From Campylobacterales bacterium (GTDB lineage: Bacteria > Campylobacterota > Campylobacteria > Campylobacterales > Sulfurimonadaceae): a DNA stretch of 64,000 bases. Shown here one piece after another: positions 1 through 64,000 of this stretch. The DNA is taken from the NCBI GenBank assembly GCA_016938735.1, contig JAFGUB010000003.1, positions 1 to 64,000 of the forward strand. Direction: 5' to 3'. A model generated the notes under the pieces. That model saw only the letters and a list, made by a program, of their open reading frames with translations. It ran no database searches and was not told the DNA's origin. Numbering within the stretch: position 1 is the stretch's first letter; the number at the start of each line of letters is the position of its first letter. The translations under genes were made by a program, and so were the position numbers.

Positions 1-981
1 GCCCTCTCTACTGCGCGCTACGCCGGAGAGTTCGCTTCGGAGCGGTTGGTTAATTTCGTGCATCTTGAAGATGACGAGCTCAAAGGGCGCATCATCGGTA
101 AAGAGGGGCGTAACATCAAGACGCTGGAGATGTTGCTGGGGGTCGATATTATCATCGATGAGACTCCCAACACCATCATTATCAGCAGCTTCAACCTCTA
201 CCGGCGCGCCATAGCGACCAAGACGTTGGAGCTACTCATCGCGGACGGTCGGATTCAGCCTGCGCGCATCGAGGAGATCTACGCCAAAGTGTGTGAGGAG
301 TTTGATGAAGCGGTGACGCGCGAGGGCGAAGAGATCGTCTTTGATCTGGGGCTCAGTAATGTTCATCCCGAACTGATCAAGCTGCTGGGGCGTTTGCGTT
401 ACCGTGCGAGCTACGGACAAAATGCGCTTGCGCATACACTCGAAGTGGCGCATCTGGCGGGGATGATGGCGGCGGAGATGGGCGGCGATCCGCTGCTGGC
501 AAGACGTGCGGGTCTGCTGCATGATATCGGCAAGGCGCTGACGCATGAGAAGCAGGGAAGCCACGTCGATATCGGCGCTGAGCTTTGCCGTCAGTACAAC
601 GAGCATCCCGCAGTCATCAACGCGGTCTATGCACACCATGGATTAGAAGAGATTCAAAGCATCGAGTGCGCCGCCGTGTGCGCGGCTGACGCCCTCTCTG
701 CGGCACGTCCGGGGGCGAGGCGCGAAGTGCTCGAAAGCTTTTTGCGCCGTGTCAGCGAGATCGAAGAGATCGCCACCCAAAAAGAGGGCGTTAAACAGGC
801 CTATGCCATCAATGCGGGGCGCGAAGTGCGCGTGATCGTCAATGCGCAGCTGGTGAATGACGACGAGAGCGTGTTGCTGGCCCGTGAGATCGCCCGTGAG
901 ATCGAAAGCAAGGTGCAGTACCCAGGTGAGATCAAGGTGAGCGTGATCCGTGAGAGCCGGGTGGTAGAGTACGCGAAATAA
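1..981 (+). CDS. rny: Ribonuclease Y, C-terminal part (cut by window edge)
   Basis: RNase Y is a membrane-anchored endoribonuclease that starts mRNA decay. The frame is open from base 1, so the N-terminal membrane helix and coiled coil lie outside the window; about 326 codons are visible. Near the start is the KH RNA-binding core with the motif GRIIGKEGRNIKTLE, followed by the HD metal-dependent phosphohydrolase domain with HTLEVAHL and the catalytic LLHDIGKAL, then a second histidine pair in AHHG. The protein ends with a typical RNase Y tail rich in REIAREIE. It is the last gene before a CZB protein that has its own -10 box. Identification is firm because KH directly followed by HD in this arrangement is diagnostic. 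Confidence 0.95.
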   Translation, partial: ALSTARYAGEFASERLVNFVHLEDDELKGRIIGKEGRNIKTLEMLLGVDIIIDETPNTIIISSFNLYRRAIATKTLELLIADGRIQPARIEEIYAKVCEEFDEAVTREGEEIVFDLGLSNVHPELIKLLGRLRYRASYGQNALAHTLEVAHLAGMMAAEMGGDPLLARRAGLLHDIGKALTHEKQGSHVDIGAELCRQYNEHPAVINAVYAHHGLEEIQSIECAAVCAADALSAARPGARREVLESFLRRVSEIEEIATQKEGVKQAYAINAGREVRVIVNAQLVNDDESVLLAREIAREIESKVQYPGEIKVSVIRESRVVEYAK

Positions 982-1008
982 AAAGTAATTTTACAGTCAC
1001 TTATGCGT

Positions 1009-1014
1009 TACAAT
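1009..1014 (+). promoter_or_regulatory. Putative -10 box upstream of the CZB gene
   Basis: TACAAT sits 28 bases before the ATG at 1043, in the short gap after rny. The same hexamer precedes several other genes in this window (33143, 58895, 62523). No clear -35 box is visible, which is usual for Campylobacterota sigma-70 promoters. Confidence 0.45.
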
Positions 1015-1042
1015 ACAGAAAGCTTTTGCATAAGGAAAAAGA

Positions 1043-1501
1043 ATGAAGAGAGATGAAACCCTGCTGCATTTACGGGAAGCAAAGAAGGCGCATATTAAGT
1101 GGGTGCACCGCGCTAAAGCCTTGACGGAAGGCTTCCCGGTCGAGAAAGATGCGATTCCTATGGACAGTACGGATTGTGCGTTTGGCCTTTGGTTTTATGG
1201 AGAGGGGCAGGCTTTGGGGATGTTGCCGAACATGGACTGTTTTAAAGAGATCGAACTCAAACACAACGCCTTGCACGATACCTATATGAAGATTTTCAAA
1301 ATTTATTTCGGGGAGTTCAATCGCTCTTTTTTGAGTAAGCTCTTCAATCTTAAAAAACAGATCAGCGCTGTCGAACAGCAGGCTGCTGCTGACTATTTCG
1401 CGCAGCTTAAAAAGATTTCAGATGAACTGCTTGTTTTGATCGAGCGACTCGAGCGACGCGTCGGCGCCATCAGCGAGTCTGAACTTGAATCTATTTTTTG
1501 A
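1043..1501 (+). CDS. CZB (chemoreceptor zinc-binding) domain protein
   Basis: A stand-alone CZB-domain protein of 152 residues. The four expected zinc ligands can be read: His17 in AHIKW, Cys45 in DCAFGLWFYG, and His74 and His78 in the KHNALH stretch. CZB domains bind zinc with high affinity and usually sit at the C-terminus of chemoreceptors or diguanylate cyclases, where zinc or hypochlorite tunes signalling. Here the domain is alone and followed by a helical tail (about residues 110-150), so it probably partners with a separate receptor or cyclase. The start ATG follows an AAGGAAA ribosome site. The 3' end overlaps the convergent DUF3365 gene by about 11 bases. The partner is unknown. Confidence 0.85.
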   Translation: MKRDETLLHLREAKKAHIKWVHRAKALTEGFPVEKDAIPMDSTDCAFGLWFYGEGQALGMLPNMDCFKEIELKHNALHDTYMKIFKIYFGEFNRSFLSKLFNLKKQISAVEQQAAADYFAQLKKISDELLVLIERLERRVGAISESELESIF

Positions 1502-2069
1502 TGGTGACCACTACGGCGCCGCGTAGATCTCCTGACTTATAGCCCATAGCCTTGTCCGTGGGATAAGTGCTGTGCAGTTCCGCTTTGAGCGCCGCGTCTG
1601 TAACGACTCCGTGACACTTAAGGCAGACTTCTTTGTTGATGAGCATCGGTTTGTAAAATTTATAGGTATCGGCATCGACCTGTTTAACCAGATATTCCGG
1701 CAGCATCACCCCTTCTACATGTAACTTTTCCAAAGATTCCAGCACGATCGCTTCGTCTTTGAGCGGCGCGTTGGCGGCGTTGCGGTTTTTAAGACTGACC
1801 CGTTTAATCTGCACTCCTTGACCCTGTTTCGCGGCGACGCTTTGCGTCAGCTCGAACGCACTGTGGCTACAGAATTTGGCGGCGCCCAGCGCTCCACCTT
1901 TTTCGAGCTCTTTTTTGAGGTTGCCGCCTAATTCGCCCAGCAGTGCCGATGAGGCTTTTTGTCCGGTGGCGATCACGGATTTGATCTCCTCTTCTTTGCT
2001 CTCATAGGGGTTGGCCAGTAGCAGTGACGCTGAGAGTGAAGTGAGTACGATATGACGAAAAAAACGCAT
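1491..2069 (-). CDS. Periplasmic DUF3365 (Tll0287-like) haem-binding protein
   Basis: An exported protein of 192 residues with a signal peptide beginning MRFFRHIVLTSLSAS and cleavage expected around LLANP. The C-terminal half holds one c-type haem motif, CLKCHG, preceded by a segment typical of DUF3365/Tll0287-like PAS-fold sensors (LVKQVDADTYKFYKPMLI). Such domains occur alone or as periplasmic sensor parts of kinases and chemoreceptors and are thought to sense redox state or gases. I chose the internal ATG at 2069 because AAAAGGAA lies at the right distance upstream and the signal peptide starts there; the longer frame to 2102 adds a non-signal extension. The precise role is unknown. Confidence 0.85.
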   Translation of the reverse strand: MRFFRHIVLTSLSASLLLANPYESKEEEIKSVIATGQKASSALLGELGGNLKKELEKGGALGAAKFCSHSAFELTQSVAAKQGQGVQIKRVSLKNRNAANAPLKDEAIVLESLEKLHVEGVMLPEYLVKQVDADTYKFYKPMLINKEVCLKCHGVVTDAALKAELHSTYPTDKAMGYKSGDLRGAVVVTIKK

Positions 2070-2123
2070 GTTTTTATTCCTTTTAATTATGATTGTCATC
2101 ATTGTATCAAAAGATTTTAACGA

Positions 2124-3005
2124 TCAGGTTTCGGCTTGGTCAGAATCGTCGTAGGGGTCCATGTGGACGATGGAGTTGACGTTTTTACCCGGAAAGAGGC
2201 GTGAAAAGCCGATTTCGATACGGTCAGAAACGTTGTGGGCATCATAGAGTAGGATGTCGGGCTCAAAAACAATGTGGACACTGATAAAGATATCCGATCC
2301 TGAGCGACGCGTCAGCAAGTCGTGATATCCGCGAATCTCGCGCTCTTGACGCAGCAGCGCTTCAATGCGCTCTAGCTCTTCTGGTTCCAACGCGGCGTCT
2401 AGCAACATCAAGATCCCCTCTTTGATGATCGGGTAGGCGGAGTAGAGCATATAGAGTGCAATCAAAAGTCCCAGCACGGCATCGATCAGCGCTTCGCCGC
2501 TGTATGCAACCAAAAAGAGGGCCAGCAGCACGGCGGCGTTGGAGAGCAGATCGGTTTGGTAGTGCAGGGCGTCGGCGCGGATGACCATGTTGTCGGTTTT
2601 GCGTGCGACATGGCGCAAAAAGAGCACGAGCGCTGCCGTGATGATGATTGAGACGAGCATCACGCCGATAGAAGCGTCCAAATAGGAGAGCTCTTTTTGG
2701 TGAATAATGTTGGCAATCGCCTGATAGAGGATAAACAAGGCGGAGACCGAGATGATCACCCCTTCGATCACTGCGGCGAGCGGTTCGATCTTGCTGCGCC
2801 CGAAGTTGAATTTGGCATCGGCCGGTTTTTCGGCATTGTGCAGGGCAAAGTAGTTAAACGCCGAGATGGAGAGATCCAAAAAGGAGTCGATGGCGGAGGC
2901 CAGCAGGGCGATGGAGCCGCTAAGAATACCGACCGTCATTTTGAACAGAACCAAAACGGCGGCAACAGATGAGGAGACGATGGTGGCTTTTTTCTCTAAA
3001 CGCAT
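2124..3005 (-). CDS. Cation diffusion facilitator family metal efflux protein (FieF-like)
   Basis: A 293-residue inner-membrane divalent-metal/proton antiporter. Six membrane helices are evident. Metal-site residues are visible as the aspartate pair in SAIDSFLDLS (second helix) and the His/Asp pair in ALHYQTDLLSN (fifth helix), the DD-HD pattern of FieF-type iron/zinc/cadmium exporters. A cytoplasmic C-terminal domain follows (FISVHIVFEPDILLYDAHNVSDRIE). The frame stays open far upstream, but that part overlaps cmoB on the other strand and has no membrane character, so I place the start at MRLEKKATIV. No Shine-Dalgarno is present, and a TAAAAT box ends five bases before the ATG, suggesting a leaderless message. 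Confidence 0.9.
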   Translation of the reverse strand: MRLEKKATIVSSSVAAVLVLFKMTVGILSGSIALLASAIDSFLDLSISAFNYFALHNAEKPADAKFNFGRSKIEPLAAVIEGVIISVSALFILYQAIANIIHQKELSYLDASIGVMLVSIIITAALVLFLRHVARKTDNMVIRADALHYQTDLLSNAAVLLALFLVAYSGEALIDAVLGLLIALYMLYSAYPIIKEGILMLLDAALEPEELERIEALLRQEREIRGYHDLLTRRSGSDIFISVHIVFEPDILLYDAHNVSDRIEIGFSRLFPGKNVNSIVHMDPYDDSDQAET

Positions 3006-3010
3006 GCAGG

Positions 3011-3016
3011 ATTTTA
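3011..3016 (-). promoter_or_regulatory. -10 box for a leaderless CDF transporter message
   Basis: On the minus strand TAAAAT occupies 3016-3011 and only five bases separate it from the ATG at 3005. No purine-rich ribosome site exists in between. It faces the similarly placed box of cmoB at 3030-3035. Confidence 0.45.
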
Positions 3017-3024
3017 ACACAGCA

Positions 3025-3041
3025 GGCGCTAAAATAGCGCC
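3025..3041 (+). promoter_or_regulatory. Inverted repeat and -10 box abutting the cmoB start codon
   Basis: GGCGCTA (3025-3031), a three-base spacer, and TAGCGCC (3035-3041) form a perfect inverted repeat ending at the base before the ATG at 3042. A TAAAAT -10 candidate at 3030-3035 lies inside it, six bases from the ATG, and no Shine-Dalgarno is present. It could be an operator over a leaderless start, or a hairpin if transcription begins further upstream. Confidence 0.45.
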
Positions 3042-3938
3042 ATGAACCTGGAACAGATACGCCAAGAGCGCCAAAAATGGATGGAGTGGAAAAATATCGC
3101 GCCGCTGCGCGCGATGATCGATGCTTTGCCTGAGCTTACATGTAACGTAGCACTGGGTGACACGATTGCGCTTACATGTAACGATCAGATTGACCATGCG
3201 ATGATCGAAACGCTTGCGCGTTCTATGATGCCGTGGCGCAAAGGACCGTTTGAACTCTTTGGCCTCTTTATCGATACGGAGTGGCGCAGTTTTATGAAGT
3301 ACAACCTCTTGCGTCCCCATTTTGATCTGCGCGGCAAGCGGGTCGCGGATGTGGGCTGCAACAACGGCTACTACCTCTTTCGGATGCTTGAAGAGGCTCC
3401 CGCCGCTTTGGTGGGGTTTGATCCTTCGGCGCTGTTTAAGTGCCAATTCGATTTCATCAACCATTTTATCAAGAGCCCTATTCGCTACGAGCTGCTGGGG
3501 GTGGAGCATCTGGCGTTTTATGAAGAGAAGTTTGACGTGATCTTCTGTCTGGGCGTGCTGTATCACCGCTCCGATCCGATAGCGATGCTCAAATCGCTGT
3601 ATAAGGGGCTAGAGAAGGGCGGTGTGGCTTATATAGACACGTTTATGATCGACGGCGAAGCGGAGGTGGCGCTCTCTCCACGCGACACCTACTCGAAGAT
3701 CCCCAACGTATACTTCGTACCTACGATCGCGGCGCTGCGCAACTGGTGTTTGCGGGCGGGTTTTGAGGGTTTTGAAGTGCTTGAAACGTCCGTTACATGT
3801 AACGAAGAGCAGCGCAAGACGGAGTGGATCGAGGGGCAGAGCCTTGAGGACTTTTTGGATCCGAACGATCCTACCAAAACCGTCGAGGGCTATGACGCAC
3901 CCAAACGGGTCTATGCAAGAATCACAAAGGAGCGCTGA
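3042..3938 (+). CDS. cmoB: tRNA U34 carboxymethyltransferase CmoB
   Basis: CmoB transfers a carboxymethyl group from carboxy-S-adenosylmethionine to 5-hydroxyuridine at position 34 of certain tRNAs, giving cmo5U at the wobble base. The 298-residue protein has the SAM-binding motif [17 protein letters not shown] near residue 105, then [12 protein letters not shown] and the CmoB-type segment [12 protein letters not shown] and [13 protein letters not shown]. Length fits the shorter epsilonproteobacterial form. Three copies of the palindrome TTACATGTAA (3136, 3172, 3793) are read as Leu/Val-Thr-Cys-Asn within it. It shares a 36-base divergent promoter region with the cation efflux gene and overlaps the next gene by one base. 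Confidence 0.93.
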
Positions 3939-4438
3939 TGGCGGACGAGAGAGGCAAAGAGAGAAAGAAGAGCAAAGAGGAGGTGCCCAGCGAAGAGGAG
4001 GTTGTCGTTCTGCTTAAAACGCATGAGAAGATCGATCAGTCGCTGTGCGGCGATGTCGATATTCTCAAACGCGGCTATGCGAAGATCATACTTGATACCA
4101 ACGAATCAATGCGGGCCGATGAGGTGGGTTTGGTGCACGGCGGTTTTATCTTCGGTGCGGCCGATTTTGCGGCAATGGCGGCGGTGAACGAGCGTAACGT
4201 CGTACTTGCCGCCGCTTCGTGCCAGTTTTTGGCCCCCGTTCGCGTGGGCGATGCGGTGACGTTTGAAGCGTTCGAGCGGCAAAAAGAGGGGCGCAAGCGC
4301 AGCGTCTATGTAGTCGGAACGGTGTTGGAGATCAAGGTATTTGAAGGGGAGTTCAAAACGGTAGTGACCGACAACCATGTACTCAACCTCACGCTAGTTG
4401 AGAACGCGGATTCGGCGGCTTCGGGCAAAAAAGTTTAG
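3938..4438 (+). CDS. Hotdog-fold thioesterase-like protein
   Basis: A 166-residue cytoplasmic protein. After a charged N-terminus (KERKKSKEEVPSEEEV) it has a hotdog fold of the PaaI/4HBT type, with the segment GLVHGGFIFGAADFAAMAAVN resembling the HGG-containing active-site helix of acyl-CoA thioesterases, and a strand pattern FLAPVRVGDAVTFEAFE. The start ATG overlaps the stop codon of cmoB by one base, so the two are translationally coupled. The 3' end overlaps the convergent metallo-hydrolase gene by four bases. The substrate cannot be told from sequence; an acyl-CoA or other thioester is likely. Confidence 0.8.
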   Translation: MADERGKERKKSKEEVPSEEEVVVLLKTHEKIDQSLCGDVDILKRGYAKIILDTNESMRADEVGLVHGGFIFGAADFAAMAAVNERNVVLAAASCQFLAPVRVGDAVTFEAFERQKEGRKRSVYVVGTVLEIKVFEGEFKTVVTDNHVLNLTLVENADSAASGKKV

Positions 4439-5031
4439 AGGTTCTCAAGCCAATAAGGCACAAAGCGCTGCTCGGCTTTGATGGTGCTGGAGCGGCCGTG
4501 ACCCGGATAGAGGGTTTTATCAAAGTCCAGCGCCAAAAAGCGCGTCAGACTCTGCTTCATCGCTTCGGGGTCGGAGTAGGGAAAGTCGGTGCGGCCGATG
4601 GAGCGCTCAAAGATAAAGTCGCCGCTAAACATCGCTTCACCGATTTCGATTGTAGAGCAGCCCGGACAGTGGCCGGGGAAGTGCCGGAAGGTGACGCTGA
4701 TACCGCCGATATCGAAGGTGGTTATCTCGCCTTCGACAAGTATATCGGGCGTCGAGGGGGGCAGACCGGGCATCCAGTTGGTGGCTTTGAGCAAAAAGGC
4801 GTCCTCTTTTGGGGTGTAGAGCGGAATATTCAGCTTTTGCTGAAGCTCGGCATTGCTCCAGACGTGGTCGAAGTGTCCGTGGGTGTTGAGGATTGCGAGT
4901 GGTTTGCGGACGTTGGCAAGTACCCAAGGGGTCGCGCCCATGCCCGGATCGATGATGATCTCTCCTCGTTCATCGCCGATGATGTAGCAGTTGGTTTGGT
5001 AATCACCCATAGGTTTGACTAAAACGGTCAT
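4435..5031 (-). CDS. MBL-fold metallo-hydrolase (glyoxalase II-like)
   Basis: A 198-residue cytoplasmic metallo-beta-lactamase-fold hydrolase. Metal ligands are visible in the motif NTHGHFDHVWSN (HxHxDH type), in RHFPGHCPGCS, in the bridging aspartate of MFSGDFIFERSIGRTDFP and in the late histidine of LYPGHGRSSTI. The arrangement is that of the short glyoxalase II/YcbL-like family, which hydrolyse thioesters such as S-lactoylglutathione-like compounds. I place the start at MTVLVKPMG because AAAGAGAG precedes it and a TAAAAT -10 box directly touches the upstream alternative ATG at 5049. No signal peptide is seen. Confidence 0.87.
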   Translation of the reverse strand: MTVLVKPMGDYQTNCYIIGDERGEIIIDPGMGATPWVLANVRKPLAILNTHGHFDHVWSNAELQQKLNIPLYTPKEDAFLLKATNWMPGLPPSTPDILVEGEITTFDIGGISVTFRHFPGHCPGCSTIEIGEAMFSGDFIFERSIGRTDFPYSDPEAMKQSLTRFLALDFDKTLYPGHGRSSTIKAEQRFVPYWLENL

Positions 5032-5107
5032 GATCTCTCTTTTTGCCATATTTTAACATGCCAAGCGTGCGATTGGCTATGATGCGGCGTGTTAAGGAGT
5101 TTTGTTT

Positions 5108-6496
5108 ATGGATGTCTGGATTATCGTCTATCTCTTGCTTGGGCTGGTGGCGCTGTTGGTGCTCGCATTGATCTGGTTTCGTCCGACCGAGCAGCCGCTG
5201 ATCGAGCTGCTCAAGCGTCGGGTCGTGGAGCTGGAAGAGGCGCTAGGGCGGTTTGAAACGCAGCATGACAAAGTCAATGAGGAGCGCGAGGCCTTGCAAC
5301 GTCAGCTCTTTGAAGCGCAAAGCGACAACGCCGCGCTGCGTGCGCGCATTGAACTGCATGAGCGCAGCCGCGAAGCCGCAGAGCGCAGCTTCGAAGAGCA
5401 AAAACAGCACTGGCGCGAAGAGATGAGTAACACCATGCAGCGGCTGCTTGAGGGCAAGCTGCACACCTTCGATGAGACCTCTTACAAGGCGATGGAGCGG
5501 CTTTTGGGGCCGTTTCAGGCGCATATGGACGCCTTTAAAAAACGTCTTGAAGAGCAGCAGCAAGCCAGCGGCGAGCGTCTCGCGGCGCTCTCCAAGGAGA
5601 TCGAGCAGGTGATGCGCGCCGGGCTTGGTATCACGGAGGAAGCATCGAAGCTTACCCGCGCGCTCAAAGGCGAAAAGCAGACGCAAGGGCGCTGGGGCGA
5701 GATGATATTGGAGAGCGTGCTGGAGCATTCGGGGCTGCTTAAGGGGGTGCATTACGAGGTGCAGTCGCACTACCGTGACGATGAGGGACACGCCAAACGC
5801 CCCGACGTGGTGGTGAAGCTGCCGCAAAACCGCTCCATCGTCATCGACGCGAAGGTCTCTTTGGTGGATTATGATCGCTATATCGGTGCCGCAGAGGAGG
5901 CGCAGCGCGTCGTTGCCGCTACGGCGCTCGCGCATGCCTTTAAAAACCATATCGATACCCTGCAGGGACGCGATTATGCGCATTATGAGGTCGGGACACT
6001 GCAGTATGTCTTTATGTTTGTGCCCATAGAGGGGGCGTATGCGCTGGCCGCCGCGCAGGATGCGGGGCTGTATGAGTACGCGCTCTCTAGGCAGATCGTG
6101 ATCGTCTACCCTTCGACGCTGATTGTGACTTTGCGTACGATTTACATGTACTGGCAGCGTGAAGCCACCGATGAGGCGGTCGAAGCGCTCTTTGTGGAGG
6201 CGGGCAAGCTCTATGACAAGACCTATCGCTTTGTGGAGCGTTTCGAGAAGATCGGCGCTCAGATACAGACGCTCGGGCTGAGTTACCGCGATGCGTCGCG
6301 TCAGCTTCACGAGGGCAGCGGCAATCTGCTGCGCAAAACCGAGCAGCTTCGTGCTTTAGGCGCCAAAACCACCAAAAAACTAGGCGATATCAAGCGCCAC
6401 CGACAAGAGAGCATCCCGACCCAAGGAGAGATCGATGGATTTTTTCAAGACCCTGCTGAGCATTATCCAAAGCACGACGCCGACGAGCAAGATTGA
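5108..6496 (+). CDS. rmuC: DNA recombination protein RmuC family
   Basis: A 462-residue protein with one N-terminal membrane helix (WIIVYLLLGLVALLVLALIW), a long coiled coil from about residue 35 to 200, and a C-terminal RmuC nuclease-like core containing GRWGEMILESVLEHSGL, RPDVVVKLP and IVIDAKVSLVDYDRY, which carries the PD-(D/E)xK-like acidic/lysine residues. RmuC limits inversions at short inverted repeats and is thought to act on DNA structures in recombination. The ATG at 5108 has AAGGAG eight bases upstream; a TTG at 5102 in frame is less likely. It overlaps the following gene by about 60 bases. Confidence 0.93.
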   Translation: MDVWIIVYLLLGLVALLVLALIWFRPTEQPLIELLKRRVVELEEALGRFETQHDKVNEEREALQRQLFEAQSDNAALRARIELHERSREAAERSFEEQKQHWREEMSNTMQRLLEGKLHTFDETSYKAMERLLGPFQAHMDAFKKRLEEQQQASGERLAALSKEIEQVMRAGLGITEEASKLTRALKGEKQTQGRWGEMILESVLEHSGLLKGVHYEVQSHYRDDEGHAKRPDVVVKLPQNRSIVIDAKVSLVDYDRYIGAAEEAQRVVAATALAHAFKNHIDTLQGRDYAHYEVGTLQYVFMFVPIEGAYALAAAQDAGLYEYALSRQIVIVYPSTLIVTLRTIYMYWQREATDEAVEALFVEAGKLYDKTYRFVERFEKIGAQIQTLGLSYRDASRQLHEGSGNLLRKTEQLRALGAKTTKKLGDIKRHRQESIPTQGEIDGFFQDPAEHYPKHDADEQD

Positions 6497-7256
6497 GCGC
6501 TTCAAGGCATTTTATCGCCTCTACCGCGACGGCGCGTTTTGCCTAAGTGAAGAGGCTGAAGCGGCTGTGGTGTTCACACACCCTTCGTATGCTCCGTTTT
6601 GCGAGGTTGTGTCGCCTCAGGAGGTGCCCAAACGGCGTAACCTGCAAAGCCCGCAAGGACAGATTGCCCTGCTGCACGCCATTGCGCATATCGAATACAG
6701 CGCCATCGATCTCGCGCTCGATGCGGCGTATCGTTTTCGGGGCTTGCCTGCGCCGTTTTACGATGATTGGCTACAGGTGGCCGATGATGAGGTACGCCAT
6801 TTTGAGATGATTCAGGCGCTGCTACAAAGGCTGGGCAGCGATTATGGGGCGCTGTGCGTGCATGATGCGCTTTTTGAGGCGTCGATGCGTACCGCGCATT
6901 CGCTTTTGCACCGTATGGCCGTGGTGCCACGCTACCTCGAAGCGGGCGGGCTGGATGCGAATGAGCAGATTTTGGAGCGCCTTTCGCGTCTGCCCCGTGA
7001 TGCGATGCTGCTATCGATCCAGGAGGCACTGGAGGTGATCTTGCGCGAGGAGATCGATCACGTTGCCAAGGGGGATCGCTGGTTTGCGTATGCGTGTGCG
7101 CAGGAGGGAAGGGACAAAGCGTGCTATTTTGAGATTATTGATCGTTATTACCCCGCCACCTTTGCGCGCAAGCGTACCATCAACACATGCGCGCGGCTTG
7201 AAGCGGGCTTTACATGTAAAGAACTGAACCAAATCGCTTCGCAGCAGGTCTGTTGA
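6435..7256 (+). CDS. DUF455 family ferritin-like protein
   Basis: A 273-residue protein of the DUF455 family, a ferritin-like four-helix fold related to the MiaE di-iron hydroxylase. Likely carboxylate/histidine metal ligands are in HAIAHIEYSAIDLALDAAYRF, ADDEVRHFEMIQ and LREEIDHVAKGD. It begins inside the 3' end of rmuC, so the two are probably cotranscribed. One TTACATGTAA copy at 7210 encodes Phe-Thr-Cys-Lys near the C-terminus. Biochemical function of the family is not established as far as I know. Confidence 0.85.
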   Translation: MDFFKTLLSIIQSTTPTSKIERFKAFYRLYRDGAFCLSEEAEAAVVFTHPSYAPFCEVVSPQEVPKRRNLQSPQGQIALLHAIAHIEYSAIDLALDAAYRFRGLPAPFYDDWLQVADDEVRHFEMIQALLQRLGSDYGALCVHDALFEASMRTAHSLLHRMAVVPRYLEAGGLDANEQILERLSRLPRDAMLLSIQEALEVILREEIDHVAKGDRWFAYACAQEGRDKACYFEIIDRYYPATFARKRTINTCARLEAGFTCKELNQIASQQVC

Positions 7257-7315
7257 AATGAACGTTGCGAAAATTAGATATACTAACAAACTTTCAAAAA
7301 TCTTAAAGGTTGGGC

Positions 7316-8119
7316 ATGTCCAAATATGCGCTGATTAGCGACTTTTTGGTTCGTTTTTTACGCGATGAGGTGTATAAAACCGGATTGAAGAGGGTCGTAC
7401 TTGGGCTAAGCGGCGGCATCGACTCGGCGGTTGTTGCGGTACTGGCGCAGCGGGCGTTTGGCGATGATCTGCTGTGTGTGATGATGCCTTCGCACTACTC
7501 GTCGCAAAGCTCGCTGGATGATGCGCAAACGCTTATAGAGCGTTTTGGATTGCGTAGCACGGTCTGTAGCATCGAGCCGATGCTGCGTGCTTATGAGGCG
7601 CATGAGTCGATGACACCGCTGCGTACGGGCAATCTCTCGGCGAGGCTGCGCATGGCGACGCTCTTTGATCTCTCGGCCAAAGAGTCGGCGCTGGTGTTGG
7701 GGACGAGCAACAAAAGCGAGCTGATGCTGGGCTACGGCACACTCTTTGGTGATCTTGCCAGCGCGCTCAACCCCATCGGCGACCTGTACAAAAGCGAGAT
7801 TTTCGAGCTGGCGCGGTATTTGGAAGTACCCTCATGCATCATCGACAAGCCGCCCTCCGCCGATCTGTGGGAAGGCCAAAGCGATGAGGCGGAGCTGGGC
7901 TACAGTTATGCGCAGCTTGATGCGGTGCTGCAGCGCTATGTCGAGGAGCGCTACGGACGCGATGAGCTGCTGTTTGAGGGGTTTGACGCGGCGATGGTCG
8001 ATATGGTCATCGAGCGAATCTACCGCAACCAGTTCAAACGGCGTCTTCCGCTCATCGCCAAGCTCACCTCAAGAACGATCAATTTTGATTTTAACTATCC
8101 AAGGGACATCACACTATGA
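7316..8119 (+). CDS. nadE: NH3-dependent NAD+ synthetase
   Basis: NadE converts deamido-NAD+ to NAD+ with ATP and ammonia, the last step of NAD synthesis. The 267-residue protein has the PP-loop motif VLGLSGGIDSAVVAVLAQ at the N-terminus, LVLGTSNKSELMLGYGT, the GDLYKSEIFELARYL segment and the P2-type PPSADLWEGQSDEAELG. No glutaminase domain is fused, so free ammonia is the donor. The ATG at 7316 follows AAAGG by six bases; an in-frame TTG at 7310 is less likely. The end runs into the start region of the aminotransferase gene. Confidence 0.95.
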   Translation: MSKYALISDFLVRFLRDEVYKTGLKRVVLGLSGGIDSAVVAVLAQRAFGDDLLCVMMPSHYSSQSSLDDAQTLIERFGLRSTVCSIEPMLRAYEAHESMTPLRTGNLSARLRMATLFDLSAKESALVLGTSNKSELMLGYGTLFGDLASALNPIGDLYKSEIFELARYLEVPSCIIDKPPSADLWEGQSDEAELGYSYAQLDAVLQRYVEERYGRDELLFEGFDAAMVDMVIERIYRNQFKRRLPLIAKLTSRTINFDFNYPRDITL

Positions 8120-8133
8120 ATAAGGAGCCAAGA

Positions 8134-9252
8134 ATGCAAGTGCCGTTTTATCGAGAGTTTGTAGGCAAAGAGGAGCGTCATCGTATCGAGCAGGTGCTTG
8201 AAGGCAATGCGCGCTCAATTGTGGAAGATCTGGAAGCGGCGTTTGAGTCGTACACGGGGGCGGGGTACGCACTAGCGACTTCTCACGGCACCAGCGCGCT
8301 GCATCTGGCGATGCTGGCGATCGATCTCAAGCGCGGCGACAAGGTGCTCTGCTCCGTCAATGCGTTTCCTTCGGTGCCCGAGGTGGTACGTCACTTTGAT
8401 GCGGAGCCGATCTTCATCGATGTGGACGATCACACCTATACCATCGATCTGGACAAACTGGAAAACTATCTCTCTGACAATAAATCCAAAAAACTCAAAG
8501 CGGTGATCGTCAGCCACATTGCGGGACAGACCTGCAACCTTGATCGGCTCTACACCATCGCCCGCATCTACGACGTCAAGATTATCGAAGACGCTACCGA
8601 TGCGCTGGGTGCGACCTACAAGGGCAAAAAGATCGGTGCGACGGGGGCGGACATCACCTGCTTCAGCTTTTCGCCGCACCTCAAATACAGTTACAGCAAC
8701 GGCGGGATGATGGTCACCGACAATGAGGAGATTATGGAGCGCGCAACCTTGCTGCGCAACCACGCGATGGTCGTGGATGCGGACGCGCTGGGCTATATCT
8801 ACGACATCGTAGACATCGGCAGCAAGTACACCATCAGCCCGCTTGATGCGGCCTATATCCTTGAAAAGCTCAAAAAGCACGATACCGTCGTGGCGCGTCA
8901 CAAAGAGATCGCCGCCACCTACAACCGCAAGCTAGAGGGGATCAGCCACGTCATGCTGCCGAATCTGCACAAAGACCATGCCTGCTCACTCTACGTCGTA
9001 AAGATCGATAAAAATCGCGACTCGTTTGCGCGTGAACTTGACGAGCGCGGCATTGAAACGGGGCTGCACTACATCCCGCTGCATCTGCTGAGCTACTACA
9101 AAAGCAAATACAACCTCCGCGTTAACGACTTCCCCATCGCGCTGCGCAACTTCCAGCAGGTGCTCTCCATTCCCAACTTTTACGGCATGAGCGACAAAGA
9201 GATCGACTACGTCGCCGAAGCTATCATCGCCATCAGCAAAACAAGGGTTTGA
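8134..9252 (+). CDS. DegT/DnrJ/EryC1/StrS family PLP-dependent sugar aminotransferase
   Basis: A 372-residue PLP enzyme that transaminates nucleotide-activated keto sugars for cell-surface glycans. Recognisable parts are ATSHGTSALHLAMLA (cofactor phosphate site), IIEDATDALGATYKGKKIG and the lysine-bearing CFSFSPHLKYSYSNGGM, then RHKEIAATYNRKLEG. AAGGAG lies six bases before the ATG at 8134; the ATG at 8116 has no such site and would overlap nadE. Neighbouring lpxK points to cell-envelope sugar metabolism. The specific substrate (a pseudaminic, legionaminic or other amino sugar) cannot be assigned. Confidence 0.88.
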   Translation: MQVPFYREFVGKEERHRIEQVLEGNARSIVEDLEAAFESYTGAGYALATSHGTSALHLAMLAIDLKRGDKVLCSVNAFPSVPEVVRHFDAEPIFIDVDDHTYTIDLDKLENYLSDNKSKKLKAVIVSHIAGQTCNLDRLYTIARIYDVKIIEDATDALGATYKGKKIGATGADITCFSFSPHLKYSYSNGGMMVTDNEEIMERATLLRNHAMVVDADALGYIYDIVDIGSKYTISPLDAAYILEKLKKHDTVVARHKEIAATYNRKLEGISHVMLPNLHKDHACSLYVVKIDKNRDSFARELDERGIETGLHYIPLHLLSYYKSKYNLRVNDFPIALRNFQQVLSIPNFYGMSDKEIDYVAEAIIAISKTRV

Positions 9253-10155
9253 TTGGTCGCGTGGATCGAGCGTTATCTCTACGCTCCTTCACCCCTTCAG
9301 CGGCTGCTCTCTTATCTGCTGCTGCCGCTCTCGGCGTTGTATTGCACGGTGGTTTATCTCAAATACCGCCTCAGCACCCCCAAAAAATTTGATATTCCCA
9401 TCATCAGCGTCGGCAACCTCACCGTCGGCGGCAGCGGCAAGACGCCGCTGGTGTGCGCGTTGGCACAGGCACATACACGTCCGGCTATCGTTTTGCGCGG
9501 CTACGGACGGCGCTCGCAGGGGCTTGTGGTGGTGCATGACGGAGCACAAACGCTTTGCGACGTACACATCTCAGGTGATGAAGCGATGATCTATGCGCAC
9601 AAGGTGGCCCACGCGGTGGTGATCGTGAGCGAAGACCGCATCAAAGGGATCGAAGCGGCAATAGCGCTGGGGTGTGAGATCCTCTTTTTGGATGACGGCT
9701 ATTCCAAACACGGTATCGAAAAGCTCGATATCCTCATCGACGTAGAGACGCCCAACACCTTTTGTCTCCCTTCGGGCGCTTATCGTGAGCGCCACTGGAG
9801 CGGTAAAAAGGTGTTACATGTAAAGGAAGGGCATGCATTCGTGCGCCGCACGGTTTTGCGTGATCAGACACCTAAAATGGTGCTGGTCTGCGCTATCGCG
9901 CGCCCGCAGCGACTTGATCCTTATTTACCAAACGTGGTGGCGAAATATCTTTTTCAAGATCACCATTACTATGTGCGTGAAGAGCTCGAGGAGATTTTAC
10001 GTGTTCATCAAGCCACCTCTTTGTTGGTCACTTATAAAGACTACGTTAAGATGGTCGGATTTGGTCTGCCTCTCTCTTTGCTGGAGCTGGAGCTTGACAT
10101 AGACAGAACGCTGTTTGATCAGATCGAGGGCTATTTGGGAACTTTTCAGCAATGA
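9253..10155 (+). CDS. lpxK: Tetraacyldisaccharide 4'-kinase (lipid A)
   Basis: LpxK phosphorylates the 4' position of the lipid A disaccharide at the cytoplasmic side of the inner membrane. The 300-residue protein has an N-terminal hydrophobic helix (LLSYLLLPLSALYCTVVYL), the P-loop ISVGNLTVGGSGKTPLV and the motif ILFLDDGYSKHGI with the conserved acidic pair. The start seems to be the TTG directly after the stop codon of the aminotransferase, with AAGGG six bases upstream; I see no better start. A TTACATGTAA copy at 9814 encodes Leu-His-Val-Lys. It is translated in close coupling with the aminotransferase. Confidence 0.92.
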   Translation: MVAWIERYLYAPSPLQRLLSYLLLPLSALYCTVVYLKYRLSTPKKFDIPIISVGNLTVGGSGKTPLVCALAQAHTRPAIVLRGYGRRSQGLVVVHDGAQTLCDVHISGDEAMIYAHKVAHAVVIVSEDRIKGIEAAIALGCEILFLDDGYSKHGIEKLDILIDVETPNTFCLPSGAYRERHWSGKKVLHVKEGHAFVRRTVLRDQTPKMVLVCAIARPQRLDPYLPNVVAKYLFQDHHYYVREELEEILRVHQATSLLVTYKDYVKMVGFGLPLSLLELELDIDRTLFDQIEGYLGTFQQ

Positions 10156-10194
10156 ATCGTTAGGATGGATCACTTCAAATCATAAAGGCAGAAG

Positions 10195-12321
10195 ATGAAG
10201 CGCTGGCTTCCGATGATTATTCTGATGCTTTTAGGCATTATGGCGGCTTATATCGCTCTGACGCCTATGCAACACAGCGTTATGCATCCAGCCTCTTCTA
10301 CATCCCCGAAAGAGAATGTTCTCATTCTAAAAATGGCGCACAACACCGCAGAACAAAGCGCCTTGCATGAAGCTTCGGTACGTTTTGCCCGCCAGATCGA
10401 AGCGAAAAGTGCCGGCATGGTGCGCATCGAGATCTTTCCGGCACAGCTTCTGGGCAATGATCATCAGATGGTGGAAATGGCGCGAAACGGAGAGATCGAT
10501 ATTTTACTGACGCCTACGGCCAAAATGGGTGTCGCGGTGCCGGCGATGCAATACGCGGATCTGCCTTTTTATTTTCCCACCAAAGCGGATCTTTATGCGA
10601 TGCTTGACGGTGAGCCGGGACGCATGATGCTTGAGGCGCTTGGCGAGATCGGTTTGGTCGGCATCACATTTTGGGAAAATGGCTTCAAGCATTTCACCGC
10701 GAATATGCCGTTACGTACGCCTGAAGATTTTGAGGGCAAGAAGTTTCGGGTCATGAAGAGCCGTATCATCATGGAGCAATTTAAAGCGCTTGGCGCCGAA
10801 GCGGTACCGATCGATTTCTACGCTACCCGCACCGCACTTTCAGACGGGGTAGTCGATGGGCAGGAGAATCCGTTGGTAGCGATCGTGAGCATGGGTTTTC
10901 ATGAGGTACAGAGCGATTTGACGTTGAGTGCTCATGCTTTTTTGGGATATGTCTTTTCTATTAGTGCCAAGCGTTTTGAGGTACTACCGCTGGAGTTGCG
11001 CCAGATGTTGGTCGAGACGGCGCGAGAAGTGACGCCGTGGGAGCGTGAAGAGACGGCACGGCGCGAAGCGGAACTGCTTGAAAAGATCCGCGCGCATGGG
11101 GTTCGCATTCATACGCTCGATGCAGATCAGCGCCTGCGGTTTGCCGCTTTGATGCGTGATATTCCCAAATTGTTTGAGCCCGTTGTGGGTACACACATTC
11201 TCTCTAAAACCGAAGAGTTGCTGTGGCATCGATACGGTGCGCAAGAGTGTTATCTCATCGGCATTGACGCAGATTTATCCATGAAGACCAAAGAGGCGGG
11301 TTTGGCCATCAAACGCGGAGTTGAACTGGCCGTAGAGGAGATTAATGCCAAAGGAGGTATTCTTGGCAGACCGCTGTGCGTGGTAGCGCGGGATCATCGC
11401 GCGATGGATACTAAAGGCATCGAAAATCTGAGGGTTTTTTATGCTGATCCGCGTACCATCGCTGTGGTCGGGGGCCTGCATAGTGCGGTTGTCATGGGGG
11501 AGATGGAGATGATCAAGAACTCTGCCACTCCTTATTTGATTCCTTGGGCTGCCGCTGCTGAATTGACCCGACAGGGAGTGAATGTCTTTCGCGTATCGGC
11601 AGACGATGAGAGCGCTGCGCTTTTTTTGCTGGAGGAGGCTTTGCGTCGCTTTGAGCATCCGGCTGTATTTGTTGAGAACTCGGTTTGGGGACGCGGTAGT
11701 TTGGAACGGATGAAGAGCGTTGTACAGGCGCGAGGAGGCGTTGATTTGTCTAGCTTCATTATTAACAGGGGTCAGCAGGAGTTCGCCAATCAAATCGATC
11801 AGGCGTATGCACAACAGTGTGACGGTATCATCATGGTGCTTAATACCAACGAAGCGGGTTTACTGGTCGAATCGCTTGCGCAGCGTGATCAACCTTTGGC
11901 TGTTGTTTCGCACTGGGGAATCAGCGGTGGCGATTTTTATACACGCCATGTCGATGCGTTGCGTCAATTGGATCTACGTTTTTTGCAGACATTTCATCCT
12001 CATCAAAACCGTACTTTACGCAGTGCTGCGTTGTTGCACCGTTATTATGAGCGTTATGGCAATGTCGAGCAAATCCCTGCAGTGCATGGCGTTGTGCAGG
12101 CTTATGATCTGATTCATCTGCTCGCCAAGGCCGCAGAGCGGGCACAAAGCGTTGCGCCCGAAGCATTGCGCAGGGCGTTGGAGTCGATTGAACAATACGA
12201 CGGCGCACTGAAGCACTATACTTACCCTTTTAGCTCTGAGCGTCACGATGCGCTGGGGATTTCTGACTATTTTATGGCGGCGTATGAGCGTAACGGTACC
12301 ATTATGCCGGTAGCGGAGTAG
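10195..12321 (+). CDS. Fused TRAP-type (DctP) and branched-chain-type (Peripla_BP_6) solute-binding protein
   Basis: A 708-residue exported or membrane-anchored protein containing two different periplasmic binding-protein folds in series. After an N-terminal hydrophobic helix (LPMIILMLLGIMAAYIAL) comes a DctP-like TRAP binding domain (about residues 40-330) with VRIEIFPAQLLGNDHQMVEM, FKHFTANMPLRTPEDFEGKKFRV and DGVVDGQENPLV. A LivJ-like Peripla_BP_6 domain follows (about 350-700) with VELAVEEINAKGGILGRPL and VENSVWGRGSLERM. No transporter genes adjoin; a GGDEF-EAL gene starts three bases downstream. I infer a dual-ligand sensor that controls c-di-GMP, not an uptake component. Each domain assignment is solid; the fused architecture is unusual. 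Confidence 0.85.
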   Translation: MKRWLPMIILMLLGIMAAYIALTPMQHSVMHPASSTSPKENVLILKMAHNTAEQSALHEASVRFARQIEAKSAGMVRIEIFPAQLLGNDHQMVEMARNGEIDILLTPTAKMGVAVPAMQYADLPFYFPTKADLYAMLDGEPGRMMLEALGEIGLVGITFWENGFKHFTANMPLRTPEDFEGKKFRVMKSRIIMEQFKALGAEAVPIDFYATRTALSDGVVDGQENPLVAIVSMGFHEVQSDLTLSAHAFLGYVFSISAKRFEVLPLELRQMLVETAREVTPWEREETARREAELLEKIRAHGVRIHTLDADQRLRFAALMRDIPKLFEPVVGTHILSKTEELLWHRYGAQECYLIGIDADLSMKTKEAGLAIKRGVELAVEEINAKGGILGRPLCVVARDHRAMDTKGIENLRVFYADPRTIAVVGGLHSAVVMGEMEMIKNSATPYLIPWAAAAELTRQGVNVFRVSADDESAALFLLEEALRRFEHPAVFVENSVWGRGSLERMKSVVQARGGVDLSSFIINRGQQEFANQIDQAYAQQCDGIIMVLNTNEAGLLVESLAQRDQPLAVVSHWGISGGDFYTRHVDALRQLDLRFLQTFHPHQNRTLRSAALLHRYYERYGNVEQIPAVHGVVQAYDLIHLLAKAAERAQSVAPEALRRALESIEQYDGALKHYTYPFSSERHDALGISDYFMAAYERNGTIMPVAE

Positions 12322-12323
12322 GT

Positions 12324-14591
12324 GTGAGCCAGATACCTGTAGCCCACAAACGGAGCATCCGCAAACGGGTCATCTATCGGGTGACGGCGCTGATCGCGGT
12401 CGCGATTCTCTTTATCACCTTGACGGTATTAATGATTGTCTACCGCCAAATGAGCGAGCAGATGCAGATCTTGCTGCAGCAGCGTACCGAATCCGTAGCA
12501 CAGAGGCTGGAGCAGAGGCTTGAGTATCTCGTTGAAAATGCCGTCCTCTTAACCGACAATGAATTGATGATCAATGCACTGATCGACGCGGAGGGAAGAG
12601 CGCGCTATCTGCCGTTATTGGTAGAGAATTTTATGAGCGGAAAAGATGTCGTTTCGCTGAGTGTCGTTGATTTTGACGGCGTTCCGATTTTTAAGACTCA
12701 AGAGGATATCCCCAGATACAATACTTCGGCACAGTTGCGGACCGCACTGGCAATGGGCAAAATGGCGATGTATGTGCATGAGAGCATCGATCAGATCGTG
12801 CTGGTTGCGCCGATAGAGTACTACATGACCACTCAAGGGGCCATTGTAGTGGTGTTTGATCTGGGGGCACTCGTGCGTGCGCATGTTCCGATGGAGGAGG
12901 GCAGCTATCTGAAGCTGATCAAGCAAGGTCGTCAGCTCTACAGCAGTTTGGAATTGAGTTCGCATGATTATCTACAGTTTTATGTAGAACCTGCTCAGGC
13001 CCGCTTTTTGACACAACTGGGCATCGGGATCGAGATGGGGACCGATGCGTCGCTGTTGATGGCGCCGATCGAAGAGACGCTGCTGCGTTTGTTACTGATC
13101 GGTCTACTCTTTATTGTGGCCGGAGTGGTGGTGGCAACGGTATTGGCTAATTCGATCACCTTTCCGATCATCGAGCTTTATCGGCGGGTACACGCTTCGG
13201 ATCTCTCCAAAAATCTACTGTGTAGTCCCATCGGTACCGACGACGAGCTTGAAGCGCTGGCCAAGGCGTTTGATGCTAAAACGCTCTTGCTGCAGTATCA
13301 GGCGGAACATGACGCTCTGACCGATCTGCCCAACCGCGTGCTCTTTTTGGATCGTCTGGAACAGTCAGTGCGCTTCGCCCTGCGTGAGCAGAGTGCGTTC
13401 GCTATCCTTTTCGTTGATTTGGATCACTTTAAGGAGGTGAACGACTCCATGGGGCATTCAGTGGGTGATCTGCTGCTTAAAGAGGTTGCCTTACAGTTTC
13501 AAAGTATTGTACGCCGCAGCGATACGATTGCCCGTATGGGAGGTGATGAGTTCACCTTGCTGATTGACCGGATTGCTTCTGAGCACACGGTGATGGATGT
13601 GATCGAAAAAATCATGCGGCTTTTTGTCGATCCTTACGAGATTGCCGCTCACCGGCTCTATATTACATGTAGCATCGGGGTGGCGCTTTTCCCCCAAAAC
13701 GGACAGACACCGCAACTCCTACTGCAAAACGCGGATGCAGCCATGTACCGCGCAAAAGCGGAAGGGCGTAATACCTACGCGTTTTACTCTGAAGAGATGA
13801 CGGAAATGGCAATCCGGCGGCTTCATCTACAGACACAGTTGCGTCGGGCGCTGGAGCGAGCGGAGTTTGAGGTGTATTACCAACCTCAGGTGGATATGCG
13901 CAGCGGAACGATCATCGGGATGGAGGCGCTGCTGCGATGGAGCAGCGAGGAGCTTGGCAGCGTTTCGCCCGCACTCTTTATTCCACTGGCCGAGGAGACG
14001 GGGTTGATCGTCGATATCGACCGTTGGGTGATGCGAGAGGCGATGCTTCAGTGGGTACGTTGGATCAATGCGGGTCTGAAGCCTGGGGTGCTCTCGCTCA
14101 ACCTCTCGCTCATCCAGTTTAAACGCGATGATTTTGTATTGTATGTTGCACGAATGCTTGAAGAGTGTCATTTTGAGGCTGCATGGTTGCAACTGGAAGT
14201 GACCGAGACGCAGATCATGAACAATCCGGAGCGTACCATCGAGAGCTTACACGCACTCAAGGCACTGCATATCGCGCTGGCTATTGATGACTTTGGTACG
14301 GGGCACTCATCGCTCTCCTATCTCAAGCGCTTGCCAGTAGACAAAATTAAAATCGATCAATCTTTTGTGCGGGATTTGCCTGATGATCACGACGATATGG
14401 TGCTGACGCGCGCCATCATTGCCATGGCCAAAAGTCTGGGACTTGAGGTGTTGGCCGAAGGGGTCGAGACCAGAGCTCAGCAGGAATTTTTGAACGCGCA
14501 CCACTGTTACGAGGCGCAGGGCTATTTGTTCTATCGTCCGATGCGGGTTGCGCAGATCACACCGCTGCTCACATCCGGTGCTGCGGTATAA
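12324..14591 (+). CDS. Membrane GGDEF-EAL c-di-GMP signalling protein
   Basis: A 755-residue sensor enzyme. It has a membrane helix at about residues 18-42, a periplasmic region to about 250, a second helix (LLLIGLLFIVAGVVVATVLA), then GGDEF (about 325-485) and EAL (about 505-745) domains. The GGDEF motif is intact (RMGGDEF) and is preceded five residues earlier by the product-inhibition site RRSD. The EAL domain keeps EALLRW, the metal-site DDFGTGHSSL and KIDQSFV, so both synthesis and breakdown of c-di-GMP are possible. It starts with GTG at 12324 immediately after the fused binding-protein gene, so the binding protein most likely provides its periplasmic input. Confidence 0.93.
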   Translation: MSQIPVAHKRSIRKRVIYRVTALIAVAILFITLTVLMIVYRQMSEQMQILLQQRTESVAQRLEQRLEYLVENAVLLTDNELMINALIDAEGRARYLPLLVENFMSGKDVVSLSVVDFDGVPIFKTQEDIPRYNTSAQLRTALAMGKMAMYVHESIDQIVLVAPIEYYMTTQGAIVVVFDLGALVRAHVPMEEGSYLKLIKQGRQLYSSLELSSHDYLQFYVEPAQARFLTQLGIGIEMGTDASLLMAPIEETLLRLLLIGLLFIVAGVVVATVLANSITFPIIELYRRVHASDLSKNLLCSPIGTDDELEALAKAFDAKTLLLQYQAEHDALTDLPNRVLFLDRLEQSVRFALREQSAFAILFVDLDHFKEVNDSMGHSVGDLLLKEVALQFQSIVRRSDTIARMGGDEFTLLIDRIASEHTVMDVIEKIMRLFVDPYEIAAHRLYITCSIGVALFPQNGQTPQLLLQNADAAMYRAKAEGRNTYAFYSEEMTEMAIRRLHLQTQLRRALERAEFEVYYQPQVDMRSGTIIGMEALLRWSSEELGSVSPALFIPLAEETGLIVDIDRWVMREAMLQWVRWINAGLKPGVLSLNLSLIQFKRDDFVLYVARMLEECHFEAAWLQLEVTETQIMNNPERTIESLHALKALHIALAIDDFGTGHSSLSYLKRLPVDKIKIDQSFVRDLPDDHDDMVLTRAIIAMAKSLGLEVLAEGVETRAQQEFLNAHHCYEAQGYLFYRPMRVAQITPLLTSGAAV

Positions 14592-14592
14592 T
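14587..14592 (+). promoter_or_regulatory. -10 box for argB
   Basis: TATAAT overlaps the stop codon of the GGDEF-EAL gene. A TTACATGTAA copy (14607-14616) would fall in the short leader before the ATG at 14627. Confidence 0.5.
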
Positions 14593-14626
14593 CTCGAACT
14601 ATTTTCTTACATGTAAAGAGTCTCAA

Positions 14627-15478
14627 ATGCAAGCCAAAATTCATCAGGTCAAAACCCTCCTCGACGCGCTTCCTTATATCAAGAAGTTTTCTAATGAGAT
14701 TTTCGTCATCAAATACGGCGGCTCCGCGCAGTCTAATGCGGCGCTCAAAGAGCGCGTGGCGCAAGACGTGCTGCTGATGTATCTGGTGGGCATCCGCCCG
14801 GTCGTGGTGCATGGTGGGGGCAATCGTATCAGCGAACTGCTTGAAAAACTCTCCATCCCCACCAAGTTCATCGACGGTCTGCGCTACACCGATGAAGCCT
14901 CGATGGAGATCGTCGAGATGGTGCTCAGCGGTTCGATCAACAAAGAGATCACCGCCATGCTCAACCACCACGGCGCCAAGGCGATCGGTGTGAGCGGCAA
15001 AGATGCGGGCTTTATCAAGGCCAAACCGATCGATTTTGAGAAGTACGGCTGGGTTGGCAATATCACCGAGATCGATGCGAGCGTGATCGTCAACCTGATG
15101 GATGAGAAGTTCATTCCCGTCATCGCCCCCGTCGCCGGAGATGCCGACGACAGTAAAATAGGCTACAACATCAACGCAGACCTCGCCGCCAGCCGCATCG
15201 CCGGAGCGCTGGGCGCGAAAAAGATCATTTTCATGACCGATACCAAAGGGGTGCTTGACAAGGAGGGTAATTGCCTCTCTACGCTCACCCGAGAGCAGAT
15301 CGAAGCGCTCAAAGAGGATGGCACCATCAGTGGCGGCATGATCCCCAAAGTGGACGCCTGCCTTGAGGCGATTGAGTGCGGTGTGGAGCAGGCGCACATC
15401 ATCGACGGACGGATCGATCACTCCGTGCTGCTGGAGGTCTTTACCAGTGAGGGCATCGGCACCGTTATCTCCCACTGA
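14627..15478 (+). CDS. argB: Acetylglutamate kinase
   Basis: ArgB phosphorylates N-acetylglutamate in the second step of arginine biosynthesis. The 283-residue protein has the amino-acid-kinase pattern FVIKYGGSAQSN, VVVHGGGNRISELLEKL, FIDGLRYTDEASMEIVEMVLSG and the C-terminal GGMIPKVDACLEAIECGV and IDGRIDHSVLLEVFT. Length and order match the family throughout. The ATG at 14627 is preceded by a weak AAAGAG. No other arginine gene adjoins, so it is an isolated member of the pathway here. The 92 bases after it, to htpX, hold no gene that I can see. Confidence 0.96.
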   Translation: MQAKIHQVKTLLDALPYIKKFSNEIFVIKYGGSAQSNAALKERVAQDVLLMYLVGIRPVVVHGGGNRISELLEKLSIPTKFIDGLRYTDEASMEIVEMVLSGSINKEITAMLNHHGAKAIGVSGKDAGFIKAKPIDFEKYGWVGNITEIDASVIVNLMDEKFIPVIAPVAGDADDSKIGYNINADLAASRIAGALGAKKIIFMTDTKGVLDKEGNCLSTLTREQIEALKEDGTISGGMIPKVDACLEAIECGVEQAHIIDGRIDHSVLLEVFTSEGIGTVISH

Positions 15479-15570
15479 CGCGCTGGTCGTGCGGGCTTGG
15501 GCACCATCAAGCGCATGAGGCCCAAGATTGACGGCAAACTTTTGCTTTTGTGTGCCGTACTTCCTTGCCC

Positions 15571-16407
15571 TTACATGTAACGCTTGATCTCCTCAAGCCG
15601 CGCGATGCGGTCTTCGGTACTGGGGTGGGTGCGGAAGAGTGATTGAAAGTTGACTTCGTGGCCGCTGAAGGGATTGATGATAAACATGTGGGCGGTTTGG
15701 GGCGAGGCGTTTTGAAGCGTGCCTCGGCGGGCGTAGCCGTCGAGTTTATAGAGTGCGCTTTGCAGCCACTCGGGATGGCCGGTGAGTCTGGCGGCGCCTT
15801 CGTCGGCTAGGTATTCGCGGTTGCGGCTCACTGCCATCTGGATGACGCCGGCGGCGATGGGCATGAGGATGGCGAGTACGATCATTACGATGGGGTTGGG
15901 GCGGTTTTGGGAGCTGTTAAACATCATCCCAAACTGCGCGATGAGGGCGATGGCTCCGGCCATCGTGGCGGCGACGGTGCCGATGAGGATGTCGTAGTGT
16001 TTGACGTGGCTCATCTCATGCGCCATGACCGCTTCGACCTCTTCGGGGGTGAGCAGATCGAGCAGCCCTTCGGTGATGGCCACGGCGGCGTGGCTTGGGT
16101 TGCGTCCGGTGGCAAAGGCGTTGGGGGTGCGGTCGGGAATGATGTAGACTCTGGGCATCGGCGTGCCTGCGCGCGCGGCGATGCGTTCGACGATCTCAAA
16201 CAGCCCGTGCGCCTGATTGGCCCCCACTTCGTGCGCGTTGTAGCGCGAGAGCACCATCTTGTCGGAGTTGTAATAGCTGTAAAAATTCATCCCCAGCGCC
16301 GCGATAAAAGCGATGAGCATTCCTTGTTGCCCGCCGAGCATTCCGCCGACGAAGATCATCATCAGTGTCAGCGCCGTCAGTAAGAAGGCGGTTTTGAAAA
16401 TTTCCAT
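15571..16407 (-). CDS. htpX: Zinc metalloprotease HtpX homolog
   Basis: HtpX is an inner-membrane zinc protease that cuts misfolded membrane proteins. The 278-residue protein has two N-terminal membrane helices ([21 protein letters not shown] and an adjacent one), the segment [24 protein letters not shown], the catalytic [13 protein letters not shown] (HExxH), and a second pair of helices. The glutamate ligand is in [15 protein letters not shown]. An AAGGAG site precedes the ATG. The stop codon is part of a TTACATGTAA palindrome, so the protein ends in Tyr-Met. Confidence 0.94.
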
Positions 16408-16446
16408 TTTCGGCTCCTTTTTTGGAGAGGATTATAGGCGAAATTG

Positions 16447-16452
16447 TATAAT
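16447..16452 (+). promoter_or_regulatory. -10 box for the PhnD-type sensor kinase
   Basis: TATAAT lies 24 bases before the ATG at 16477, with GAGGAGG between them as the ribosome site. It is divergent from htpX. Confidence 0.5.
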
Positions 16453-16476
16453 GAAGCTCCACTATGAGGAGGCGAT

Positions 16477-18591
16477 ATGTCGCATACAACAGTTCGTGTA
16501 TTGATAGGCTTTTGGCTCGCTTGCGCGACGCTTTTCGCTCAGCCTTCCGAGGTGGTGTTTGGAGTGTTTGCGTACCGTACCGCCGACAAGATGGTGCTGG
16601 AGTATCAGCCGCTGGTGGATCATCTTTCTCGTGAGCTTGGGGTTGAGATCCGCCTGAAGCTGCTCTCTCAAGAGGCGCTCGAAGATGAAGTGTCGCACGG
16701 ACGCGTCGATCTGGTGGCCACGAATCCGACCCACTTTATCGCGCTGCGCTCTAAAGGGGCACTAACCGGGGCGATGGCCACGATGGTCAAGCGCGTCAAT
16801 CAGACGCTCACCCCCTATCTGGGGGGCGTGATCGTCACCCGCGCCGATGCACCGATCGACACGCTTGAGGAGGTGCGCGGCAAACGGGTCGGCTTTCCTG
16901 GCAAAAAGTTTCTAGGCGGTTTTCAGACGCAAGCTTTTGAGTTTCAAGAGCAGGGGATCGATCTGTTTAAAGAGACCAAACTGCATCAGCTCAGCAGCCA
17001 CGACCAGGTGATCATGTCGGTGCTCTCCGGCGAAATCGACGTGGGGTTTGTGCGTTCGGGCATTATCGAAGAGCTTAGCCGCGAAGGGAAGATTGATCCT
17101 GCCAAGCTTAAAGTGCTCAATGCCCGTTATTATTATGAATTTCCGCTCCAAATTTCGACCCAACTCTATCCTGAATGGGCTATCGCGGCTTCGATCCAAC
17201 TCGATGCCGATCTGGTCAGAAAGATTGCGATTGCCCTTTATACGTTTACGCCCTCGGATGATCAGGGCCGCGACATCATTCAGGGCTTTACCATTCCCGC
17301 CGACTATACTGTGGTGGATCGGTTGGCCCGTTCTTTGAGGCTACCGCCTTACGATAGGGTCCCTTCGTTCACGTTACGGGATATTTGGAACGCCTATTGG
17401 CATGTTATTGTTCTGCTGCTCATTGGTGCTGTGGTCACTTTTGGCCTACTCTTTGTGATCGCTCGAACCAACCGTACCCTTAACCGCACGCTGGAGCGGC
17501 TTAAAGAGAGCGAAGCACGTTTGGGCTTCGCTTTTGAGGCTTCGGCAGACGGTTTATGGGAACTTGATCTTGCTTCGGGCGAGACCCATTTCTCAGAGGC
17601 GATGAGCGCGATGGCAGGGATGGATGACGCACCGATGAGCTGGAGCCGTCTGCTCGGGCGCGAAGACGTGAGCATCCTCGAAGCAGCCTTTGCGGCGTGT
17701 CGCAGCGGTGAGCGTGACCGTTTCGACATCACGGTGCGGACGGTTTCCAAAAGCACTCCCATGCACTATCTGCGGTTGCGGGGTATGGCCATACGCGACG
17801 ATGAACAGTGCGCACTGCGCATTATCGGTACGGCGACCGATATTACCACCGTCGAGACGGCGCGCCACAAGGCACTCGAAGCGGAGCGCTTCAAAAGCCA
17901 CTTCATGGCCAACATGAGCCATGAAATCCGCACTCCGCTCAATGCCATCGTGGGGTTTGTGCAGCTCTTGGCGCGCTCTAAGCTCGATGAGAAGCAGACC
18001 CGCTACATCGGCATTATCCGCACCTCCATCGATACCTTGATGGGCGTGGTCAATAATATTCTTGATTTTTCCAAAATCCAAGAAGGCAAGATGCAGATCG
18101 AGACAATTGCCATCGATCCCGCTCTTGAATTTCCCAAGGCTTTTAGCATTTTTGAGGCAAAGGCTAAAGAGAAGCAGATCGACTACCTCGTCAGCATCGA
18201 CAGTGCACTGCATGATTGTCTCATGGTTGATCTCTTACATGTAAAGCAGGCCGTGACCAATCTGATCGGCAACGCGATCAAGTTTACCGAAGCGCAGGGC
18301 AGCGTAGAGGTGGCGGTACGGGTCGTCGAGACGTTTGAAGAGGCGCAAAGAGTGGAGTTTTCCGTGAGCGATAGCGGTGTGGGTATTGCCCCTGAGAAGC
18401 TTGAGAGCATTTTTGAAACCTTTACCCAAGCCGATGCGACCATCACCCGAAAATATGGCGGTACGGGGCTTGGGCTTTCGATCGCTTCAGCGTTGATCGA
18501 GCAGATGGGCGGTGTGCTTGAAGTGGAGAGCTGCGAAGGAGAGGGGAGCCGCTTCTATTTTGCGCTGCTGTTGCAACGCTGCAGCGTGTAG
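16477..18591 (+). CDS. Hybrid-free sensor histidine kinase with PhnD-like binding domain and PAS
   Basis: A 704-residue membrane kinase. A signal or anchor segment is followed by a phosphonate-type (PhnD) periplasmic binding domain (about residues 22-270, with VVFGVFAYRTADKMVLEYQPLVDHL and GKRVGFPGKKFLGGFQTQAFEF), a membrane helix (VIVLLLIGAVVTFGLLFVIA, near 310), a PAS domain, HisKA with the phospho-acceptor in MANMSHEIRTPLNAIVGF, and an HATPase with IGNAIKFTE, SDSGVGIAPE and GGTGLGLSI. There is no receiver domain and no adjacent response regulator, so its partner is elsewhere. A TTACATGTAA copy at 18235 encodes Leu-His-Val-Lys. The ligand is unknown; phosphonate-type domains also bind phosphite, thiamine-like or sulfur compounds. 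Confidence 0.92.
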   Translation: MSHTTVRVLIGFWLACATLFAQPSEVVFGVFAYRTADKMVLEYQPLVDHLSRELGVEIRLKLLSQEALEDEVSHGRVDLVATNPTHFIALRSKGALTGAMATMVKRVNQTLTPYLGGVIVTRADAPIDTLEEVRGKRVGFPGKKFLGGFQTQAFEFQEQGIDLFKETKLHQLSSHDQVIMSVLSGEIDVGFVRSGIIEELSREGKIDPAKLKVLNARYYYEFPLQISTQLYPEWAIAASIQLDADLVRKIAIALYTFTPSDDQGRDIIQGFTIPADYTVVDRLARSLRLPPYDRVPSFTLRDIWNAYWHVIVLLLIGAVVTFGLLFVIARTNRTLNRTLERLKESEARLGFAFEASADGLWELDLASGETHFSEAMSAMAGMDDAPMSWSRLLGREDVSILEAAFAACRSGERDRFDITVRTVSKSTPMHYLRLRGMAIRDDEQCALRIIGTATDITTVETARHKALEAERFKSHFMANMSHEIRTPLNAIVGFVQLLARSKLDEKQTRYIGIIRTSIDTLMGVVNNILDFSKIQEGKMQIETIAIDPALEFPKAFSIFEAKAKEKQIDYLVSIDSALHDCLMVDLLHVKQAVTNLIGNAIKFTEAQGSVEVAVRVVETFEEAQRVEFSVSDSGVGIAPEKLESIFETFTQADATITRKYGGTGLGLSIASALIEQMGGVLEVESCEGEGSRFYFALLLQRCSV

Positions 18592-18612
18592 GGCCCTCAA
18601 AGGGCGATTTGG

Positions 18613-18618
18613 TATAAT
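18613..18618 (+). promoter_or_regulatory. -10 box for thrC
   Basis: TATAAT occurs 27 bases before the ATG at 18646 in the gap after the kinase gene. Confidence 0.5.
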
Positions 18619-18645
18619 TTCAAAAATTTTTTTCAAAGTGAATCT

Positions 18646-20115
18646 ATGCAATTTATCGAAACTCGGGGCAATGACGGCGTTCACCCCTCTGAAGTCACCT
18701 TTTCGCATGCGATTTTGAGTCCGATCGCCTCTTTTGGCGGTCTGTATGTTCCCAAAGGAATGCCTCGTTTGGGTATCGCTTATCTTGAGTCGCATCTTGA
18801 TTCTCCGTACAAAATGCTGGCACTTGATCTGATGCGCACCTTGCGTATCGACATCGACGAAGTGACTATCGAAGCGGCGGTTGCCCTGTATGACCGTTTT
18901 GATGATCCTGCGCATCCGGTGCCGGTGGTCAAAGTGGGCGAGGGGCTCTTTGTGAGCGAGCTCTACCACGGCCCGACCCGCGCCTTCAAAGATATGGCGC
19001 TGCAACCTTTTGGGCACATCCTCTCGCATCTGGCGCAGAGTAGAGGCGAAGAGTATCTGATCCTTGCGGCCACGAGCGGCGATACGGGGCCGGCGGCGCT
19101 GGAGACCTTCAAAAACAAACCCGGCGTACGCGTTGCGTGCCTCTATCCCAACAACGGCACCTCCGATGTGCAGCGTTTGCAGATGGTCACCGAAGAGGGT
19201 GCAAACCTCAAGGTGATCGGCATCGATGGCAATTTTGACGATGCCCAAAGCGCACTTAAATCACTGTTGGGTTCGCCGAGTTTCAAAGCCAAGCTCAAAG
19301 AGAAGAACATCCTCCTCTCCGCCGCCAACTCCGTCAATTTCGGACGCATCATCTTCCAGATCGTCTACCATATTCATAGCTATCTTGAACTGGTGCGTCA
19401 GGGCGAAATCGCTATGGGCGAGAAAATCTATCTCAATGTGCCCAGCGGCAACTTCGGTAATGCGCTGGGTGCCTATTACGCTATGAAGATGGGGCTTCCG
19501 GTCAAGCAGATCATCATCGCTTCTAATGAAAACGATGTCCTAACGCGCTTTATTTCGTATGGTAGCTACGATCTGCGTGATCGTACTTTGATCCCGACCA
19601 CCTCTCCGGCGATGGATATTCTCATCTCCTCCAACATCGAGCGCGTGCTTTATGACCTCTTCGGCCCGCAGCGCACACGTGAGCTGATGGTGCAGCTTGA
19701 ACGCGAGCGTTACTACAGTCTCAGTGCCGAAGAGCACGAGCTGCTCCAGACGATTTTCGTAGCCGATTTTTGTAACGGGGACGAAGGCAAAGGCTACATC
19801 AAGCGCTACTTCGAGCGTGGCTATCTGATGGACCCGCACACCGCCACCTGCTTCAAGGCGCAAGAGAGCTGCGCAAGCGAAGCGTATAAGAGCGTCATCT
19901 ACTCCACCGCCGAGTGGACGAAGTTCTCTCCGACCATCATCAACGCCATCAGCGGTGCCGAGGGCAGCAGTGATCTTGAGGCGCTTGAGGCGATTGCCTC
20001 AAAAGGCAACATCGCCATCCCTTCTATGATCAAGGCGCTCTTTGGAAAGCCGATCAAGCACGCTACCGTGATCGATAAAGCCGATATCGAGTCGGAGATC
20101 TTGTCGTTTATCTAA
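18646..20115 (+). CDS. thrC: Threonine synthase
   Basis: ThrC converts O-phosphohomoserine to threonine with PLP. The 489-residue protein carries the cofactor lysine in ELYHGPTRAFKDMALQPFG, the phosphate-binding AATSGDTGPAALETFK, the LYPNNGTSDVQRLQMVT segment and the class-II pattern LNVPSGNFGNALGAYYA. Length fits the long (class II) bacterial form. It is followed after a short gap by an HDOD gene with its own ribosome site. No other threonine gene is nearby. Confidence 0.96.
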   Translation: MQFIETRGNDGVHPSEVTFSHAILSPIASFGGLYVPKGMPRLGIAYLESHLDSPYKMLALDLMRTLRIDIDEVTIEAAVALYDRFDDPAHPVPVVKVGEGLFVSELYHGPTRAFKDMALQPFGHILSHLAQSRGEEYLILAATSGDTGPAALETFKNKPGVRVACLYPNNGTSDVQRLQMVTEEGANLKVIGIDGNFDDAQSALKSLLGSPSFKAKLKEKNILLSAANSVNFGRIIFQIVYHIHSYLELVRQGEIAMGEKIYLNVPSGNFGNALGAYYAMKMGLPVKQIIIASNENDVLTRFISYGSYDLRDRTLIPTTSPAMDILISSNIERVLYDLFGPQRTRELMVQLERERYYSLSAEEHELLQTIFVADFCNGDEGKGYIKRYFERGYLMDPHTATCFKAQESCASEAYKSVIYSTAEWTKFSPTIINAISGAEGSSDLEALEAIASKGNIAIPSMIKALFGKPIKHATVIDKADIESEILSFI

Positions 20116-20139
20116 CTTTTGCCGCATCAAGGAGGCGTT

Positions 20140-20967
20140 ATGGGGTTTGAATCTATCGTTGGTCGTATCCATTCGCTTCCGCCTCTGCCTGAGTCGATTC
20201 GTAAGATTCAGACGCTTTATCTGAGCGGCGATCCCGACGTGCGCGAGCTGGTCAAGATCGTCGAATCCGACCCCGTGATGAGCGCCGATCTTTTGGCGCG
20301 CATGAATGCCCCCGCTTACGGCTTTAGCCGTCATATCGTCTCCGTGATGCAGGCGGTGACGCTGATCGGTCTCTCGACGCTGCGTGGTTTTGTCCTCTCT
20401 AGCGCACTGAGCCGCACCTTCACCATCGACATGCGCCCCTACGGTGTGAGCACCGAGCTTTTTAAACAGATCAGCACCCTCCAAAGCGCTTTGATGTTTC
20501 AGTGGTATATGGGGGTCGATATTGCGCGTTCTAAAGACCTCGTGCCGCTCTCGTTTATGATGGAGATGGGCAAAGTGGTGATCGCCAAAGAGGTGGCCGA
20601 GAGTGCCTTTGGGGCGGTTTTTCAGGCGGAGGTGCTCTCCAGCGAGTCGATCAGCGAGACGGAGCGCTTCTTTGCGCAGATGAGCTCATGCGAGGTGTGC
20701 GCGCTGCTCTTTGAGCACTGGCACTTTAGCGAGCTCTTTTGCGAAAGTATCCGCCACATGGACGACCCCTCCAAAGCGCCTGAGTCCTACATCCCCTACG
20801 CTCAGGCGCTTGACGTGGTACAGAGCGCGGTGGGCATCGGCGGCATCTTTACCGAGCATTCACTTGAACGTGCCCGCACCAAACTCTCGCTTTATGGCCT
20901 ACAGATCGACCGCTTCATGCGCGTCGTGGAGCGGCTGATGAAGAAGATGGCGGAGCAGGGGCGGTAG
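20140..20967 (+). CDS. HDOD domain protein
   Basis: A 275-residue cytoplasmic protein made up mostly of an HDOD domain, an HD-related fold that lacks the full catalytic metal site and acts in signal-transduction protein contacts. Typical segments are IHSLPPLPESIRKIQTLYLSGD, IVESDPVMSADLLARMNAPAYGF and VMQAVTLIGLSTLRGFVLSSAL. AAGGAGG stands just upstream of the ATG at 20140, which decides the start over an in-frame TTG at 20119. In Campylobacterota such proteins often link to chemotaxis or biofilm control; no direct partner is visible here. Confidence 0.9.
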   Translation: MGFESIVGRIHSLPPLPESIRKIQTLYLSGDPDVRELVKIVESDPVMSADLLARMNAPAYGFSRHIVSVMQAVTLIGLSTLRGFVLSSALSRTFTIDMRPYGVSTELFKQISTLQSALMFQWYMGVDIARSKDLVPLSFMMEMGKVVIAKEVAESAFGAVFQAEVLSSESISETERFFAQMSSCEVCALLFEHWHFSELFCESIRHMDDPSKAPESYIPYAQALDVVQSAVGIGGIFTEHSLERARTKLSLYGLQIDRFMRVVERLMKKMAEQGR

Positions 20968-20979
20968 GCACTTTTTGGC

Positions 20980-20989
20980 TTACATGTAA
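20980..20989 (+). repeat. TTACATGTAA palindrome upstream of the papain-like protease
   Basis: An exact intergenic copy of the dispersed palindrome, within the 133-base gap between the HDOD gene and the protease gene. The rest of the gap is AT-rich and may hold the promoter for the exoprotein region. Confidence 0.9.
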
Positions 20990-21100
20990 GTGTTACGATA
21001 CTACTCAAAAAGCAAAAAATAATAATTCTGTTATCGGAAATTTTAATTTACAGTTTTCCAATGCTACTATTGATGATACATTCGTCGCAAAGGAAAATTT

Positions 21101-22552
21101 ATGCGTTCTTTATTGTTAATGTTGCTTTTTTTGGTACTTATGACGACCGGCAGTGCTGAGCAGATAGCCCCCGTCAATCCTAAATTTATTCAGTGGCAAG
21201 AGAAGCAAAAAATAAAGAGTGAGCTTGTTGTAGACAAAAGCGGTGTGCAGAAACATGCGACCGGTTGGTGTCCTTCACCACTGCCTGAAAAAGTATTTAA
21301 AAGCGGAATGTATAAGAGCAAACGCACCGCTTTACCCGGAAAATTTGATCTCTCCGACCCAAACCTAGACGGTAATCGTAATGACTCGCAGCTAACACCG
21401 GTGACCGATCAGGATACATGTGGCGCATGTTGGGCATTTGCCACCTACGGAGCACATGAGGGCGCGCTGAAGATTGATGGGCTGGGGACACACGATTTTT
21501 CCGAGCAGCACCTGAGCTACAACAACGGTACCGAGTGGGCTTCAGATCCGTGTAGCGGCGGGAATCTGCAGATGAGCATGGCTTATCTGGCGCGCGGAAG
21601 CGGTCCGGTGCGTGAGGCGGATGATCCTTTTAGTATCGGCGGTAGCTCTAATGCAGCCGCTACGCGCGATCGCTATATGGACAACATCATTGAGCTACCC
21701 ATCCGCGACCCGGCAGATAAGATGAACGCTGGGTGGTTTGCGATGATCAAAGAAGCGCTATACACGACACAAAAACCGCTTTATGTCTCGATGCAGGTTG
21801 ATGGCGGTAGCGCGGGAGAGACGGGTGCGAGTGTCTGGGAGAATGCCAGTAAATCTTTCTATTGTAGCAAGACGATAGAAGAGTGCGAATCCAACCATGC
21901 GGTGGTGATTGTTGGCTGGGATGATACCTATGCAGCACAAGGGCAGACGGGAGCTTTTATCATCCGCAACAGTTGGGGATTGACATGGAACAACGTCACT
22001 GACGGGTACTACTATGTGCCCTATACTGATAATAGCCTGGCGATGGACGGTTCTGTCGCATACTTTGAAGATGTGGACGATGCGGCGTTCAATGTCACAA
22101 AAATTTATCAGCATGATGAGTTGCCGGCATCTTATGAATATGGGTCAAATGGGAATGCCCGCTGGGCGGCCAATAAATACACGATCACCGCCAATGAAAG
22201 TATTATCGGAGTTGGCTTTCAGGCTTTATACCCGGATACCGAATACGAAATAAAGTTCTTTACTGCATCGAGCGGTGCTGATCCATCGGTACGTTTTAGT
22301 TCTCCTATCGGATCGACAATCACGGGTCAAATTCCCGTAGCTTTCGGATGGCATACCGTTGTGCTGGATGATCCTCTTGAGGTTCTAAACGGGCAAACCA
22401 TCATTGTTCAGATTAAGCTGCGTAATCCGACAACCTACTCTATCCCAGTGGAAGCCGATATAGCCGGTTATGTCAATGCAGAGTCTTCTTACGCGGAGAG
22501 CTATTATTCTTCAGATGGGATTAATTTTAGTGATATTAAAACACTTTTTTGA
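21101..22552 (+). CDS. Papain-family (C1) cysteine protease, N-terminal part of a frameshifted gene
   Basis: An exported C1 peptidase. After a signal peptide (MRSLLLMLLFLVLMTTGSA) comes the catalytic domain: oxyanion Gln in TPVTDQDTCGACWAFATYG with nucleophile Cys110, the His in SNHAVVIVGWDD (about 266) and the Asn in FIIRNSWG (about 291). From about residue 345 a lectin-like beta domain typical of bacterial C1 peptidases starts (RWAANKYTITANESIIGVGFQ). The frame stops at 22552 in the middle of that domain. Skipping one base in the T6 run at 22545-22550 continues it in the frame that runs to 23324, with GYQDANIALKLL completing the domain. The full product would be about 740 residues. Confidence 0.88.
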   Translation: MRSLLLMLLFLVLMTTGSAEQIAPVNPKFIQWQEKQKIKSELVVDKSGVQKHATGWCPSPLPEKVFKSGMYKSKRTALPGKFDLSDPNLDGNRNDSQLTPVTDQDTCGACWAFATYGAHEGALKIDGLGTHDFSEQHLSYNNGTEWASDPCSGGNLQMSMAYLARGSGPVREADDPFSIGGSSNAAATRDRYMDNIIELPIRDPADKMNAGWFAMIKEALYTTQKPLYVSMQVDGGSAGETGASVWENASKSFYCSKTIEECESNHAVVIVGWDDTYAAQGQTGAFIIRNSWGLTWNNVTDGYYYVPYTDNSLAMDGSVAYFEDVDDAAFNVTKIYQHDELPASYEYGSNGNARWAANKYTITANESIIGVGFQALYPDTEYEIKFFTASSGADPSVRFSSPIGSTITGQIPVAFGWHTVVLDDPLEVLNGQTIIVQIKLRNPTTYSIPVEADIAGYVNAESSYAESYYSSDGINFSDIKTLF

Positions 22553-23324
22553 GGGTTTTGGATATCAAGATGCAAACATCGCTTTAAAGCTTTTAGTCGG
22601 CACCTCCGGTACGGTTGACATCCCCTGCACCTACACGATCAATGACCCATCACAATATTTTACGGCTTCCGGCGGTACTCATAGCGTGACGGTGAGCGCC
22701 TCTCCCGCCAACTGCAACATGGGCAGTTGGAACAGTTCCGAAAACTTATCATGGGCTGCGTTTACAGGTACGACAAGCGGCAGCGGAAACGGCACATGGA
22801 ACGTAGCGTACAGTGTGGATAGCGTTGCCGTGCCGGTCGGTCGTATCGGCGCAGTGACGATTGCGGGATCATCTCATACGCTTTATCAGCGAGGGATTGC
22901 CAATCAGCAGGGCATGGTGTTTGATGAGCGCACAGGCTTTTATTGGCAAGATGAAATCTATACGGTCGAAGAAAACACCGCCTACAATCAGGTACAAGAG
23001 AGTGGCAAGGTGCTCAATTGGGATCACGCACAGGCATACTGCAAGGCGCGTACTCAGGCGGATTTGCTCTGGACGCTACCGACGATCACGCAGCTTTCGG
23101 GCATTGTCGAAACCTCCAATACCCCAACCATCGCTCCGGCATTTCAAAATCCGCAGAGCGGACTGTTTTGGAGCGCGACATCGACAGGTAGCACGACGGC
23201 AAACAGTCTTGATTTTACGGATGGTGATGTGGGAGCAGGCCTCAAAACCTACCCAAATTATGTCCGGTGCGTAGGACGCAAAGGCGGGGTTAATCCTTCG
23301 CTGATCATGTATCTGTTGCAGTGA
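22551..23324 (+). CDS. C-terminal part of the same protease: BACON-like and DUF1566 domains, MYLLQ tail
   Basis: This stretch continues the C1 protease after the T6 frameshift. It has the end of the lectin-like domain, a BACON-like immunoglobulin domain (ITCTYTIND-type strand, FTASGGTHSVTV, NGTWNVAYSVD, GRIGAVTIAGSSHTL), then a DUF1566/Lcl C-terminal domain (GFYWQDEIYTVEEN, AQAYCKARTQADLLWTLPT, GLFWSATSTGS, YVRCVGRKGG). It ends in NPSLIMYLLQ, the tail shared by five exported proteins in this region. An open frame reaches back to 22470, but the natural beginning is the preceding gene. If not joined by frameshifting it has no signal peptide and would not be exported. Confidence 0.8.
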   Translation, partial: EGFGYQDANIALKLLVGTSGTVDIPCTYTINDPSQYFTASGGTHSVTVSASPANCNMGSWNSSENLSWAAFTGTTSGSGNGTWNVAYSVDSVAVPVGRIGAVTIAGSSHTLYQRGIANQQGMVFDERTGFYWQDEIYTVEENTAYNQVQESGKVLNWDHAQAYCKARTQADLLWTLPTITQLSGIVETSNTPTIAPAFQNPQSGLFWSATSTGSTTANSLDFTDGDVGAGLKTYPNYVRCVGRKGGVNPSLIMYLLQ

Positions 23325-23350
23325 CAATCAAATCTACAAACGGAGCGAGT

Positions 23351-25468
23351 ATGAATTTAGTAAAAATAATCATTGGTCTAACCCTATTCAAGGCAGTGTT
23401 GGTAGCGCAGTGGTCTTACCATTTTCCTATTGAAGGAAAGTTCTTTTCCGATATGACCAATCGTTCAATGGCTATTGACGCCACAGGAAAAATACATGTA
23501 GCGTACGGAGAGAAGCATCTCTATTATGCTTATTTCGACGGTACGGTGTGGCATGTTTCGACGATTGATACGGCAGATAATGTGGGGCGATATGCCTCTG
23601 TAGCCGTAGATGATAACGGCAAAGTGCATATCGCCTATTTTGATGCAGCCAACGGAAATCTCAAGTATGCGAGCAACAAAACGGGTACATGGCAGACGAT
23701 GCTTGTCAGCTCTGTAGCGGGGAAATACAGCGTAGTGGCAGTAAAAAGCGGTGCAACTCCCCAAGCAGGGATCGCTTTTTTTGACGAAGATACAGATGAC
23801 TTGAAATACGCCACGATTTCCTATACAAACATGATGACGTCATCTACCGTCGATAGTGTCGGCGATGTCGGTAGTCACCTCTCTTTGGCTATTGACCAAA
23901 ATAACGGCAATCCCCACATCAGCTATTACGATGCAACCAACAAACGATTGAAATACGCGATGAAACCGGGTAGCGGCGCTTGGGATGTACAGATCGCTTA
24001 TGCGCAGCCGTCTGTCGATGTGGGGCGTTTTTCGTCGATAGCGCTGGATAGTTCGGGCTACGCGCATATCAGTTTTAGCGATTTTACCAACAGCCGCCTA
24101 AAGTACATTACCAACAGCGGCGGAAGCTGGAGCAGCGTCGAAACACCGGATACGACGCATAGTGCAGGATGGTACACATCGATCGGCGTCGATGCCAACG
24201 ATAATGTACATGTAAGCTATTACGACTCTGTGAATAAAGACCTCTACTATGTCAATCGTACGACATCGTGGGCAACGCCCTTAGCGGTCGTGACGGATTC
24301 GGACAGCGGGCAGTTTTCGGCTTTGGCGCTGGATGGTACGAATAAGGCGCATATTGTTTTTTTCAAAGATACAACAACCTATGAGACGCTAGGATATGCC
24401 TATCAGTATGATGCATACGGCGGGCCGCTCTGGGCAACTGTGACGCTTGATCAGCAATCCATTGTTTCGGGTAGAAAGATCAAAATCGCCGTCGATGCGC
24501 AGGACTTTTTACATCTGCTCTACTACAATCAGGACATTCATCAGTTGAAATACGCCAATAACCGAACCGGAACGTGGGAGGAAGTCATAGTGTCGTTTGG
24601 GAGCTGTGATTCGGATAATTCCCTTGCTCTTGATGGCAACGGATACGCGCACATTGCCTATGACGATGAATCGATGGAGGCGCTCTATTATATCTCCAAC
24701 AATGATTCCGGAAGCTGGCATCGGCATCAAGTGGCTAGCGGTGCCGGTAGTCCATGGTACTCCAACGACATCGCCGTGGATTCTTTGGGCGTGCCGCATA
24801 TCAGTTTTTTTGATTCCGAAGCCAATGAACTCAAACATGCTATTTATGCGATTGGTGTCGTGTATGTGGAACCGTTCATCGATACGGCAGCAGGAGCTCT
24901 CAATGCGATCGCAATCGACGGCAATGACGGCATTCATATAAGTTACGCCAGCGGTACGCTGCCCAATACCCGTTTGAAATATGCTGTAAAGACGGAATCA
25001 ACATGGAGCAAAAACTTTTTCGATTTGACCCCAGGTGCGGGTTTGTACACCGATATCGTGGCCCGAAATGATGGGAAAGTACATATTGTGTACGGCGTTC
25101 TTAGCGGGGATTTGATCGGAATACGCTATCAGAGCAATGCAAGCGGCGAATGGCTTACCCAAACCATACATACCGACGGTTGGAATCCGGGCATAGCTAT
25201 GGATAGGCAAAACAAGTTACATGTAGCGTACGGCGATGATAGCGAGAAAAGAGCTATGTATGCTACCCAAGCGGGAAGCGGATGGCGCAGCAGCTTTTAT
25301 GAGAATGATGCGCACATTGCAATGACAGGACAGGGCGGCAATATCGCGGTGGATAGCCAAGGCTATCTGTATATTGCCGACGTAGATTTCAACAGTGGTG
25401 GACTGCTCTACGCCAAAGGGAAGCCAACTGTTATGCAGCCGGCTTTGATGATGTATCTATTGCAGTAA
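23351..25468 (+). CDS. Large exported beta-propeller-like repeat protein with MYLLQ tail
   Basis: A 705-residue secreted protein: signal peptide MNLVKIIIGLTLFKAVLVAQ, then roughly twelve repeats of 50-60 residues each built round a core such as DDNGKVHIAYFDAANGNLKYA, DANDNVHVSYYDSVNKDLYY and DRQNKLHVAYGDDSEKRAMYA. The pattern (asp-rich turn, His-[VI]-[AS]-[YF], a leucine-lysine-tyrosine strand) is that of beta-propeller sialidase-like or lectin-type blades. No catalytic residues are recognised. The C-terminus is QPALMMYLLQ. GGAG before the ATG at 23351 decides the start. It begins 27 bases after the protease gene, so cotranscription is likely. Three of the palindrome-core variants (23493, 24207, 25218) fall on repeated His-Val codons. 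Confidence 0.85.
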   Translation: MNLVKIIIGLTLFKAVLVAQWSYHFPIEGKFFSDMTNRSMAIDATGKIHVAYGEKHLYYAYFDGTVWHVSTIDTADNVGRYASVAVDDNGKVHIAYFDAANGNLKYASNKTGTWQTMLVSSVAGKYSVVAVKSGATPQAGIAFFDEDTDDLKYATISYTNMMTSSTVDSVGDVGSHLSLAIDQNNGNPHISYYDATNKRLKYAMKPGSGAWDVQIAYAQPSVDVGRFSSIALDSSGYAHISFSDFTNSRLKYITNSGGSWSSVETPDTTHSAGWYTSIGVDANDNVHVSYYDSVNKDLYYVNRTTSWATPLAVVTDSDSGQFSALALDGTNKAHIVFFKDTTTYETLGYAYQYDAYGGPLWATVTLDQQSIVSGRKIKIAVDAQDFLHLLYYNQDIHQLKYANNRTGTWEEVIVSFGSCDSDNSLALDGNGYAHIAYDDESMEALYYISNNDSGSWHRHQVASGAGSPWYSNDIAVDSLGVPHISFFDSEANELKHAIYAIGVVYVEPFIDTAAGALNAIAIDGNDGIHISYASGTLPNTRLKYAVKTESTWSKNFFDLTPGAGLYTDIVARNDGKVHIVYGVLSGDLIGIRYQSNASGEWLTQTIHTDGWNPGIAMDRQNKLHVAYGDDSEKRAMYATQAGSGWRSSFYENDAHIAMTGQGGNIAVDSQGYLYIADVDFNSGGLLYAKGKPTVMQPALMMYLLQ

Positions 25469-25492
25469 CTTTTAATACAACAAAGGAGCAAA

Positions 25493-26401
25493 ATGAATCG
25501 AGTTCAAAATTATCTCGTACATGTAACGGCTTTGGCCTGTTGGCTTCCAGTGGCACTAAGTGCCGATTTTTATGTGATTCCAGTCGCAAAAAAGACGGAC
25601 AATCTCGTAAGCGTCGCCAAATCGGGAGGGCAGTTTGATGACATCCAAAAAGCCATCGACTCTATCAATGATGCGAGCGCGGAAAAACCCTATACGGTCT
25701 ACATCGGCCCCGGCGTCTATAATGTCACCGCACCTATCACCATGAAGGCCAATGTCTCCCTGATCGGCAGCGGACGCGACACGACGATGCTGCAGGGTTC
25801 TTTCGGCGATTCGGAAATGGGGCCAAGTACGGCGCTGATTGTCGGGGAAGCCAATGCATCGATTGAGCATCTCTCGATCGAAAACAACAACTCAAGCACG
25901 CATGCCTTCGGGGTGTATTGCCGTGGTGTTGCGACGCATCTCAATGATCTCTCGATAGCCGTAGCGCAAGCCGCAGTGAACTGGGGCGCTTATTTTCGGG
26001 ATGCTTCGGAAGTGACGATCAATCGGAGTTCGATCATGGTGCAAGTAGCGCGCACAGGCAATGTAGGTTTTTATTTTTACAATGCCACGGGAAGCGTATC
26101 GCACACTGTTATCAGTGCTAACGGATCGGTTGAAAACAAATGCATAAGCCTTGCTTCTGATAGCAATGTTTCTGTTGCAGATAGCACATTGACGGCGCAA
26201 GGAGGCAGTGAAAATTATGCCTTGTATGGCGCGACGGCTTATGTTACCCATAGTGTGCTCAACGGAGCGTTATTTGGCGGCGGGGCTAGATTGGGATGGT
26301 CCGTATTTGATGGCCACCACTATGTCAACGCGCAATGCTATGAATGTACGAACGCATCCGGTTTCCCGTTGGACCTGAATTGCTCCGGTGACAGCATTTA
26401 G
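25493..26401 (+). CDS. Exported right-handed beta-helix protein (pectinesterase-like), paralog 1
   Basis: A 302-residue secreted protein: signal peptide ending near WLPVALSA, mature start DFYVIPVAKK. The body resembles the pectate lyase/pectinesterase right-handed beta-helix, with DDIQKAIDSINDASAEKPYT, VYIGPGVYNVTAPITMKANVSLIGSG and stacked N/D-rich strands. It ends with a Cys-rich segment (QCYECTN) and lacks the MYLL tail. It shares its first 100 mature residues closely with the next gene, so the two arose by tandem duplication. AAAGGAG precedes the ATG. Catalytic aspartates of pectinesterases are not evident, so enzymatic function is doubtful; a structural or adhesive role is equally possible. 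Confidence 0.82.
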   Translation: MNRVQNYLVHVTALACWLPVALSADFYVIPVAKKTDNLVSVAKSGGQFDDIQKAIDSINDASAEKPYTVYIGPGVYNVTAPITMKANVSLIGSGRDTTMLQGSFGDSEMGPSTALIVGEANASIEHLSIENNNSSTHAFGVYCRGVATHLNDLSIAVAQAAVNWGAYFRDASEVTINRSSIMVQVARTGNVGFYFYNATGSVSHTVISANGSVENKCISLASDSNVSVADSTLTAQGGSENYALYGATAYVTHSVLNGALFGGGARLGWSVFDGHHYVNAQCYECTNASGFPLDLNCSGDSI

Positions 26402-26482
26402 GGCGGCAATGACCAATAATGAAAACAAAACAAACAAAGGAGTTGAAATGAACCAACCATCCAAAAAGTAGCTGGCACTGCT

Positions 26483-27334
26483 ATGCTTGTCGCGCTTATG
26501 TTAACGTCTCCCGTAAGGGCCGATTTTTATGTGATTCCGGTTAGCAAGAAGGTTAAAAATGTCGTGACGGTGGCTAAATCCGGTGGAGATTATACGGACA
26601 TTCAGCAGGCTATCGACTCTATCAGCGGTGCAAGTGAGAGTAACCCTTATTTGATCTATATCGGGCCGGGAACTTACTATCCAGGCAATCAAATTGTTAT
26701 GAAACCGTATGTCAGTATGAGCGGTAGCGGTGAAGGTGTGACCATCGTCACAGGTACCAAGAGCGATGAATCCTCTTTTGGTGCACATTCGATCATCAAA
26801 GGTGCCTCCAATACTACCTTGAGCCATTTAACTGTCCAAAACTTCGATGTTAACAATAACTTCTCTTCTGCTCTTTTTCTCAATGGAATCAACATGCAGG
26901 TAAAGAATGTCTTTGCTAAAGTGATAGGGACGTGTAGTACGAATGCGGCAATTCTCGCAATGGATGATGCAGGGTCAAAATTTGAAAATGTTACGACGGA
27001 AGCGATTGGAATGAATGATGGGAGTAATATTGGTTTATATGTGATTCAAGCCGACAATGGTGTGTATTTGGAAAATGTCACGCTCTATGCCGCGAACGGC
27101 TCAAGCAATTACGGGCTCAAAGGGGATAGTGATGCAAAGATCATCGTCCGAAGAAGTACACTGGATGCAGAAGATTATGGGGTGAATATGACGAGCGGTT
27201 CGGCTTATATCAGTCAATCGAGCATTGTGCGCCGTGTCACCGGTGCTGGAACGATCAAATGCGCCGCATGTGATGACGGTTCGGGCAATGAAGTCGAAGT
27301 TACATGTAACAATGAGGTGAACGGCGGTTTGTAG
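26483..27334 (+). CDS. Exported right-handed beta-helix protein, paralog 2 (start region frameshifted)
   Basis: A 283-residue frame highly similar to the preceding gene: DFYVIPVSKKVKNVVTVAKSGG, DIQQAIDSISGASESNPY, YIGPGTYYPGNQIVMKPYVS. The signal peptide core is present (MLVALMLTSPVRA), but the only ATG with a ribosome site (AAAGGAG) is at 26448. From there translation reads MNQPSKK and stops at TAG. Adding one A to the A5 run at 26463-26467 would join MNQPSKK to VAGTAMLVALML and restore a complete signal peptide. So either the gene is broken, or there is a base-call error, or the internal ATG at 26483 is used. It ends with an exact palindrome encoding Val-Thr-Cys-Asn and no MYLL tail. Confidence 0.78.
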   Translation: MLVALMLTSPVRADFYVIPVSKKVKNVVTVAKSGGDYTDIQQAIDSISGASESNPYLIYIGPGTYYPGNQIVMKPYVSMSGSGEGVTIVTGTKSDESSFGAHSIIKGASNTTLSHLTVQNFDVNNNFSSALFLNGINMQVKNVFAKVIGTCSTNAAILAMDDAGSKFENVTTEAIGMNDGSNIGLYVIQADNGVYLENVTLYAANGSSNYGLKGDSDAKIIVRRSTLDAEDYGVNMTSGSAYISQSSIVRRVTGAGTIKCAACDDGSGNEVEVTCNNEVNGGL

Positions 27335-27337
27335 CGC

Positions 27338-28432
27338 TCAGTTCATCCCCGCCTTCGCAGGTACGAGCGGTCGCTTCCCGATCTGCTCCAAAAAGGCGGT
27401 GGCGTAGCTTCCTTTGGGAAGCGTAAAGCTTGCATGTAACTGTTTTTTCTCCGCTTCGTAGCGAAAGGAGAGGTCGGTTGGCCAGACCCATGCGGCGCGG
27501 CGTTCGCCTTTGAGGCTGGCGAGGTCTTCGTCGTCAAAAGGCTCTTCAAGGTGGCGCGCGTCGCTGCGGGAGCGGATGATATGGCTACCGCAGAGCAGCC
27601 CGGTGGGGACGCTTTGGGCTTTGGCGAACTGTTCGGCCTCTTTGCTCATATCGCCGCAGTAGTAGCCTTTGCCATCAGGGTAGGGGTTCATGCACTCGCC
27701 CAAAAAGAGCTTGAAAAACTGCTTCTGTTTACGCAGCTCCTGCGTGAGCGCGATGGGGTAGGCCAGCATCTTGGCGGCTTTGGCGGCGTCGTGCGCATTG
27801 ATGACCTGACTGATATGCACGCGCGCATCGAGCCAGTTGTTGAAGAGATACGCCTGATAGGCGCTTACCAGCAGCTTCTCTTTGGCCCCTTTGAGCTTCT
27901 TGCCGCTGTGGGCGATCTTTTTGCCCTGCTCGTGGCTTTTGCCGTCTTCGCCGAAACGCTGATAGCCGAAGTAGTTGGGAAATCCGCCTTTTACCATGGC
28001 GTTGGCGGCGCTTTCAAAGGCGGTGGCGGCTTGAGGGGTGACGTGATCGAGGCGGATGACGAAACGGTTGGCCCCCAGTTCGCCCATCTTGATGCCGCGC
28101 TTGTGGTAGGTGCGCTCCAAAATCTCGATACGTTCGGTGATGAGGTTGTCCAAGTGCGCTTCGCACTCGCGCGGCAAGCTCACATACTGAATGGCGGTGG
28201 CGTTTTTGTCTTTAAGTCCGCCGTAACCGATGGCATTTTCGCTTACATGTAAGGCGGATGAGAGGACATGCAGTAGTCGCCAGGTGCTTAAATCCTGCTT
28301 TTTGACCTTGAGAATCAGGTAAGGCCCGCTGCCGTAAAAAGTAAACGGGGGCAGCTCTTCGACGAAAAAGCGCTCGATACTCTGTGCATACTGAAAGAGG
28401 ATGGGAGCATGAGGGTAAGCATAGAGTTTCAT
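27338..28432 (-). CDS. truD: tRNA pseudouridine(13) synthase TruD
   Basis: TruD makes pseudouridine at position 13 of tRNA-Glu. The protein has the epsilon-type TruD features: VSENAIGYGGLKDKNATAIQYVSLP with the catalytic Asp in GLKDKNA, GANRFVIRL, FPNYFGYQRFGEDG and YLFNNWLDARV. I place the start at MKLYAYPHAP (28432), giving 364 residues. The six-codon longer version would place the -10 box inside the gene. TATAAT on the minus strand lies seven bases from the ATG with no Shine-Dalgarno, a leaderless arrangement. It sits between the two halves of the exoprotein region. A palindrome copy at 28244 encodes Leu-His-Val. Confidence 0.94.
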   Translation of the reverse strand: MKLYAYPHAPILFQYAQSIERFFVEELPPFTFYGSGPYLILKVKKQDLSTWRLLHVLSSALHVSENAIGYGGLKDKNATAIQYVSLPRECEAHLDNLITERIEILERTYHKRGIKMGELGANRFVIRLDHVTPQAATAFESAANAMVKGGFPNYFGYQRFGEDGKSHEQGKKIAHSGKKLKGAKEKLLVSAYQAYLFNNWLDARVHISQVINAHDAAKAAKMLAYPIALTQELRKQKQFFKLFLGECMNPYPDGKGYYCGDMSKEAEQFAKAQSVPTGLLCGSHIIRSRSDARHLEEPFDDEDLASLKGERRAAWVWPTDLSFRYEAEKKQLHASFTLPKGSYATAFLEQIGKRPLVPAKAGMN

Positions 28433-28439
28433 GGAGCGA

Positions 28440-28445
28440 ATTATA
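28440..28445 (-). promoter_or_regulatory. -10 box for leaderless truD
   Basis: TATAAT on the minus strand, seven bases from the truD ATG at 28432. It faces TATACT at 28471-28476 for the divergent gene. Confidence 0.5.
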
Positions 28446-28470
28446 GCCAAAGCGATAAGCCGTTTTAACG

Positions 28471-28476
28471 TATACT
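28471..28476 (+). promoter_or_regulatory. -10 box for a leaderless sensor operon
   Basis: TATACT ends six bases before the ATG at 28483. No purine-rich ribosome site is present in the gap, so transcription should begin at or next to the start codon. Confidence 0.5.
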
Positions 28477-28482
28477 TTCGCC

Positions 28483-29586
28483 ATGTCGCTCAACAAAAAA
28501 CTCTTTTTACTGCTTTTCGTCCTGATTGTCGCGGTGCTGGTGGGGTTTATTCTCCGTTTTGAAGGCGAAGTGCGCCGTCAAAGCATCAACGACGTGGGCG
28601 ATCGGCTCTCCGTGGCGTTGCATGCCCAGCTTGAACGCGAAAAAGAGGATGCCTTGCGGATTGCACTTGTGCTTTCTCATAATCCGCTGATCGTGCAGGC
28701 GCTGCGCAAAGAGGAAGAAGATTGGGATTATGCGATCCTTGATGAGGCTATGGAGGGGCTCAACAAGCACACCGCGACGCTGGTGCGTGCGCAGATCATC
28801 ACACCTGAGTATGCGGTATTCGCGCGAAGCTGGGACAACGCTTATGCCGGGATGCCGCTGGAGGATTCGCGTTCCGATCTGGACTACTTCAAAACCAAAA
28901 AAATCCCGCGCGTCAGCATCGAAGTGGGGCGGCGCTTGGGGATCAAGGCGACGGTGCCGCTCTTTGACGGGCGTCAGTTGGCAGGGTTTGTGGAGGTGTT
29001 GCAGTTTTTTGACGCGACAACCGCTTTTTTTCGGGAGTTTGGCGTGGATCTGTATGTGCTGCTCGATGACGCCTACTACAACACCGCCGTGCTGATGCAA
29101 AACAATATGACCATCGGTAGCTACATCGTGGCCAATCGGGGCCACAACGCCGCGCATCTCAAGACGCTTGAACGCGTCGATATGAAGCGTCTGCGCCAAA
29201 ACCGCGCTTTGCGGTTGGAGAACACCGTCTGCTTTTTTGAGCCGATGCACAATGCCGAAGGGAAGCTGCTGGGTGCGTATGTGATGGTGATGGATCAGGA
29301 GCAGATGGAGCTGCTGCGCGCGGTTAACGAAAACCTCTCGATCTTCATCAACTTCTCGCGCCGCGACCTTTACGACATCGTCAAAAAAGAGGCGCTCGAG
29401 GAGCAGATCTACCGCAGCCGCTATGACAAGGCGCTGCTCTATCTCAAAGATACGGTGCCCGAGGAGGATAAGGAGCTCTTTATCCAAGAGGCGCGTGAGA
29501 TGCTGGAGAGTTACAGCAAAGAGGAGCTGATCGCGCTCATTCTCAAACATAAAAACGCCAAAAAGATAGAAGGAGAGATTCGATGA
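28483..29586 (+). CDS. Membrane-anchored Cache-type sensor protein
   Basis: A 367-residue protein with one N-terminal membrane helix (LFLLLFVLIVAVLVGFIL), then an extracytoplasmic double-Cache-like region (about residues 40-270: RAQIITPEYAVFARSWDNAYAGMPLED, GIKATVPLFDGRQLAGFVEVLQFFD, YVLLDDAYYNTAVL). It ends in a charged helical tail without a recognised enzymatic domain. It is the first gene of an operon with an OmpR-family regulator (overlap of four bases) and a histidine kinase. I infer that it detects a ligand and feeds the kinase, or acts as an accessory ligand-binding partner. Topology is uncertain because only one membrane helix is visible. Confidence 0.8.
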   Translation: MSLNKKLFLLLFVLIVAVLVGFILRFEGEVRRQSINDVGDRLSVALHAQLEREKEDALRIALVLSHNPLIVQALRKEEEDWDYAILDEAMEGLNKHTATLVRAQIITPEYAVFARSWDNAYAGMPLEDSRSDLDYFKTKKIPRVSIEVGRRLGIKATVPLFDGRQLAGFVEVLQFFDATTAFFREFGVDLYVLLDDAYYNTAVLMQNNMTIGSYIVANRGHNAAHLKTLERVDMKRLRQNRALRLENTVCFFEPMHNAEGKLLGAYVMVMDQEQMELLRAVNENLSIFINFSRRDLYDIVKKEALEEQIYRSRYDKALLYLKDTVPEEDKELFIQEAREMLESYSKEELIALILKHKNAKKIEGEIR

Positions 29587-30236
29587 GGGTACTGCTGCTC
29601 GAGGATGAGTACACGTTACGTATCAGCGTGAGCGAGTTTCTGGAAGATTTGGGCTATACGGTAGATGGATATGCCAACGGTGATGCGGCTTTTGACGCCG
29701 TTTTTTCGCAAAGCTACGACATTTTGCTGCTCGATGTCAACGTCCCGGGCATGAACGGCTTTGAGCTACTGGGCGCACTGCGCAAAGAGGGCAACCGCAC
29801 CCCCGCCATCTTCATTACCTCCATGACGCAGATGCAGCATCTCCAAGAGGGCTATGAGCGGGGCTGTTGCGACTACATCCGCAAGCCTTTTGATCTGGGC
29901 GAACTGCAACTGCGCATGATGCAGGTGTGCAAGCAGGTGATGCGCAACGACAGCGACCTGCTCACCCTCGCGCCTGAGCTGATCTATGATCTAAAGCAGT
30001 TCACGCTCACCTATCAAGGGGCGCAGATTGCGCTCAGCCGCACCGAAAAAGAGATGTTGGGGATGCTGCTGAAATACCGCAATCAGGTCGTGACGGTGGG
30101 GATGTTTCAAGATGAGATCTGGGGCGAGTATGTCGATCCGGCCAATGTGCGCGTCCAGATCAATAACCTGCGCAAAAAACTCCCCGATGGGGTGATTCAA
30201 AACCGCCGTGGGCTGGGCTACATCCTTGAACGATAA
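29583..30236 (+). CDS. OmpR/PhoB family response regulator
   Basis: A 217-residue two-domain regulator. The receiver has the acidic pocket LLEDE, the phospho-acceptor Asp in ILLLDVNVPGMNGFELL and the lysine in DYIRKPFDLGEL. The C-terminal winged helix contains LSRTEKEMLGMLLKYRNQVV and VRVQINNLRKKLPDGVIQNRRGLGYIL. It overlaps the sensor upstream (ATGA) and the kinase downstream, so it is its cognate regulator. Regulators of this family usually bind direct repeats spaced about 10-11 bases; such repeats occur upstream of soxX at 34043-34070, but linking the two is only a guess. Confidence 0.93.
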   Translation: MRVLLLEDEYTLRISVSEFLEDLGYTVDGYANGDAAFDAVFSQSYDILLLDVNVPGMNGFELLGALRKEGNRTPAIFITSMTQMQHLQEGYERGCCDYIRKPFDLGELQLRMMQVCKQVMRNDSDLLTLAPELIYDLKQFTLTYQGAQIALSRTEKEMLGMLLKYRNQVVTVGMFQDEIWGEYVDPANVRVQINNLRKKLPDGVIQNRRGLGYILER

Positions 30237-31386
30237 CCGCTACGCACTGCTCAATGCGCTGCTCTTTACCCTGCTGGTTTCGATCATTATGCTCGCTCCG
30301 CTTTATGTCTACTTGATCTACTCCAAAACCTTCGTGGAGATCCAAAACGAACTCGAGCTCAAAGCCCACGCCACCACGGTGATTCGTGCGATGGAGTCTT
30401 TTGATGAAGCCAACGAACCGGCCTTTGACTATCCGCGCTTCGCTCAGGTGCAATCGGGGCTCTACGATCTCTACTTCAAGCCCGTTTTTACGCTCATCAC
30501 CTCGCCGCTGCGCCATCAAAGCGAGGGCTACCACATCGACGGCGGCTACGCGTATTACATCCTCTCTTTGCCTAAAGAGCGCTACTTCGGCGCGGAGTAT
30601 CTCATCGTGGGCAACACGCTTTCGTATGCGAAGGTGTACCAAAAGACGCTGATTATCCTGCTGCTGATCGTCTTGCTGCTCTTTACCCTGTCGTTTCTCT
30701 TTCTCAACCGCTTCGCGCTGCCCTTTAAAAAACTCAACGCCCGGCTTGACAAGTTTATGAAAGATTCGATGCACGAGATCAATACGCCGCTCAGCATCAT
30801 TAACGTCAACATCGATCTGTACAACCGCAAATTCGAACCCAACAAATACTTTCAGCGCATCCGCGCCGCCGCCAAAACGCTCTCAAGTATCTACGACGAC
30901 ATGGACTATCTGATCAAAAACAGCCGCCTTTCGTTTCAAAGCGAGCCGATTGCGCTTGATGCATTTTTAAAAGAGCGGGTAGCCTATTTCGATGAGGTGG
31001 CCGCGATGAAAGAGGTGACGTTGGTGATGACGCACTGTGACGTACTCTCCATTCGTTTTAATCCGACGCAGTTGCAGCGTATTATCGACAATAATCTCTC
31101 CAACGCCATCAAATACTCTCACCCTCAAAGCCGCGTTGAGATTGCTTTGCGGCGCCTGGGTGAGGGGTGCGAGATGTGCTTCAAAGATTATGGTGTGGGG
31201 ATGAAACATCCCGATCAGATATTCGAGCGTTACTACCGAGAAAGCGAGAAGGTGGGCGGATTCGGGATCGGTCTGAATATCGTCAAATCGATTATCGACA
31301 GCCATGGAATTCGCTTACATGTAAGCTCCGTTTTGGGCGAGGGGTCGGAATTTATCTACCTTTTTCCAAGAGAATTAATGATTTAA
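30208..31386 (+). CDS. Sensor histidine kinase
   Basis: A 392-residue inner-membrane kinase with two membrane helices (LLNALLFTLLVSIIMLAPLYV and TLIILLLIVLLLFTLSFLFL) flanking a periplasmic region of about 130 residues. It has the HisKA phospho-acceptor in DSMHEINTPLSIINV and the ATPase motifs IIDNNLSNAIKYSHP, KDYGVGMKHP and GGFGIGLNIVKSIID. The start is uncertain: GTG at 30208 or TTG at 30226, both inside the end of the regulator gene. It forms one operon with the Cache sensor and the OmpR-type regulator. Palindrome copy 31315 encodes Leu-His-Val-Ser near the C-terminus. Confidence 0.92.
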   Translation: MGWATSLNDNRYALLNALLFTLLVSIIMLAPLYVYLIYSKTFVEIQNELELKAHATTVIRAMESFDEANEPAFDYPRFAQVQSGLYDLYFKPVFTLITSPLRHQSEGYHIDGGYAYYILSLPKERYFGAEYLIVGNTLSYAKVYQKTLIILLLIVLLLFTLSFLFLNRFALPFKKLNARLDKFMKDSMHEINTPLSIINVNIDLYNRKFEPNKYFQRIRAAAKTLSSIYDDMDYLIKNSRLSFQSEPIALDAFLKERVAYFDEVAAMKEVTLVMTHCDVLSIRFNPTQLQRIIDNNLSNAIKYSHPQSRVEIALRRLGEGCEMCFKDYGVGMKHPDQIFERYYRESEKVGGFGIGLNIVKSIIDSHGIRLHVSSVLGEGSEFIYLFPRELMI

Positions 31387-31434
31387 AGTGGGCGATATTT
31401 ACCCTAACAACTTCAAAAGCCTATCGGTGCTATA

Positions 31435-31456
31435 TTTGAGATAGTTCTATCTCAAA
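31435..31456 (+). promoter_or_regulatory. Perfect 10-2-10 inverted repeat before an exported beta-helix gene
   Basis: TTTGAGATAG, a two-base TT spacer, and CTATCTCAAA form a perfect inverted repeat. Its last three bases run into the AAAGGAG ribosome site of the gene starting at 31467, and a possible -10 (TATATT) overlaps its left end. It could be a repressor operator or an RNA hairpin that hides the ribosome site. Confidence 0.6.
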
Positions 31457-31466
31457 GGAGTCCCGA

Positions 31467-32675
31467 ATGGATGGTTTTACGGCGCATAAAGTGCTTGTGT
31501 TGACGGCTTTGTCGCTGCCGCTTTCGGCGGCGATCTTTACGGTCAATGTCACGACCGATTCGATAGATAGTAATACGGCTGACGGGCTTTGCTTGGACGC
31601 TGCGGGCAAATGCTCCCTGCGCGTGGCGGTGATGCAGGCCAATGCTTTGGCAGGTGTCGATACGATCAATCTTGCTGCGGCGACCTACCGCTTGAGCATC
31701 ACGGGTACGGATAACGCTTCGACTCAGGGCGATCTGGACATCACCGAAGCGGTGACGATACAGAGCGCGGGGATGAACAAAAGCATCATCGACGCGCAGC
31801 AGGTGGATCGGGTGTTTCATTTGATCGACATCGCTTCGGGTGAGACGGTGACGATGAACGATCTGACGATTCAAAACGGTATGGTATCTACGGGCAATTA
31901 TGGTGGCGCAGGGATTCTGCACTGGCCGTCGAATGTTACGCTTGATCTCAAACGCGTCGCTTTTTTAGGCAACGCCGTCGGCGGTATATTAAGCGATGAC
32001 AACGGCGGAGCCCTCAAGAATTTGTCAACGGCCTATGTGACCGAGTGCCTTTTTCAAGGCAACAGTGCTGATCGCGGCGGCGCGATCTACTCCAATAGCA
32101 ATTTGATCGTTAACCGAAGTGCTTTTTTTGAAAACGGTGCGAAAGCGGGCGGCGCGTTGCTGAATTACGGATCGGTCAGTATCGTCAATTCTACGTTTAG
32201 CCGCAACAGCGCTACCAACAACGGCGGTGCTATCACCAACAGGGAATCTATGTCGATTTACTTTTGCACCATCGCGGACAACAGTGCGCCTACCGGGGGT
32301 GGGATCAATAATGTCCTTGATTCCAACATTTCGATTGAAAGTTCCATCATCGCATATCATGGCGATGCGCATAATTGCGAAGGGGTGATCAAATCATTGG
32401 GCCACAATATGGAAGATGCCAATACCTGCACCTTCAATCAATCCGGCGACCTAATCAATACCGATCCGCAACTCGATCTACTGGGCTTTTACGGCGGAGC
32501 CACGCCGACGCATCGGCTAAAGCCCACTTCCCCGGCCATCAACGCAGGGTCGCTTAATACCTGCTTTCCCATCGACCAGCGTGGCGTCAAACGCCCGTGG
32601 GGGCGGGGTTATGATATCGGCGCGTACGAGTGGGTAGGGCCCAACCCCTCCGTGCTCATGTATCTGCTCAACTAG
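31467..32675 (+). CDS. Exported right-handed beta-helix protein with MYLLN tail
   Basis: A 402-residue secreted protein. The signal peptide covers roughly the first 22 residues (VLTALSLPLSA). The start of the mature region has the CSLRVAVMQANALAGVDTI motif typical of large secreted parallel beta-helix adhesins and choice-of-anchor proteins. Next come coils rich in GGAI and NNGGAITN turns (SADRGGAIYSNSNLIVNRS, GTLLNYG-like) and the closing segment SPAINAGSLNTC and RPWGRGYDIGAYEW that ends such proteins. The last ten residues are NPSVLMYLLN, the tail shared with four other proteins here. The start is decided by AAAGGAG directly upstream. Confidence 0.85.
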   Translation: MDGFTAHKVLVLTALSLPLSAAIFTVNVTTDSIDSNTADGLCLDAAGKCSLRVAVMQANALAGVDTINLAAATYRLSITGTDNASTQGDLDITEAVTIQSAGMNKSIIDAQQVDRVFHLIDIASGETVTMNDLTIQNGMVSTGNYGGAGILHWPSNVTLDLKRVAFLGNAVGGILSDDNGGALKNLSTAYVTECLFQGNSADRGGAIYSNSNLIVNRSAFFENGAKAGGALLNYGSVSIVNSTFSRNSATNNGGAITNRESMSIYFCTIADNSAPTGGGINNVLDSNISIESSIIAYHGDAHNCEGVIKSLGHNMEDANTCTFNQSGDLINTDPQLDLLGFYGGATPTHRLKPTSPAINAGSLNTCFPIDQRGVKRPWGRGYDIGAYEWVGPNPSVLMYLLN

Positions 32676-32677
32676 CC

Positions 32678-33096
32678 ATGAAAACGCTACTTTGGGTGCT
32701 TGTGCTTGCAAGCGGCTTGATGGGGGCGTTTGTCCGCGACGATGCGCTGTGAATGTTTCGGCAATTTGGTCGGATGCGCGTATCTACTGCGAGAAGCTTG
32801 AATTGGCGGGTTTTAAGGACTGGTATCTGGCCGACATCAACACGCTTTTGACCACCGTCGATCCCGCTTCGCCCACACCCGCCCCGCTCCTGCGCTCCGC
32901 GCAGAGCGCCTTTTTGAATGTTGCACACGGGTTGTATTGGTCTGCGACGCCTGTAGAGGGGCATCCGGGTAATGCGTGGGTGGTGGACTACGTCTACAAC
33001 GACCCGCGATGGGTCGATCAAAACACTACCAACTACATCCGCTGCGTTCGCAAAAAAGGGATTGCTCCGGCGGTGATTTTATATCTGCTATATTGA
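32678..33096 (+). pseudogene. Broken DUF1566 (Lcl-like) exported protein with MYLLY-type tail
   Basis: An ATG at 32678 opens a signal peptide (MKTLLWVLVLASGLMGAF) followed by VRDDAL and a TGA at 32750. The continuation lies in another frame: NVSAIWSDARIYCEKLELAGFKDWYLADINTL, GLYWSATPVEG, NYIRCVRKKG, which is the C-terminal part of a DUF1566 domain, ending in APAVILYLLY. One missing base around the TGA would join both parts. The usual N-terminal half of the domain (the GLMWQD-like segment) is also absent, so the gene looks like a decayed remnant and not just a misread. It follows the beta-helix gene by two bases. Confidence 0.7.
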
Positions 33097-33142
33097 GGGT
33101 GATTACATGTAAGCCTCAGCCGATCTTTTTAGAGAATTGCTT

Positions 33143-33148
33143 TACAAT
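33143..33148 (+). promoter_or_regulatory. -10 box for the trypsin-like protease gene
   Basis: TACAAT lies 23 bases before the ATG at 33172, with AAAGGAGAGG as ribosome site between. A TTACATGTAA copy stands upstream at 33103-33112. Confidence 0.45.
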
Positions 33149-33171
33149 GACGGGGAATAAAGGAGAGGTGT

Positions 33172-33978
33172 ATGAAAACGATTTGCTTGCTGGTAGTGTG
33201 CACTGTGGTTTCTTTTGGTGCTGGACAGCCGCGTATTATAAATGGCACACAGGTAATGTCAAGTGATAATCAGTGGGATGCAATTGTTTCAATACGGACG
33301 AATGCGTTCGCTTATTGTGGCGGTTCTTTAATTTCTCCTACATGGGTTTTGACTGCTGCACACTGTATAGAAGCATATATTCCGACAAAAATTGGATACG
33401 GCGGTTATGCATTATGGAGTATGTCAGAAAGAAGTGTTAAAAACTATTTTGTTCATCCGCAATATGATGGCAATATGATTGATAACGATATCGCTTTGAT
33501 TGAGCTTTATACAGCTATTGAGGATGTTGAACCGATGATTCTTGATAGGAATGATTTGCTTGCTGCAGGCACACAAACTTGGGTAGCAGGATGGGGGGAT
33601 ACGAATATTGATCCAGATGAAGCTACTTACCCTGAAAATTTGATGGAAGTGCTTGTACCATTGGTTGAATTTGATACATGCAACCAAGCTTATGGCTATG
33701 GCTTAACGAGCAATATGATTTGTGCCGAATATATGAGTGGCGGTTATGATAGTTGTCAGGGAGATAGTGGTGGGCCATTGGCTGTTCAGAAAAACAATCA
33801 TGTACTGCAGCTGGGCATTGTAAGTTTTGGAATGGATTGTGCAGAGAGTGGTTATCCCGGCGTCTATACCAAAGTCCAAAACTATATCGACTGGATCGAA
33901 AGCTACACGGGGCCTTTGGCGCAACCTAGTGGAACACAGGGGCTTAATCCCGCCGTATTGATGTACCTGCTCAACTAA
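33172..33978 (+). CDS. Secreted trypsin-like (S1A) serine protease with MYLLN tail
   Basis: A 268-residue secreted serine protease. The signal peptide is about 19 residues, followed by an Arg-Ile-Ile-Asn-Gly sequence that resembles the activation site of trypsinogen-type zymogens. The complete triad is visible: His64 in VLTAAHC, Asp106 in DNDIALIEL, Ser199 in SCQGDSGGPLAV. The primary-specificity position before it (YDSCQGD) carries Asp, as in trypsin. Base composition is clearly AT-richer than most neighbours, suggesting acquisition by transfer. It ends in NPAVLMYLLN. Classical S1A proteases are uncommon in Campylobacterota. Confidence 0.92.
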   Translation: MKTICLLVVCTVVSFGAGQPRIINGTQVMSSDNQWDAIVSIRTNAFAYCGGSLISPTWVLTAAHCIEAYIPTKIGYGGYALWSMSERSVKNYFVHPQYDGNMIDNDIALIELYTAIEDVEPMILDRNDLLAAGTQTWVAGWGDTNIDPDEATYPENLMEVLVPLVEFDTCNQAYGYGLTSNMICAEYMSGGYDSCQGDSGGPLAVQKNNHVLQLGIVSFGMDCAESGYPGVYTKVQNYIDWIESYTGPLAQPSGTQGLNPAVLMYLLN

Positions 33979-33984
33979 ACTATC

Positions 33985-34010
33985 GTTACATGTAAGCCTT
34001 TACATGTAAC
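33985..34010 (+). terminator. Paired palindromes forming an 11-bp hairpin after the protease gene
   Basis: Two TTACATGTAA copies (33986-33995 and 34000-34009) separated by GCCT, with a flanking G/C pair, can fold into an 11-bp stem with a four-base loop. Pyrimidine-rich sequence and a T run (34032-34039) follow. It may end transcription of the exoprotein region before sox. Confidence 0.5.
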
Positions 34011-34042
34011 GCCTCTCGCTCTTCTTGTATTATTTTTTCTTC

Positions 34043-34070
34043 TTTTACAAATTTTTACACTAATTTTACA
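34043..34070 (+). promoter_or_regulatory. Three phased TTTTACA direct repeats upstream of soxX
   Basis: TTTTACA is repeated at 34043, 34053 and 34064, with spacing of 10 and 11 bases, so all copies face the same side of the helix. They lie just upstream of a candidate -10 (TACTAT, 34080-34085) and of a strong AAAGGAGGG ribosome site for soxX. This is the layout of an activator site for an OmpR-type regulator, or of an UP-like element. Confidence 0.55.
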
Positions 34071-34113
34071 CAGCATCGTTACTATGCCCTTACCAATCAA
34101 AGGAGGGTGATTT

Positions 34114-34644
34114 ATGAGGAAGTCATTGATGATGACGGCGGTGCTCGCAGTGACGCTGTCGCAGGCTGCGGATCTTCGAAGTGCTATCGAAGTTCCAAAC
34201 GCGTCCGAGATTATCAAAAAAGATCTGACCGGGCCGGCCAAGGTCTACAAGATGCCTGCGGGCTGTATCACGGACGATGCCGATGCGGTTGCACGCGGCG
34301 CGTACATTTTCCACAATCTCAACGGTAGCAAGGCCAAAGGCGATGCGCCCAAAGGTTTGGCCAAGAAACTTGCCGATGGCAAACCCAAGCAATTCGGTAA
34401 CTGTGTCGCTTGTCACAATATCGAAAAGGCAAAAGGCGGCGGTAACATCGGGCCGGATTTGAGCAATTACCATGAGTTTTTCATAAAAACCGGCACACGT
34501 GACCATCAGTTTGTCTATCAAAAGATCGCCGATCCGCGCATCGACAATCCCAAAACGCACATGACCGTTAACCTGACTACGGGTCTGTTTACCGAGCGCG
34601 AAATCTGCGACATCGCTTCGTATGTCGTATCTATCAAAAAATAA
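34114..34644 (+). CDS. soxX: Sulfur oxidation c-type cytochrome SoxX
   Basis: SoxX is the mono-haem subunit of the SoxAX cytochrome that couples thiosulfate to the SoxY carrier in the periplasm. The 176-residue protein has a signal peptide ending near SQAADL, the haem motif GNCVACHN (Cys97, Cys100, His101), the conserved GGNIGPDLSNYHEFF, and the axial methionine in KTHMTVNL. It is the first gene of soxXYZAB, preceded by a very strong ribosome site and by phased TTTTACA repeats. It is separated from soxY by 11 bases. Confidence 0.95.
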   Translation: MRKSLMMTAVLAVTLSQAADLRSAIEVPNASEIIKKDLTGPAKVYKMPAGCITDDADAVARGAYIFHNLNGSKAKGDAPKGLAKKLADGKPKQFGNCVACHNIEKAKGGGNIGPDLSNYHEFFIKTGTRDHQFVYQKIADPRIDNPKTHMTVNLTTGLFTEREICDIASYVVSIKK

Positions 34645-34655
34645 GGAGAACAACA

Positions 34656-35123
34656 ATGCAAAGAAGATCGTTTCTTAAAGGAATCATGATGACAGGTGCC
34701 GCTGCGGCGGTCGTAAGCCCATCGCTCGCTTTTTCGGCAGAGGCCCCCAAGGGTCCAAACGCTATGGATCTCGACACCGCTATCAAGGCGATCACCGGCG
34801 GCAAGAGCGTGAGTGCTTCTGCCAAAGTGCAGCTCAAAGCGCCTGAAATCGCCGAAAACGGCGCGGTAGTTCCTGTTAGCGTCACCGTTGACTCTCCGAT
34901 GAGCGCGGAGGATCATGTCAAAGCGATTCACATTTTTGCAACCAAAAACTCGAATGTGCGCTGTGCGGACGTGATGCTCACCCCTGCTAACGGTAAAGCA
35001 AGTTTCTCAACCCGCGTGAAACTCGGAACCTCTCAAGACGTGATGGCGCTGGTAGTGACCAGCAAAGGTGAGTTTTTGAGCGCGGCGCAAAACGTTAAAG
35101 TGACCATCGGCGGCTGCGGCTGA
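34656..35123 (+). CDS. soxY: Thiosulfate oxidation carrier protein SoxY
   Basis: SoxY carries the sulfur intermediate on the cysteine at its flexible C-terminus through the Sox cycle. The 155-residue precursor starts with a twin-arginine signal (MQRRSFLKGIMM) and ends in the carrier arm VTIGGCG, with the cysteine next to last. It lies between soxX and soxZ, and a TTACATGTAA copy (35132) separates it from soxZ. Cofolding with SoxZ and Tat export as a complex is known for the family. Confidence 0.96.
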   Translation: MQRRSFLKGIMMTGAAAAVVSPSLAFSAEAPKGPNAMDLDTAIKAITGGKSVSASAKVQLKAPEIAENGAVVPVSVTVDSPMSAEDHVKAIHIFATKNSNVRCADVMLTPANGKASFSTRVKLGTSQDVMALVVTSKGEFLSAAQNVKVTIGGCG

Positions 35124-35174
35124 TTTTGGCCTTACATGTAACCCGAACCAAAAAAGAACATAAAGGAAAATACA

Positions 35175-35507
35175 ATGGCAACTAAATCTCTGGTCAAAAT
35201 CAAACCAAAAACGTATAAAGTCGGTGACGTCGTCGAAGTGAGCCTGATGGTCATGCACCCCATGGAGACCGGTCTGCGCAAAGACAAAGAGACGGGCAAC
35301 CTGATCCCTGCGCACTACATCAACGACGTGAAGTTCAGCTTCAACGGTACCCCTTTTACGACCATCAAGTCGTGGGAGTCACTCTCGACCAATCCGGTCT
35401 ACACCGTCAGCTACAAAGTGAGCGGAGAGGGTGAGATCAAGGTCGCATTCACCGATACCAAAGGTGACGCCAACGAGAACGGCACCAAGATCAAGCCAAA
35501 GGCTTAA
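35175..35507 (+). CDS. soxZ: Thiosulfate oxidation carrier complex protein SoxZ
   Basis: A 110-residue protein without its own signal, as usual for SoxZ, which is exported bound to SoxY. It has the family segments VEVSLMVMHPMETGLRKDKETGNLIPAHYI and FNGTPFTTIKSWESLSTNPVYTVSYKV and FTDTKGD. It follows soxY by about 50 bases and precedes soxA by three bases, consistent with one transcript. Confidence 0.96.
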   Translation: MATKSLVKIKPKTYKVGDVVEVSLMVMHPMETGLRKDKETGNLIPAHYINDVKFSFNGTPFTTIKSWESLSTNPVYTVSYKVSGEGEIKVAFTDTKGDANENGTKIKPKA

Positions 35508-35510
35508 ACC

Positions 35511-36275
35511 ATGAAAAAGATCATTTTGGCAAGTGCGCTACTGGGTGTTTTGGCCTTCGGTAGCGATCAGTTTGCGATGAGCGACGCGGACCGCGCAATG
35601 TATCAGGAGATGCTGGAGAACAATCCGGCGGATATGGACGTGGCATGGGGCGGCGAACTTTTTGAGGCCAATATCGGCTCTGAAGAGGCGCTCGCCAAAT
35701 TTCTGGGTGTTAAAGCGGAGGAGCTCGCGGCCTACCTCTCGGGCTTCCCGCGCTATATCGAGAAGCTGGGCATGGTCGCCAGCCAAGAGCAGGTGCTTCA
35801 AGGCGCGATGGCGGAGGCGGGCAAAAAACCGCTAGCACTCAAAAGCAAAGAGATGGCCGCGATGGGCGCGTATGTCAAATCGCTCTCTAACGGTCTGCCG
35901 ATCAGTATCGACATCAACGCGAATGAGCAGATGAAAAAAGCCTACGCCTTTGGTGAAGAGGTCTTTACCCAGCACCGTGGCGGACGCGGTTTGTCGTGCA
36001 TGAGCTGCCACGCTCCTGCGGTGATCGGTTCGATCTTGCGCACTCAGCCGCTGCCCGATCTGGGCAGCGAAGCCAACAAGGCCGCCGCCACATGGCCGGC
36101 GTACCGCATGACCAAATCGAGTATGAGTACGCTGCAAAAGCGTTTTCAGGGCTGTATGGAAAATGCGCTGCTGGCGGTCATTCCGATGGGTTCGCCTGAG
36201 ATGAACGCACTGGAAGTCTATGTGACGCACGCCGCCAAAGGCAAAGAGATCGCCATTCCCGGTCTGAAGCGTTAG
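35511..36275 (+). CDS. soxA: Sulfur oxidation c-type cytochrome SoxA
   Basis: SoxA joins SoxX to form the cytochrome that links thiosulfate to SoxY. The 254-residue precursor has a Sec signal (MKKIILASALLGVLAFGS) and one c-type haem motif, LSCMSCHA (Cys163, Cys166, His167), near the C-terminal half. The conserved cysteine that carries the catalytic persulfide and ligates haem is in KRFQGCMENALLAV. Only one CxxCH is present, so it is the mono-haem SoxA form. It sits in soxXYZAB order, ten bases before soxB. Confidence 0.95.
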   Translation: MKKIILASALLGVLAFGSDQFAMSDADRAMYQEMLENNPADMDVAWGGELFEANIGSEEALAKFLGVKAEELAAYLSGFPRYIEKLGMVASQEQVLQGAMAEAGKKPLALKSKEMAAMGAYVKSLSNGLPISIDINANEQMKKAYAFGEEVFTQHRGGRGLSCMSCHAPAVIGSILRTQPLPDLGSEANKAAATWPAYRMTKSSMSTLQKRFQGCMENALLAVIPMGSPEMNALEVYVTHAAKGKEIAIPGLKR

Positions 36276-36284
36276 GGGGAGATT

Positions 36285-36743
36285 ATGGAAGTATCAAGAA
36301 GAGACTTTCTCCACCTCGCGGCGGCGCTGGGGCTGGTGAGTGTCACCAACGGTTTTGCAACCACGATCAGCAGCAAAAATCCTGCCGACATCACCTATAA
36401 AGACATTATGGATTTTAAAGCGACGGGCAACGTCACCTTGCTGCACATCTGTGACATGCACGCGCACATCAAGCCGATGTATTGGCGCGAACCCTCGACG
36501 CTGATTTCGGCGCCGGAGCTCAACGGTACGCCGGGATTCTTGTGCGGCGAAGCGTTTTCCAAGTACTACGGATTGGAGCCCAGCTCGCTCGATGCCTACT
36601 TCGACACCCACATGGATTTTGAAGCCTTGGCGAAGAAGTTTGGCAAAATGGGCGGAATCGCCCACATGAAAACGATGGTCGATCATATCAAGAAAGCGCG
36701 TGGAGCGGAGAAGGTGCTCTTCATGGATTCGGGCGATACCTAG
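36285..36743 (+). CDS. soxB: SoxB N-terminal part, ended by an in-frame amber codon
   Basis: SoxB is the periplasmic di-manganese thiosulfohydrolase that releases sulfate from SoxY. This part starts with a twin-arginine signal (SRRDFLHLAAALG) and has the first metal-binding motif, ICDMHAHIKPMYW. It ends LFMDSGDT followed by TAG at codon 153, inside the GDTxQG metal motif where a tryptophan (TGG) is expected. The same frame then continues without interruption to 38060 as normal SoxB. A single G-to-A change explains it. TAG is used as an ordinary stop in other genes of the window, so global recoding is unlikely. Confidence 0.9.
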   Translation: MEVSRRDFLHLAAALGLVSVTNGFATTISSKNPADITYKDIMDFKATGNVTLLHICDMHAHIKPMYWREPSTLISAPELNGTPGFLCGEAFSKYYGLEPSSLDAYFDTHMDFEALAKKFGKMGGIAHMKTMVDHIKKARGAEKVLFMDSGDT

Positions 36744-36785
36744 CAGGGTACGGGCGTCGCGCTCAAAAGCCGTGGCGAAGCGATT

Positions 36786-38060
36786 GTGAAGGCGCAAAAC
36801 TACCTCGGCATCGACGTGATGGTCGGACACTGGGAGTTCACCTACGGCAAAGAGCGCGTCAAAGAGCTCATCGAGATGCTTGATGCCAAGTTCATCTCCC
36901 AAAACATCGTCGGTGACGATCCCTTTGCGGAGGAGTACGAAGAGCTGATTTTCGAGCCTTACACCATCGAAGAGCGCGGCGGTGCCAAAATCGGCATCAT
37001 CGGTCAGTCCTTCCCCTTCACCTCTACGGCGAACCCCAAAGAGTTCACGCAGGGCTGGAGCTTCGGCTTGCGGATGGATACGCTCCAAGAGTATGTCAAC
37101 GAGCTGCGCGATGAGCACAAGGTGGATTGTGTCGTGGTGCTCTCGCATGACGGATTTAGCGTCGATCAGGAGGTAGCCAAGAAGGTGAGCGGTATCGACT
37201 TTATCCTCAGCGGCCACACGCATGATCCCTCGCCCAAACCGATCGTGATCAATGGTTGCGTCATCGTGATTGCGGGCAGCCACGGTAAATATATCGGACG
37301 TTTGGACATTGACGCAAGTAAAGGCAAAGTACACGGCTATGAGTACAAGCTTATTCCCGTCGCTTCGAATATCATCCCCGCCGACCCTGAGGGCGTGAAG
37401 CTGGTGGATGCGCTCTATGCGCCCTATGCCAAAGAGATGAACGAAGTGCTGGGCAAGACCAAGGGGCTGCTTTATAAGCGCGACACCTTCTTCTCAACCT
37501 TTGATCAGCTCATCAACGATGCGGTGATGGACGAGATGAAGTGTGACATTAGTTTTACGCCGGGCTACCGCTGGGGCACCACGGTGCTGGCGGGTGAAGA
37601 GATTTTGATGGACAACGTCTATGAGATGTGCGGCGTGACCTACCCCAACGTCTACACCTTCGAGCTTAAGGGTGAGCATATCGCCAAGCTGCTTGAAGAT
37701 ATTGCGGACAACGTCTTTAACGACAATCCGCTCTATCGGCAAGGCGGCGATATGAGCCGCTTAGGTGGCGTTAGCTATGATATAACCGTCAGCAATGCAC
37801 CCGGTAAGCGGATCACCAACCTAATGGTCGGCGGCAGAGCGCTCGATCCAAAAAAGGTCTACATCGTCTCCTCATGGGGCGGCAACCTGCAAAATGCGGG
37901 GGCCAACCTCCAAGAGAAGAAGATCCGTCCGGTCTACGACGTGGTGCGCGACTACATCAAGCGCAAAAAGGTGGTCGATGTGAGCAATGAAAGCAATGTG
38001 CGCATTCTCGACTATGATTGCGGCTGCCCGAGTGTAGGCGCCAAAAGCTGCAAAGCATAA
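36786..38060 (+). CDS. soxB: SoxB C-terminal part, in the same frame after the amber codon
   Basis: The frame resumes directly after the TAG at 36741 (QGTGVALKSRGEAIVK, then MKAQNYLG). It holds the rest of the SoxB metallophosphoesterase domain: VMVGHWEFTYG, the metal histidines in VVLSHDGFSVDQE and ILSGHTHDPSP, and the C-terminal 5'-nucleotidase-like domain with FTPGYRWGTTVL and YRQGGDMSRLGG. Read as one gene, 36285-38060 encodes 591 residues, a usual SoxB length. As a separate product from 36786 it would lack the Tat signal and half of the metal site, so it would be inactive unless the amber codon is read through. Confidence 0.9.
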   Translation: MKAQNYLGIDVMVGHWEFTYGKERVKELIEMLDAKFISQNIVGDDPFAEEYEELIFEPYTIEERGGAKIGIIGQSFPFTSTANPKEFTQGWSFGLRMDTLQEYVNELRDEHKVDCVVVLSHDGFSVDQEVAKKVSGIDFILSGHTHDPSPKPIVINGCVIVIAGSHGKYIGRLDIDASKGKVHGYEYKLIPVASNIIPADPEGVKLVDALYAPYAKEMNEVLGKTKGLLYKRDTFFSTFDQLINDAVMDEMKCDISFTPGYRWGTTVLAGEEILMDNVYEMCGVTYPNVYTFELKGEHIAKLLEDIADNVFNDNPLYRQGGDMSRLGGVSYDITVSNAPGKRITNLMVGGRALDPKKVYIVSSWGGNLQNAGANLQEKKIRPVYDVVRDYIKRKKVVDVSNESNVRILDYDCGCPSVGAKSCKA

Positions 38061-38083
38061 TTCAAACACAACAAGGAGTGAAT

Positions 38084-39592
38084 GTGACAATGGTAAAAAT
38101 CAGCGCCGTCGCGGCGCTCGTCTGTGCGCTGGGTGCGGTGGCACTGGCTGAAGAGGCCAAGCCAAAACGCAGCCTCAAAGGGAACATGAATGAGGTGTAT
38201 AACACGCTTCCGGCTTCGGCTTCAAGCTTCACGGAGGCTTTTTCAAACGGGATGGTTTATGGCCGTTTGCGTGCCAACTGGTTTCAGCGGGATACCAAAG
38301 AGGATACGGATGCAAACAACAAAGCTTTTGGTATCGGCGGTAGCCTGATCTATAAGACCGCTCCACTCTACGGCGTAAGCGCCACGGCGGGTCTGTACTA
38401 TGCCGATAGTCCGTTTGAGAGTTTGCGCCAAGATGCTGAAGAGGTCAATCAGGTCAAATCGGGCAAAGATACCTTTAGCCGTTACGACGTCAAAAGCACC
38501 GGAAATTGGTCTATGGCCTCTTTAGCTCAGGCTTACGTGCAGTATCAAGCTTCCAAAACGACCATCAAAGCGGGTCGCCATTTTTTTGAAAGCGTACTAA
38601 CGGCATCAAACGACACCAAAATGATTCCCAACGCGTTTGAAGGCTACAGCGTAGAGATCAAAGAGCTGCCAAAAACCACGATTCGCGGTGCCTATTTTTA
38701 CAAGCAGAAGCTGCGTGACCATACGACATTTCATGATGTGCTTACCTTTAAAGCTGCAGACGGCGAGAGCTGGAACAACAACGACGACTCCGGCGCGCAT
38801 CAGGGTCTGAGCTACAACAACCTCAAAGCGGCGGGCGAAGAGGTGGACAACACTTTGATGGTGTTTGACATCAAAAACAACTCGATCGAAAATCTGAATC
38901 TGGCCCTTACCTACACCGCAGTACCTAATATCGTTAGTTCGCTTATCGGTGAAATCAACTACAAACTCCCGCTTTCCGGCGGCTGGTCGATTGCTCCGGG
39001 CGTACGCTATATGCAGCAGATGGACAACGGTGGCGGCGAAGTCGGCGGCGCGGCGCTAAACGGCAGTTTGGTCAAATGGACAGACGGCGCGGCGACCTAT
39101 GCAGACAACAAAGGCTACGCCTCTCCCGATAGCCTGGATAGCAGCCTCTGGACGGCACGTTTGATGGTAGCCAAAGGACCGATGAAGCTTCAATACGGCT
39201 ACTCTGCGGTTTCTGACGATGCGGATATCGTGGCTCCATGGCGCGGATTCCCCACCGGCGGCTACACCCGTGCGATGGCACAGCTCAACTGGAGAGCCAA
39301 CAACAAAACCCACATGGGTCAGTTGCAGTACGACTTCGGCAAAGCTAAAGTAGTAGACGGCCTCAGCCTCTTGGCGCGTTACGTGATTCAAGACTTCGAT
39401 GAAGAGAAGCAAGCGGCAGGCGGACCGGCAGATATGACGGTCGTGCATGTAGACGTCATGCAGGTGATCAAAGCGGTTCCGGGTCTGGACGTGAAGTTCC
39501 GCTTGGGTGTTGTTGATGCGGATGATCGTGAAAACGGTAAAAATGTAGATGGCTACAACGAATACCGTTTTGAAGCCAACTACCTGTTCTAA
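38084..39592 (+). CDS. Outer-membrane porin of the epsilonproteobacterial OprD-like type
   Basis: An outer-membrane beta-barrel porin of about 500 residues. The signal peptide is VKISAVAALVCALGAVALA, and mature strands alternate aromatic and charged residues with a final YRFEANYLF that has the C-terminal aromatic recognised by the barrel assembly machinery. Candidate starts are GTG at 38084 and ATG at 38090, both behind AAGGAG. It is 23 bases behind soxB and before the soxH-like gene, so it may serve passage of thiosulfate or another sulfur anion; that is inference from position. Confidence 0.87.
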   Translation: MTMVKISAVAALVCALGAVALAEEAKPKRSLKGNMNEVYNTLPASASSFTEAFSNGMVYGRLRANWFQRDTKEDTDANNKAFGIGGSLIYKTAPLYGVSATAGLYYADSPFESLRQDAEEVNQVKSGKDTFSRYDVKSTGNWSMASLAQAYVQYQASKTTIKAGRHFFESVLTASNDTKMIPNAFEGYSVEIKELPKTTIRGAYFYKQKLRDHTTFHDVLTFKAADGESWNNNDDSGAHQGLSYNNLKAAGEEVDNTLMVFDIKNNSIENLNLALTYTAVPNIVSSLIGEINYKLPLSGGWSIAPGVRYMQQMDNGGGEVGGAALNGSLVKWTDGAATYADNKGYASPDSLDSSLWTARLMVAKGPMKLQYGYSAVSDDADIVAPWRGFPTGGYTRAMAQLNWRANNKTHMGQLQYDFGKAKVVDGLSLLARYVIQDFDEEKQAAGGPADMTVVHVDVMQVIKAVPGLDVKFRLGVVDADDRENGKNVDGYNEYRFEANYLF

Positions 39593-39614
39593 AACGTAAA
39601 AAAAGGGAAAGATC

Positions 39615-40520
39615 ATGAAACCACTTTGGGCCGTTGTGCTGACAGTATCCGCTCTTGGAGCCTTCGAGTGCGGGTTAAAACCCGTACATGTAAACGACAA
39701 GCGCTACTGTTTCTTTGGCGCGCCCGAAGTCATGAACACCCACAACAACGGCAATATGGTCAACACCTGTTTTGTCGATGCGGGGAAAAGCTACCTCGTT
39801 ATAGACTCCGGTCCTACCTATCTGTATGCCAAAGAAGCACACATGCAGATGAATGCGCTCAAAGCCATGAAGGTCTCGCACGTGATCAACACCCATGTGC
39901 ATGATGACCACTGGCTGGGCAACGGTTATTTTCTCTCGCAAGGCGCACTCCTTGCGGGGCCGACTCCTTTTGAACAAGCTACACACTCTTCGCAGACTCC
40001 AAGAATGGCGCTGCGCATCTCCAAACAAGCCTACGAAGGAACAATGCCTACACCTCCTTTCAAGCTGATCGCGCAGAGCGGTTCGTTACATGTAAACGAT
40101 ATGGAAGTCCGTATCGTCCATGTAGATCATAAAGCCCACACCAGCGGTGATCTTTTCATCTACATTCCCTCCATCAAAACGATTTTTGCGGGGGATCTGG
40201 TCTTCAACGACCGTTTACCCTCTTTACGTGACGGCGACATCAACGGCTGGATCGCCGCGCTGGAGCAGATTGCGGCGTACAAGGCAAACCATATTGTCGG
40301 CGGACACGGAACGCGCTTCGATGCGAAGGCCCATGAGTTTACCTACGGCTATCTCACGCGCCTACGCGACGAGGTACGCGCGGCGATAGAGGAGGGTGTA
40401 GCGATCGACGCGGCTTTAGAGCGCATTGTGATGAGCGAATATAAAAGTGCGGCGATGTATGACGTGATGCACCGCGCCAACGTCGAAGCGGCCTATCGGA
40501 TGCTGGAGTGGGAAGAGTGA
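39615..40520 (+). CDS. Periplasmic MBL-fold metallo-hydrolase (SoxH-like)
   Basis: A 301-residue exported metallo-beta-lactamase-fold protein. The signal peptide ends near SALGAFEC, and the metal site is HVINTHVHDDHWLGNGYF (HxHxDH), with the later aspartate in TIFAGDLVFNDRLP and histidine in HIVGGHGTRFD. Proteins of this kind (SoxH and quinoprotein-relay hydrolases) are found in sox clusters with unclear reaction. It overlaps the thioredoxin-like gene by four bases. A palindrome copy at 40086 encodes Leu-His-Val-Asn. Confidence 0.85.
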   Translation: MKPLWAVVLTVSALGAFECGLKPVHVNDKRYCFFGAPEVMNTHNNGNMVNTCFVDAGKSYLVIDSGPTYLYAKEAHMQMNALKAMKVSHVINTHVHDDHWLGNGYFLSQGALLAGPTPFEQATHSSQTPRMALRISKQAYEGTMPTPPFKLIAQSGSLHVNDMEVRIVHVDHKAHTSGDLFIYIPSIKTIFAGDLVFNDRLPSLRDGDINGWIAALEQIAAYKANHIVGGHGTRFDAKAHEFTYGYLTRLRDEVRAAIEEGVAIDAALERIVMSEYKSAAMYDVMHRANVEAAYRMLEWEE

Positions 40521-40891
40521 AAACGATCCTTCTTTTGGCATTGGCTTTTAGCGCTTTTGCGCTGGAGTGGCGCAGCTACGACGCGGCGCTTGAAGAGGCT
40601 GCCAAGACGGGCAAGGTGATCATGATTGATGCGGTACGCACCGGCTGTCACTACTGCGACGACATGGAACGCGCCGTGTTTGACGATGCCAACATGAGCG
40701 CGTGGATCGAAGCGCGTTTTGTGCCGGTCAAGATCAACCTCAGCGAACGTGATATGCCGCTGGGGCTGCGCGTGCCGATGACGCCATCGTTTTTCTTTAT
40801 CGGCAAAGGCGAAAAGCTGCTTAAAAAGATCCCCGGATCGTGGGGGATCGAGGATTTTAAATCGATGCTAGAGGGGGTCAAAGATGAGTAG
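40517..40891 (+). CDS. Periplasmic thioredoxin-like protein (SoxW-like)
   Basis: A 124-residue exported thioredoxin-fold protein. The signal peptide is VKTILLLALAFSAFA; the active site reads RTGCHYCDDMERAVF, a CxxC pair in the expected place, followed by the cis-proline region VPMTPSFFFIG. The start GTG overlaps the stop of the metallo-hydrolase. SoxW-type thioredoxins keep the SoxY cysteine reduced using electrons from a DsbD-like membrane protein; a dsbD gene is present at 58921. It resembles the thioredoxin at 60700 in layout. Confidence 0.87.
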   Translation: MKTILLLALAFSAFALEWRSYDAALEEAAKTGKVIMIDAVRTGCHYCDDMERAVFDDANMSAWIEARFVPVKINLSERDMPLGLRVPMTPSFFFIGKGEKLLKKIPGSWGIEDFKSMLEGVKDE

Positions 40892-41297
40892 ATGGCTTTG
40901 GGCGTTGTTTGCGCCTGTGATGCTCTTTGGCGATGGAGGCGCACTTTTTGAGAAGCACTGCACTTCGTGCCATGTGCGCCATGTGGACTTTACGACGCTC
41001 GCCAAAAACTTTATGGAGTCCAACAATACCTTGCTGAACCTCAAAGCCCCCGCGCTCAACCAGATCCGCTTTCGGGTGATGCAGCGCGTGGGCGATCCCG
41101 AAGGAGACGCCGAGTTTCACCGCATCGAGGTGACGGGCTTTATCAGCGATTATGTCCTCAACCCCGATCGCGATAAGAGTGTCTGTATGCCTGAGGTGAT
41201 GCGCTTTTTTGAGACGATGGAGTCGCTAAAAGGCAAGATCGGCGAAGAGGAGCTGCAAAGTATCGCCGAGTGGATCTATGAAGGAGCGGAACAATGA
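40884..41297 (+). CDS. Periplasmic c-type cytochrome, sox-associated
   Basis: A 137-residue exported mono-haem cytochrome c. It has a short signal peptide (MSRWLWALFAPVMLFG), the haem motif LFEKHCTSCHVRHVDF near the mature start, and a candidate axial Met in SVCMPEVMRFF. Overlap with the thioredoxin gene (8 bases) and with the DsrE-like gene (ATGA) places it in a tightly coupled block. I infer that it accepts electrons from SoxAX or an accessory reaction; no closer family name is recognised. Confidence 0.85.
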   Translation: MSRWLWALFAPVMLFGDGGALFEKHCTSCHVRHVDFTTLAKNFMESNNTLLNLKAPALNQIRFRVMQRVGDPEGDAEFHRIEVTGFISDYVLNPDRDKSVCMPEVMRFFETMESLKGKIGEEELQSIAEWIYEGAEQ

Positions 41298-41731
41298 GAC
41301 GTTACATGTACGCGCTGCTGCTTTTTTGCAGTGTATTGCTGAGCGCCGATACCGTCTTTGCCGAACCCAAGCCCTCTATCTACAACCCCCGAAAGGTGGT
41401 CTTTTCGGTAACGCAAGAGGATGACTACACTATCGATCATGTGCTGAGTGTCGCCAACAACGTGCTGAAATTCTACGGCCCCGAAAACGTCGAGATGAAG
41501 ATCGTCGCTTACGCCAAAGGGATTCGAACCCTGCTGGCCAAAGAGAAGGCCTTCGCCGTGCGCGTCGATGCGCTGATGCAGTACGGCGTGACCTTTATCG
41601 CCTGCGGCAACACGATGCGCACAAAAAATATCAAAGAAGAAGAGCTTACACCGGGCAGCGAAGTGGTCACCGCCGGAGTGGTGGAGCTGCTAGAGCGGGT
41701 CCAAGAGGGCTATATTTATATCAAACCTTAA
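41294..41731 (+). CDS. Exported DsrE-like protein
   Basis: A 145-residue protein with a clear signal peptide (YMYALLLFCSVLLSADTVFA) and a DsrE/YchN-type fold (VLSVANNVLKFYGPENVEMKIVAYAKGIRTLL). One conserved cysteine is visible in VTFIACGNTMRTKNI. Cytoplasmic DsrE proteins move sulfur on a cysteine; this one is periplasmic, next to sox accessory genes. A role in binding or passing on sulfur species in the periplasm is a reasonable inference. A palindrome-like site (41302) covers its second to fourth codons. Confidence 0.85.
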   Translation: MRRYMYALLLFCSVLLSADTVFAEPKPSIYNPRKVVFSVTQEDDYTIDHVLSVANNVLKFYGPENVEMKIVAYAKGIRTLLAKEKAFAVRVDALMQYGVTFIACGNTMRTKNIKEEELTPGSEVVTAGVVELLERVQEGYIYIKP

Positions 41732-41743
41732 AAGGAGAAACGG

Positions 41744-42673
41744 ATGAAGTTACATGTACTGTGGGCGCTGCTGTGCCTTGTGTTGGGATTCTCAAACGCG
41801 CAAGCCAAGGGAGGGGATCTCTATATTTTTGATGTGGACAACACCAAAGGTGCTTATACTCCTGAGCTGATCGAAAAGACGCTCGAAGCCAACGGCTTTT
41901 ATATCTCCGCCAACAGCGAGATGAACAAGCCTTTCACGATTCAGTTCGGTCAGACCGATTACACCATCTTCACGCTGATGACGGTGTTTGAGCTGGAGCT
42001 CAGCGAAGCGCTGGTGCGCAAACATGAGAAGTCCGGTGTCTTTGTACCGATGGGTCTTGGGATTTATCAGCACAAAAACGAGAAGAGCTTACATGTAAGC
42101 ATGCTCACCGCCGAAGCGATGGGCAAGATTATGGGGATTAACGATCCGATCCTCAAAAAGATCGAAACCAAAACGATCGAGGTGATTAAAAAGATGCTTC
42201 CGGGTGCCACAATGCGCCAAAGCGAAGCCGCCGCCAAAGCTTCCGGGCCGCTGCTGAGCATCTTTGAAGCAGAGGTTGATGCGCAGGAGTGGCAGGGAAG
42301 TAAAGACGAGATTGCGATGATGGTCGAGGAGGGCTTCAAGCCCAAAGGCTTCGTGATGTCCAACTACACCGACTACAACTTTATGCTCACCAAGCAAGAC
42401 ACGGTCGAGAGTCCGTATGACTTTTACGACACCTACTCGATCTGCAAGCTCAAAGTGATCTACAACGTCGCCAAAACCCGTCCCGAAGCCGCCGCCTTCG
42501 CGCCGTGTACCTTCGTGTTTTACAAACTCAAAGGGAGCGACAAGATCGTGTTGGCCTTCCCCGGCGTCTATAACTGGATCGGCAGCGCCCACGTTACCGA
42601 TGAGACGGCCCTAGAAGAGCTCAAAATCGCTCAGGATGATTTCGAAGCGATCATCCAAGCGGCGATCGAATAA
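41744..42673 (+). CDS. Exported DUF302 domain protein
   Basis: A 309-residue exported protein; signal peptide LHVLWALLCLVLGFSNAQA. It contains a DUF302-like module (GVFVPMGLGIYQHKNEKSLHVSMLTAEAMGKIMGI) and a second related stretch near the C-terminus (CTFVFYKLKGSDKIVLAFPGVYNWI). DUF302 proteins are small alpha/beta proteins common in sulfur oxidisers and of unknown function. It closes the accessory train that follows sox and is followed by a strong hairpin at 42682-42715. A palindrome copy (42089) encodes Leu-His-Val-Ser. Confidence 0.82.
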   Translation: MKLHVLWALLCLVLGFSNAQAKGGDLYIFDVDNTKGAYTPELIEKTLEANGFYISANSEMNKPFTIQFGQTDYTIFTLMTVFELELSEALVRKHEKSGVFVPMGLGIYQHKNEKSLHVSMLTAEAMGKIMGINDPILKKIETKTIEVIKKMLPGATMRQSEAAAKASGPLLSIFEAEVDAQEWQGSKDEIAMMVEEGFKPKGFVMSNYTDYNFMLTKQDTVESPYDFYDTYSICKLKVIYNVAKTRPEAAAFAPCTFVFYKLKGSDKIVLAFPGVYNWIGSAHVTDETALEELKIAQDDFEAIIQAAIE

Positions 42674-42681
42674 CCCTCTCT

Positions 42682-42715
42682 TTTGGATACTGAAGCGTAA
42701 CGCTTTGTATCCAAA
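42682..42715 (+). terminator. Stem-loop after the sox accessory genes
   Basis: TTTGGATAC (42682-42690) pairs with GTATCCAAA (42707-42715), and inside it AAGCG pairs with CGCTT around a TAA loop. The stem is long and stable, nine bases past the DUF302 stop codon. It lacks a long T tail. Confidence 0.65.
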
Positions 42716-42784
42716 CTCTATCCATCTCAGAACTTTTTCACTTTTAAGACCCTACAATAACCCACTTTCCCAAAAGGAGTTTTT

Positions 42785-44758
42785 ATGGCCGTTTTAGGCA
42801 TCCGAAAACGTATTTTGTTATCGGTATTTTCAGTGGGTTTGGTGTCGCTGATCGTGGCGGGTGTTTATGCCTATACGACCCAGCAAGATATTTATGAACA
42901 AGCGATCGATATTTCTAAAGAGCGACTCAAAACGACGGTCCAGCAGCGGTTCAAAAACAAAGAGGAGATCGGGCTGACCAACGTGCTCGGCTTTGCCTCC
43001 AACAGTGTGCTCTCTGAAGCATTGATCCAAAACGACCGCAACGCCGCGTTTGACGAGCTCTCCAAGATCGGTGCCTTCTATCAGGCCAACTCCAACTTCA
43101 AAGGGATTCAGGTTCATCTACACGACGCGGAGGGGCGCTCCTTCGTGCGCAGTTGGAACGCCAAAAAGTTCGGCGACGACCTGAGCGCCCGCAAAGCGAT
43201 TGCGCAGATGCGCCAAGAACGCAAAGCGGTGGTGGTGCATGAGCTGGGCGCGATCGGTTTTATGATCCGTGCCATCGCCCCTATCGCGCATGAGGGCACG
43301 TATCTGGGCAGCGTCGAGTTTTTGCAAGGGGTCGGCAGTGTGAGCCGGGATTTCAAAAACGAGGGTCGCCGCTTTATTTTGTTGCTTAAAAAAGAGCTCG
43401 GCGGGCGCAGCGCGAAGCTGGCCAAAAATACGGCCATCGGCGATTATGTGCTGGCCAACGACAAGTGGTTTGACGAATCGAGCGTTGCCTATGCCCGAAG
43501 CGTCGATATCAAGACGCTGCTCCAGCAGGGCTATTACGTCGATCAGAACTACTTCACGACCGTGATGAACGCCGAGGATGTCAACGGCGAGGTGATGGGG
43601 TACTACCTTGTGGCTGAACCGCTTTCGCACTTCGAGGCGACCATCGATTCGGTTATGAAGGTGGCCTACTCCTATATCGGGTTGATTGTTTTGATCGTTT
43701 TGCTGATGATGCTTTTGATCTCGGTCGCCGCCAGCAGCGCGATGGCACCGCTACTCAAGATGATCGCCCTCTCCAAAGAGCTCGCTTCGGGACATGGGGA
43801 TCTGACCAGACGGATGGAACTTTCGGGTGGCGGGGCAGATCAAAAGGTTGAAGCGCTGGATGAAGTAGGGCAGGCGAGCTACTACATCAACGGCTTTTTG
43901 GAGCAGATGCAGCAGCTGGTGGGCAAAATGAAGCGCAGTGTCAAAGAGGATCTGAGTTTTGTCGAGCGCTTCAATGAGGCGACGGCTAAGGTGACCAAGC
44001 GGGCCGAGCAAGAGTCGGCACTGACTACCGAGGCCAACGGTGAGTGGAGTCGCTCGCAGCGCAAACTTGAGACAATGTCTCAGGAGTTTATCCGTATGCG
44101 CGATGAGATTGACAGTGCCTCGGAGAGTCTTGAAAGTGCGACGCACCACATCGAATCGATGGTCTCCTCCATTGCGGACAACAGCCACCATCAGTTAGAA
44201 CTCGCCCACAAGCTCGAGCGGCTCAGCAGTGATGCGGAGAATGCCAAGCAGGTGCTCACCATCATCTCCGATATTGCCGATCAGACCAATCTGCTCGCGC
44301 TCAACGCCGCCATCGAAGCGGCGCGCGCCGGAGAGCATGGGCGCGGCTTTGCGGTGGTGGCCGATGAGGTGCGCAAACTCGCAGAGCGCACCCAAAGCAG
44401 CCTCAACGACATCAACGTCACCATTAACGTCATCGTACAGGCCATCAACGACGTCAGCGATCAGATGAATCAGGGATCACACGCCACCGAGCAGCTCGCG
44501 GCCTCCTCCGAGACCGTCAAAGAGCACATTCGATCCACCAACGATCTGATGCATAAGGTACACACCTTTAGTGATGAATCGACCTCTACGGTGCAAGCGA
44601 TACTCTCCGACGCGCAAAAAATGCTCTCAAAAATGGGTCAAATCGACACCCTCTCCAAAGAGAACGTGGCCAGTATCGACGAACTCAAAACGATGGTGGG
44701 TGCATTGACTCAAAAGATGAAAGCGCTGGATGCGCAGGTGGGAAGTTTTAAAACCTGA
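42785..44758 (+). CDS. Methyl-accepting chemotaxis protein with Cache sensor
   Basis: A 657-residue membrane chemoreceptor. It has a membrane helix at about residues 10-30, a Cache-like periplasmic domain to about 290 ([43 protein letters not shown]), a second helix ([21 protein letters not shown]), a HAMP-like segment, and the cytoplasmic signalling hairpin. The hairpin tip is [38 protein letters not shown], which contacts CheA/CheW. AAAAGGAG precedes the ATG. It has its own promoter region after the hairpin terminator; the ligand is unknown. Confidence 0.93.
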
Positions 44759-44764
44759 GAGGGC

Positions 44765-45850
44765 TTAGAGTAGATAGCCGATGGCGTGGTCGATATTGGT
44801 GGGGATTTTGGCGGCATCGAGCAGCACTTTACAGTAGGGCTGTATGCCGTGAGGCAGCTCGAAGCGGCCGATGGTCTCCTTGATATGGGCGTAGGTTCCT
44901 TTAGCGTTGCATCCGATGCAAAAGAGATAGAAGCGGTCGGCATAACCGCGGTAGAGATAGAGTCGATGGGGCAGCGGCGATTCAAAGTCGTTGCCGCACT
45001 GCAGCGCAATACGCAGCTGTTCGGCGGTTGCCATGAGCAGCGTGTCGCCGGCTTCGAGTCCGTGATCGCGGTTGAAGTGGCTGAAGCGCTTGAGGTTGAT
45101 TTCGATGAGCACTCCGCTCTCACGGCGGTTGGCGCTTTGGCGGAGATGGTTGAGTAGGGCGTTTTTATTGAGCAGATCGGTGAGCGGATCTTTGAAATGA
45201 AATGAGTTGCGTTTGGCTTCGAGTTCGGGGTAGGCAAATTGGCTGAGGTGGGTTTGATCGAAGATCCCCAGCTCTTGGATATGGGCGCGAAACAGGGCGT
45301 AAAGATGGGGATCGTACTTGCCCCTTTCGATCTCTTGATCCATAATCGCGATGGATTGCTCCATACTCATCGCAGAGCGGTAGATACGGCGGGTCGTAAG
45401 GGCGTCAAACGTATCGGCGATGGTGATGATGCGGGCCATTAAAGGTATCTCTTCGCCGATCAAGCCATCAGGGTACCCGCTGCCGTCATAGTGCTCGTGG
45501 TGGTGGCGTACCGCTGGGAGGAGGTCGTTGAGGCCGCCCAGTTTTTCGATGATTTTGGCCGATAGCGTGCTGTGCAGTTTGATCAGGTCATATTCGTTTG
45601 CACTCAGTCGTCCCGATTTGAGCAAAATATCGTCGGGAATCCCCACTTTGCCCAGGTCATGTACCATCCCCGCACGATAGGTCTGCGCAATGAACGGTTC
45701 ATGCATTCCCATCCATGCCGCAAGATGACCGCCATAGCAGGCAACGCGGCGTGAATGCCCCTGGGTGTAGGCGTCGCGCACCTCGATAGCGAAGATCAGG
45801 GCTTCGATCTTTTCAAGATCGTTATTGGACCATACTGATTGGCACTGCAT
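44765..45850 (-). CDS. HD-GYP phosphodiesterase with degenerate GGDEF domain
   Basis: A 361-residue cytoplasmic protein. An HD-GYP domain comes first (about residues 10-200): MVHDLGKVGIPDD, HHEHYDGSGYPDGL, so the c-di-GMP-hydrolysing site looks intact. A GGDEF-like domain follows (about 215-360: DPLTDLLNKNALLNHLRQ, LIEINLKRFSHFNRDHG), where the GGDEF motif is replaced by RGYADRFYLF; it is therefore likely a binding or regulatory domain. The ATG overlaps the stop of the upstream GGDEF gene, so both are coupled. It is the last gene of the minus-strand Sia-like cluster and is convergent with the chemoreceptor gene. Confidence 0.88.
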   Translation of the reverse strand: MQCQSVWSNNDLEKIEALIFAIEVRDAYTQGHSRRVACYGGHLAAWMGMHEPFIAQTYRAGMVHDLGKVGIPDDILLKSGRLSANEYDLIKLHSTLSAKIIEKLGGLNDLLPAVRHHHEHYDGSGYPDGLIGEEIPLMARIITIADTFDALTTRRIYRSAMSMEQSIAIMDQEIERGKYDPHLYALFRAHIQELGIFDQTHLSQFAYPELEAKRNSFHFKDPLTDLLNKNALLNHLRQSANRRESGVLIEINLKRFSHFNRDHGLEAGDTLLMATAEQLRIALQCGNDFESPLPHRLYLYRGYADRFYLFCIGCNAKGTYAHIKETIGRFELPHGIQPYCKVLLDAAKIPTNIDHAIGYLL

Positions 45851-46632
45851 TATAAAGTGACCTCCCCGCGTTTGTGTCGGTACATCGCTTCGTCTGCTCT
45901 GGAGAGAACCTCTTCGAGCGTGGTGCGCTCGTCAAAAGCCACGACACCGTAGGAGAAGCTCACTTTAAAGAGTTGGGACTCGATTTTCATGGAGGTTTTG
46001 GCATAGCGCTCCGCGATCGATTCGATCCGTTTGCGTGCTTGAGAGACGTGATGCACATTGGCAAAAAGCACAATAAATTCATCACCTCCGTAGCGTACCA
46101 CCGCCCCTCCGCTCTGTTTAAGCGCATGGCTTACATGTATCAGTACCCTGTCGCCGACAAGATGGCCAAAGGCGTCATTGATTGCCTTGAATCGATTGAG
46201 ATCGACAAAGGCGATGACGCCGCTGTGCTTAAAGGTGCTGTGATCCTCTTGCAGATAGTTTGCCTCAAACCACTTTCGGTTGTAGCTTTTGGTGAGCGTG
46301 TCTTCATAGACGGCTTGTCGTAGTGATTCAAGCTCTTGGCGCAATGCCTTGGTCTCTTCGATGACCTGCACAAATGCCTGCTTGTCATCGATCTGCATAG
46401 CGTTTAGAGCATGTTGGGCGCAGTCTGAGAGGGCCAGAACATAGGCCACCATGCGCTCGTCTAGCAGCTCTGCCGAGAGCAGATCAGAGGGGTCGAGCGG
46501 TACATTCAGGCTTTTGGCCTCTTGGGCGTAGAGCTTGGCGTAGTGCGCCGGATAAACGATGCTCAGTTGTTCTATCTGCGCTTTGATCGCTTGGGTGATG
46601 GTGGTGTGGTGTTGATTGGATGGTCGATCCAT
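45850..46632 (-). CDS. Diguanylate cyclase (SiaD-like position)
   Basis: A 260-residue cytoplasmic diguanylate cyclase. The first 95 residues are helical with no membrane segment, and the GGDEF domain (about 100-258) has EDTLTKSYNRKWFE, VIAFVDLNRFKAINDAFGHLVGD and the intact VVRYGGDEFIVLF. The RxxD inhibition site is absent (QSGG at that place). In Pseudomonas siaABCD the cyclase SiaD is activated by unphosphorylated SiaC; length, helical N-terminus and neighbourhood match that role here. An inverted repeat separates it from the HD-GYP gene upstream. A variant palindrome (46131) lies within it. Confidence 0.88.
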   Translation of the reverse strand: MDRPSNQHHTTITQAIKAQIEQLSIVYPAHYAKLYAQEAKSLNVPLDPSDLLSAELLDERMVAYVLALSDCAQHALNAMQIDDKQAFVQVIEETKALRQELESLRQAVYEDTLTKSYNRKWFEANYLQEDHSTFKHSGVIAFVDLNRFKAINDAFGHLVGDRVLIHVSHALKQSGGAVVRYGGDEFIVLFANVHHVSQARKRIESIAERYAKTSMKIESQLFKVSFSYGVVAFDERTTLEEVLSRADEAMYRHKRGEVTL

Positions 46633-46734
46633 GCTAGGTTTCCTGACAGGCTCAATCTTTCAGAACGAAGCATAGAGTATTAGTGTTGGATCAGTGTTGA
46701 TCCTCTCTCCAACATAGCCCTGATCAGAAATCAT

Positions 46735-46770
46735 AGATAGATCATACGTTGCGCCGCCGATGATCTATCT
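46735..46770 (-). terminator. Intercistronic hairpin between HD-GYP and GGDEF genes
   Basis: AGATAGATCAT (46735-46745) and ATGATCTATCT (46760-46770) are perfect inverted complements around a 14-base loop. On the minus strand the hairpin starts at the stop codon of the HD-GYP gene. No T run follows, so it may be a partial terminator or RNA processing site. Confidence 0.5.
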
Positions 46771-47582
46771 TATGCAGTAGGCAGGGTTAGGGAGGGTGTG
46801 TCGGCGAGCCTTTCACGTATCGCTTTGAACTCGTCGATATGATCAAACAAGATATCGACAAGGCGGGGGTCGAAGTGTAATCCCCTCTGCTCTTTGAAAT
46901 AGGCAAAAATGGCCTCATCTTCCCACGGTACTTTATAGCAGCGTTTGCTGCCCAGCGCATCAAAGACGTCGGCTACGGCGGTGATGCGTCCGTAAATATG
47001 AATCTCTTCACCTTTGAGCCCTCTGGGATAGCCTGATCCGTCGTATTTTTCGTGGTGCTCATAGGCGACGATGGCCGCACATTCGAGTAGCGGTCGAAGC
47101 GAATAGCGCAGCATCCCATAGCCCAGTTCGGCGTGGGTGTTCATGATCGCACGCTCTTCGTCGTTGAGCTTTGCGGGTTTGTTCAAGATGGCGTCGGGGA
47201 TGGCCACTTTGCCGATATCGTGCATCGGCGATGCCTGTTTGAGCGTCTCCGCCTCCTCTTCGCTAAGGCCGTAATAGAGTGCCAAAAGTTTGGAGTACTC
47301 AGCGACACGGTTGACATGCTTACCGGTCTCTTTGGAGCGGGTTTCGCCGATGGCCCCCATGGTAAAGACTACCTCTTTTTGGGTCTCTTCGATCTCTTTT
47401 TGGAGTGCTTCGACCTGCGTAAGGCGCTGTTGGAGCTCGTCGTACTCTTTCCTTTGGCGTTTGTCGCTGCGCCCCATGATACGCTGGTCGCGTCTGATCT
47501 CTTTGAGCATCCGTTCGGTGGTGAGGTTGAAGTTTTCTTGAAGTTGCTCGATCTCTTGGATCAGTCTGTTTTCGATAGACAT
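46770..47582 (-). CDS. HD-GYP domain phosphodiesterase with coiled-coil N-terminus
   Basis: A 270-residue cytoplasmic protein. Residues 1-75 form a long charged coiled coil; then comes an HD-GYP domain with TGKHVNRVAEYSKLLA, SPMHDIGKVAIPDAILNKP, EHHEKYDGSGYPRGLKGEEIH and DVFDALGSKRCYK. All metal and GYP residues seem present, so c-di-GMP hydrolysis is expected. It follows the SiaC-like gene by six bases in the same operon, so it may be a second output or counter-enzyme of that switch. Confidence 0.9.
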   Translation of the reverse strand: MSIENRLIQEIEQLQENFNLTTERMLKEIRRDQRIMGRSDKRQRKEYDELQQRLTQVEALQKEIEETQKEVVFTMGAIGETRSKETGKHVNRVAEYSKLLALYYGLSEEEAETLKQASPMHDIGKVAIPDAILNKPAKLNDEERAIMNTHAELGYGMLRYSLRPLLECAAIVAYEHHEKYDGSGYPRGLKGEEIHIYGRITAVADVFDALGSKRCYKVPWEDEAIFAYFKEQRGLHFDPRLVDILFDHIDEFKAIRERLADTPSLTLPTA

Positions 47583-47588
47583 GGCGGC

Positions 47589-47963
47589 CTACTTTTCGGT
47601 GAGTTGGATATTGAGAAATTCGAAGTCGGCGATAAAGTCCTCGCCTGCCTCCAAAGCGCTTTCGTTTTGCGGATCGTAGAGCCATCGGATCGTGATCTTG
47701 TGGGTGCTGCGCTTTGCATCAAGCAGATCGAAGAGATCATAAAAGAGCTTTGATGAGCTGGAATTGAAATAGACGATCTCCATATCAAGGGTAATGTCGG
47801 CACTGTCGGTTTGTGCCAGATACACTTCGATCCAGTGCATCACGGGTTTGTAAAACTCGAAGGTGTTTTCGGGGTACGATTTTCCGGCAATGAGCCATGC
47901 ACCGCTTGGGTCGAGACGGATGGCGGGGGTGTATTGGGTCGCTTCTATTGTGATCGGATTCAT
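47589..47963 (-). CDS. SiaC-like DUF1987 phosphoprotein
   Basis: A 124-residue DUF1987 protein. It resembles SiaC of Pseudomonas aeruginosa, which in the unphosphorylated form binds and activates the cyclase SiaD. The diagnostic segment is ITLDMEIVYFNSSSSKLFYDLFDLLD. The phospho-acceptor Thr of SiaC falls in this motif; here residue 68 is Ser (N67-S68-S69-S70-S71-K72). A four-base overlap with the SiaB-like gene supports a shared switch. Confidence 0.87.
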   Translation of the reverse strand: MNPITIEATQYTPAIRLDPSGAWLIAGKSYPENTFEFYKPVMHWIEVYLAQTDSADITLDMEIVYFNSSSSKLFYDLFDLLDAKRSTHKITIRWLYDPQNESALEAGEDFIADFEFLNIQLTEK

Positions 47964-48520
47964 AGGCTCTCCTGAGGTTGATGAATGATGGTTTTAAAGG
48001 TGAAGTAGTAGTGCTCAGTGTCGATCGGAGTAAAAGTGTACTCAAAAGCGTCGCAGCGTCGCACGATTTCGACGAATCCGATGCCCGCGCCTTGATGATG
48101 CTTCTCTTTGCCGGCTTTGCGTTTGGCCCGATATAAAGCGCGCAGAGACTCTTTATCCAGCCCCTCCAACTCCTCGAAGTGCTCGGTCAGTTTGGCTTTG
48201 TCGGAGGCATCGACGATGTTGCGGCTGATAACGTAGTAGTACCTAGGGTCGCTATCCATGCCCACGATGATTAGCCCTTTGGCATAACGCTCGGCATCGC
48301 TGCCGTATTTGGCTTTGGCGTAGTTCATCATGTTTTGTGCCAACTCGATAAAAATCGTAAAAAGATGGGTCGAAATTTTGGTGCTCAGATCGTTGGAGCG
48401 CACCTCTTTTTCTAGGGCGTCGATCATGCCGGCGATCAGCGATTGGGTGAGAAAACCGCCGTAGGTCAAAAAGATGATCTTCCCCTCTTCGAGCAGGGCC
48501 TCTAGCTCATTGTATTTCAT
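47960..48520 (-). CDS. SiaB-like protein kinase (DUF6272)
   Basis: A 186-residue GHKL-type protein of the SiaB/DUF6272 family. The N-box is in FIELAQNMMNYAKAKYG and the glycine motif in HHQGAGIGFVEIVRR. SiaB phosphorylates SiaC and so stops activation of the cyclase; the neighbouring DUF1987 gene overlaps by four bases. It is preceded by the receiver gene with a palindrome copy (48539) in the gap. Confidence 0.87.
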   Translation of the reverse strand: MKYNELEALLEEGKIIFLTYGGFLTQSLIAGMIDALEKEVRSNDLSTKISTHLFTIFIELAQNMMNYAKAKYGSDAERYAKGLIIVGMDSDPRYYYVISRNIVDASDKAKLTEHFEELEGLDKESLRALYRAKRKAGKEKHHQGAGIGFVEIVRRCDAFEYTFTPIDTEHYYFTFKTIIHQPQESL

Positions 48521-48538
48521 AAAGCACTCCGTTATTCG

Positions 48539-48910
48539 TTACATGTAAGCTGACTGGAAAAGTGTAGCAAGTTTTTCGGTCAATGTGGTTTCATCGATCG
48601 GTTTGGCCACAATGAAGCGGACGCCGTGGTTGAGTGCGACGATGGCCGCTTTTTTGTTGACATTGGAGGAGACGATGATGATTTTGGCGTCGCTTTGGTG
48701 GCGTAAAATATTCTCTGCCGCGACGATGCCGTTGATCTGAGGCATCTCAATATCTAAAAAGATGAGATCGGGTTTGTGGATTTGGTGCAGCTCTATCGCC
48801 TCTTTACCGCTGCTGCCCTCGGCGACGATGCTGATGTCGCAGCGCTCCAAGATCGCTTTGAGTTTCTCTCTGGCCAGTTTTGAATCATCGACGATGATGG
48901 CGGTTTTCAT
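48539..48910 (-). CDS. CheY-like single-domain response regulator
   Basis: A 123-residue stand-alone receiver: acidic pair in IIVDDSKLAREKL, phospho-acceptor Asp in PDLIFLDIEMPQING, the Ser/Thr in AKIIIVSSNVN, and the Lys in RFIVAKPIDET. It has no output domain. Its ATG overlaps the stop region of the SpoIIE-type phosphatase gene, so it belongs to the Sia-like operon, an addition compared with the four-gene Pseudomonas operon. Its stop codon lies in a TTACATGTAA palindrome, so it ends in Tyr-Met. Confidence 0.92.
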   Translation of the reverse strand: MKTAIIVDDSKLAREKLKAILERCDISIVAEGSSGKEAIELHQIHKPDLIFLDIEMPQINGIVAAENILRHQSDAKIIIVSSNVNKKAAIVALNHGVRFIVAKPIDETTLTEKLATLFQSAYM

Positions 48911-51504
48911 GGTGATACTCCTGTAATGCGTGCGCCAAAGACGGTGATGTCGTCGTTGCGTATGTTGGCTCCCTGATAGGTGTGCAGCGCGTCAAGCAGA
49001 TACTCCTGCTGGTCGGCGAAGGGCTCCCCGTGGTGCGTGCGCAGCAACTCCATAAAGCGGCGTTTGCCAAACGAAAAACCCTTTGGACCTCCGCTTTGAT
49101 CGAGATAACCGTCGGTGGTGATATAGAAGACAAACATCTCATTGTAGCAATATTCAAAGTCACTGAAGTGGTAGGTCGGATCGGAGTTTTTGTATCCGAT
49201 GGAGTGGCGGTCGGATTTGAAAAGCGCTATCTCCCCTTCATGCAGGTAAAAGAGTGGCGTATTGGCTCCGGCGTAGCGGATGCGCCGCTCCTTTTTGTTG
49301 ATGTAGAGGATCCCTCCTTCAAAACCGGCGTTGCTGATGGCGTCGTCGCGGTCTTGGCGCAACAGATGGCGGATACTGCGGTTAAAAAGCCCCAACATCT
49401 TCGCGGGACTGATGGCCTCGTCGCGGTGCAGATTGGCCATGAGCTGACGCTCTACCGCCTTGACAAGGATGGTAACAAAGGCTCCGGCCACCCCATGACC
49501 CGTGCAGTCGATCACCATCAGCAGTGCCTCGTCGGGGCTGAGTTCATGAAAAAGGTAGATGTCGCCGCCGACGGTATCTTTGGGGTGCCAAATGGCGAAA
49601 TGGCTCTCAAAAAAGTGATGCACGGTATCAAAATCGGGGATGAGTGCGTGTTGGATGAGTGCGGCGTAGTCGATGGAGTCGCGGATGCGTTGGTTGAGCG
49701 TTTCGGTCTCTTTTTGGGACTGCTCGAGCTGTGCAGTACGGTTTTGAATGGTTTTGTGCATCTCGAAAAATTGATCGATCATCATGCCGATTTCGTCGCG
49801 GTGGAAGGTGCGTTTGATGGCAGGAGTTCGGTTGAGACGCAGTGCTTCGATGGTCTGTGTGAGGTAGGAGATCGGTTGGCTTACTTTGGTGCGCAAGAGA
49901 TAATAGATCACGCCGTTGGCGGTCAAAAAGGCGAGTACCAGTGCCAAGAGCTGGTGGAAATTGGCCTGTACCTCCATTTCGAGCGCTTCGATTTGTGAGG
50001 CCGTGCGCTCTTTGAGCATAGTGATGAGCCGATCCAGCGGCAGCATGATCTGGTGTTTGGCGCCGTAGTACTCTTGGTGGTGTAAAAGATCGATGGCCTC
50101 CTGACGAGCGCCTTGGCGCATCAGGATAATGGCTTGCATCTCTTTAAACGACAGGGTTTCGGCTTGATCGCGCGCCTCGATGATTTGGGCGCGCTCATGG
50201 TCGCTAAAAGGGAGGGCGTCAATAATTGTGTCAAAGGATTTCGGTGCTCCGTCTGGATGGCGCAAAGAGCGTAGGGTAGGGTCAAGATCCCAGTAGATCG
50301 CTTCGTATCCTATAGGGCGCGGCAGCTCTCCTTCGCCGATTTTGACGATGGTTTCGTACTGCCTTAAAAAGCGTTCGTCACCCGTCACCGTGTAGCTGCG
50401 GATAAAGTGCGTGAGGTCGGTCGAACGTTGGCGCAACATCTGTATGGCTTCGAGCATCTGCATCTTCTCTTTGAGCGCATCGGCCATAGCACGTTCGCTG
50501 CGGTCTAGCCGAATCAGCAGATAGGCCATAAAGAGCATTGCCGCCACCTCAAAAACAATAATCAGCACGTTGAAGGTTTTAAGGCGCATCTCCATAATAC
50601 CCCAGCGTCCCAAAAAGAGGGTGAGCAATGCGGCAAGAGCGCTAAAGAGCAAGATGACTGTCAGCGCCTCTTCGAGCGTAAAGAGTCCCTTAAAAGAGAG
50701 TGCGGGACGACTGGGCTGCGGCTCGGTGACATACTCCAGATCGACCCATTGACGGTAGATCGTTTCGCGCTCCTCTTCATCGATGCTCTCAAGGGTTTTT
50801 TTGAGAATGCCATAGAGCATGGGGCTGTTTTTGCGCACGAGAAAATGGGCGGTGGTGGGCGCTGAAACGCTTTGAGAGATCGATTTGAGCCCTGTTATGC
50901 GGTTCTCACGCAGCAGATGGGCAATGGTGGCCTGAGACTCCAAAAAGGCGTCGGCTTGAGCGTTATACACCGCGCTAATCAACTCCAGTGTGTTATTGAC
51001 CTCCAAGATTTTGACCTCTTTGAGATGCGGTAGATAGGGATCGAGCACGGCGTAGCCTTCGATACGCGCGAGCGTTTTGCCGTGCAGGTCGTCAAAACTT
51101 CGGATGTGGGTATTGTCGGCGCGTACGAAGATGAAGTCTCGAAGCTTGATGTGCGGGGGAAGATAGTCGCCGTAGGCCTCGCGCTCTTTGCTGTAGAGTG
51201 CGGCGGGGAGGAGATCGAGCCCTCCTTGCTTGAAGCGCTCGTATATGGCGCTCCAAGCACCCGTATGCAGATCGATTTTGAGGCCGCTGCGCTGCTCGAT
51301 CAGTTCCAGATAGCTCTTGGTGATCCCGATGAGTTTGCCTTGAGCATCGAGGTAATTAAAAGGGGCCCAACTGTCGCCTGATCCGACTGAGATACGCGGA
51401 TGCTTGGCGATCCATGTGCGCTCTTCTTGCGTGAATTGAGGCTGCGCCGCATAGAGCGTGCCTTGAAGCAGCAGCAAGAACAGAAGAAGCAGGGGCACAA
51501 ACAT
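48907..51504 (-). CDS. Membrane SpoIIE/PP2C-type phosphatase with solute-binding sensor domain (SiaA-like)
   Basis: An 865-residue membrane protein. After a signal/anchor (VPLLLLFLLLLQGTLYA) comes a HisJ-type solute-binding domain (about 25-250: HPRISVGSGDSWAPFNYLD, DLHGKTLARIEGYAVLDPYLP), two membrane helices near 275-330, a helical CHASE3-like segment, a further helix near 520, HAMP and coiled coil, then a SpoIIE phosphatase domain with Asp residues in DTVGGDIYLF, MVIDCTGHGVAGAFVT, YITTDGYLDQ and RNDDITVFGAR. SiaA dephosphorylates SiaC; here the sensing domain differs from the Pseudomonas protein. The ATG touches its ribosome site; a GTG two codons on is better spaced. Confidence 0.9.
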   Translation of the reverse strand: MFVPLLLLFLLLLQGTLYAAQPQFTQEERTWIAKHPRISVGSGDSWAPFNYLDAQGKLIGITKSYLELIEQRSGLKIDLHTGAWSAIYERFKQGGLDLLPAALYSKEREAYGDYLPPHIKLRDFIFVRADNTHIRSFDDLHGKTLARIEGYAVLDPYLPHLKEVKILEVNNTLELISAVYNAQADAFLESQATIAHLLRENRITGLKSISQSVSAPTTAHFLVRKNSPMLYGILKKTLESIDEEERETIYRQWVDLEYVTEPQPSRPALSFKGLFTLEEALTVILLFSALAALLTLFLGRWGIMEMRLKTFNVLIIVFEVAAMLFMAYLLIRLDRSERAMADALKEKMQMLEAIQMLRQRSTDLTHFIRSYTVTGDERFLRQYETIVKIGEGELPRPIGYEAIYWDLDPTLRSLRHPDGAPKSFDTIIDALPFSDHERAQIIEARDQAETLSFKEMQAIILMRQGARQEAIDLLHHQEYYGAKHQIMLPLDRLITMLKERTASQIEALEMEVQANFHQLLALVLAFLTANGVIYYLLRTKVSQPISYLTQTIEALRLNRTPAIKRTFHRDEIGMMIDQFFEMHKTIQNRTAQLEQSQKETETLNQRIRDSIDYAALIQHALIPDFDTVHHFFESHFAIWHPKDTVGGDIYLFHELSPDEALLMVIDCTGHGVAGAFVTILVKAVERQLMANLHRDEAISPAKMLGLFNRSIRHLLRQDRDDAISNAGFEGGILYINKKERRIRYAGANTPLFYLHEGEIALFKSDRHSIGYKNSDPTYHFSDFEYCYNEMFVFYITTDGYLDQSGGPKGFSFGKRRFMELLRTHHGEPFADQQEYLLDALHTYQGANIRNDDITVFGARITGVSP

Positions 51505-51526
51505 CCTTAGTCATCACAAAGTGGAG

Positions 51527-51544
51527 GGCCCGAAGATTCGGGCC
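51527..51544 (-). terminator. Hairpin after the small lipoprotein gene
   Basis: GGCCCGAA and TTCGGGCC form an 8-bp inverted repeat with a two-base centre just downstream of the lipoprotein stop on the minus strand. It should separate ppk2 transcription from the phosphatase operon. Confidence 0.6.
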
Positions 51545-51550
51545 GCAAAC

Positions 51551-51655
51551 TTACTTGCTGCGGTGCAGCGGGTGCTGGTAGTCGGCACGTTCGCAGGCGC
51601 TAAAGAGTGTTGCGAACGAGAGCAGGGTGAGGGTAAGGATGAAGAACTTTTTCAT
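51551..51655 (-). CDS. Small lipoprotein of 34 residues
   Basis: A short gene reading MKKFFILTLTLLSF, then ATLFSAC and a charged tail ending HRSK. The lipobox LFSAC puts the lipid-modified cysteine at residue 21 and leaves a 14-residue mature peptide. Ribosome site GGAG overlaps the stop codon of ppk2, so it is coexpressed with it. It resembles entericidin-like or other small lipoproteins only in size; no family is recognised. Confidence 0.75.
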   Translation of the reverse strand: MKKFFILTLTLLSFATLFSACERADYQHPLHRSK

Positions 51656-51660
51656 GGGGC

Positions 51661-52599
51661 TTACTCCAGATTGGTTTTTTCAAGACTCATGGCGGCTTCC
51701 ATGCGTTTGATCTCGTCATCGGCGAGGAAAAGGATCTTTTCGTCGATGTCGAGGTGTTCGGATTGTAGCTTGTTTTCGTAATTAATTCGGTTCAAAATAT
51801 GTTTAATGCAGTTAAGCCGAGCTTTTTTCTTGTCGTCGGAGCGGACGATGATCCAGGGAGCGTGGGCGGTATGCGAGGCAAGCAACATCGAATATTTGGC
51901 GATGGTGTATTTGTCCCAAAGTGCCTGAGACTGCTCATCGACGGGGGAGAGTTTGTACTGCTTGAGCGGATCGGTTTTGCGCTTGTCAAAGCGTTTGGCC
52001 TGCTCTTTTTTGGAGACCGAGAAGTAGAACTTGAAAAAGATGATGCCCGAATTGACGATCATCTTTTCAAAGTCGGGGACTTCATGTAAAAACTCCATGT
52101 GCTCTTCCGGGGTGCAAAAGCCCATCACCGGCTCGACGCCCGCGCGGTTGTACCATGAGCGGTCAAAGAGCACGATTTCCCCGGCGGCGGGCAGATGGGG
52201 CACATAGCGCTGAAAATACCACTGCGTGTGCTCGATATCGGAGGGTTTGGAGAGCGCCACGACCCGTGCGCCGCGCGGGTTCATGTGCTCGGTGATGCGC
52301 TTGATGGTGCCGCCTTTGCCCGCCGCGTCGCGTCCTTCAAAGATAATCATCACCTTAAGGCCTTTATCTTTGATGTGGTTTTGGAGTTTGAGCAGTTCGA
52401 TCTGGAGGGTGTGTAGGTCTTCTTCATACTCGATGGTCGATTTTTTGACCCAGATCTGAACTTTTTTGCCCTCTTGGTTCTGTTCCCGCCGCTCTTTCTC
52501 CTGCTCATCTTCGCTCTTGCGACGGTCAACGTGGATGTTCTCTTCGATGGTTTCGTTGGCCTTAAGGATGGATTCGACTTTTTTACGCTCGCTGGACAT
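51661..52599 (-). CDS. ppk2: Polyphosphate kinase 2
   Basis: PPK2 enzymes move phosphate between polyphosphate and nucleoside diphosphates. The 312-residue protein has a charged N-terminal extension of about 45 residues, the Walker A motif FEGRDAAGKGGTIKRITEHMNP, RVVALSKPSD, WYFQRYVPHLP and Walker B with lid FDRSWYNRAGVEPVMGF. It appears to be the one-domain class that acts on diphosphates. AAGGAA precedes the ATG. It is followed by the tiny lipoprotein gene. Confidence 0.94.
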   Translation of the reverse strand: MSSERKKVESILKANETIEENIHVDRRKSEDEQEKERREQNQEGKKVQIWVKKSTIEYEEDLHTLQIELLKLQNHIKDKGLKVMIIFEGRDAAGKGGTIKRITEHMNPRGARVVALSKPSDIEHTQWYFQRYVPHLPAAGEIVLFDRSWYNRAGVEPVMGFCTPEEHMEFLHEVPDFEKMIVNSGIIFFKFYFSVSKKEQAKRFDKRKTDPLKQYKLSPVDEQSQALWDKYTIAKYSMLLASHTAHAPWIIVRSDDKKKARLNCIKHILNRINYENKLQSEHLDIDEKILFLADDEIKRMEAAMSLEKTNLE

Positions 52600-52626
52600 G
52601 GCGTTCCTTGTGGTTAGGGATAAATA

Positions 52627-54531
52627 TCAATTATAACTTAAAAGCGAAGCGATGTCGTCGGCTTTGGCGAAGCAACTGTGGTTGTTGCAGAGCATAAAAT
52701 CACTTTGCTCATGGTAATGCACCCGCAGCCACGGATGAGCGGCGTCGCGGTAGTAGGCGCTGACATCCGCACCGAAGGGAGCTTTGAGGATATGGTCTTC
52801 ATGGATGTAGCGCAGCGCCTGCTCGCACAAATAGGGGTAGTAGAGCGGTCGTTTGGCCAGATCGGCGGAGTAGTATTCCAGCGTCTTAAAGGCGAAAGTT
52901 CGGTACTTCTCATCGACCAAAGAGCCCAGTGAGAGCAGCAGATCGACGATGAGCGCGACGCTAGAGGGGTAGGAGCTGTCACTGATCTCCGCTTCGGTGG
53001 TGAACTCGCCACGGCTAAAGTACCAGCGCCCCGCATCGTAGTAGAACTCCAGCGCTTTGTTGGCCAGCCACTGCGCGCGCACCAGATAGCTTTCATTACA
53101 TGTAAGCTCGTATGCTTCGATGAGCGCAACACCGAGGTAGGCATAATCTTCCAAAAAAGCTTCGATTTTAGGCGCTTTGCCGCAGAGTGCGGAGTGCATG
53201 AGTTGCTCATCGATCAGCATCAGTGAGAGCAGCGCTTCAAGCGAAGAGAGGGCCTGATCCGCATAGCGCTCATCGATGCGCGAGAGCTGCAGCAGCGCTT
53301 TGATCATCATCGCGTTCCACGAGGTCTGCACTTTGCGGTCGATAAAGGGGTAGACGCGCGGGGTGCGCAACTTTTGCAGCGCTACGCGCACCGCCTCAAA
53401 CCAATCAGGCGTTTCGGCGTCCATAAAGCGGATGATGTTGGCTCCTTCAAAATTCCCCTGCGGGCTTGCGCCCAGACGCATCGCTTTTTTGCGCGGTTCA
53501 TCCAGCCCTGCGGCTTCAATCGCCCCTAACACCTCCTCATAGCTGTAGACAAAATATTTGCCTTCATGCCCTTCGCTGTCGGCGTCGCTCGCGGAGTAGA
53601 AGAGTTGATCTTGCATCATAAAGCCTTGCATGAAGTCGGCGATTTCACGGCTTACATGTAAAAAGCGCTCCACGCCAAAAAGCCGATACGCCCGCGCATA
53701 AAGGGCGCAAAGCAGGCCGTTGTCATAGGTCATCTTCTCAAAATGCGGCACCAGCCACTGCGTATCGACGCTGTAGCGGCAAAATCCGCCGTCAATCAGA
53801 TCGTAAATCCCCCCTGAAGCCATTTGTGTGAGCGTGTGCGTCACCATCGAGGCGATGGCGTCGTCGGGGCTGAGCTGATACAGGCTCATAAGAGCATTGA
53901 GGGTGGAGACCTGCGGAAACTTGGGCGCGACCGAGAAGCCGCCGTAGGTGGGCTCGAAGTTGTTTTTGACCTGTTTGAGGAGGGTCTCACCCAGTGCTAC
54001 TGTGAGGTGCGCCGCCTGCGTGGGGCGCTCTTTGGGGCGCAGGTAGGTTTGGATCTCGTCGGCGTTTTTAAACAGCTCCGTGTCACGCTGCGCGATTTTG
54101 GGCGCGATGATCTCGATAAGCTGCATAAAGCCGATGAGGTTGTGTCTGGGCTGGGGCGGAATGTAGGTGGCGGCGTAGAAGGGTTTGAGACCCGGCGTGC
54201 AGAAGATCGAGGTAGGCCAGCCCCCCGCGCGGCGGTTGAGCAGGGCGTGCACCTCTTGGTAATGCTTGTCGATGTCGGGGCGCTCTTCGCGGTCTACCTT
54301 CACGCAGATGAAGTGCGCGTTGAGGTACGCGGCGATGCTCTCATCTTCAAAAACCTCATGCTCCATCACATGGCACCAGTGGCAACTGCTATACCCGATG
54401 GAGATAAAGATCGCTTTGTGCTCGTTTTTGGCCCGCTCAAAGGCTTCATCGCCCCACGGATACCAATCGACGGGGTTGTGGGCATGCTGCTGCAAATAGG
54501 GGGAGTCTTCGTGAATCAGGCGGTTGCTCAT
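52627..54531 (-). CDS. Thioredoxin domain-containing protein, DUF255 (YyaL family)
   Basis: A 634-residue protein of the YyaL/SSP411 family: N-terminal thioredoxin-like DUF255 domain ([41 protein letters not shown]) and a C-terminal six-hairpin glycosidase-like region. The CHWCH motif replaces the usual thioredoxin active site. The function is unknown. Two palindrome copies lie within it (53096 read as Leu-Thr-Cys-Asn, 53652 as Leu-His-Val). AAAAGG lies before the ATG. Confidence 0.92.
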
Positions 54532-54588
54532 GGGGTTGAACCTTTTTGGATGAAGTGTAGCACGGGCGTCTTAGAGCAAGCCTTTGGC

Positions 54589-55020
54589 TTACATGTAAGG
54601 CTCTGAGGCGTTTTGCGCGTAAGCTTTGGGGCCTTCTAGCTGCTTTTGGGCTTCGCGCATCATCTCGGTTCGGGCTTGCATCTCCATTACCAGCGCCGTA
54701 GCGGCGACGCGGTAGTCCTGGGGGCTGGGATCGGCGGGTGCCATAGCGGCTGCCACGATGCGTCTGGCCTTGGCGACTGTCTCTTCGGGGGTGGAGGCTT
54801 TGCCCGCATCGATGGGGACTTCGCCGCCCACTGCGTACATTCTGCCATCACTCCCGCGCTCATAGCTAAAACTCGCCCCGCCGGTAACTACCCCGCCGCC
54901 GGCACCAAGGTGCGCCGCTTCATGGGCACGCACCTGAGCGTCGCGGGTTTGCAGCTCGCGTAGAGCCGGATCAAAAGTGAGGAGAGAAGCGGTGGTGGGG
55001 GCGATTTTGGTCGTTTCCAT
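54589..55020 (-). CDS. SprA-related putative metalloprotease
   Basis: A 143-residue protein of the SprA-related/CJM1_0395 family. It contains VRAHEAAHLGAGGGVV with a HExxH zinc motif, ASFSYERGSDGRMYAVGGEVPIDAG and a helical region ending EMQAR. Related proteins occur in many Campylobacterota with no proven substrate. TATAAT lies six bases from the ATG on the minus strand, without a ribosome site. The stop codon is within a palindrome, giving a Tyr-Met end. Confidence 0.88.
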   Translation of the reverse strand: METTKIAPTTASLLTFDPALRELQTRDAQVRAHEAAHLGAGGGVVTGGASFSYERGSDGRMYAVGGEVPIDAGKASTPEETVAKARRIVAAAMAPADPSPQDYRVAATALVMEMQARTEMMREAQKQLEGPKAYAQNASEPYM

Positions 55021-55026
55021 AAGATG

Positions 55027-55032
55027 ATTATA
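55027..55032 (-). promoter_or_regulatory. -10 box for a leaderless SprA-like message
   Basis: TATAAT on the minus strand, with six bases to the ATG at 55020 and no purine-rich ribosome site between. Confidence 0.5.
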
Positions 55033-55070
55033 TCACCAGGATGCTCCGTAGTAGTGCACCTGTTTCAGAG

Positions 55071-55964
55071 TTATCCCCCTTTGATTTTTATATTTTCAAC
55101 TACTGCCATAAAAAACTCTTTTGACCAGAGTTCTATATCTCTCATCTCTTTTATGAACGGTTGCACATCATTTTTTGCTTTTGCTACATCAAGGCTTTCT
55201 ATCCTCTGCAAAAGCAGCGCTTTAATATTTTGTTTTGTAAGTTCATCCGGTATTTTTATCTCATTGGCTTCGAGATATTTACAACTTTGAGAGAGTCTGG
55301 CTTTTAAGTGTTTTACATCCAGCTCTGCGTCGTTTGCTATATACCAAATCAGGTCATACCAGTCACGTCCTTTGGGTCTGCTGCTCCATGCGCGGCATAG
55401 TATGGCGTGCATTTTTCCAGCATAAAGAGACGGCAATGTAAAAGCGTTTATTGAAAAGGGTCGGGGAGTAAGTCGTAGGACATTCGCCGTTTCAAAATCC
55501 AGCGGAGGGTTGGTATCTACTTCAAGTTTTATTTTTACGGCCTGATCTCTATGGATTTTGCCTGTGATATCTTTTGGAGCATTGATATTTATGAGATGCT
55601 CTATTGTGTTGCCTTTTACAAACGCTGATGCTATGGCACTGCTATTGTTTTTATCTTTTATCTCTATGGTAACATCAAAGCCAAAAGCTTTTAGGGTAGA
55701 GATAATCGCTTCTTCATAAGGCTTGAGATCAAACTCTGAATTTGTTTCAAGAAGAGAAAAGTCCAGATCTTCTGAAAACCGTGGAAGATTATGCAGTATT
55801 CTAAGAGCCGTTCCACCGTAAAAAGAAGCATGTTTAAAAAATCCTGCATCATAAAGACCGAGCAACACCATCTCTTGCAGTATCTCTCTTAGAGCATCGA
55901 AACTTGCATTGGAATCTCTCAGATCATATTTTTCAAGCATTTTTATCAGCGCCGGATGTGTCAT
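55071..55964 (-). CDS. AbiEii-type nucleotidyltransferase toxin
   Basis: A 297-residue nucleotidyltransferase of the AbiEii/AbiGii type. The core motif is HASFYGGTALRILHNLPRFSEDLDFSL (the GGT-x-LR and D-x-D residues of the DNA polymerase beta fold), followed by KIKLEVDTNPPL and GKMHAILCRAWSSRPKGRDWYDLIW. Such enzymes are the toxin of type IV-like toxin-antitoxin pairs in phage defence. It overlaps the upstream antitoxin by four bases. It is clearly AT-richer than surrounding genes and carries no palindrome copy, which fits recent acquisition. Confidence 0.92.
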   Translation of the reverse strand: MTHPALIKMLEKYDLRDSNASFDALREILQEMVLLGLYDAGFFKHASFYGGTALRILHNLPRFSEDLDFSLLETNSEFDLKPYEEAIISTLKAFGFDVTIEIKDKNNSSAIASAFVKGNTIEHLININAPKDITGKIHRDQAVKIKLEVDTNPPLDFETANVLRLTPRPFSINAFTLPSLYAGKMHAILCRAWSSRPKGRDWYDLIWYIANDAELDVKHLKARLSQSCKYLEANEIKIPDELTKQNIKALLLQRIESLDVAKAKNDVQPFIKEMRDIELWSKEFFMAVVENIKIKGG

Positions 55965-56599
55965 ACTTTCCCTTTTAGAACGATTTGAGAAAGCGTTTTT
56001 AGATTTTTAGATCTGTATGCAGTCGCAACCTCTTCAATGCACTCGGCATCCAATGGCTTTGTGATCTCAAGTCGCAGATCATATTTGAGATAATCTATCA
56101 TCGCACTTTGCGTCAGCGTGCCGATACCTCTATCGTAGCGTATCTTGTCGCACAATGCTTTTTCAGGGGTTGCTATAAATCTTCCCCCCTCACTCTCATC
56201 ATAGATCCAGTCAACGCCTGAAGCGTACGCTTTTAGAGGTACTTTTTTGTAGCTAAACCGTCCTAAAGGAGTCTCAAAAAGTTTTTCGTTTTTACTGGTT
56301 GCGGATGTGATCTCACTGACTCGCTCGGGTATCATCCCGTAATAGCTGAGTGCATAGTCAAAAGAGACATACGACGGAGTATAAAGTGCATTTGCAACAC
56401 TGATCAAATCTATCGGCTTTGCAAGGTAGGCTTTTGAAAACGTATAAAACCCTTTTTTGAGTCGTATAAGTTCACCGCTTTTTACAAGATTTGAGATCTT
56501 GTCGTTGACATTGCTTACGTATTTTTCGAGCAGTGCATAAAGCATCTCATGGGAAAATACAGACAGGGGCAAAGCATTTTTAATCTCGATAGTTTTCAT
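55961..56599 (-). CDS. AbiEi-type antitoxin / transcriptional regulator
   Basis: A 212-residue protein with an N-terminal winged helix (LYALLEKYVSNVNDKISNLVKSGELIRLKKGFYTFSKAYL) and a C-terminal AbiEi-like domain (VSFDYALSYYGMIPERVSEIT, FIATPEKALCDKIRYDRG). It represses the pair and neutralises the toxin by analogy with AbiEi. AT-rich like the toxin. TATAGT lies seven bases from the ATG with no ribosome site, so the message may be leaderless. Confidence 0.9.
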   Translation of the reverse strand: MKTIEIKNALPLSVFSHEMLYALLEKYVSNVNDKISNLVKSGELIRLKKGFYTFSKAYLAKPIDLISVANALYTPSYVSFDYALSYYGMIPERVSEITSATSKNEKLFETPLGRFSYKKVPLKAYASGVDWIYDESEGGRFIATPEKALCDKIRYDRGIGTLTQSAMIDYLKYDLRLEITKPLDAECIEEVATAYRSKNLKTLSQIVLKGKV

Positions 56600-56606
56600 A
56601 AGGAAG

Positions 56607-56612
56607 ACTATA
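56607..56612 (-). promoter_or_regulatory. -10 box for the AbiE operon
   Basis: TATAGT on the minus strand, seven bases from the ATG at 56599, with CTTCCTT in between, which is no Shine-Dalgarno. Confidence 0.4.
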
Positions 56613-56720
56613 GCATAAAATAATTATTGTATATAGATAATCCAATAAATCAATATTAAATATGTAAAATAACTACATATTAATAAAAATTGACAACAAC
56701 ACGTCATCCCTCACCGGAGC

Positions 56721-56812
56721 TTACATGTAACGTGCCTAGCAGCTCATACTGATTGAGATATAGAGCTGTTGGAATATTATGAATAACTATGGAAGCAAGT
56801 GTTTACATGTAA
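56721..56812 (+). repeat. Two TTACATGTAA palindromes in the gap between AbiE and gap
   Basis: Copies at 56721-56730 and 56803-56812 lie in the 223-base gap, the longest gene-free stretch of the window. The remainder is AT-rich, with no open frame or RNA gene that I can support. Confidence 0.85.
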
Positions 56813-56822
56813 GGCTTTTACC

Positions 56823-57866
56823 CTATATTTGCGTTGTTAAATGTGCGTAATAGCGCACCTGATCGAGCACTTTTGAGGCGTAGCCCGCTTCGTTGTCGTA
56901 CCATATAATGCACTTGAGTAGATTGCCGCGCATCTGGGTGAAGCGGTGGTCGATGATGGTGGTGTAGCGCTCACCTTTGAAGTCGCTGGAGACGAGGCGT
57001 TCGAAGTTGTTGTAAAAGACTTCAAAACGCTGGGTGCGCTGCGCTTCTTTGAGTAGTTCGATCAGCTCATGCGTCTCGACGCTGCGGCCAAGCGAGAGGG
57101 TTGCATCGATGCAGCCGACGGTGGCGGTGGGGGTGCGCAGCGAGAGTGAGCCGATCAGCGCGTCGCTCACAAAGCTCAGCACCCGTGAGCAGGCGGCGAT
57201 GGTGGTGGTCTGGGTGGGGATGATGTTGTCTGTGCTGGAGCGCCCGAACTCGAAGTTGCACGAGACGTTGCGGTCTTGCGCGTCGATACAGCCGCCGTCA
57301 ATCACCTTTTGATGCGAGAGCCACGGATGCACGGTGGTGACAAAGCCGCCCGTGATGCCGTAGTGACGCTGCAGCAGATTTAGCAGCGGAGAGAGCGCGG
57401 TGGCGTTGCAGGTGGAAGCGGAGATGAGGCGGTGGATCGTTGGATCGAGCGCTTGTTCATTCACGCCCAGCACCATTGTGAAATCGACCGCTTCGGGCGA
57501 ATGGGTGAGAAAGAGCGCTTTGAGATGATGGCGTTCGATGGCTTCGCGGGCACGCTCCACGTTGCGCGCGTCGCCGGAGGCGTCGATGAGAATGTCCACG
57601 TCGTGCGCCTTCCACGGCACCTGCGCGATGTCGCGTTCGCGGTAGAGTGCTATGGGGCGGGTGTTGTGATAGAGTCGGTTCTCGTTACATGTAAGCGCCG
57701 GACGCAAGCGACCGTAGGTGGTATCGAAGTTGAGGCTGTAGGTGAGGTTTTCGGGGCTTGGGTTGAGGTCGTTAAGCGCGACGAGCTGCAGTGTCGGGTC
57801 TTGCAGCGCAAGGCGTACGAGCGACTTTCCGATACGGCCGACGCCGTTGATGGCAATGCGAAGCAT
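56823..57866 (-). CDS. gap: Glyceraldehyde-3-phosphate dehydrogenase-like enzyme
   Basis: A 347-residue protein of the GAPDH family. The nucleotide-binding start is LRIAINGVGRIGKSLVRLA; the catalytic region is LISASTCNATALSPLLNLL with Cys153, and the histidine is in TTVHPWLSHQ (His180). These differ from the usual SNASCTTNCLAP and HAYTATQ, and the following loop is GRSSTDNIIPTQTTT instead of the common NIIPSSTGAA. It may be an erythrose-4-phosphate-type or specialised GAPDH. TATAAT and AAAGG stand upstream on the minus strand. A palindrome copy at 57685 encodes Leu-Thr-Cys-Asn. Confidence 0.87.
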   Translation of the reverse strand: MLRIAINGVGRIGKSLVRLALQDPTLQLVALNDLNPSPENLTYSLNFDTTYGRLRPALTCNENRLYHNTRPIALYRERDIAQVPWKAHDVDILIDASGDARNVERAREAIERHHLKALFLTHSPEAVDFTMVLGVNEQALDPTIHRLISASTCNATALSPLLNLLQRHYGITGGFVTTVHPWLSHQKVIDGGCIDAQDRNVSCNFEFGRSSTDNIIPTQTTTIAACSRVLSFVSDALIGSLSLRTPTATVGCIDATLSLGRSVETHELIELLKEAQRTQRFEVFYNNFERLVSSDFKGERYTTIIDHRFTQMRGNLLKCIIWYDNEAGYASKVLDQVRYYAHLTTQI

Positions 57867-57894
57867 AGGGGCCTTTTTGCTCTGGATTATAGCA

Positions 57895-58779
57895 TTACAT
57901 GTAAGCCAAAAGCCATCCGATCAGCGGAAGACTCAGCAAGGAGAGCAGCAGTCCATAACCCACCAGCGCGGCGCTGAGCGCGGGGGCGAAGCCCGAGGCG
58001 ACGGCGAGCGCTCCGGCGGTGATCATCGGGGGCATGGCGGCTTCGAGGATGACGGTGTCGCGCACCAGCGGCGGCAGATCAAAGGGCAAGACGATCAGCA
58101 GTGAGAGCAGCGGAAGCAGCGTGAGCTTGAACGCACTCGCCTGCGCAAAGAGCCGCCAAGGCACCCCTTCGCCAAAGCGCAGCGAAAAGCCCACCGAGAT
58201 GAGCGCGAGCGGGATGAGTGTCTGGGAAAGGCGCTCTATGTAGGGTTGCAGCGGCGCATCGAGGCTGCCGTAGAAGAGCGCGAAGAGCAGGGCGAGCATC
58301 GGAGGGAAGAGGAGCATCTTTTGAAGGATGAGGCGCGGATGCAGGGCGCCGCTCTCATAACGCGCCACGACCGCCGCGCCGTAGAGCGAGAGGAGCAAAA
58401 AACTGCCGAACTGATCGTAGAGCAACACATAAGGAATGGCCGCATCCCCACGCAGCGCTTGTAGGATCGGAATGCCCAAAAAAGAGGTGTTGCCCAGCGG
58501 CAGCAGCAACAGCAAGGCGGCGCGTACCTGCGGGCTCTCGCGGCGGCTGAGCCAAAGCGCAAACGCGACGCTGGGGATGAGCAGCAGCCACGCCATGATC
58601 GCCACCAGCAAGAGCGAAGCGTCAAAGTTGATTTTGGGAATCTGCAGCACCACAGTAGAAGGGACGCTGACATAGAGGATGAAGTAGTTGAGGCTCTGCG
58701 CAAATCCCGCCGGTGCGTTCCCCAGCCGCAGCGCCATACCCAGCAGCAACAGCGCTACGATGTAGATAAACGGCTCCAT
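57895..58779 (-). CDS. AEC family transporter
   Basis: A 294-residue inner-membrane permease of the auxin efflux carrier family, with about ten membrane helices (FIYIVALLLLGMALRLG, LLPLLSLLIVLPFDLPPL, LAVASGFAPALSAALVGYGLLLSLLSLPL). The helices contain the characteristic NTSFLGIP motif (PLGNTSFLGIPILQALRG). Substrates in bacteria include malate, malonate or other organic acids; nothing here fixes it. GGGAGG precedes the ATG. The stop codon lies in a palindrome copy, so it ends in Tyr-Met. Confidence 0.9.
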   Translation of the reverse strand: MEPFIYIVALLLLGMALRLGNAPAGFAQSLNYFILYVSVPSTVVLQIPKINFDASLLLVAIMAWLLLIPSVAFALWLSRRESPQVRAALLLLLPLGNTSFLGIPILQALRGDAAIPYVLLYDQFGSFLLLSLYGAAVVARYESGALHPRLILQKMLLFPPMLALLFALFYGSLDAPLQPYIERLSQTLIPLALISVGFSLRFGEGVPWRLFAQASAFKLTLLPLLSLLIVLPFDLPPLVRDTVILEAAMPPMITAGALAVASGFAPALSAALVGYGLLLSLLSLPLIGWLLAYM

Positions 58780-58894
58780 GATCCTCCCAATAAAGGCGCA
58801 ATGGTAGCCGCGATATCCTTTAGCAAAGCCTTAACCAGCGGGTTTAGTTGATGAGGTACATCTTACATGTAAGGGCGATAAGTGGCACTTTTGT

Positions 58895-58900
58895 TACAAT
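58895..58900 (+). promoter_or_regulatory. -10 box for dsbD
   Basis: TACAAT occurs 20 bases before the ATG at 58921, followed by AAAGGAG. An exact palindrome copy lies upstream at 58863-58872. Confidence 0.45.
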
Positions 58901-58920
58901 GCAGCGCTTAAAGGAGCACC

Positions 58921-60693
58921 ATGCAAAGATTACTTTTAATGATAGCGGCTACAGCCGCGCTTTGGGGCGCGGGGCCGAAGTTTTTGATGCCTGAAGAGGC
59001 GTTTATCCCCTCTGCACGGGTGGTAGAGGGTGAACAGATCGAGGTTCGTATCGAGCTGGCAAAGGATATTTACCTTTATGAAGATAAGGTAGAGATTCTT
59101 GATGCCGATCCTAACGACGCAGTCACGGTGGTCTCCGTAGCGCGTCCCGAAGCGGTTGATCACGACGGAGAGCGTGTCTTTTTACCTTCTCCCATATTCA
59201 ATGTGATGCTAGGCAAGCAAGAGGGCGCAAGCGGAGCGCACAATGCGGCGTTGCTGCTCAAGTATCAGGGGTGTTCGGAACAGGGATTGTGCTATGAGCC
59301 TCTGGAAAAACGCTTTGATCTGCGTGTTGATGTTGATGCGATAGCGCAAGCAGTCGCGGCTCCGTCCGCACCAAGCGTTGCTGCGCCGGTCGTAGCCGTA
59401 TCGGAGAGCGACACCATCGCCCAGACCCTTAAAGAGGGGAGCGTGTGGTACATTCTGCTCTCTTTTTTGGGCTTTGGATTGCTGCTTGCACTCACGCCGT
59501 GCGTCTTTCCGATGATCCCGATCCTCTCTTCCGTTATCGTTGCTCAGGGTAAGAATATCACCACCAAAAAGGCTTTTTTGCTCTCTTTGGTCTATGTGCT
59601 CGCCATGGCAGCGGCCTATACCATCGCCGGGGTGCTGGCAGGGCTTTTTGGGGCGAATCTGCAGGCCGCCTTTCAGACGCCTTGGGTGATTGTGCTCTTT
59701 TCTCTCATCTTCGTGGCGCTCTCACTCTCCATGTTTGACTACTATCAGCTTCAGATGCCCGCCGCGATCCAAAGCCGCATTAACTCTGTGAGCGAAAACA
59801 AAGGCGGTTATGTCGGTGTGGCGCTGATGGGCTTTTTCTCGGCCCTGATTGTCGGCCCTTGCGTCGCTGCGCCGCTGGCAGGAGCGCTCATCTACATCGG
59901 GCAGACGGGCGACGCGGTGCTTGGCGGTATGGCGCTTTTTGCGCTTTCCATCGGTATGGGGTTTCCGCTGCTGCTGGTGGGGACGAGCGCGGGGCGCTTC
60001 ATGCCCAAACCCGGCGCGTGGATGGATGCGATTAAGTCGGTCTTTGGGGTGATGCTGCTGGGTGTCTCCATCTGGATGATCAGCCGCGTGATTCCCGAAT
60101 CCATCACCCTCTTTTTGTGGAGTTTTTTGCTGATTGGTACGGCGGTCAATATGGGGGCTTTTGAGTCGGTGCGCTCAGAGTGTCCGCGCTGCCCCAAAGC
60201 GATCACCAAGTCGATGGGGATCATCATCTTCTTGTATGGACTTTGTCTCTTTTTAGGGGGCGTCACGGGGGCCAAAAATCCGCTCAATCCGCTCGAGAAG
60301 TTCACCCAAACCACGACGCTCTCCGCTGCAACGCTACTAGAGGCAAGCTTTGCCAAGGTTACCTCCATCGCAGAGCTTGACGCGGCGATGGCGCGTGCCA
60401 AAGGCAAAAAAGTGCTGGTCGATTTTTATGCCGACTGGTGCGTCGCGTGCAAGGAGCTAGAGCACAACACCTTCGCCGATCCCGCCGTCAAGGCCAAGAT
60501 GGCGGAGTTTGTCCTCATCCAAGCCGACGTGACCGCCAACGGCGAGAGCGAGAAGGCGCTGAGCAAAAAGTACGGCGTCTTCGGCCCTCCGGCGATTCTG
60601 TTTTTTGATGAAAACGGTGCGCCCAACAAGGGCAAAACGGTCATCGGCTATCAAGAGAGCGCACTTTTTCTGGCGCACCTCAATTCACTTTAG
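58921..60693 (+). CDS. dsbD: Thiol:disulfide interchange protein DsbD
   Basis: DsbD moves electrons from cytoplasmic thioredoxin to periplasmic thiol proteins. The 590-residue protein has a signal peptide, the N-terminal Ig-like domain with the redox pair in YQGCSEQGLCYEP, eight membrane helices including the cysteine in LALTPCVFPMIPILSS and the partner in LIVGPCVAAPL, and a C-terminal thioredoxin domain with VDFYADWCVACKELEHNTF. It is followed at once by a periplasmic thioredoxin gene. A likely client is the SoxW-like protein at 40517. Confidence 0.95.
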   Translation: MQRLLLMIAATAALWGAGPKFLMPEEAFIPSARVVEGEQIEVRIELAKDIYLYEDKVEILDADPNDAVTVVSVARPEAVDHDGERVFLPSPIFNVMLGKQEGASGAHNAALLLKYQGCSEQGLCYEPLEKRFDLRVDVDAIAQAVAAPSAPSVAAPVVAVSESDTIAQTLKEGSVWYILLSFLGFGLLLALTPCVFPMIPILSSVIVAQGKNITTKKAFLLSLVYVLAMAAAYTIAGVLAGLFGANLQAAFQTPWVIVLFSLIFVALSLSMFDYYQLQMPAAIQSRINSVSENKGGYVGVALMGFFSALIVGPCVAAPLAGALIYIGQTGDAVLGGMALFALSIGMGFPLLLVGTSAGRFMPKPGAWMDAIKSVFGVMLLGVSIWMISRVIPESITLFLWSFLLIGTAVNMGAFESVRSECPRCPKAITKSMGIIIFLYGLCLFLGGVTGAKNPLNPLEKFTQTTTLSAATLLEASFAKVTSIAELDAAMARAKGKKVLVDFYADWCVACKELEHNTFADPAVKAKMAEFVLIQADVTANGESEKALSKKYGVFGPPAILFFDENGAPNKGKTVIGYQESALFLAHLNSL

Positions 60694-60699
60694 GAGAGA

Positions 60700-61086
60700 T
60701 TGATGAAACGCATTTTTACCCTGCTAATGCTCCTTGCGTCGCTTCTATCGGCTAATGTCACCTACGCCAAAACCTACGACGCGGCGCTCAAACAGGCTGA
60801 GGCCGAAAACAAAATCGTCTTGGTCATGCTCTCGCGCGAAGGGTGTGATGCCTGCTGGTACATGGAAAACGTGGTCTTCAAAGACAAGGCGGTTGCGGAG
60901 CTGATCAACAAAGAGTTTGTCGCGCTTTATCTTGACATCCACCACGACAACCTGCACGGGCTTGATTTTATCGGCACGCCGACCTTTCATTTTCTCAGCC
61001 CCACGGGCGTCGCCTTTTTTCGCTATGACGGCGGCGCGAATGTGAAGGATTTTACCGCCGTGCTGCAAGAGGCGCTGGCGCAGTAA
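60700..61086 (+). CDS. Periplasmic thioredoxin-family protein
   Basis: A 128-residue exported thioredoxin-fold protein: signal peptide FTLLMLLASLLSANVTYA, active site LSREGCDACWYMENVVF with a CxxC pair, cis-proline region FIGTPTFHFLSP. Six bases after dsbD, so it should be a direct electron acceptor of DsbD. It parallels the SoxW-like protein of the sox cluster in length and motif. Confidence 0.9.
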   Translation: MMKRIFTLLMLLASLLSANVTYAKTYDAALKQAEAENKIVLVMLSREGCDACWYMENVVFKDKAVAELINKEFVALYLDIHHDNLHGLDFIGTPTFHFLSPTGVAFFRYDGGANVKDFTAVLQEALAQ

Positions 61087-61088
61087 GG

Positions 61089-61094
61089 TATAAT
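61089..61094 (+). promoter_or_regulatory. -10 box for the Uma2 gene
   Basis: TATAAT three bases after the thioredoxin stop codon, 22 bases before the ATG at 61117. Confidence 0.4.
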
Positions 61095-61116
61095 GGAGGC
61101 AAAAAAAGGAGTCTTT

Positions 61117-61659
61117 ATGGGTGCGCGTAAGCTGGAGTATCTTCCGCACTACACGTATGATGATTACGTCCGTTTTGAAGGGCAGTGGGAGCTGATCGGC
61201 GGTATCCCTTACAATATGGCACCCGCGCCGATGAAGCAGCATCAGTTTGTCAGCGGCAACATCGCTTGGATGCTCAAAGAGGCGCTTAAAGGGTGTGAGC
61301 GCTGCTGTTCCCTGCTCCCCGTAGACTACAAAATCGATGAATCCACCATCGTCCAACCCGACAATCTTGTCGTTTGTGATGAACCGCTTGAGGGTGCCTA
61401 CATCACCAAAGCCCCGCTCATTATCTTTGAAGTGCTCTCCAAAGCCACCGCGCTGAAAGATCAGCATCTGAAGTTTGAGCTTTATGAGCGCGAAGGGGTG
61501 CGCTACTACGTGATCGTCGATCCTATGGAAAAGAGCGCCAAGCTCTACCGTCTGCATGAGGGGCGCTACATCAAAGAGGGGGACTTTAGCTTGGAGTCCT
61601 ACACCTTTGATCTGCTACCATGTAAAGCAGAATTTGACTTCTCTAAAATCTGGAATTAG
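61117..61659 (+). CDS. Uma2 family (DUF820) restriction-endonuclease-like protein
   Basis: A 180-residue protein with the PD-(D/E)xK-type fold of the Uma2 family: FEGQWELIGGIPYNMAPAPMKQHQ, IVQPDNLVVCDEP, LIIFEVLSKATALKDQHLKFELYEREGVRYYVIVDP. These proteins are abundant in cyanobacteria and others and are of unknown function. AAAAGGAG before the ATG at 61117 decides the start. Its end overlaps lpxA on the other strand by 17 bases. Confidence 0.88.
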   Translation: MGARKLEYLPHYTYDDYVRFEGQWELIGGIPYNMAPAPMKQHQFVSGNIAWMLKEALKGCERCCSLLPVDYKIDESTIVQPDNLVVCDEPLEGAYITKAPLIIFEVLSKATALKDQHLKFELYEREGVRYYVIVDPMEKSAKLYRLHEGRYIKEGDFSLESYTFDLLPCKAEFDFSKIWN

Positions 61660-62371
61660 CGATAAAGGCGCAAAAACGCTTTAAAAAAGGGTTCTCACTC
61701 TGCGCTTCGATGCGCTGAGCCTCTGCCTTGTCTACGCCGTGGCGGTAGATGCGTTTGTAGGCATCCTTGATCAGTTCGATGTCGCTGCGCCGCTCCAGCC
61801 GTCGGCGCAGTCCTACCACGTTGAGCCCGCGCACCTCGGCGCGGTTGCCTTCGACGAGGGTAAAAGGGGGCATATCGTGGGTAATGTACGACGCTCCGCC
61901 CACCATCACGCCGCTGCCGATGCGACACCCTTGCGCGACCGTGCTCAGCCCGCCCACAATCACCCGCTCTTCTAATACAACGTCCGCTTCGAGTACCACG
62001 GCATTGGTGAGGATGGTGTGTTCGCCGATGTGAATTCCACCTGAAATGCGCCCATAGGCCATGATGAAGCAGTGTGGCGCGATGTCTATCTCTGCGGCTT
62101 CATCCTCAACCCCGATGGCGCAAAACTCCCGAATTTGCGTTGCTTCACCGATGCTAATCTTTGCGTTTGGATTGCCGATGCGCGTATGCGAAAAGATGCG
62201 CACTCCGGCCTTACATGTAAGCAATCCCTCAAGAATAACGTGCGCTTCGATCACGCATCCGGATTCAAGAACGACCCCCTCACCGATAGAAGCAAACGGC
62301 CCGATGCGCACATCCGGCGCGATGCGGGCTTTGGGGTGGATAAGGGCGGTGGGGTGGATGGGCAACGACAT
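61643..62371 (-). CDS. lpxA: UDP-N-acetylglucosamine acyltransferase (LpxA)
   Basis: LpxA acylates UDP-GlcNAc as the first step of lipid A synthesis. The 242-residue protein has the left-handed beta-helix hexapeptide repeats from the start (IHPTALIHPKARIAPDVRIGPFASIGEG), the glycine-rich segment near YGRISGGIHIGEHTILTNAVVLE, VIVGGLSTVAQGCRIGSGVMVGG and the C-terminal helical region RGLNVVGLRRRLERRSDIELI. It is a little shorter than the usual 255-270. GGAAG lies before the ATG at 62371. A palindrome copy (62211) encodes Leu-Thr-Cys-Lys. It is not next to lpxD or fabZ here. Confidence 0.9.
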   Translation of the reverse strand: MSLPIHPTALIHPKARIAPDVRIGPFASIGEGVVLESGCVIEAHVILEGLLTCKAGVRIFSHTRIGNPNAKISIGEATQIREFCAIGVEDEAAEIDIAPHCFIMAYGRISGGIHIGEHTILTNAVVLEADVVLEERVIVGGLSTVAQGCRIGSGVMVGGASYITHDMPPFTLVEGNRAEVRGLNVVGLRRRLERRSDIELIKDAYKRIYRHGVDKAEAQRIEAQSENPFLKRFCAFIANSRF

Positions 62372-62522
62372 AATCTTCCGTAGTGTTTTGATGGCGCAAC
62401 GATAGCGCAACTTTGATGGAAAATTACTTTGATATCGATGAACGCGCTGAGGTGCTCGTCGGGCCTGATCGCAATCGTTAATGATAAAAAATATTGTATT
62501 TGATCTTTTTTCAGAAATTATC

Positions 62523-62528
62523 TACAAT
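62523..62528 (+). promoter_or_regulatory. -10 box for the coiled-coil protein gene
   Basis: TACAAT lies 26 bases before the ATG at 62555, preceded by AT-rich sequence, with AAGGAG between. Confidence 0.45.
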
Positions 62529-62554
62529 GGGCGCATCAAAACAAGGAGTGTCGT

Positions 62555-63484
62555 ATGTGGCGCATCGTAGCGATCGGGTTGCTTTTGGGTACTTTGTGGG
62601 CGCAGGGTTTGGAGGAGTATGTCATTAGCGGCAAGCCGCCGTTGGAGGCCAAAGAGGTAGAGGCCTTCGCACAGACGATGAAGGTAGCCAGAGCCAAAAC
62701 CCAAGCCGCGATGGCGGTTTTGGACAGCGGCGCCGCGACGCCTGAAGGGAGCGCATCGGCCGAGCAGAGTCTGCAGGCGCTGCGCGTGGCTTTTTCGCAG
62801 GGTGCCAAGGCGTTGGGCGCCGAAAAAGAGGCGTGTGCACAGACGGGGATGGATTTTGAGCGCTTCAAGGAGATCAGGGCGCGTCTGATTCAGGTGCGGA
62901 TGTATGAGCAACTCGAACACAACCGCGCGGTTCAAAAAGAGGCCAAAACCGCCAATACCATGCAAGAAGAGGCCAAAGCCAAGCTTGAAGCGCAGCTTGC
63001 CGCACTCGAAGAGAAGGTACGCCAAAGCGAGGCGAAGCTGGAGCAGACCAAGACGCGCGAAGCGGAGCAAAAAGTGAAGCTTGAAGCAAAGATCACCAAA
63101 GAGCAGGCCAAGATTGCTAAGCTCGAAGAGGAGATCCAAGCCGCCAAAACCGACAAGATCAAGGAAAGCAAACAAAAGCAGCTAGAGCGTGCCAACGCCC
63201 AGATTGCCAAGCTCACGGCGGATCGAGATAAGCCCTCCACTGCCGTTCCTGCAGCCGAGCAGCGCATCGCTTCGGAGCGCAAAAAAGCGGCCCAGTTCAA
63301 AGAGCAGATGCCGCTCGTACTTGCAGAGATGCAAAAGAGCTTCGATGAGATCGGTGATTATCAGCAAAAGAGCGCACAGACGATGGACGATTTGGCCGAT
63401 ACGCCGATGATGCAGCAGGCCAAAGTCGATCAGGGTGCCTTCGTAGGTTATGAGGATCTGCAGCCTTTTGCGTTGGTGCCTTAG
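62555..63484 (+). CDS. Exported coiled-coil protein of unknown function
   Basis: A 309-residue protein with a signal peptide (MWRIVAIGLLLGTLWAQG), then a short helical region, and a long charged coiled coil from about residue 110 to 235 (Lys/Glu/Ala-rich, with SEAKLEQTKTREAEQKVKLE). The C-terminal 70 residues are less regular (MPLVLAEMQKSFDEIGDYQQ). No family is recognised. It has its own promoter and stands between lpxA and the glutathione peroxidase gene, which is convergent. An envelope-spanning or periplasmic scaffold role is only a guess. Confidence 0.72.
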   Translation: MWRIVAIGLLLGTLWAQGLEEYVISGKPPLEAKEVEAFAQTMKVARAKTQAAMAVLDSGAATPEGSASAEQSLQALRVAFSQGAKALGAEKEACAQTGMDFERFKEIRARLIQVRMYEQLEHNRAVQKEAKTANTMQEEAKAKLEAQLAALEEKVRQSEAKLEQTKTREAEQKVKLEAKITKEQAKIAKLEEEIQAAKTDKIKESKQKQLERANAQIAKLTADRDKPSTAVPAAEQRIASERKKAAQFKEQMPLVLAEMQKSFDEIGDYQQKSAQTMDDLADTPMMQQAKVDQGAFVGYEDLQPFALVP

Positions 63485-63488
63485 CGGT

Positions 63489-63968
63489 TTACTTCAAAAG
63501 CGGTTCGATCTCTTTGGCGAGGCTTTCAGGAGAGGTGGCCGATGCGAAGCGCGCGATCACCTTCCCGTCGCGGTCGATGAGGAACTTCGTAAAGTTCCAT
63601 TTGATCGATTCCGTGCCCAAAATGCCGCTCTGCTCTTTTTTGAGATACTGATAGAGCGGATGGGTGTTTGGACCGTTGACGTCGATTTTGGCAAACATCG
63701 GAAAGCTCACACCGAAATTCACACGGCAAAATTGAACAATCTCCTCCTCGCTTCCCGGCTCTTGGGATCCGAATTGATTGCACGGAAAACCAAGAACCAC
63801 AAAACCGCGTGCCTTGTATCGCTGATAGAGTGCCTCAAGGGCATCATACTGAGGGGTAAAGCCGCATTGGCTGGCGACATTGACGATCAGCATTACCTGC
63901 CCTTTGTACGCTTCGAGCGTCGTCTCTTCATGAGTGATGGTGGTAACGGGGATGGTGTAGAGTGACAT
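63489..63968 (-). CDS. Glutathione peroxidase
   Basis: A 159-residue thiol peroxidase of the glutathione peroxidase family. The peroxidatic cysteine is in [18 protein letters not shown] (Cys, not selenocysteine), with [13 protein letters not shown] (Gln, and possible resolving cysteine) and the tryptophan of [14 protein letters not shown]. Bacterial members often use thioredoxin as reductant. AAGGAGG lies before the ATG at 63968, which decides the start; a longer frame to 63998 is less likely. No signal peptide. Confidence 0.93.
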
Positions 63969-64000
63969 TTCGGCCTCCTTGGCGCTGGATGATAGCAAGC

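Follow-up and report, generated by a model that had tools for sequence, protein, structure and literature searches.

Five proteins encoded within 11 kb of a Campylobacterales genome end in nearly the same ten residues, and we observe this ending on further exported proteins of a few sulfur-oxidizing Campylobacterota, with a consensus of approximately Asn-Pro-Ala-Leu-Leu-Met-Tyr-Leu-Leu-Asn. We interpret the tail, here named MYLL-CTERM, as a C-terminal sorting or anchoring tag for exported proteins, which we consider the likely though by no means settled explanation, and it probably serves as a so far undescribed label that addresses proteins to the cell envelope. This function is inferred from the pattern only and has not been demonstrated, since no receptor or enzyme common to all tail-bearing genomes was found in profile searches that covered GspK, SprA, and the DFYVIPV family described below.

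Tailed proteins of the window

The window analyzed here comprises positions 1 to 64,000 (64,000 nucleotides, forward strand) of contig JAFGUB010000003.1, assembly GCA_016938735.1, from a Campylobacterales bacterium of the Sulfurimonadaceae. Five of its open reading frames (ORFs) terminate in [NQA]P[AS][LV][ILM][ML]YLL[NQY] and a stop codon, at the ends claimed in an earlier note on this DNA. The relevant features are the following.

21101..22552, + strand: signal peptide, papain-like peptidase (PF00112), and Lectin_like (PF18560), front part of a gene that a frame change divides in two
22470..23324, + strand: back part of the papain-like gene in another frame, Lcl_C (PF07603) and then the tail
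23292..23324, + strand: tail NPSLIMYLLQ plus stop, on the papain-like and Lcl_C gene
23351..25468, + strand: exported beta-propeller with SBBP-like repeats and tail; partial PDIAV_lipo match below cutoff
25436..25468, + strand: tail QPALMMYLLQ plus stop, on the beta-propeller
25493..26401, + strand: exported "DFYVIPV" beta-helix without tail, with a C-terminal Cys motif; partner or co-acquired cargo
26483..27334, + strand: second "DFYVIPV" beta-helix without tail
29583..30236, + strand: response regulator adjoining the tail genes
30208..31386, + strand: histidine kinase adjoining the tail genes
31467..32675, + strand: exported beta-helix, choice_anch_Q (NF041518) at 333-388, then the tail
32643..32675, + strand: tail NPSVLMYLLN plus stop, on the beta-helix
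32678..33096, + strand: frame-broken Lcl_C gene with tail, Lcl_C and tail being in a different frame from the start
33064..33096, + strand: variant tail APAVILYLLY plus stop, on the frame-broken Lcl_C gene
33172..33978, + strand: exported trypsin-like protease, PF00089 at residues 22-242 (the whole domain), linker, tail at 259-268
33946..33978, + strand: tail NPAVLMYLLN plus stop, on the trypsin-like protease

The earlier note had described five unrelated proteins, all with a signal peptide. The bodies are indeed different, but they represent four types rather than five, because the first and fourth proteins both end in Lcl_C (DUF1566). The signal peptide is present on the front part of the papain-like protease gene, and the frameshift proposed for this gene is supported by a relative in which the papain-like peptidase and Lcl_C, with the tail, are intact as one 625-aa gene (locus L101, 8052-9929). 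In the case of the ORF ending at 33096, the frame of Lcl_C and tail encodes no signal peptide. Upstream, at 32678-32752, another frame has a start resembling a signal peptide (MKTLLWVLVLASGLMGAF...) before it runs into a stop, which makes this a frame-broken gene. The window beta-helix meets the membership cutoff of NF041518 (78.4 bits; cutoff, 25), and its body resembles rhombotarget A below that model's cutoff (E value, 2.2e-8). The two beta-helix paralogs starting at 25493 and 26483 lack the tail, as had been noted.

Searching the whole 2.85-Mb genome with the DNA pattern P-x-phi-phi-[LMV]-Y-L/F-L/F-x-stop returned four matches, every one in the window; the pattern read backwards returned none across the same genome, and by our own estimate about 0.01 matches per genome are expected by chance. 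Relaxing the pattern added a single match, the fifth window tail (33096), and these five are the only tailed ORFs of the genome.

Distribution in Campylobacterota

A search for the tail in other Campylobacterota, which the earlier note had put forward as a check, brings the same ending to light on 39 ORFs in 11 genomes, with only the window's five in this genome. The tyrosine is kept in 38 of the 39, and both LL and the presence of exactly one residue after it are invariant (39/39), with this final residue being N, Q, D, or H in 37. When a stricter pattern was applied to 84,980 species genomes, true matches were confined to Campylobacterota and, except for a few broken ORFs, to the ends of long exported proteins; outside this phylum the scan matched only random frames of 9 to 41 aa, and in viral contigs there was no tail match except one 55-aa frame, found three times. 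Loosening the pattern to omit the proline yielded mostly noise together with the variants APIIMYLL[ND] and TPV[LI][MI]YLLD. In one looser tail, YYLLMF, LL is followed by two residues. Within the fetched loci the motif was never internal or N-terminal, occurring at the C terminus only. In locus L081, a GH18 chitinase-like protein has a loose look-alike, PIISYLLD, behind its signal peptide. In other genomes the tails are spread over several separate contigs, and several genomes have only one or two, most of these being incomplete MAGs.

Export, protein bodies, and exchange with known anchors

The tail is carried by trypsin, papain-like plus Lcl_C, FG-GAP and other beta-propeller, and choice-of-anchor-Q beta-helix proteins, as well as by proteins with LRR, DUF285, cadherin-like, and TSP3 domains. 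At least 10 domain families precede it, and where this could be checked, as for trypsin, Lcl_C, and choice_anch_Q, the domain is complete ahead of the tail. Across five propellers that are 20 to 28% identical (one near-copy excepted), the tail is the only place where more than two consecutive columns are invariant. A crude predictor assigned signal peptides to 25 of 28 tailed ORFs versus 43 of 218 neighbors (Fisher p = 4e-13), the 25 including the frame-broken window ORF and the three misses being broken or mis-assembled ORFs. The enrichment among signal-peptide proteins that the earlier note had proposed to test for is observed, and neither outcome that it considered refuting is met: all intact tailed ORFs look exported rather than cytoplasmic, and with so many families preceding it the tail is not the last strand of one shared domain.

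The choice_anch_Q domain directly precedes the tail in five tailed beta-helix proteins. It is not the tail itself and comes before whichever anchor a species uses: in one relative (G009) a VPLPA...RRK-type membrane anchor takes the tail's place, as does, less securely, a T9SS type A-like sorting domain in another (G085). This replacement by known anchors is positive evidence for a role in sorting or anchoring.

Predicted shape and proposed mechanism

The hydrophobic stretch before the stop is just 6 to 7 residues long (for example, NPALLMYLLN) and provides no transmembrane helix, and neither K nor R occurs in any of the 39 tails, so that there is no basic cluster either, both in agreement with the initial description. 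Cys and LPxTG are likewise absent from the tail. The NCBIfam and Pfam C-terminal sorting models matched neither the full tailed proteins nor their C-terminal peptides, and the literature searched does not describe the tail; the earlier note, too, knew of no described family with this pattern. In a model of a propeller (pTM, 0.82), residues 466-473 form a separate short helix past the last blade strand with a pLDDT of about 60; for the window beta-helix, AlphaFold leaves the C terminus too uncertain to inform on the tail, and helicity is therefore predicted from a single model only.

Judging from sequence, the N-terminal signal peptide would export the tailed protein. In the periplasm, its last ten residues may then fold into a detached hydrophobic helix of two turns with an Asn/Ser-Pro cap (the part resting on the one model), which would end exactly one polar residue past Tyr-Leu-Leu, a register directly visible in the alignable tails. 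A still unidentified receptor is inferred to recognize the helix plus the free C terminus, and might deliver or hold the protein at the outer membrane, the cell surface, or the extracellular matrix, the same tag having been fitted, within a few lineages of Campylobacterota, to numerous secreted proteases and beta-proteins that are unrelated to one another. We can offer only tentatively the more specific model of a KDEL-like envelope address system, in which an uncleaved ten-residue free-C-terminus helix and a dedicated receptor would serve one destination with no need for a membrane helix, a lipid, or sortase chemistry. Points against the tag reading in general are that no receptor or enzyme shared by all tail-bearing genomes was found, that the DFYVIPV family is missing from genomes with few tails, that one or two tails per genome, as seen in several (mostly incomplete MAGs), is odd for a dedicated system, that the tail has none of the chemical handles of known anchors, and that the helix rests on a single prediction.

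Genomic neighbors and alternative explanations

The tail could instead be a docking element, a short helix that plugs into a groove of a shared scaffold after secretion to build an extracellular complex. Such a scaffold might be, for example, a surface protein bound to polysaccharide or the DFYVIPV beta-helix proteins, which themselves lack the tail. DFYVIPV genes adjoin tail genes in four genomes, and among 200 genomes the family is found in exactly the four with at least four tails; however, it is absent from all seven genomes that have three tails or fewer and therefore cannot be a universal partner or receptor. Polysaccharide genes near tails in loci L088, L096, and L097 are also compatible with docking, but they are few and lack a background comparison, and overall we regard this explanation as unlikely.

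Two-component genes lie beside tail genes in five genomes (the window and four others). They do not represent a conserved pair, and because those of the other four genomes are not orthologs of the window pair, a regulatory link is suggestive only. The GspK model PF03934 matched only ComEA-like frames of 82 to 93 aa in tail-bearing genomes, not full GspK; it also matches genomes without a T2SS and, being an unspecific helix-hairpin-helix model, neither shows nor excludes this system. SprA, the T9SS translocon, was not found above cutoff in the 11 tail-bearing genomes, in a search without a positive control.

PDZ-type and tail-specific proteases read free, hydrophobic C termini, and the hydrophobic end of the tail, in fixed register to its free C terminus, could accordingly be a recognition element by which a PDZ/Prc-type factor of the periplasm, either a protease or a quality-control component, tunes the stability of secreted proteins. 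Yet such proteases are near-universal whereas the tail occurs in few lineages, its polar last residue is unlike that of usual PDZ ligands, and it stands in for known anchors on choice_anch_Q proteins, which together make this explanation quite improbable.

The clustering of the five window copies would be consistent with recent spread of one DNA segment, through gene conversion or as a cassette end, leaving a functionless tail. The codon pattern rules this out: identity among the five tails is 0.55, 0.96, and 0.37 at codon positions 1, 2, and 3, nothing upstream is alignable between copies, and downstream matches are limited to short, palindrome-containing stretches. Elsewhere, tails lie on separate contigs and are kept while the bodies diverge to the identities given above. 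The tails are therefore constrained as protein and are not recent DNA copies, as the earlier note had deduced from their synonymous codon differences, and we attach very little weight to such spread. Least credible of all is that the tails arose by chance or simply form the natural end of a domain common to all. Only the Lcl_C shared by two of the five window proteins speaks for this, and the reversed-pattern control, the chance expectation, and the variety of complete domains ahead of the tail contradict it.

Comparison with known C-terminal signals

The sorting or anchoring tag proposed here is closest in organization to several modular suffixes. Like GlyGly-CTERM, the target of rhombosortase (PMC3237569), it is a short C-terminal homology on unrelated signal-peptide proteins, several per genome and lineage-restricted, and the cargo is similar, including trypsin-like proteases and a rhombotarget A-like beta-helix (below cutoff); unlike GlyGly-CTERM, it has no Gly motif, transmembrane helix, or basic cluster, and it is only ten residues long, with its free C terminus in a fixed place. 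PEP-CTERM and VPLPA-CTERM, associated with exosortase (PMC1569441), are also modular suffixes of diverse exported proteins, the VPLPA...RRK type occupies the tail's place on choice_anch_Q proteins within the same bacterial family, and some tail loci, as PEP-CTERM loci, lie near polysaccharide genes. The tail nevertheless lacks the PEP or VPLPA motif, the basic cluster, and the transmembrane helix, and without the latter an exosortase would lack a membrane segment to hold. MYXO-CTERM, with its myxosortase (PMC11980579), is similar by analogy as a C-terminal tag that puts exported proteins at the surface, but the tail lacks its invariant cysteine, transmembrane helix, and Arg-rich end. The T9SS type A sorting domain (TIGR04183) is likewise C-terminal and interchangeable between unrelated cargo; it is an Ig-like domain that spans some 70 to 80 residues versus ten, and TIGR04183 had no match on tailed proteins.

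Measured against tripartite signals, the tail thus fails on the motif with transmembrane helix (as in PEP-, GlyGly-, and MYXO-CTERM and LPXTG) and on the C-terminal basic cluster (K/R in 0/39), and it qualifies on the N-terminal signal peptide (25/28) and on being a lineage-restricted suffix of non-homologous proteins, several per genome (39 tails, 11 genomes).

Eukaryotic KDEL and PTS1 are short C-terminal address tags whose free carboxylate is read in a fixed register. The tail is like them in its shortness and fixed free end, while compartment, sequence, and organism differ and its receptor remains unidentified. LPXTG, PEP-CTERM, GlyGly-CTERM, and MYXO-CTERM rely on a membrane helix and a basic end, T9SS relies on a whole domain, and the tail has neither; a ten-residue tag with a fixed free end would have to be read in some other way, by a receptor of the Campylobacterota envelope that has yet to be discovered. 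It also offers a sequence label for recognizing which proteins of sulfur oxidizers from caves and vents are secreted or lie at the surface.

The MYLL tail in the window and its genome

We located all five near-identical C-terminal endings (NPSLIMYLLQ, QPALMMYLLQ, NPSVLMYLLN, APAVILYLLY, and NPAVLMYLLN; the MYLL tail) where the earlier note had placed them. Across the whole genome (2,854,195 bases, 62 contigs), the pattern P-x-phi-phi-[LMV]-Y-[LF]-[LF]-x-stop is matched four times, each time inside the window, with a chance expectation by our own estimate of approximately 0.01 per genome; its reversed version has no match, and loosening the pattern brings in just the fifth tail, APAVILYLLY. Identity among the five is 55%, 96%, and 37% at codon positions 1, 2, and 3, and no alignable DNA lies upstream of them. 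Selection therefore acts on the peptide, as had been proposed in place of a DNA copy. The proteins had also been called unrelated: several body types are indeed present, but two bodies have the Lcl_C domain in common, leaving four types among the five tails. Two of the five genes are frame-broken, and a Sulfurovum MAG (L101) encodes the papain-like, Lcl_C, and tail arrangement as one intact gene of 625 residues. An in-frame TAG interrupts soxB (36285-38060) where a same-genus relative (L080) has Trp, which, with the two frame-broken genes nearby, makes consensus errors in the contig possible.

The palindrome TTACATGTAA is the commonest 10-mer of the window, with 28 copies in 64 kb versus 0.01 expected (e.g., at 33103, 33986, and 34000), while its 30 one-mismatch neighbors average 0.37 copies. 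Copies are likewise frequent at other places of the genome (L119, L120) and in loci of G005 and G002, and the G065 loci have none. The sequence resembles a highly iterated palindrome of the HIP1 kind, or else a signal for uptake or methylation; a literature search returned no description of it in these bacteria.

Anatomy of the tail

Residues were tabulated for 39 tails from 11 genomes. Counting from the C-terminus, L occupies positions -3 and -2 in all 39, Y position -4 in 38, M position -5 in 32, and P position -9 in 34; positions -7 and -6 are aliphatic, position -8 is A/S (P in 4), and position -1 is N (22), Q (7), D (6), or H (2). No internal occurrence is seen in the fetched loci, where the motif always terminates exactly one residue past YLL; G002 also has a looser variant ending YYLLMF. 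A look-alike, FVPIISYLLDSES, stands directly after the signal peptide, not at the C-terminus, of a GH18 chitinase-like protein (L081, 214-1968).

Upstream of the tail, the following domains are present in full or almost in full:

trypsin domain, residues 22-242 of 268
Lcl_C domain, residues 17-120 of 134
choice-of-anchor Q domain (choice_anch_Q, NF041518), residues 333-388 of 402

N or S preceding P is a classical helix N-cap. An AlphaFold model of an FG-GAP propeller (five sequences, pTM 0.82) predicts the tail as a short helix (466-473, pLDDT ~60) after the last blade strand. In the underlying alignment, whose bodies are 20-28% identical except for one 76% near-copy, MYLL is the only place where three or more consecutive columns are invariant. 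The model of the window beta-helix was too uncertain at its C-terminus and was not used.

Cargo, export, and distribution

Tailed bodies comprise trypsin-like proteases, papain-like proteases with Lcl_C, Lcl_C proteins with or without DUF4214, propellers (FG-GAP, DUF5122, and SBBP-like), choice_anch_Q beta-helices, leucine-rich repeats, DUF285, bacterial Ig/cadherin, and TSP3. By a crude rule, a signal peptide was called in 25 of 28 tailed ORFs versus 43 of 218 other ORFs of the same loci (p = 4e-13). One of the 25 calls (window ORF 22464) depends on a false N-terminus, and the three tailed ORFs without a call are broken or mis-assembled.

Among 200 Sulfurimonadaceae genomes, multiple true tails occur in four (the window's genome G000, its congener G005, G002, and G065) and one tail in G012; other pattern matches are short frames (≤75 residues) without a signal peptide. 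Among 397 good-quality Campylobacterota genomes, only the window's genome has the tail. A stricter pattern matched 34 stretches in 84,980 species genomes, with approximately 17 expected by chance by our estimate. Campylobacterota matches, in records named Sulfurovum, Sulfuricurvum, Helicobacteraceae, and Epsilonproteobacteria, all end long exported proteins, bar a few frame-broken ORFs; beyond the phylum, the matches are frames only 9-41 residues long. On this distribution the tail is real, specific, and rare. Positive genomes are mostly metagenome bins; the number of tails per genome is therefore a minimum, and broken ORFs occur among them.

Neighboring genes

Tail-less exported DFYVIPV beta-helices adjoin tail genes in G000, G002, G005, and G065, the only 4 of the 200 family genomes to encode them; in the 397-genome phylum set they occur only in the window's genome. 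Because none of the seven genomes that carry one, two, or three tails encodes them, they are co-acquired cargo or scaffold and not the reader of the tag. These proteins (25493-27334; L119, L120, L121, L122, and L124) have in common an N-terminal motif directly following the signal peptide, and their C-termini share a pattern of Cys residues; the N-terminal motif also occurs on a different body (L119, 8516-8953).

In five genomes, tail genes have two-component genes next to them, but the window's pair is not orthologous to those elsewhere. An orthologous HK/RR pair (L096, L163, L088, L092) adjoins tail genes in G545, G065, and G002; in G549 it adjoins a frame of 24 codons that ends in the tail. 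Genes for glycosyltransferases, capsule, or polysaccharide export lie near tails in L088, L096, and L097/L098 (no background comparison).

Choice of anchor and known sorting signals

The choice_anch_Q domain is present in 12 of the 200 family genomes. In tail-bearing genomes the choice_anch_Q protein ends in the MYLL tail, 14-17 residues past its DIGAYE signature, and G002 additionally has the YYLLMF variant. In G009 a choice_anch_U domain follows, then a VPLP...LLGFRRKE end, which we take to be a VPLPA/PEP-CTERM type anchor and for which no sorting model scored above cut-off. On one contig of G085 the proteins end in sorting domains of T9SS type A-like character, of which one scores clearly above cut-off and another slightly under it, and further choice_anch_Q proteins end without a sorting domain. 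Since the same domain is followed by VPLPA-type or T9SS-like signals in relatives, the MYLL tail occupies the place where sorting signals stand. No other functional argument is as strong as this choice of anchor, which is based on position and not on experiment.

The T9SS type A-like domains (L180, L183, and L186; G085 contig C14) come from a genome assigned to the window's Campylobacterota family. SprA was not found alongside them in a search without a positive control, and the contig could be mis-binned.

The tail thus keeps a fixed register, is specific and modular, is constrained as protein, and co-locates with export signals, which supports the earlier suggestion of a sorting or anchoring signal; its destination, its non-cleavage, and the existence of a receptor are inferences. 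No NCBIfam sorting model is matched by the tail, and the evidence supports a hitherto undescribed class of sorting or anchoring tag at the C-terminus of exported proteins. In the 11 tail-bearing genomes SprA, the T9SS translocon, scored above cut-off in none, in a search that lacked a positive control; the GspK model PF03934 matched just 82-93-aa frames of ComEA-like type there and also matches genomes that have no T2SS, and so gives no evidence for or against type II secretion. LPXTG, PEP-CTERM, GlyGly-CTERM, and MYXO-CTERM signals are defined by a transmembrane helix and a basic cluster (PMC3237569, PMC11980579), whereas the MYLL tail carries neither of these defining elements.
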